Shown one piece after another: positions 1 through 19,692 of a stretch of 19,692 bases of DNA. A model generated the notes under the pieces. The model saw only the letters and a list, made by a program, of their open reading frames with translations. It did not search any database and was not told the DNA's origin. Source of the stretch: Actinomortierella ambigua (lineage: Eukaryota; Mortierellomycota; Mortierellomycetes; Mortierellales; Mortierellaceae); NCBI GenBank assembly GCA_016098155.1, contig JAAAJB010000633.1, positions 1 to 19,692 of the forward strand. Direction: 5' to 3'. Numbering within the stretch: position 1 is the first letter of the stretch; each line of letters begins with the position of its first letter. Both the position numbers and the translations under genes were made by a program.

Positions 1-215
1 CCAATCTGATTATGACGAGGTTTGGCCTCTGTTATCCATCCACGCACGTTGAACAGGTTACAACCTGCTCGACTCCACTTGCAGACTCGCTATGCTAGAG
101 TCCAATCGTGGCTGCCTGGTTGGAGGCCCAGGGTTACTCATTAACGCCCCAGCGGAGCCTTGTTGACTTTGAGCTCAATCTCCACCCTTCTCTTCCATCG
201 GTATAATGCATCCTG

Positions 216-240
216 TTTTTTTTTTTTTTTTTTTTTTTTT
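216..240. repeat. Poly-T homopolymer run
   Basis: This is an uninterrupted run of 25 T on the plus strand. It could be the 3' end of an old retroposed sequence on the minus strand or simple slippage; no target-site duplication is evident. The flanks (1-215 and 241-397) contain no gene I can support. The exact length is likely to vary between reads and strains. Confidence 0.9.
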
Positions 241-397
241 CTCTTGTGTTTTAACTCGTACCACATTGACTGTCTCTGATTTTTAGACTCCATCTGCCAT
301 CACCCATGTCCACGAGCGATATCAATGACTGGAGAGCTGGGTTGAGAGGGCTCCCCGCATAGGTCCATTTTGCAACTCGATTTTTCTACTTATGTAG

Positions 398-1470
398 GGC
401 TCCACGACCCGACTATATTCATGGAATTTCCTTGATGGAAGCGGACGATGTGATTCAAACGTACACCATGCATGGATATTCAACGGCACGAAGCTTGGCA
501 ACGACTTGATGGACTTTAGAGTGCGTATCATTCAAGAAAATGGTGGCTTGACCGAGCCCCACGAGAAACTGTAAGACGATGACTATTTGGGCTTTTTTTT
601 AGAGAGGATGTGTCTTTCAACCTATGTGACATCTAACACCATTTGATATCTTGCTTTGTACAGGGCTGTAAATTTCGTGTTCCTTGTGGAAGCCCACCAC
701 CAGTGAAAGGCCTGCAGATTGAAATCGAGGATGAATCATGGGACGCACTATGCGAGGCATCAAAATTCGAGATGCATTCACTACCTGACACTGTAATCGT
801 GGAGGCCCATCGTTGGGCTCATTTCCTTGAGCACGAACCCCAAGAATCGATACGCTCACGTCTGGAACATTTTCCGCCGAATGACCCCACCCTCAAGAAA
901 TTGCTAGACAAGTTTGTCAGCAATGGCCAGCTCTGGGGTAGCCTGGCAACCAACGAAAACACCTACATAATGTCACTAATCGGACCCTTCTTGGAAGCTT
1001 GCTTTGGTACTTTGAAGTACATAACCAGTTCTTGTTAAGTACTGGTCGTTAAGTGACGAATTCCAAATCGTGGCCAACTTGATATTGGTGTTGAATTTAC
1101 TCTCAAACCAATCCTTTTACTTTTCGTATAATAATAGGACGCAAACCCAAGAAGAATCACTTAGCGACACCACCGATTTGCTTGTGCCTGAATTTACCAC
1201 CATCACTGTGGCTGGCAAGAGAAAACGTTCAAGGTAAATTTGCCCTCCCCATTCCTTGGTTAATACAATTATTACGACCCACCTGTTAGCCGCATCTGTG
1301 AATGACAACCGTGAAATTCTTCGATTGTGCATCCTAGGCTACCATGGATAAAGAAGAGCGTTACGTTCGAACTCCAACCAAGCGTGTGTAGGATAGCAGG
1401 GAGATTGCGGACCTATTTCGCTCACGACTGCCGAACGTCAGTCATTCCAAAAGACCGTGACCATGCATAA
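398..1470 (+). CDS. Exons of an uncharacterised gene, 5' end not found
   Basis: I do not recognise the product. A splice-consistent model is 398-520, 664-1016, 1138-1233 and 1338-1470. Each intron is GT..AG, the frame stays open across all joins, and it ends at a TAA at 1468-1470. The best coding stretch is 664-1016, which is rich in charged and aromatic residues, including an Asn-Glu-Asn-Thr-Tyr run followed by a hydrophobic Ile-Gly-Pro-Phe-Leu segment. The first exon reads on in frame to 570 and has a better-looking donor there (GTAAGA), but using that donor breaks the frame into the next exon. So either the weaker donor at 521 is used or the gene carries a frameshift and is decaying. No start codon was found upstream. 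The introns would be 143, 121 and 104 bp. Confidence 0.4.
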
Positions 1471-2639
1471 TGGGTGCCCATCTGACATTGCTTAAACTAG
1501 GAATAAAGTGTTGGCCTTGTGGACCACCTTTAAGCACGCCGCGCAAGTGAAAGAAATATGTTAAATAAATCTATAGCACAGCCAGAGCTGTCACACTCCC
1601 TCAGGGTTTTGTCCGGCGAACAAACTGATATTGACCTGTATACAGAAAACTGCATTCATCCAAACAAGAATCAACAAAGGCTGGCCTTGCGGTGCAAACA
1701 TCTGTAACTCCCCACCTCGATAGACTGATTTCCTGAACGCATGAATGATGCCAAACGTTTCCCTTTCAACAATTTCACTCACTGTTTAACTCTCTTTCAA
1801 GGTTCTTTCATCTTGCTCTCACGGTACTTGTTCACTATCTGTTTCGAGTCTACGCGTATCGGTACTTCTTCTCCCCCAGGATCCCACAAGCGATGATGAA
1901 TTGGGTGCACGAGAGGAGATCTGGTTTATGGGTGTCCGCCTTCCGCCGGTCAAAAGAGAGAAGCGCTCGGAGCTCCTCATTGTACCATTCCGTCTTGAGC
2001 ATGTGGTCATTCAGGATAGAACGCCAGGCAAAGCGAGATGTCACCAATGTACCCATCTCCCCACACACACACATACACACACACACACGACAAGTTTGTG
2101 AAACCTCACTTGGCTCAATGGCCATTGTCCTGTCATCATAGAAAGGTGCAATCGCGTTGTATTGCAAGCCGGTTTATATAAGGAAGGACTTTTTATGATA
2201 GCCCCCTCAAAAAATGAGGTGGGGGTGTTCTTGAGACATGCTCTTTTCGCCGAACTGATCTGACCATGAGGCACCTTGCTCATCGCAGCGAGACTGCGTG
2301 TCTGCCGTGATTGCGTATGTCTATCCACTCATCAAATCGACATCGCTCTGCACAAGCCCTCGGACATCTAAATACAATATAGCAGGGGTTGTTCTGCTTA
2401 TCCACATATCATCAATCCGAGGGACTGACGATACCCATTCAGTCGCATCTCAACTATCATCTGATACAAGAAAGAAAATGAAGCTATCCAGCCCGATACT
2501 GCCTGCGCTTCGCCATCTATCGTTTGTTTGAAGCCTTGCGGCTCCATGTCCTGCCTTAGCCATGCACCACCCAACTACAGCGCTTCAGCATATCCACCGG
2601 CGGTTTATTGTTCAGCAATGTCAAACCTTCGGCGATAGC
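1471..2639. other. Gene-poor stretch with exon-like fragments
   Basis: No complete gene is supported here. Coding-like pieces occur at about 1578-1710 and 1891-2060, the latter just after a pyrimidine tract and a CCCCAG acceptor-like site on the plus strand. Both pieces are open on both strands, and I could not decide the strand from sequence alone. They may be downstream exons or relics of the gene at 398-1470, or of another gene. From 2170 to 2639 I see nothing beyond the 3' flank of the minus-strand kinase gene. Confidence 0.35.
2062..2088. repeat. (CA)n microsatellite
   Basis: A dinucleotide CA tract interrupted once by a T. It falls inside a plus-strand open frame, where it would encode Thr-His repeats, and this argues that the frame is not conserved coding sequence at this point. 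Confidence 0.9.
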
Positions 2640-5600
2640 TCAGCCTTGGGTGGTGGATGATAAGATCCTTCTTGCTATAATGGATCCGTAGGAATCTAAG
2701 GAAAGACCGCTGCCACTGTGGGACCACTCACTGTGAACATCCTCGTAGTCGTCAACATCAATGATCGCACCGTCTTGCGCGTCCCGTTCGACCTCCAGCC
2801 AAAGTGAACCTGAGAGATGCTGCACCTGGTTTGCCTTGGGACGCTCAGTAGGATCGTGGCTCCAACAACTCATGACCAACGATGCATAGGCAGGTGGTGT
2901 GTCTGCGGGCAGGACTTCTCGCTCTTGATCCTTGACGAGATTCATGACCGTGATGTCGTCGGACATTTTCTTGAACGGCGTAGTGCAGCGAGCCGCCATT
3001 TCCCAAAGAACCATTCCGAAAGCGTACATATCCGACTTTATCGAGAAAGCAGGCTTCACGGTCAAGAGCTCGGGTGCCATCCACCGTAGACCACTCGTGG
3101 ACTCAACATCCGGCCTCAACTGCTTCAACTCCCTGACCGTCGGCAGCCCAAAGTCGCAGATCTTAGCCGCCAGATCACGCGTGAGGAGCACATTGGTGCC
3201 TTTGAGGCTTCGGTGCAATATGCCGTTGTTGTGAATGTACAGCAGCCCTTGCGCAATCTCGTGACCCAGTCGACACTTTGTTGCCCAGTCCATCTCAGTC
3301 CGCACAATTTGGTCCGCAAGGCTTCCATTCTCGACACGCTCCGCAAAGAGATGGATTCTTGGTCCTGCAAATTCAGCGCCGTAGAACTCGGTGATGTGCT
3401 CGTGCACCAGGGTTTGGAGCACGGCAGCCTCTTTCTCAATGTCGCCTCGGAGGAAGTCAGCATGCCGGAGAGACAGTGTCTTGACAACGCATGATTTACC
3501 GCTCTTCTCGGCAGAGTGTACAAAACCATATGGTCCTGATCCGATGTGTTCTCCAACATTGGTAGGCCGCTGTGACACCTCAACTTCGCCCTTCTCGACT
3601 TGCTGTACATGTTGGTACATCTCTCTGAGTAGTTTTCGTGAAAAACCATGCCCTTGCTCCGCTGCCTTGGTGAACCACTTGACAGCCTCATCATCGCTCT
3701 GCTCAGCTCCTCGTCCCTCCTGGAACATACAGCCAAGGCTGAATTGTGCTTCCTGATGACCTTGTTCTGCTGCCATCATGAACCACATGAGGGCCTCACT
3801 ATCGCTCTGCTCAACTCCTCGTCCCTCCTGAAGCATACAGCCCAGGTTAAATTGTGCACTGGCATCTCCTTGATCTGCGGCTTTGGCGAACCACATGACG
3901 GCCTCAATATCGCTCTGCTCGACACCTTTGCCCTCTGCGTATATCAGTCCAAGTCTGACCTGTGCATTGATAATCCCTTGTTCTGCGGCTTTGGTGAACC
4001 ACTTGGCGGCCTCAATAGCATCGCTCTCAATGACACCGAATCCTCCCTTGCACATCATTCTGAGATGGAATTGTGCATTGGCATCTCCTTGATCTGCGGC
4101 TTTGTCGAACCAAATGACGGCCTCAATATCGCTCTGCTCGACACCTTTGCCTTCTGCGTATATCAGTCCAAGTCTGACCTGTGCTTTGACATTCCCTTGT
4201 TCTGCGGCTTTGGTGAACCACTTGACGGCCTCAATATCGCTCCCATCAACACCTTTGCCTTCCGCGTACATCAATCCAAGTCTGAATTGTGCACTGGCAT
4301 TCCCTTGTTGTGCGGCATTCGTGAGCCACTTGACTGCCTCAACATCGCTCTGCTCGACACCTTTGCCTTCCGCGTACATCAATCCAAGTCTGAATTGTGC
4401 ACTGGCATCTCCTTGATCTGCGGCTTTGGTGAGCCACTTGACTGCCTCAACATCGCTCTGCTCGACACCTTTGCCTTCTGCGTACACCATGCCAAGTCTG
4501 AATTGTGCACTCGCATTCCCTTGTTGTGCGGCACTCGTGAACAACCTGGCTGCCTCGACATCGTTCTGCTCGACACCTATTCCTTCCGCGTATGCCACTC
4601 CAAGACTGTGTTGTGCACTGATATTCCCTTGCTGTGCTGCCATGACGAGCCACTTGAGTGGCTTCTCGTCGCTTTGTTGCACCCCTCGACCAAGAGAGTA
4701 CCATGTCCATAGCTTGTACGGTGCATCACTTTGCCCTTGAAAGGCGGCGCTGCGGTACCACCTCAATGCCTCCTCCTCGTCCTGCTTGACACCACGACCA
4801 TACTCATACATGTTGCCAATTCGATATTGAGCCTCTGCACTGCCTCCATTCGCCGCTCGTAGATACCATATCGCAGCCTTCTCATCACTGGCATCGACAC
4901 CACGGCCTAGATCATACATCTTGGCAACACGAAGCTGTGCCACCACTGTTCCATGCGATGCCGCAAGTCGATACCACCAGAAGGCGTCCTTGTCACTCTT
5001 GTAGATTCCACGGCCATGATCGTAAATCCATCCGAGGAACAGCTGCGCCTCCACACTTCCTTGCGTGGCCGCCATGCACATATGTTCCACCACATCATCG
5101 TCCATCGATGGCAATCGACCAACATACTGGTCGGCGCTCGGGTGGTGAACGGCTTTCACTTCTGATAGGCCTTGATGGGCGTCGTGCGACTTCAGCCAAT
5201 CATCTGCCCAACTAGAATGGCCGAAACTGAAGTCAATACTGCTTTCATCAATGTTGGTGCGCTCCCTGGTTGGCTCGAGATGGATCTGTACCACCTCGCT
5301 TGCTTCTGGACGATCCATAGGATCCTGTTGCCAGCATCGCTCTGCCCACAAACGATATTCGGTTGGAGTGTCCTCTGGAAACGTCTCACGCACACCATTT
5401 TTGACAAGCAGAGCGATAAGGTCATCGCTGTCTTGAGATATGTAGGGTTTCGTACAGCTGGCCGCCATCTCCCACATCACCACTCCGAGTGCATACACAT
5501 CCGACTTGGTCGTGTACATTGGCTTCGTGGCGTACATAAGCTCAGGGGCCATCCATCGGAGTGTCCCCGCAGGCTTAGCCCCCGACCGACTGCCTGTCAT

Positions 5601-6086
5601 CGATGCCTGACTTAGCGACCGCATCTTGGACAGTCCAAAGTCTGCCAGCTTGACCTCCATGTGCTTGGTGAGGAGAACATTGGCACTCTTCAGGTCGCGA
5701 TAGATGATCCCTTGTTGGTGGATGAATTCAAGGCCAAGAGCAATCTCACTCGTGAGCCGCCTCTTGGTCGTCCAGTCGTCGAGGCCGAGAGATTTGTTGC
5801 GAATGACTTGCGCCAGACTCCCTTTTTCGGCCAGCTCCATGAGGAGGTAGAGGTGGCCGTCTTGTTCGTGGGTCTTATAGAACTGGATGATGTGGCGATG
5901 GCGGAGCTTTTGGTGGATGGTAGCTTCGTTCATGATGCACTCTTGGTGATGGTCGTCCTCATTCAAATAGAACTTCTTGGCCGCAAAAGTGTGGTTCCCT
6001 ATCCGCGCCTTGTGGACAGAAGCATAACCTCCTGCACCCAGTTTCTCTCCTAAGACGAGATAGTGCTTAGGATTTACCCCCATCAT
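2640..6086 (-). CDS. Kinase - Sel1 repeats - pseudokinase protein (1148 aa)
   Basis: One uninterrupted frame encodes three parts. An N-terminal TKL-type kinase (about residues 9-268) has a glycine loop at 17-24, Lys37, Glu54, a YRD catalytic loop with Asp131, Asn136, DFG at 149-151 and APE at 180-182, so it looks active. A linker leads to thirteen 36-37-residue Sel1-like repeats (about 345-814) plus a degenerate one; such repeats form helical scaffolds for protein binding. A second kinase domain follows (about 853-1105) with Lys869, Asn965, DFG at 978-980 and an APE motif, but its catalytic loop reads His-Arg-Ser, Ser960 replacing the catalytic Asp. It is therefore a probable pseudokinase. 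No signal peptide or membrane segment is seen, so it is probably cytosolic. The start at 6086 lies 16 residues before the glycine loop, as in the downstream paralogue; an upstream exon at 6165-6197 is possible. Substrate and pathway are unknown. Confidence 0.88.
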   Translation of the reverse strand: MMGVNPKHYLVLGEKLGAGGYASVHKARIGNHTFAAKKFYLNEDDHHQECIMNEATIHQKLRHRHIIQFYKTHEQDGHLYLLMELAEKGSLAQVIRNKSLGLDDWTTKRRLTSEIALGLEFIHQQGIIYRDLKSANVLLTKHMEVKLADFGLSKMRSLSQASMTGSRSGAKPAGTLRWMAPELMYATKPMYTTKSDVYALGVVMWEMAASCTKPYISQDSDDLIALLVKNGVRETFPEDTPTEYRLWAERCWQQDPMDRPEASEVVQIHLEPTRERTNIDESSIDFSFGHSSWADDWLKSHDAHQGLSEVKAVHHPSADQYVGRLPSMDDDVVEHMCMAATQGSVEAQLFLGWIYDHGRGIYKSDKDAFWWYRLAASHGTVVAQLRVAKMYDLGRGVDASDEKAAIWYLRAANGGSAEAQYRIGNMYEYGRGVKQDEEEALRWYRSAAFQGQSDAPYKLWTWYSLGRGVQQSDEKPLKWLVMAAQQGNISAQHSLGVAYAEGIGVEQNDVEAARLFTSAAQQGNASAQFRLGMVYAEGKGVEQSDVEAVKWLTKAADQGDASAQFRLGLMYAEGKGVEQSDVEAVKWLTNAAQQGNASAQFRLGLMYAEGKGVDGSDIEAVKWFTKAAEQGNVKAQVRLGLIYAEGKGVEQSDIEAVIWFDKAADQGDANAQFHLRMMCKGGFGVIESDAIEAAKWFTKAAEQGIINAQVRLGLIYAEGKGVEQSDIEAVMWFAKAADQGDASAQFNLGCMLQEGRGVEQSDSEALMWFMMAAEQGHQEAQFSLGCMFQEGRGAEQSDDEAVKWFTKAAEQGHGFSRKLLREMYQHVQQVEKGEVEVSQRPTNVGEHIGSGPYGFVHSAEKSGKSCVVKTLSLRHADFLRGDIEKEAAVLQTLVHEHITEFYGAEFAGPRIHLFAERVENGSLADQIVRTEMDWATKCRLGHEIAQGLLYIHNNGILHRSLKGTNVLLTRDLAAKICDFGLPTVRELKQLRPDVESTSGLRWMAPELLTVKPAFSIKSDMYAFGMVLWEMAARCTTPFKKMSDDITVMNLVKDQEREVLPADTPPAYASLVMSCWSHDPTERPKANQVQHLSGSLWLEVERDAQDGAIIDVDDYEDVHSEWSHSGSGLSLDSYGSIIARRILSSTTQG
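3645..5054 (-). repeat. Coding tandem array of 108-bp Sel1 units
   Basis: The central part of the kinase-pseudokinase gene is a DNA-level tandem array with a 108-bp period, one Sel1-like repeat per unit. Units nearest the N terminus (about 4620-5054) are diverged, while those between about 3860 and 4620 are nearly identical over long stretches. One unit near 4016-4024 carries an extra codon. Two neighbouring two-unit blocks, starting near 3871 and 4090, match closely at an offset of 219 bp, which equals two units plus that codon. This points to recent unequal crossing-over or gene conversion inside the array. Confidence 0.85.
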
Positions 6087-6164
6087 GAAAAAAAGCGGAA
6101 GAGGTGAGTCAAAACTCAGTAGCTAAGCCGCATACAGATTGTGTCCACTGCGCTCTCTCCTTAC

Positions 6165-6197
6165 CGTGAGCTTAGGTTTGGCTAATGTTGAATCCAT
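6165..6197 (-). other. Possible short first exon of the kinase-pseudokinase gene
   Basis: An ATG at 6197-6195 opens an 11-codon frame that ends exactly at a GTAAGG donor. Joining it to a TTAG acceptor (exon from 6122) keeps the frame open into the annotated start at 6086. The implied intron, 6123-6164, is only 42 bp, short beside the 92-220 bp introns of the neighbours. It could equally be a short upstream open reading frame, so I keep 6086 as the main start. Confidence 0.25.
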
Positions 6198-7385
6198 TGA
6201 GTGGTGAGGAATTGGAGCAATGGATGGATGAAGATTTTGAGATGGTCATGGTGCCTATCTTGGAAGTCACACAAAATCATTCAGAGTTCAGCAACGATCT
6301 CTCAAGAGTGGGGATATGCAATGAGCACTCTGCCAGGTAGATTTGTGCATCGATGACTTATCATATTGCTATACACGACGGCTGAAGAAAAGTCCCTGTC
6401 CAGGACACCTTCGGCTGCTGGTGATCGAGACGCCGATTTCCCTGCCATCCGAGGGGCCACCCAAGGCACCCAAACAACATGTGGGAGAAGGTATCATTGT
6501 GTAGGTGACAGGTATGTAACATACCTTCCAAGTACATGGCAGTCTCCACTGAGTCGAATGAGGCACATGCTGGCTCCTCATGCAAACCATCCCTCGTGCG
6601 CAGTTGTTGGAATTAGCGGGAGTTCTTCATTAAGATACTTGTGTACCACGAGCACCATGTCACCCGATGGAGCTTATCGATTTTCATGCTGGCAGCAAGG
6701 CCAAAATATCAGAACCACCTTCTCTCTGGCTGAAAGTAGTACAACCATGCTCTAAAGGTCTCCATGGAGAGTACCTTGAATGTAGGCGATGCTTTGGCGA
6801 TATTCTACCCCTAGGCTAAACACGTTGTATTTTCCAATTCAAAGTCGGTAGTGTCGGTGACCAAGATCAAGCGTGGAAGTGCCTAAGCAAGTGGACCTTG
6901 TTGTCGAGGAAGTCTTGACCCAATAGATACTGAAAGAGCTGGAGTACACCTATCCTTTCCACATCTGGCACGCACCAATGTTGGCACGCACCCTTCTGAG
7001 GGGATGAAAATGGATACCACCCTCCGTCTCCGCCCCTGTGACGAGGATGAAGCCCTCAAGCACCCCCATACCCAGGAGGCCCCCAGTCCAAGTGAGTATA
7101 TATCCTTTATCCTTACATAATATGGGTTGGGTTGCCTGGCATGCGATCTGCGAAACCAAGCATGAGAATCAGACTGACTGCAGACCGCAGCTTGCAATCC
7201 TCCCTCTCTTTGACCACCCTATAGTGTCCCGTCATGAACGCGACCTGCCTCTTTACCATTGACTCCCCGCCTGCGGAATTCTAGGAGGAGAAGATAAATC
7301 ACGCTGAAGGCTACCAAGACAAAATCACCATGGGGACTTTAATTACTTTTACAAAGGATTATGACTTCATGGGCGTCAATTGAGC
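6198..7385. other. Long intergenic spacer between the two kinase genes
   Basis: No gene is supported. The open frames here are short, lack recognisable motifs and have no convincing splice structure. The stretch should hold the promoter of the kinase-pseudokinase gene (transcribed leftwards from about 6200) and the 3' flank of the second kinase gene. A plus-strand frame near 7005-7092 ends at a donor-like GTGAGT, but I found no matching exon. Confidence 0.5.
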
Positions 7386-9133
7386 CTAAGTGCTAGTGAC
7401 TCTTTGCTCAGCGGCTCTTTGGTACCACAGGGCGGCCGTAGCGTCATTCTGTTCGACACCAAGGCCCTTTTTGAAAAGCGTCCCAAGCTCGTGCTGTGCT
7501 TTTGAGTGCCCGCTCTCCGCGGCAGAACGAATCCAAGTGGCAGCTTCGGCGACATTCCTCTTGACACCGCGACCCTTTTTCAACATCACCCCCAGGCTAT
7601 ATTGAGCACGGGTGAAGCCCTGAACAGCGGCCTTACGAAACCATTGTGCCGCCGTCTTGCTATCTCGCTCGATACCAAGGCGGCCACTCGAGTATATAGA
7701 TCCAAGAATAAACTGAGCCTCTGCATGGCCAAGATTGGCCGCCTTCGTGTACCAGCGGAAAGCCTCGGTTTCGCTCTGCTCCAATCCTTGGCCGTGTTCA
7801 TACATGCCTCCGAGGCAGATCTGGGCATCGGCATCCTCTTGTCTAGCAGCCTTCTCGTACCAGCGGCACGCCTGTGAATCGCTCTGATGGGCGCCAAGAC
7901 CGAATTTCCGAAACCGGCCAACATGGTACTGAGCGTTAGCATGGCCTTGCATCGCCGCCTGTAGATACCAGAAGAGTGCCTCTGTGTCGCTCTTGACTAC
8001 GCCTTCGCCCCTCTCGTAGAGAGCAGCCAATTGTGCCTGTGCATCCATATCGTCGCATTCGGCTCTTCGAGTCAACTCCTCAACACAGCTCGGCCGTTGC
8101 CTTGTAACATTCTCGCCAGCGACTGGCGGCTGGTCAGAAGAATCAACTTCAGCCTGGCCGACGTCCTGCCCATTGTCTGTTGGGGTGTCGTCGACCATCA
8201 ACGAGATGCTTCCAAGATCGAGATAACTTGCCAAATCTGTGTCGCCACCATTATCTTTTCCTTCCATTGTTTGCTGTTCTTGTTCATGTGGTCTTAAAAC
8301 TACCTCGCTCGCCTCAGGGCGTTCCGCGCTCTTCCGATGCCAGCACCTCGCGATCCACTTGCGAAGCTCCGGATCGATCTCATCACCCAAATCCATCCGG
8401 TCACCGTTGCACACAAGCTGAGGAACCGTGTTCTCGTCGTGGCCCGCATACGGACGGGTTTGATCGGCTGCCAACTCCCACATCACGATACCGAGCGCGT
8501 ACACGTCAGACTTGGTCGAGTACTGAGGTGAGTTACTCAAAGTCTCTGGAGCCATCCACCGCCTCGTGCCTTTGGGTGCAGTGTCTCGGGAGGAAGGGGT
8601 GGTGAGATCAATTGCATGCCCAAAGTCGCACAGCTTGACCTCCTTGTGCCTTGTGAGGACAATGTTGCCACTCTTTAGATCACAGTGAAGAATGTTCTCA
8701 TCATGCATGTACTCGAGCGCGCGGGCAATCTCATTGGCAATACGTATCTTGGTGGGCCCATCTAGAGTACGCTTCTGGATGGCTCTCGACAGGGACCCAT
8801 GCTCAGCCAGGTCGGTGATGAGATAGAACTTGTCGTCCGTTCTATATGTCCGATAGAACTGGATAATGTGGCGATGGCGAAGTCGTCGCAGGACGTTGAT
8901 CTCATGCTGGATGGCCTCCTCTTCCTGTTTGTGAAGCGTCTTTGCGGCACAGGCGTGATTGATCCATTGAGCAGGATACACACTAGCAGACTGCCCCCAG
9001 CCGAGGCTTTCTGAATTGATAATGCATCTAGTGAGGGACTATTCGATCAAGATTAGATTAGATGCAAGACATTACTGTTTGCGGGAGCAATTCACATGCT
9101 TTTCCGTCACCAACATTTAAACATACATACCAT
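7386..9133 (-). CDS. Protein kinase with six Sel1 repeats (551 aa)
   Basis: This is a paralogue of the kinase-pseudokinase gene downstream on the same strand. Exons are 9131-9133 and 7386-9038. The first coding exon is just the ATG, followed directly by a GTATGT donor; the 92-bp intron ends in ATAG with CTAAT branch-like sequence near 9051-9061. This join restores a glycine loop (residues 14-21, Gly-Trp-Gly..Val) that a start inside exon 2 would truncate. The kinase domain (about 9-270) has Lys34, a catalytic loop His-Cys-Asp with Asp121 intact, DFG at 139-141 and a WMAPE motif. Replacement of the HRD arginine by cysteine makes it a non-RD kinase, a class often not controlled by activation-loop phosphorylation. 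An acidic linker leads to six Sel1-like repeats ending at the C terminus. No second kinase lobe is present. It is probably cytosolic; substrates are unknown. Confidence 0.87.
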
Positions 9134-9689
9134 TGAGAAGCTGCAATGGTGGGAGAGATTGGGCGATGGGGAGATGGGGAGATGGAGAGCGGAAACTGGG
9201 AAGGAGCGAGGAAGATTAGGGTTGTGTCGCTCTCTTTTTTCCCTGGAGCTGTGCGCTCAGTCCTTGTGTTCACAGACAGGCATGGTAAACAGAGGACTGA
9301 AGGAATCTCTTCAAGAGTAACACTGTGGCTGTAAAGCGCGTTTCTCGACCACAGGAGACTTTTGGTTACCATAACAACATGTCTGACGGCAGGTAGACGC
9401 GGATAGACGCGTGTCTTTGGTTGTCAATAGCGTGTACCATAACGCTCATGGTTTCAGGTTCGACTTCAATGAGTAGTCGACTTCAATAGTGGGGGGGGGG
9501 ACCAGAAGGGTTGCAGCATAAGCGATTCCAGGAACGGGAGGGGGGGGACTGAATGTTCCCACGTATCCCTCTCTCCACAAAAAAGAAACAGATCTCTCCA
9601 CTTTTTTTGTTTTTCTCCTTTTTCATTCATCAACCATCTCCTTCTCTGGTAAGCATCTCTCTCTTTCTTTCTTTCTTTGTCTGGCTCTC
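9134..9689. promoter_or_regulatory. Divergent promoter region, kinase gene and dehydratase gene
   Basis: This stretch separates two divergently transcribed genes. It holds a GGGGAGAT-type repeat near 9165-9185, two long G tracts (about 9490-9500 and 9541-9547) and a repeated 11-base element (TCGACTTCAAT) near 9462 and 9478. Pyrimidine-rich leader sequence with a TTTC tract then runs from about 9590 to 9689. Such pyrimidine-rich leaders are common before fungal start codons. No clear TATA box was found. A donor-like GTAAGC at 9649 and an acceptor-like TTCAG at 9696-9700 could define a 52-bp leader intron that would remove the ATG at 9690. Confidence 0.5.
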
Positions 9690-10243
9690 ATGCTGTTCAG
9701 CATTGCTCGTCCGATTGTCTCTCATTCTCATCTCCTCACACTCTCTGCCTCCTCCCCACGACTCTTCTCTCGTACCACCGCCCTCTCTTTTCGACACGCC
9801 CGGACCCTTTTCACATCAGCTCCTTTTTTCAACATGAACGTCCAGAAACTGACTCCCGAGGCCAAGGCTTCTGCTCTTGCTGAGCTCAAGGACTGGTCGC
9901 TCGTCGACGGTCGTGATGCTATCAAGCGCACCTTGGTCTTCAAGGACTTTAACGCTGCCTTTGGCTTCATGACCCGCGTCGCCATCCACGCCGACAAGCA
10001 CGACCACCACCCCGAGTGGTTCAACGTAAGGGAGCCAATCCTCACTCTTTTTGTTTTCAATTGTTAGCACCTTACAGAGCGCATGTCAATTATAACCTCA
10101 TATTCCCTCTCCCCTCTCTCTCTCTCTCTTTCCCATAGGTCTACAACCGCGTCGAGGTCACTCTGGCCACCCACGACTGCCAGGGTCTCTCCATCCGCGA
10201 TGTCACCCTCGCCAAGTTCATTGACGAGATCTACTCCCAATAG
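9690..10243 (+). CDS. Pterin-4a-carbinolamine dehydratase, likely mitochondrial form
   Basis: This enzyme dehydrates 4a-hydroxytetrahydrobiopterin, the product formed when aromatic amino acid hydroxylases use tetrahydrobiopterin, and so helps recycle the cofactor. Exons are 9690-10025 and 10139-10243, joined in phase 0 (GTAAGG to CATAG, 113-bp intron with a CT-rich 3' end). The core carries the family signature: a His-Asp-His-His-Pro-Glu-Trp motif, Tyr-Asn-Arg-Val, then Leu-Ala-Thr-His-Asp and Gly-Leu-Ser, including the active-site histidines. Starting at ATG 9834 gives 98 aa, close to the usual 100-residue enzyme. Starting at 9690 adds 48 residues rich in Arg, Ser, Leu and Phe with no acidic residue, a typical mitochondrial targeting sequence. 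Both forms may be made. The gene converges on the lipase gene, with 117 bp between stop codons. Confidence 0.92.
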
Positions 10244-10360
10244 ACCCAATCCTTTCAAGATTGCTCGACTGTATATAATGTAGCAACACCCAACAGGCAA
10301 CCTGTTCTTTCTTCTCTTTATGTTTTTTTGTGGTGGAAAGGGTGGAAACGATAGTGGAAA

Positions 10361-10724
10361 TCATAACCCATGCTTGTGCAAGTTGTCGGAAATCTCTAGA
10401 TACAACTGCAGGGCATTGAACAATGGCGGGACATCTTCACCTCCCTTGTCCTTGCTACTGCTGCTGCTCTTCTCGTAGTCACCCCTATCGCTCTCGCCAT
10501 CCTCGACCGACCTAGTCTCGACAAGGCCCTTGGGCCGACCCTGGGCATCGTGCGACGATCCACCCAGGATCCACGGAAACCTTGCTCGGGACCACGCCAG
10601 GAGATTGGCCCAGTTCATCAGATCCAGATGGTCAGCGTTCTCGATCGTTCGAATATATGTCCCCCAACGTGCACTCGCCACACTGACCAGGCCGTCGTTC
10701 GGGCCTTCTCGCTCCATAATGACC

Positions 10725-10761
<37 letters not shown>

Positions 10762-12203
10762 AAGGAAGCGTAACTGTCAGGATTGAGATTGATCGAGCCA
10801 CCACACCCACAATTCGTCCTCTACAACAAGGATGGATCGCCCCAACTTCTTAACATGCCCCCCTATTTACCGCCCACGGGAACCGGAAGCGAGAAAACAA
10901 TCCTGGCTGGAACGCTGCCGCATAGCTAAAGTACTGGACACGTGGATCATCGGGCGTGTTTGGGTTAAACTCGTTCTGCAGGTACGAGGTGGTCAGGTTC
11001 AAGACCCCGCCACGATCCAGCCCCACTGCCTCCACCGCCGTCCAGAACCACTCCAGCCGGCTCGTGCCCACCAGATCCGAGAGCACATAGTCGGCAAAGG
11101 GCGACCCTCGATGGGGCGTGCCGAGCGTTGTCAGACTCTTGACTGTGTAATGCGGTCGTTGTCGTTGTTGTTGTGGTTGTGGTTGTCGTTTGTCCTTTCT
11201 TCGAGAAGTAAGAGCACGAGCATGATCACCGTCCCTTGCCTGTCCTTGCTCATGCTCATGTTCATGTTCATGTTCATCCTCCTCCTCTCCCTCCTCCACT
11301 TGCTGCTCCCGCTTGTTTTGTTGCTCCTTCCAGAGACTAGGCTGCAAATGCGAGATCAAGTACCGACAGTCCAGTCCACCCATGGAATGCCCGACCAAGT
11401 TGACGCTGGTGCCGGCGGGCACCGTGCGCACAAGAAAGTCGTGGAGGTGCTGGGCACGGTGTTTGATGCATGCAAACGGCGGCACACGCGCCGCGTAGAC
11501 CGTGCACCCAATCTCCTCGAGCACATCTCGTACCCCGTACCAATAGTCGAGCCGAAAGTCTGGGTTGCCTCCTATCGAGTCAAAGCCTGAAAAGCCTTTT
11601 GGTAGGAAGGTGGGAGAGAGAGAGAAGAGAGGAGGGAGAAGCAGAAATGGATTATTAGTGGAGGGAGGGATGAGAAGCTTGCTTGTGTCCAGATCAAACC
11701 TAACCCTTTCTCCTCCCTGCACCACGGTAGAGGAGAAAAAGAGAGGGGATCCTTTTTTTCCACAACATCTCAAAACGCTGGCACACACATACTACAGCAT
11801 CCAACTATCTCATACCATGACATAGGACAACTGGATAGCGAGCCGCCTTGTACTTCTTCTTATTCACCGCATCCTCTCGCGGATCGTCATCGTCGCTGCT
11901 GTGGTGGTCGACCCCGATCCGGGTTTGCTTCTTCCAGCCTGATGTGGTTGTATGAAAGTTGGCAGACAGCCTTGTGTGAGGGCATGGTGAAAATACCAAG
12001 TCTTTCTTCGTCGTCGTCGCCTTGTTCTTCTTCTTCTGGAGGGCTGTTACAGTGGATAAAGAGTGAACGGTGCGCGTGTTTCCAGAGTGCCAAAGTCGGC
12101 AGAGGTGGACATGCATGGTGTTGTAAATGGATGTTTGCAATGCATTCTCCCTTTTTTTTATGACATCATTGAGACAAGTTTTGGTATTGCTTTGGGCAGC
12201 CAT
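10361..12203 (-). CDS. TGL2-type alpha/beta-hydrolase lipase (491 aa)
   Basis: A predicted triacylglycerol/acylglycerol lipase of the family that includes yeast Tgl2. Exons are 11816-12203, 10871-11595 and 10723-10361 (introns 220 and 147 bp), and the total is an exact multiple of three. Motifs: an oxyanion Leu-Cys-His-Gly-Phe around residue 128 that spans the first splice junction; the nucleophile elbow GHSMGG with Ser200 (codon 11384-11386); Asp381 in Pro-Asn-Asp-Gly-Leu-Val-Ser; His403 in Ala-Asp-His-Leu-Asp. Between Ser200 and Asp381 lies a low-complexity insert with four Glu-His repeats and Gln/Arg-rich sequence. ATG 12203 lies 49 bp from the upstream gene's stop; ATG 12116 (residue 30) begins a basic, Ser/Thr-rich N terminus that could be a mitochondrial presequence, as yeast Tgl2 is mitochondrial. 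Function is inferred from motifs. Confidence 0.9.
10728..10760. repeat. (GA)n microsatellite in lipase intron 2
   Basis: A pure GA dinucleotide tract on the plus strand, read as (CT)n on the lipase strand. It lies immediately before the TAG acceptor of the second lipase intron and serves as its polypyrimidine tract, so length changes here could affect splicing. Confidence 0.9.
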
Positions 12204-12252
12204 TTTTTTTTTTAAATTATCCCCATAAATTCTCTTTGGGTTCTATAGAAAT

Positions 12253-15200
12253 CTACGGGTGTGTGGAAGGTGGTTCTGGCAGCGCACCTGTTGGCGGTGG
12301 GGGTGTGGGTGTCTCTGGTCGGCGATGGTGCTTCAACATCTCTTTCCTGAAATCGGCCGTCGTCGCCCACCGATGATGGTTTTGGGAGGCTCGCGACGAT
12401 GTCGTTGACAAGGCCGAAAGCGCTGGCGAAACAGGTGGGGGTGGTGTCAGCGGTGGAGGTGGAGGTGTCAGCGGTGGAGGTGGTGGTGGCAGTGATGGTG
12501 GTGGAGGCAGACCCGAAATGCCTTGACGAGGCGAGGACCGACGCATCATCATTATCGCCGATGGCGAGTCTGCTCGGAGCAGAGGCGACCCACTCTGTGA
12601 TCCTCCTCCTGTCGCTCTTCCAATGGTAAAAGAGGGCGTCGGAGCTCTTGTTTCAAAGGCGGCCTCCATCTTGACAGGCATCGGCACGACGGCGCTTGCT
12701 TCAGACAGTTGTCCCTCCTCAGAGACCATAATAGAGTCGGGTGGGACGATCGCGATCCCATCTAGAAAAGAATCCTGGCCCACATCAGCCTGTGAACCCC
12801 CCTGGTCGCTGGACGACGAGGACACGGTCGAGTAACGAATAAGCGAGATTCGGTTCGTCAACGGTCTTGGCGAACAAGGTGGCTCTTCGTCGTCATCGTC
12901 GCCGTCGTTGTCCGAACCCGAAGCATTGGCAGAGATCGTAGGAAGCTCGTCCGAACGAAGTAGGTCCGAGACCCAAAAATGGCCAGACTCGCCCTCCGCT
13001 GGGATGTCGTCGTACCCTACCTCAAGGCTCTCCGTACACCTGAAGGACCAGACAACGGGTTGAGGGGCCGAAAAGGGAGACAGGGGCACGTCGACTAGCG
13101 CTGGCTGCGTTTCCTGGCTGCCTTCTTCTTCATTACCATCATAATTATCATCATGACTCTTGGTGCTCTTGGTGCTCGGGTCGGAAACCCCGGTCTCGTC
13201 CAATGCTGCTGAACCTGTACCGCTTTGTACCTGTCGAAGCTCTGGCGAAGAGAATGACGGTCGTGGAGACTTTTCACCAAAGTCGCTGCTGCCATGACCT
13301 CCACCTGCACCACCCGTCGTCGTCTTGATGCTGCGTGACCGCAACAGACCATCCAGCGGCGGCAACGGCCTTGAAGGTGATGGTAATCCTGGACGATGGA
13401 GTTCAAAAGTCGACCGACTGCTGGTCAAGAGTGGATAGAGCTGGATGCAGCGCGAGTCGCGGTAGCCGTCCTGGCGCGGCGGCGGCCGTGACTGTATAGA
13501 GATTGGGTTGATTGCGTGAATGGGCTTGGCCGGAAGCCAACTGGGGTCGTACGCGCCCGGTCGCGCGACAGTCTTGTTGTCGCTGGTGCCTGTTGAGGAG
13601 GTTGTGGTTATGGTTGTGGTTGTGGCCATGGTTGAGTTGGACGCCTTTGGGAAGAGATGTCGGATATAGTCGGATTCGGAACTGTTACGTTCGCAAGAAA
13701 ACCTGTAGACAAGCGCCCCTCTTGAGTGCGGCGAGCCAGCGCATATCGCCGAAGATGACGACCGAGGCGAGCGACGACAAGGTGGTGGCACGCTGAGTGA
13801 CACAATGGGATGAGTGTCATCGATGTCCTCTTGCGAAAGCTCGCGCTCATCACAGTGATCTCCGACAAAAATGGCATCCTCGTAACTACTGGGGTTGGGT
13901 GACAGTGAGAAAAAAAAAAAGAGGGCGGATTTGTCAGAGGAGCTGGTCATGCTAGGAAACGCTCACGATTACACAATTTTTGTCAATATCTACCTGGGTG
14001 GTAGGGCAATACCAAGGCCATACCGCTCCTTGGTTTCGACAGCAGATCTAGATCTTTTGTGGCCCTTTGTCAATGCCTCTGGAGACGAATCAGGCTTTTC
14101 GGCATTGGGCGCAGGCCATGGCGATCGGTAGGCATCAAAGTTGAACGAGGCACGGTACTGCATCTGCGTCTGGCCCTGACCATCAGTAGGAAGACACGCC
14201 CCAGGTGAACTCTTGCAAGATATTGTCGACCCTGTACCAAGACCAAAGCAGCAGCCTCCACGCCCACCTCCACCTCCAACTCCAGCACCACAGCTCCATC
14301 GCCAGGATCTCAAGCTAGAGCACAAAGTCATTGACGATTCGCTCTGTCGCATAGTAAGGCAAAGTACAAAAGCCGAAGCCGAGGAGAGCAGAGTGGCTAT
14401 CCAGATCAAGTACAGGTCCACGTCGACAGGAGGAGTGTTGGTCGTTGACGTCCCAGTTAGCGCAAAAACATCAAAGGCCGGGCGGAATGCAGAGGAAGAT
14501 GGCGGTAGACTGAGGGACGAACAGTTGTAGACTAGGCGAACGATACGGGTTGTACCAAGGATTACATTCAGGGCCAAACAGAGTCGCAGCAGGCGGCGGA
14601 TGATGTAGATGCTACGGTGGCGTGCCCGTGAACACCCGTCGCTCCTATGCGCTTGGATGGAGAGACCGTCATCATTCGGAGCATCTTTGAGAGCGTGCTT
14701 CCTGTATTGGTGATGGAAGCGCCACATTGTGTAAACTATAGCATCGCGAATGGTATGGAGTAGAGGCAACGCAAATCAGCATCTGTGGTTTCCCCATCCA
14801 TCCAACTCTCAGGACCGTTTGAAGAAAAGAATAGGGGGGCTCGACTAGCGAATTACCTGAAAGAGTCCAGCCTGTGATTCCTACCAGCACACCAATGACC
14901 TCTACCCCAATGACCAGCCAACGGTCAAAGTAAGATCCATTCAGCGAGAGCAGAGCAACATGACGCGTAAACCCCTGACCGTCAAGAACAACGTACGTGC
15001 GACCAGCGACTGGAATCAAAAGCGAGGAGACAATCATGGCAAAGGGCATGAGCACCGACAGACCAAAGTTTTTGGCGAGCCAAAAACAGCTGGACCGGCT
15101 ACGAGAAGCCCAATTGGAGTTTTGCAAAGATACTGGTGTCGACGATCGAGTGATATCGAGGCCAAGGGCAAGGCCAAGGGGTCGATAGATGTACCACGTC

Positions 15201-15631
15201 CACTGCAGCAAAGCAATGCATGCGCTGGGCCATATGACAACATTTATGTGGGCCGACACAATGCTATAGGCAAAAAATGCTTTGACAGAAGTTGGGAGGT
15301 TTGTTGCATGCACAAGGGTCATAAGAAGAGTGAGGGCCGCTACTGGCGGAGGAGCGGACGGGGTATCGACTGTTGAACGTGGGGGGTGGACGAACACAGC
15401 AAGAGTTTCGTTGTGGCTTGGATCCATAGACTGTACCACACTTGGATCAAGAACCACAGTATCGAGAATGGAGAGTATAGCAGAAATGCAAAACCAGAGA
15501 AACACGATGGCTAGCCCGAGCTGGCGACGACCATCACGAAGCTGAATTGTCCACGCAAAAAAGCTGAAAACTAAGGTGAGGCAGGAACATACTAGTAAAA
15601 ACGCCTGGAGCACTGTCCAGGGAGAAGGCAT
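12253..15631 (-). CDS. Seven-TM receptor-like protein with long cytoplasmic tail (1050 aa)
   Basis: Three exons, 14857-15631, 13994-14735 and 12253-13888, join in matching phases (GTAATT..TATAG, 121 bp; GTAGAT..CCCCAG, 105 bp with CTGAC branch and poly-T tract). The N-terminal 390 residues hold about seven hydrophobic helices (about 6-27, 38-60, 119-147, 187-209, 238-262, 302-325, 366-387). Arg/Lys-rich loops alternate with loops bearing Asn-X-Ser/Thr sites (Asn74, Asn231), giving an outside N terminus and inside C terminus, as in G-protein-coupled receptors. The layout resembles fungal STE3-type pheromone receptors, but I see no decisive signature. The tail of about 660 residues is rich in Ser and Pro, has an acidic patch and ends with a polyproline block (967-991) suited to SH3, WW or profilin-type binding. 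An ATG at 13950 could suggest a separate tail gene, but it lies inside the second intron and the splice keeps frame. Confidence 0.75.
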
Positions 15632-16113
15632 CCTTTACAGAAAGATTGCTACTGAAAAAAAGGAGTAGCGGATGACTGTACGATCAGGAGCAACGGGTAT
15701 GGAGTTGTTCGACAAATGGGGTGAATAAATTAAGCTATCGAGCACTCCAATGCCCAGCTTGTCCTGTTATTGTATGGCTGTGATGAACGATGTTGGCGAG
15801 ATGGTAAAGTCAGTATGTGGTAGAGGAAGAAGGAAAGTAGCAAAAAGGAAGAAAAGGAGAAAAAGGTCTTCACTGCGTGAAATAGAACAATGAAGGGGAA
15901 GGGGGAAGGTGACCACACTTGTCCACAGGAGCATTTTCAACAACAACAACAACACAAAAAGGCGAATAAAGTTTACACATGGTGAACACGCAGGAAATAA
16001 CCTGTTTGGAGGTATGGGAGAGAGAGAGAGAGAAGGGGAGGCACGAGCGCTATTGTTTCGCAGCAAATGGGCTCGCACATCTGTGCTGTGGGCGTTCACT
16101 CTGCCCTCAATCT
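15632..16113. promoter_or_regulatory. Upstream region of the receptor-like gene
   Basis: This spacer separates the stop of the formyltransferase gene from the start of the receptor-like gene; both lie on the minus strand. It is made of simple sequence: purine runs near 15820-15905, a (CAA)n tract near 15938-15953 and a (GA)n tract near 16017-16033. No gene, TATA box or clear polyadenylation signal on the minus strand was found. Confidence 0.45.
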
Positions 16114-18194
16114 TTACTTTTTAATTGTTCTAGTTGGCTCAGACTGGAAACTAGCTTTACCAGAGGTGATCTTGTAACCATTGACAAAGTCTTTCGCTGT
16201 TAACCTCTTTTTGCCTTCAAATTGGACAGCACCGACACCGAGCAGTGAGCCATCCGCACAGGTAATGTGAAGAGATTCACTGGGACGATGGAAAAACAGT
16301 GTGCCCGGGGGGCAATCTTTGGGATGAGTGTCCACAGAGCCATACACCGAAAGGTCAGAAATGTCAGCCCCATCGACAAGGTGGAGGTCAAACAACGAGA
16401 CAGGGAGAACTTTTCCTGAAGGCTGGGTCAGCCACTTGGAAGCAACAGGGTACTGCGTGAATGCGAGCGAAGACAAGGGCCAATCAGAAAAAAAAATTAG
16501 CATCTGTTTACCCCATGCAGCGAAGTATGAGGCTGGGCAATTGTTTAGTTGTTTACTCTCAACAACTTGCCCGATCACAATGGCAATACATCCCCCTTTT
16601 CCATGTACTCCGCGGGCAAGAGACGAGAGCACTGGGGCTGGTACACTTACTCTAAAGCCATTAGCTCGATGCAGCCGTTCTGCTCTTTCGGCACTCCATA
16701 CGTTCCAATTGACCACACTTGCCTCTCGACTAATCTTGGGTGCTTTGGTGACCATTTTGGGGTCTTGGCTCTTGGCAGCTTGCTAAATGAATGAAAAGTC
16801 GATGGGGTATATTGTGAATATTGTGAACAGCTGGTGGGTGTGTGGGAGCAAGGTGGGCAAACAATTGTATGCGCAGAAACGTCCATGCATGGCAGAACGT
16901 ATCTTTGTTAGCCTACCCTTCTCTCGTCATAGTTGTTGATCACATCGACTAAAAGTTCTGCTCCTTTCTTGGCGAGCAAGCCTTCGAGAGAGTGATATGT
17001 GGGCCTGTGAGGCATAGTCTAGGCATGATAAGAATCAGAGTGGTGGCAACGTTAAGAAAAAAAAGTATCAAGGACACCGTGGTAGCGAGCAACACATTGT
17101 CAGTGATTCCACCTTGACGACGTACGACTTCCTCCTGGCGTAAAATTTTGCCCGCATCAAACTCATTAGGATCAAGTAGCTGAATAGTCACGCCGGTCGT
17201 CTTGTCCTGGTTCATGATCGATCGCTGCAAAGGCGCTGATCCTCGGTATCTGCATTGAATACAGGTGGTGGTATGGAGGTTAGGTTAACTAACATTCGAT
17301 GTACCCAGTGAACAACACGTGACGACAATGAACCAAGACTCACTTTGGAAGTAACGAAGGATGCACGTTGACGCCTGCCTTTTTGAACTGCGAAATAATG
17401 TCATTGGGAAGGAACCAGCCGAAAGAGACAACCACGCCAAAGTCCCAGCCGTCCACCCCATCCAGTTTGGGAAACTTCCATGCTTCGATGCCAGTTCTCC
17501 TCTCTGGTGCCGGGAACGTTGTCAGATTGTGTTTTTTGGCCAAGACGGTCACCGGAGCTAATTAGTGATGTGCAGACATTTTTTTTAAAAAGAAAAAGCC
17601 AATAGTCTCAAGGTTAGTTGCGTCTGTTGAAAGATAATCAAAGGCCGATCAAAGGCACAAGACTGTCCAGCGTGCATCGTACACTCCTCTGCGTTATTCT
17701 TGGTCCTATTGGGTCGCTCCTTTGGTGAGACCACATCGACGCGCTCGATAATGGATCCTGGCCGATCTACAACACGTGAATTCGTCAACATTGGTTAGCA
17801 TGCACATGTAACCATTTCACAGGGACACACAGGCTTTGTTGGGCAGCGAGGTGTAGTGTACCTCTTTCCGTGATCAATGCCTCAAGATGTGGGACCGAGA
17901 ATGAATCGCTCCCAAAGAACAGGACCTTGATCTTCTCTTTCTGCTGTCCTTGTGGATGGTTGTTGTAGCGAGCTGGAGTGAAAGAAAATGCCCTAAGAGC
18001 CTAGAAGTATCGTGGGCACAGGTGTTTTCCTGTGGTAAGTGTACTGTCGTGAATTCGAACATGAATCAATGGACCGCGAAATGAATCAATGATGCACAAA
18101 TAGGCTATACCATCCAACTGCTGGCGGATCGACCAAGGTGTGAGCCCTGTGCGCATCGACGTGTTGCCGTTGTCCAAATGAATGCAGTTGCCAT
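16114..18194 (-). CDS. Mitochondrial methionyl-tRNA formyltransferase (405 aa)
   Basis: Transfers a formyl group from 10-formyltetrahydrofolate to initiator Met-tRNA for mitochondrial translation. Eight exons: 18111-18194, 17862-18000, 17683-17766, 17344-17557, 17126-17249, 16917-17018, 16651-16782, 16114-16452. All seven introns are GT..AG (94-198 bp) and phases agree at every join. Motifs: Val-Leu-Phe-Phe-Gly-Ser-Asp (54-60); Asn166 and His168 in Asn-Val-His-Pro-Ser-Leu-Leu-Pro followed by Tyr-Arg-Gly; Asp205 in Asp-Ala-Gly-Lys-Ile-Leu. These match the Asn-His-Asp catalytic set of bacterial Fmt. The C-terminal domain carries Ala-Pro-Lys-Ile and an Arg-Ala-Asn-Gly segment typical of the family. 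Exon 1 encodes 28 residues with three Arg and no acidic residue, running into Leu-Arg-Ala-Phe-Ser, a plausible presequence cleavage site. Length is close to the human enzyme (389 aa). Exon 1 is the least certain part. Confidence 0.93.
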
Positions 18195-18505
18195 GTGAGT
18201 ATGCGTGCGCCATGAGAATGTAGAAGCGTCCCTTTTTCCGTCTAGGAGTGAAAGTCACGCCACAGGTTGCCACCAACTCAGAAACAGGCACTGCATTCCT
18301 CTTCTGGTAAAATGGCAACACTGTGCCTATGCAGGCACAGAGTGAACTCTCTGTGGCGATTTCTTCCCCCTCGACATACAATCTCTGTATGGCATGCTCC
18401 ATCTGCCGATCCCACGATCGTTTTTCATAAAAGGACCATGGCATAGAGCATTCGACAGTGGGTATCATAAATGAGGAGTATTTTATTTTAAGGGGAAGGG
18501 TCGGA
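18195..18505. other. Spacer upstream of the formyltransferase gene
   Basis: This 311-bp stretch lies between the stop of the small secreted protein gene and the formyltransferase start, both on the minus strand. A minus-strand frame of 155 codons (18001-18468) covers it and overlaps the formyltransferase first exon in another frame. I see no motif in it and treat it as chance. It should hold the formyltransferase promoter. Confidence 0.45.
18482..18487 (-). terminator. AATAAA polyadenylation signal of the secreted protein gene
   Basis: An AATAAA on the minus strand sits 18 bases past the stop codon of the small secreted protein gene. It is in AT-rich sequence, as expected for a fungal 3' end signal. 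Confidence 0.6.
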
Positions 18506-18859
18506 TCACTGTTTCCAGTAGTGATAAAGCTTGATGCCGTCGTAACCAAAGTTGTAGTAGTCGCAGAATCCCGGAGAGGGGTCAGTAATACGCTGGACAA
18601 CATCGTTGGATACTCTGTCACAAGCGTGTCTAAACTCAATTTCTCTTGCGTAGAAATCGGAATAGCACAACACACACATGTTCTTGTAACAATTCTTGAT
18701 ACGACCATGTTCTCGCGAGTACTCTCCGTGCCCTCCCTGAATGATAGCCGTTCTCACATTGTCCACATCCTTCCCAGAGATCTGGCCACCACCGCAGATA
18801 ATGTTGGCGTGAGCATAGGCAACGACACAGGAAGCAACGAGGGCAATTGAGAGTTTCAT
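18506..18859 (-). CDS. Small secreted cysteine-containing protein (117 aa)
   Basis: I do not recognise the family. The N terminus (Met-Lys-Leu-Ser, then a hydrophobic core, then Ala-His-Ala) is a textbook signal peptide with likely cleavage after about residue 18. The mature chain of about 99 residues has six cysteines, including a closely spaced trio (Cys..Cys..Cys within Asn-Cys-Tyr-Lys-Asn-Met-Cys-Val-Leu-Cys), enough for three disulfides. It is also rich in Gly, Tyr and Asp and contains no internal hydrophobic segment. The start at 18859 is chosen because it begins the signal peptide; an in-frame ATG ten codons upstream would bury it. A TATA box and a candidate leader intron lie upstream, and a polyadenylation signal follows the stop. 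Such proteins include fungal effectors, antimicrobial peptides and wall proteins; nothing in the sequence picks among these. Confidence 0.8.
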   Translation of the reverse strand: MKLSIALVASCVVAYAHANIICGGGQISGKDVDNVRTAIIQGGHGEYSREHGRIKNCYKNMCVLCYSDFYAREIEFRHACDRVSNDVVQRITDPSPGFCDYYNFGYDGIKLYHYWKQ

Positions 18860-18882
18860 ATTGGAGATCGAATCTTTTGCGT

Positions 18883-19130
18883 CTATCAATGCGCAGAGTA
18901 TCGCGAGGGCGAAGCGTAGTTAGTGTTTTTTGCGGCTGCACTCCATGCATGTCCTCAGCTTGAGAGACATCAATGACGTCCACATGGATGAGATAGGAGG
19001 GGGGGCGTCAGTGTGGTAGCAGGGGAAAGAGTGAACAAAGAAAGATCAAGTGAAGGGTGGGTGACCTACCAAGTAAAGTGCTCTGGAGAAGGGTGATTCA
19101 CAACGAGTGTCGATATTGAATCCTTTTATA
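18883..19130 (-). promoter_or_regulatory. TATA box and candidate 5' leader intron of the secreted protein gene
   Basis: On the minus strand a TATAAAAGG box lies at 19122-19130. A GTAGGT donor (19064-19069) and a GATAG acceptor (18883-18884), with a CTAAC branch-like site near 18918-18926, could define a 187-bp intron in the untranslated leader. Splicing it would remove several upstream ATGs and leave a leader of about 50 bases. No transcript evidence is available here. Confidence 0.45.
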
Positions 19131-19160
19131 CGAATAAAAAAACATGATTTTTACTCCGAT

Positions 19161-19648
19161 TCAGTTTTTTCTGAGGATTCTTCCCACATGCAGATGCAAA
19201 GAAACTTTTTCTCTTGTACTCCAATGTGAGTTACAAGGCAAAGAGACAATTGCAGGTGTAGTTTCGTACTGTGTGCTCGATTCGATGAAGCCGTTGTCTG
19301 CCAATGCAAGTAATTGGTGATTCGCATCCATTTTGTAGACTTTGCTGTAACCACCAACACTCGTTATTTCAGGCAAGGTGTCGGTGTACTGCACAAGGGC
19401 AAAGCTGGCTCGAGTATACTCAAGTTCGATACTTGAGAGACCCAGAGTAGGAAGTGGTAGACCTGAAGGTTTAACGCTAACGAAGAGCGATGCACAACGG
19501 GGATGCCGTACAGCGCTGTTCCATTCTCTCCAAAAGATGTATGTTACACAAATAGCTGTTAAAAGATTCAGAGAAAGTTAGCCTCTGGACACTCGCCATA
19601 GACAACCACCGTGTTTTCGATGAGAGCAGAAAGAACGTGAGGAGCCAT
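19161..19648 (-). CDS. Uncharacterised short gene at the window edge (about 140 aa)
   Basis: I do not recognise the product. A long coding-like frame ends with a TGA at 19161-19163 and stays open up to about 19555. A two-exon model, 19593-19648 and 19161-19527, starts at ATG 19648 and keeps frame through a 65-bp intron with a weak GTGTCC donor. An alternative acceptor (TTTTAACAG, exon from 19555, preceded by GCTAAC) looks better as a splice site but does not join in frame to that start, so the true 5' part may lie elsewhere, perhaps beyond the window. The protein has no signal peptide or membrane segment in the visible part. Its C-terminal half alternates short hydrophobic strands with polar turns, suggesting a beta-rich fold, but this is only an impression. 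Confidence 0.4.
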
Positions 19649-19678
19649 ACGTTATTTGCCGTCTGCAACCATCCAGTG

Positions 19679-19692
19679 AAAAAAAAAAAAAA
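19679..19692. repeat. Poly-A run at window end
   Basis: Fourteen A end the window. This may be a longer homopolymer cut by the window edge or a contig end. Confidence 0.85.

What the first reader, a model, noticed from the sequence alone, without database searches (positions are those of the whole stretch)
2640..6086. Active-looking kinase and probable pseudokinase bracket a Sel1 scaffold in one chain
The first kinase domain keeps Lys37, Glu54, Asp131, Asn136 and DFG. The second keeps Lys869, Asn965 and DFG but has Ser960 where the HRD aspartate belongs. Kinase plus pseudokinase in one polypeptide is known from JAK kinases, where the pseudokinase regulates its partner. Here a rod-like Sel1 array lies between them, which could set the distance between lobes or recruit a substrate. 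I do not recall this exact order being described, though kinase-Sel1 fusions are known from Glomeromycotina and Mortierellomycotina.
Basis: partly seen in the sequence, partly recalled or inferred. Interest (0 to 1): 0.75.

Follow-up and report, generated by a model that had tools for sequence, protein, structure and literature searches.

The report
Fungal kinase–Sel1–pseudokinase tandem protein
A soil fungus encodes a protein with an ordinary-looking kinase at one end, a long repeat scaffold in the middle and a second kinase lacking its catalytic residue at the other end, and related genes show such second kinases losing catalytic residues again and again, much as in kinase–pseudokinase pairs of animal and plant signalling.

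Summary
One 1,148-codon ORF (2640-6086, minus strand) encodes kinase – about 13 Sel1 repeats – kinase. The named residues check out, and Ser960 (codon AGC) replaces the HRD Asp. The genome is Actinomortierella ambigua (DFQ27). Strain DFQ26 has the same architecture, and its second kinase (78% identical) also reads HRS, so the Ser is not an error or private mutation. The first kinase is not conserved: in DFQ26 it reads HCN, is 56% identical and has closer relatives elsewhere. "Active kinase controlled by its pseudokinase" is therefore not a fixed feature of this gene.

The wider result: in the part of this genome I could read, 8 of 10 second-position kinases have lost a core catalytic residue, mostly different ones, against 2 of 73 first or only kinases (Fisher 5e-8; 1e-4 with lineages collapsed). 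Four of the ten lie behind a conserved 87-nt intron. Family-wide, similar Sel1 repeats differ most at TPR-type concave positions, hinting at recognition; this gene's own array does not show that.

Verdict: real, a new variant of known kinds. The mechanism is inferred, not shown.

The parts
2640..6086 (-). Whole ORF, 1,148 aa, kinase-Sel1-kinase (P0001)
5286..6056 (-). First kinase domain (aa 11-267): K37, E54, YRD131, N136, DFG149-151 present; glycine loop GAGGYA
   Evidence: Pfam PF07714; residues
5103..5285 (-). Linker aa 268-328, predicted unstructured (pLDDT below 50)
3597..5099 (-). Sel1 array, aa 330-830, paired helices, about 13 repeats of 36 aa; DNA-level tandem repeat of period 108 at 3647-4631 (77% matches)
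2820..3566 (-). Second kinase domain (aa 841-1089): catalytic-Asp-less (HRS), with K869, E886, N965, DFG978-980 and glycine loop GSGPYG kept
3207..3209 (-). Codon 960, AGC = Ser, at the HRD Asp position
2643..2771 (-). C-terminal tail aa 1106-1148, low confidence in the model but similar in P0004
7386..9038 (-). Neighbouring gene, same strand, of the same family: kinase (HCD, N, DFG) plus Sel1 repeats, no second kinase

Best explanation
The gene is a real kinase-Sel1-pseudokinase protein of the very large kinase-Sel1 (TKL-like) family of Mortierellomycotina. Its second kinase keeps the residues for holding ATP and metal but lacks the catalytic base, so it most likely acts as a nucleotide-binding, phosphotransfer-impaired domain: a conformational regulator, docking surface or decoy. 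The Sel1 superhelix joins the two kinases and most likely also binds a partner. In this strain the first kinase would carry the output. Members of this class arise repeatedly: kinase-Sel1 genes gain a second kinase by duplication or fusion, the second copy then loses catalysis while its fold is kept, and N-terminal kinases are exchanged between paralogues. Shown by sequence: the architecture, the HRS substitution and its conservation in one other strain, the excess of catalytic losses in second kinases, and the non-matching first kinases. Inferred: ATP binding, loss of activity, regulation in cis, partner recognition. My confidence that the second domain is a real, maintained pseudokinase is about 0.85; the figure below is for the whole mechanism.
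For: HRS with all other core residues kept, same in P0004 at 78% identity. Single-base error cannot give AGC from GAC or GAT. 8 of 10 second-position against 2 of 73 first or only kinases have lost one of K, E, HRD-D, N, DFG-D, DFG-G (p 4.9e-8; 4 of 6 against 2 of 73 when second kinases are collapsed to lineages, p 1.4e-4). Second kinases of the five intron-type loci are open and under purifying but weaker constraint than first kinases (median dN/dS 0.41 over 10 pairs against 0.21 over 66 pairs). First kinases of P0001 and P0004 are 56% identical and each has closer relatives elsewhere (66% and 63%), while the second kinases pair with support 1.0. Concave-face Sel1 positions change fastest family-wide.
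Against: The HRD Asp itself is missing in only 3 of the 10 second kinases and 1 of 73 others; two of the ten are intact. In P0004 the first kinase is also altered (HCN), so a kinase-regulated-by-pseudokinase pair is not conserved. P0001's own Sel1 array shows no concave-face excess. No transcript, protein or activity data. The full-length model gives no confident arrangement of the kinases (pTM 0.43).
Confidence: 0.42

Rival explanations
1. The second kinase is a decaying spare part: extra kinase copies are tolerated at the C-terminus and drift to death without a function.
For: Different residues are lost in different copies; dN/dS is higher than in first kinases; in the DFQ27 copy nearest to DFQ26 protein P0008, catalytic residues are altered while P0008 keeps them.
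Against: The copies stay open over 270-322 codons and dN/dS is well below 1. The same substitutions persist between strains in two separate lineages: HRS in P0001 and P0004, HRN plus SFA in P0011 and P0012. P0001 and P0004 also share the tail after the kinase.
Confidence: 0.25
2. The second kinase still phosphorylates with an unusual mechanism; Ser960 does not mean inactivity.
For: Everything else needed is present. Weak activity of some HRD-Asp-less kinases has been claimed in the literature (recalled, not looked up).
Against: The catalytic Asp is kept in 72 of 76 domains of the sample (one of the other four is truncated there), so the family does not treat the position as free.
Confidence: 0.12
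3. The protein is a recognition receptor in which the second kinase imitates a kinase attacked by a foreign or incompatible partner (a decoy), as proposed for some plant tandem kinases.
For: Large, clustered, strain-variable family: at least 220 kinase domains in 33.8 Mb; only 4 of 17 DFQ26 members have a match of 91% or more among the DFQ27 sequences held; Sel1 concave positions vary fastest; first-kinase exchange.
Against: No link to immunity or non-self recognition in this fungus; only part of the DFQ27 family was available; the array of this gene itself does not show the pattern.
Confidence: 0.15
4. Artefact: an assembly or sequencing error fused two genes or created the Ser.
For: Some annotated multi-kinase proteins of this family do look like gene-model fusions of tandem genes (P0005 residues 2-527 match a separate 540-aa ORF at 98%).
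Against: Here the ORF is continuous, and P0004 from another assembly shows the same three-part architecture, the same HRS and the same tail.
Confidence: 0.03

Closest known systems
Expanded kinase / Sel1 gene families of Glomeromycotina and Mortierellomycotina
   Same: Same domains in very high copy, in tandem clusters and strain-variable; published for Rhizophagus and Paraglomus (passages in PMC9453076 and PMC8647823) and seen here in A. ambigua, A. wolfii and Mortierella proteins.
   Different: Most members seen here are kinase then Sel1 (63 of 87 proteins). A second, catalytically altered kinase after the array is not described in the passages read.
Plant tandem kinase-pseudokinase proteins (TKPs: WTK1/Yr15, RPG1)
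   Same: Kinase and pseudokinase in one chain, arising many times by duplication or fusion, with the pseudokinase variable at catalytic positions (abstract and section 15 of PMC6170490).
   Different: The 92 plant TKPs had no other conserved domain (same section). Here 13 Sel1 repeats lie between, and the kinases belong to a fungal TKL-like family. No known role in immunity.
JAK kinases (JH2-JH1)
   Same: Pseudokinase plus kinase in one polypeptide; the TYK2 JH2-JH1 construct is the top whole-sequence PDB match of the second kinase (131 bits summed over two stretches).
   Different: Order reversed (pseudokinase first in JAKs, recalled), no repeat array between, different kinase group; the best single-stretch match is plant CTR1, 124.6 bits.
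IRAK3 (IRAK-M)
   Same: Pseudokinase with Ser at the catalytic Asp position (CGS in place of HRD) and other binding residues partly kept (passages of PMC7955167).
   Different: IRAK3 also loses H and R, the third glycine and the DFG Gly; it has a death domain and no second kinase or Sel1 array (partly recalled).
MLKL-class annotation of Sel1-containing Glomeromycotina proteins
   Same: Kinase-like plus Sel1 proteins filed under a pseudokinase transporter class (passage of PMC8778642).
   Different: That assignment is by database similarity; no MLKL four-helix bundle was looked for or seen here.

Membership tests
Fungal kinase-Sel1 family | Protein kinase domain (PF07714/PF00069) plus Sel1 repeats (PF08238) in one ORF | tested here: met
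Fungal kinase-Sel1 family | Many related copies in the same genome | tested here: met
   At least 220 distinct kinase domains on 130 contigs, from three capped searches
Pseudokinase (second domain) | Loss of at least one core catalytic residue with kinase fold kept | tested here: met
   HRS960; Pfam kinase match and kinase secondary-structure order; the domain model itself is weak (mean pLDDT 59.5)
Pseudokinase (second domain) | No or much reduced phosphotransfer | not testable with these tools
   needs assay
Plant TKP | Kinase and pseudokinase in tandem in one protein | tested here: met
Plant TKP | No other conserved domain | tested here: not met
   About 13 Sel1 repeats between the kinases
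Plant TKP | Kinase domains related to plant RLK/RLCK or soluble plant kinases | tested here: inconclusive
   Best PDB single-stretch match is plant CTR1, but closest full relatives are fungal
Plant TKP | Role in resistance to pathogens | not testable with these tools
   needs genetics
JAK | FERM and SH2-like domains, then JH2 pseudokinase, then JH1 kinase | tested here: not met
   Pfam finds only kinases, Sel1 and weak repeat-type matches, in the order kinase, Sel1, kinase
JAK | Pseudokinase controls its partner kinase in cis | not testable with these tools
   no contact information (pTM 0.43)
IRAK | N-terminal death domain | tested here: not met

The most novel reading that the evidence does not exclude
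Actinomortierella evolved, several times over, a fungal counterpart of plant tandem kinases: intracellular receptors in which a variable Sel1 array recognises a partner, the first kinase signals, and the C-terminal pseudokinase is a decoy or switch. First kinases and arrays are shuffled between paralogues while particular pseudokinases (HRS here; HRN plus SFA in P0011/P0012) are kept across strains, forming a strain-specific non-self or environment recognition repertoire.
Probability: 0.15. Interest if true: 0.85.

Novelty: new variant of a known kind. Interest (0 to 1): 0.52.

Why it matters
High-copy kinase-Sel1 genes are among the largest gene families of arbuscular mycorrhizal fungi and their relatives, and what they do is unknown. 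A subset with a second kinase that repeatedly loses catalysis gives a handle: it predicts regulation or decoy function, singles out testable genes, and offers a third setting (after animal JAKs and plant TKPs) in which kinase-pseudokinase fusion evolved repeatedly. If the Sel1 concave faces do vary for recognition, the family would be a candidate receptor repertoire in early-diverging fungi.

Tried and rejected
Considered and rejected. Sequencing error at Ser960: two base changes are needed and P0004 shares it. Recent internal duplication of the first kinase: the two kinases of P0001 are 41% identical and do not group. Taking all annotated multi-kinase proteins at face value: P0005 (and probably P0002, P0006, P0013, all kinase-Sel1-kinase-Sel1 types) look like fusions of tandem genes, shown only for P0005, and all four were left out of the second-kinase comparisons. 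JAK homology: the TYK2 match sums two stretches.

Led nowhere. IQ-TREE run timed out; FastTree was used. Placement of the P0001/P0004 second-kinase pair among other kinases is weak (support 0.58-0.68, 0.6-0.93), and the place of P0001's first kinase differs between the two trees (support 0.94 for a 10-domain group; only 0.61 nearest grouping, inside a 37-domain clade of 0.98). A housekeeping yardstick for strain divergence failed: the protein search with a neighbouring window ORF scored nothing, so P0001/P0004 are called homologues, with orthology uncertain. The domain model of the second kinase is weak (mean pLDDT 59.5), so no fold search was run. dN/dS for P0001 against P0004 was not possible (no nucleotides held for DFQ26).

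Limits of counts. Kinase searches of the genome returned 150, 146 and 147 scored matches from 399, 438 and 489 candidates, so 220 is a lower bound, and multi-kinase ORFs can be missed (two on contig C10 were). Only 84 domains of this genome were read in full enough to type; 1 was dropped as truncated. They are not a random sample: best matches to the second kinase, contigs at both ends of my list, and second-kinase loci fetched on purpose. The Sel1 test set (positions 2, 5, 9, 12, 13) is recalled from TPR literature but was fixed after I had seen the per-position table, so its permutation figure (4 of 200,000 at the 75% threshold, 20 at 80%, 77 at 85%) is not a clean p-value; dN/dS-type ratios at these positions stay below 1 (0.80-0.86), so positive selection is not shown.
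Full report
What is there. The minus-strand ORF 2640-6086 encodes 1,148 residues without a stop. Pfam finds protein kinase domains at both ends and a Sel1 array between. The first kinase has YRD rather than HRD and Ala as the third glycine of its loop. Codon 960 is AGC (3207-3209). A predicted fold of the whole chain gives the Sel1 part (aa 330-830) as regular helix pairs at pLDDT mostly 80-95, an unstructured linker at 268-328 between first kinase and array, and no confident overall arrangement (mean pLDDT 70.2, pTM 0.43). The second kinase alone gives a weak model (59.5, pTM 0.58).

Whose genome. The held genome G000 has 33.8 Mb in 846 contigs. Protein P0011, named Actinomortierella ambigua, matches it at 100% over 724 residues, and the contig lengths listed for A. 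ambigua DFQ27 proteins (52907, 62085, 60137, 73131, 11270) equal those of G000 contigs C129, C50, C61, C9 and C794. So the window comes from the A. ambigua strain with DFQ27 locus tags.

The nearest relative. P0004 (DFQ26_002863, another A. ambigua assembly) has kinase, Sel1 repeats, kinase, and the same C-terminal tail. Its second kinase is 78% identical and reads HRS. Its first kinase reads HCN and its gene model starts inside the domain, so its N-lobe is unknown. The two first kinases are 56% identical over 187 columns, while each has closer relatives elsewhere: 66% for P0001 with C599, 63% for P0004 with C3. The second kinases pair with support 1.0. The simplest reading is that the pseudokinase was kept while the N-terminal kinase was replaced. 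No closer DFQ26 protein appeared in two protein searches, and nothing nearer than 48% appeared from BGZ73 or A. wolfii among the best 120 of 162 and of 441 hits. In this genome the next best match to the second kinase is 46-48%. Orthology of P0001 and P0004 is uncertain: other DFQ26 proteins of the family reach 91-98% identity with DFQ27 sequences in 4 of 17 cases (made with only part of the DFQ27 family).

Not a single oddity. Among 72 distinct kinase ORFs read from this genome (loci L001-L073), 62 are kinase-Sel1, 5 kinase only, 3 kinase-Sel1-kinase (two on C10, one on C70), 1 kinase-kinase (C70), and 1 is a truncated copy of the window gene. Besides these, kinase-Sel1 ORFs are followed at once by a second kinase ORF at C825, C199 (two places), C541 and C279. 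At the first four, the two ORFs are separated by an 87-nt stretch GTAAGG...TTTAG that restores one frame if spliced. The exact junction pattern occurs four times in the genome, at these four places, and never in the reversed control. The DFQ26 protein P0008 is annotated exactly as such a spliced kinase-Sel1-kinase chain; this is a gene model, not a transcript. C279 has a different, less clear junction.

Second kinases lose catalysis. Typing six core residues (Lys, αC Glu, HRD Asp, Asn, DFG Asp, DFG Gly), 8 of 10 second-position kinases of this genome have lost at least one, against 2 of 73 first or only kinases (Fisher 4.9e-8). The losses are: DFG Gly to Ala and to Ser (C10), to Arg (C825, reading DLR); HRN with SFA (C70); EFG (C199); Asn to Cys, with HHD (C541); Lys to Met with HRN, Asn to Ser and GFG (C199); HRS (window). 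Two are intact (C70, C279). Collapsing to six lineages gives 4 of 6 against 2 of 73 (p 1.4e-4). The HRD Asp alone is lost in 3 of 10 against 1 of 73, so HRS is one form of a wider pattern, not its rule. One further domain was dropped as truncated. In 13 other two-kinase proteins from annotations (P0004, P0007-P0010, P0012, P0018, P0122-P0126, P0147), the second kinase is altered in 8 (P0018 and part of others truncated) and unaltered in 5; the first is altered in 2 (P0004, P0009). Two A. wolfii proteins (P0123 with HRN and GFT, P0126 with GFS) are among them, and HRN with SFA is shared by P0011 (DFQ27) and P0012 (BGZ73).

Kept, but loosely. The second kinases at the five loci above are open over 270-322 codons and their pairwise dN/dS is 0.32-0.48 (median 0.41, 10 pairs), against a median of 0.21 for 66 pairs of first kinases: below 1, but weaker constraint. 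One case shows how the state changes: the C541 second kinase differs from P0008 at 3 of its first 104 residues but at 27 of the next 94, where the catalytic loop is altered (my count from the alignment). That mosaic suggests exchange with a paralogue.

The array. Sel1 repeats of this family share the TPR helix-A register. Among similar repeats within one array (at least 75% identical DNA; 293 pairs from 24 arrays), nonsynonymous change at positions 2, 5, 9, 12 and 13, which line the concave face of TPRs (recalled), is 0.378 against 0.119 elsewhere, with pN/pS 0.83 against 0.38 and 0.48 for other surface positions. This favours a variable binding face. Against it: the set was fixed after seeing the per-position table; the ratio stays below 1; and in the window gene alone the pattern is absent (0.198/0.413 at the set against 0.142/0.208 elsewhere).

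How it may work. The most likely reading is that the second domain binds nucleotide but does not transfer phosphate, and serves as switch, dock or decoy; that the array binds a partner; and that the first kinase signals where it is intact. That the first kinase is altered in P0004 argues against a simple conserved pair of enzyme and inhibitor.

What is known. [quoted passage not shown] 2,533 kinases in Rhizophagus irregularis (passage of PMC10234402); proposed roles in perception (passage of PMC8647823). Plant tandem kinase-pseudokinases number 92 in one survey, arose by duplication (52) or fusion (40), and have no further domain (section 15 of PMC6170490). IRAK3 has Ser at the catalytic Asp (passages of PMC7955167). 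Six searches of the open-access library showed no paper describing a kinase-Sel1-pseudokinase order; I looked into passages of four fungal papers only (PMC8778642, PMC9453076, PMC8647823, PMC10234402), and most subscription papers are not held. The pseudokinase survey of Kwon et al. 2019 could not be read.

Verdict. The finding is real and correctly described. Its interpretation needs widening (a recurrent class) and softening (the active partner is not conserved). New variant of known kinds.

Noticed in passing
window 7386-9038 (-): A second gene of the same family next to the finding, same strand: kinase (HCD, atypical glycine loop) plus Sel1 repeats, without a second kinase.
   Followed up: partly
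P0005 (DFQ26_006417) against G000 C129:7033-7770 (L015): The annotated 1,282-aa kinase-Sel1-kinase-Sel1 protein looks like a fused gene model: its residues 2-527 match a separate 540-aa ORF at 98%. P0002 (DFQ27_002898, four kinase-Sel1 units) may be the same.
   Followed up: partly
L075 (C541:12200-13000) against P0008: Mosaic second kinase: N-lobe nearly identical between strains, C-lobe diverged with altered catalytic loop, suggesting gene conversion between paralogues.
   Followed up: partly
G000 C199:30183, C199:41598, C541:12320, C825:7160: Four 87-nt introns of equal length at the Sel1-to-kinase junction; retention would give the kinase-Sel1 part alone, so splicing could decide whether the second kinase is present.
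   Followed up: partly
P0019 (DFQ26_001336): Kinase-Sel1 protein whose precomputed Pfam list also holds GTPase-type domains (PF01926, PF04548), another fusion in the family.
   Followed up: no
L072 and L073 (C70), P0012, P0123, P0126: A separate older lineage set of two-kinase proteins with none to two Sel1 repeats, shared by A. ambigua and A. wolfii, also with altered second kinases.
   Followed up: partly
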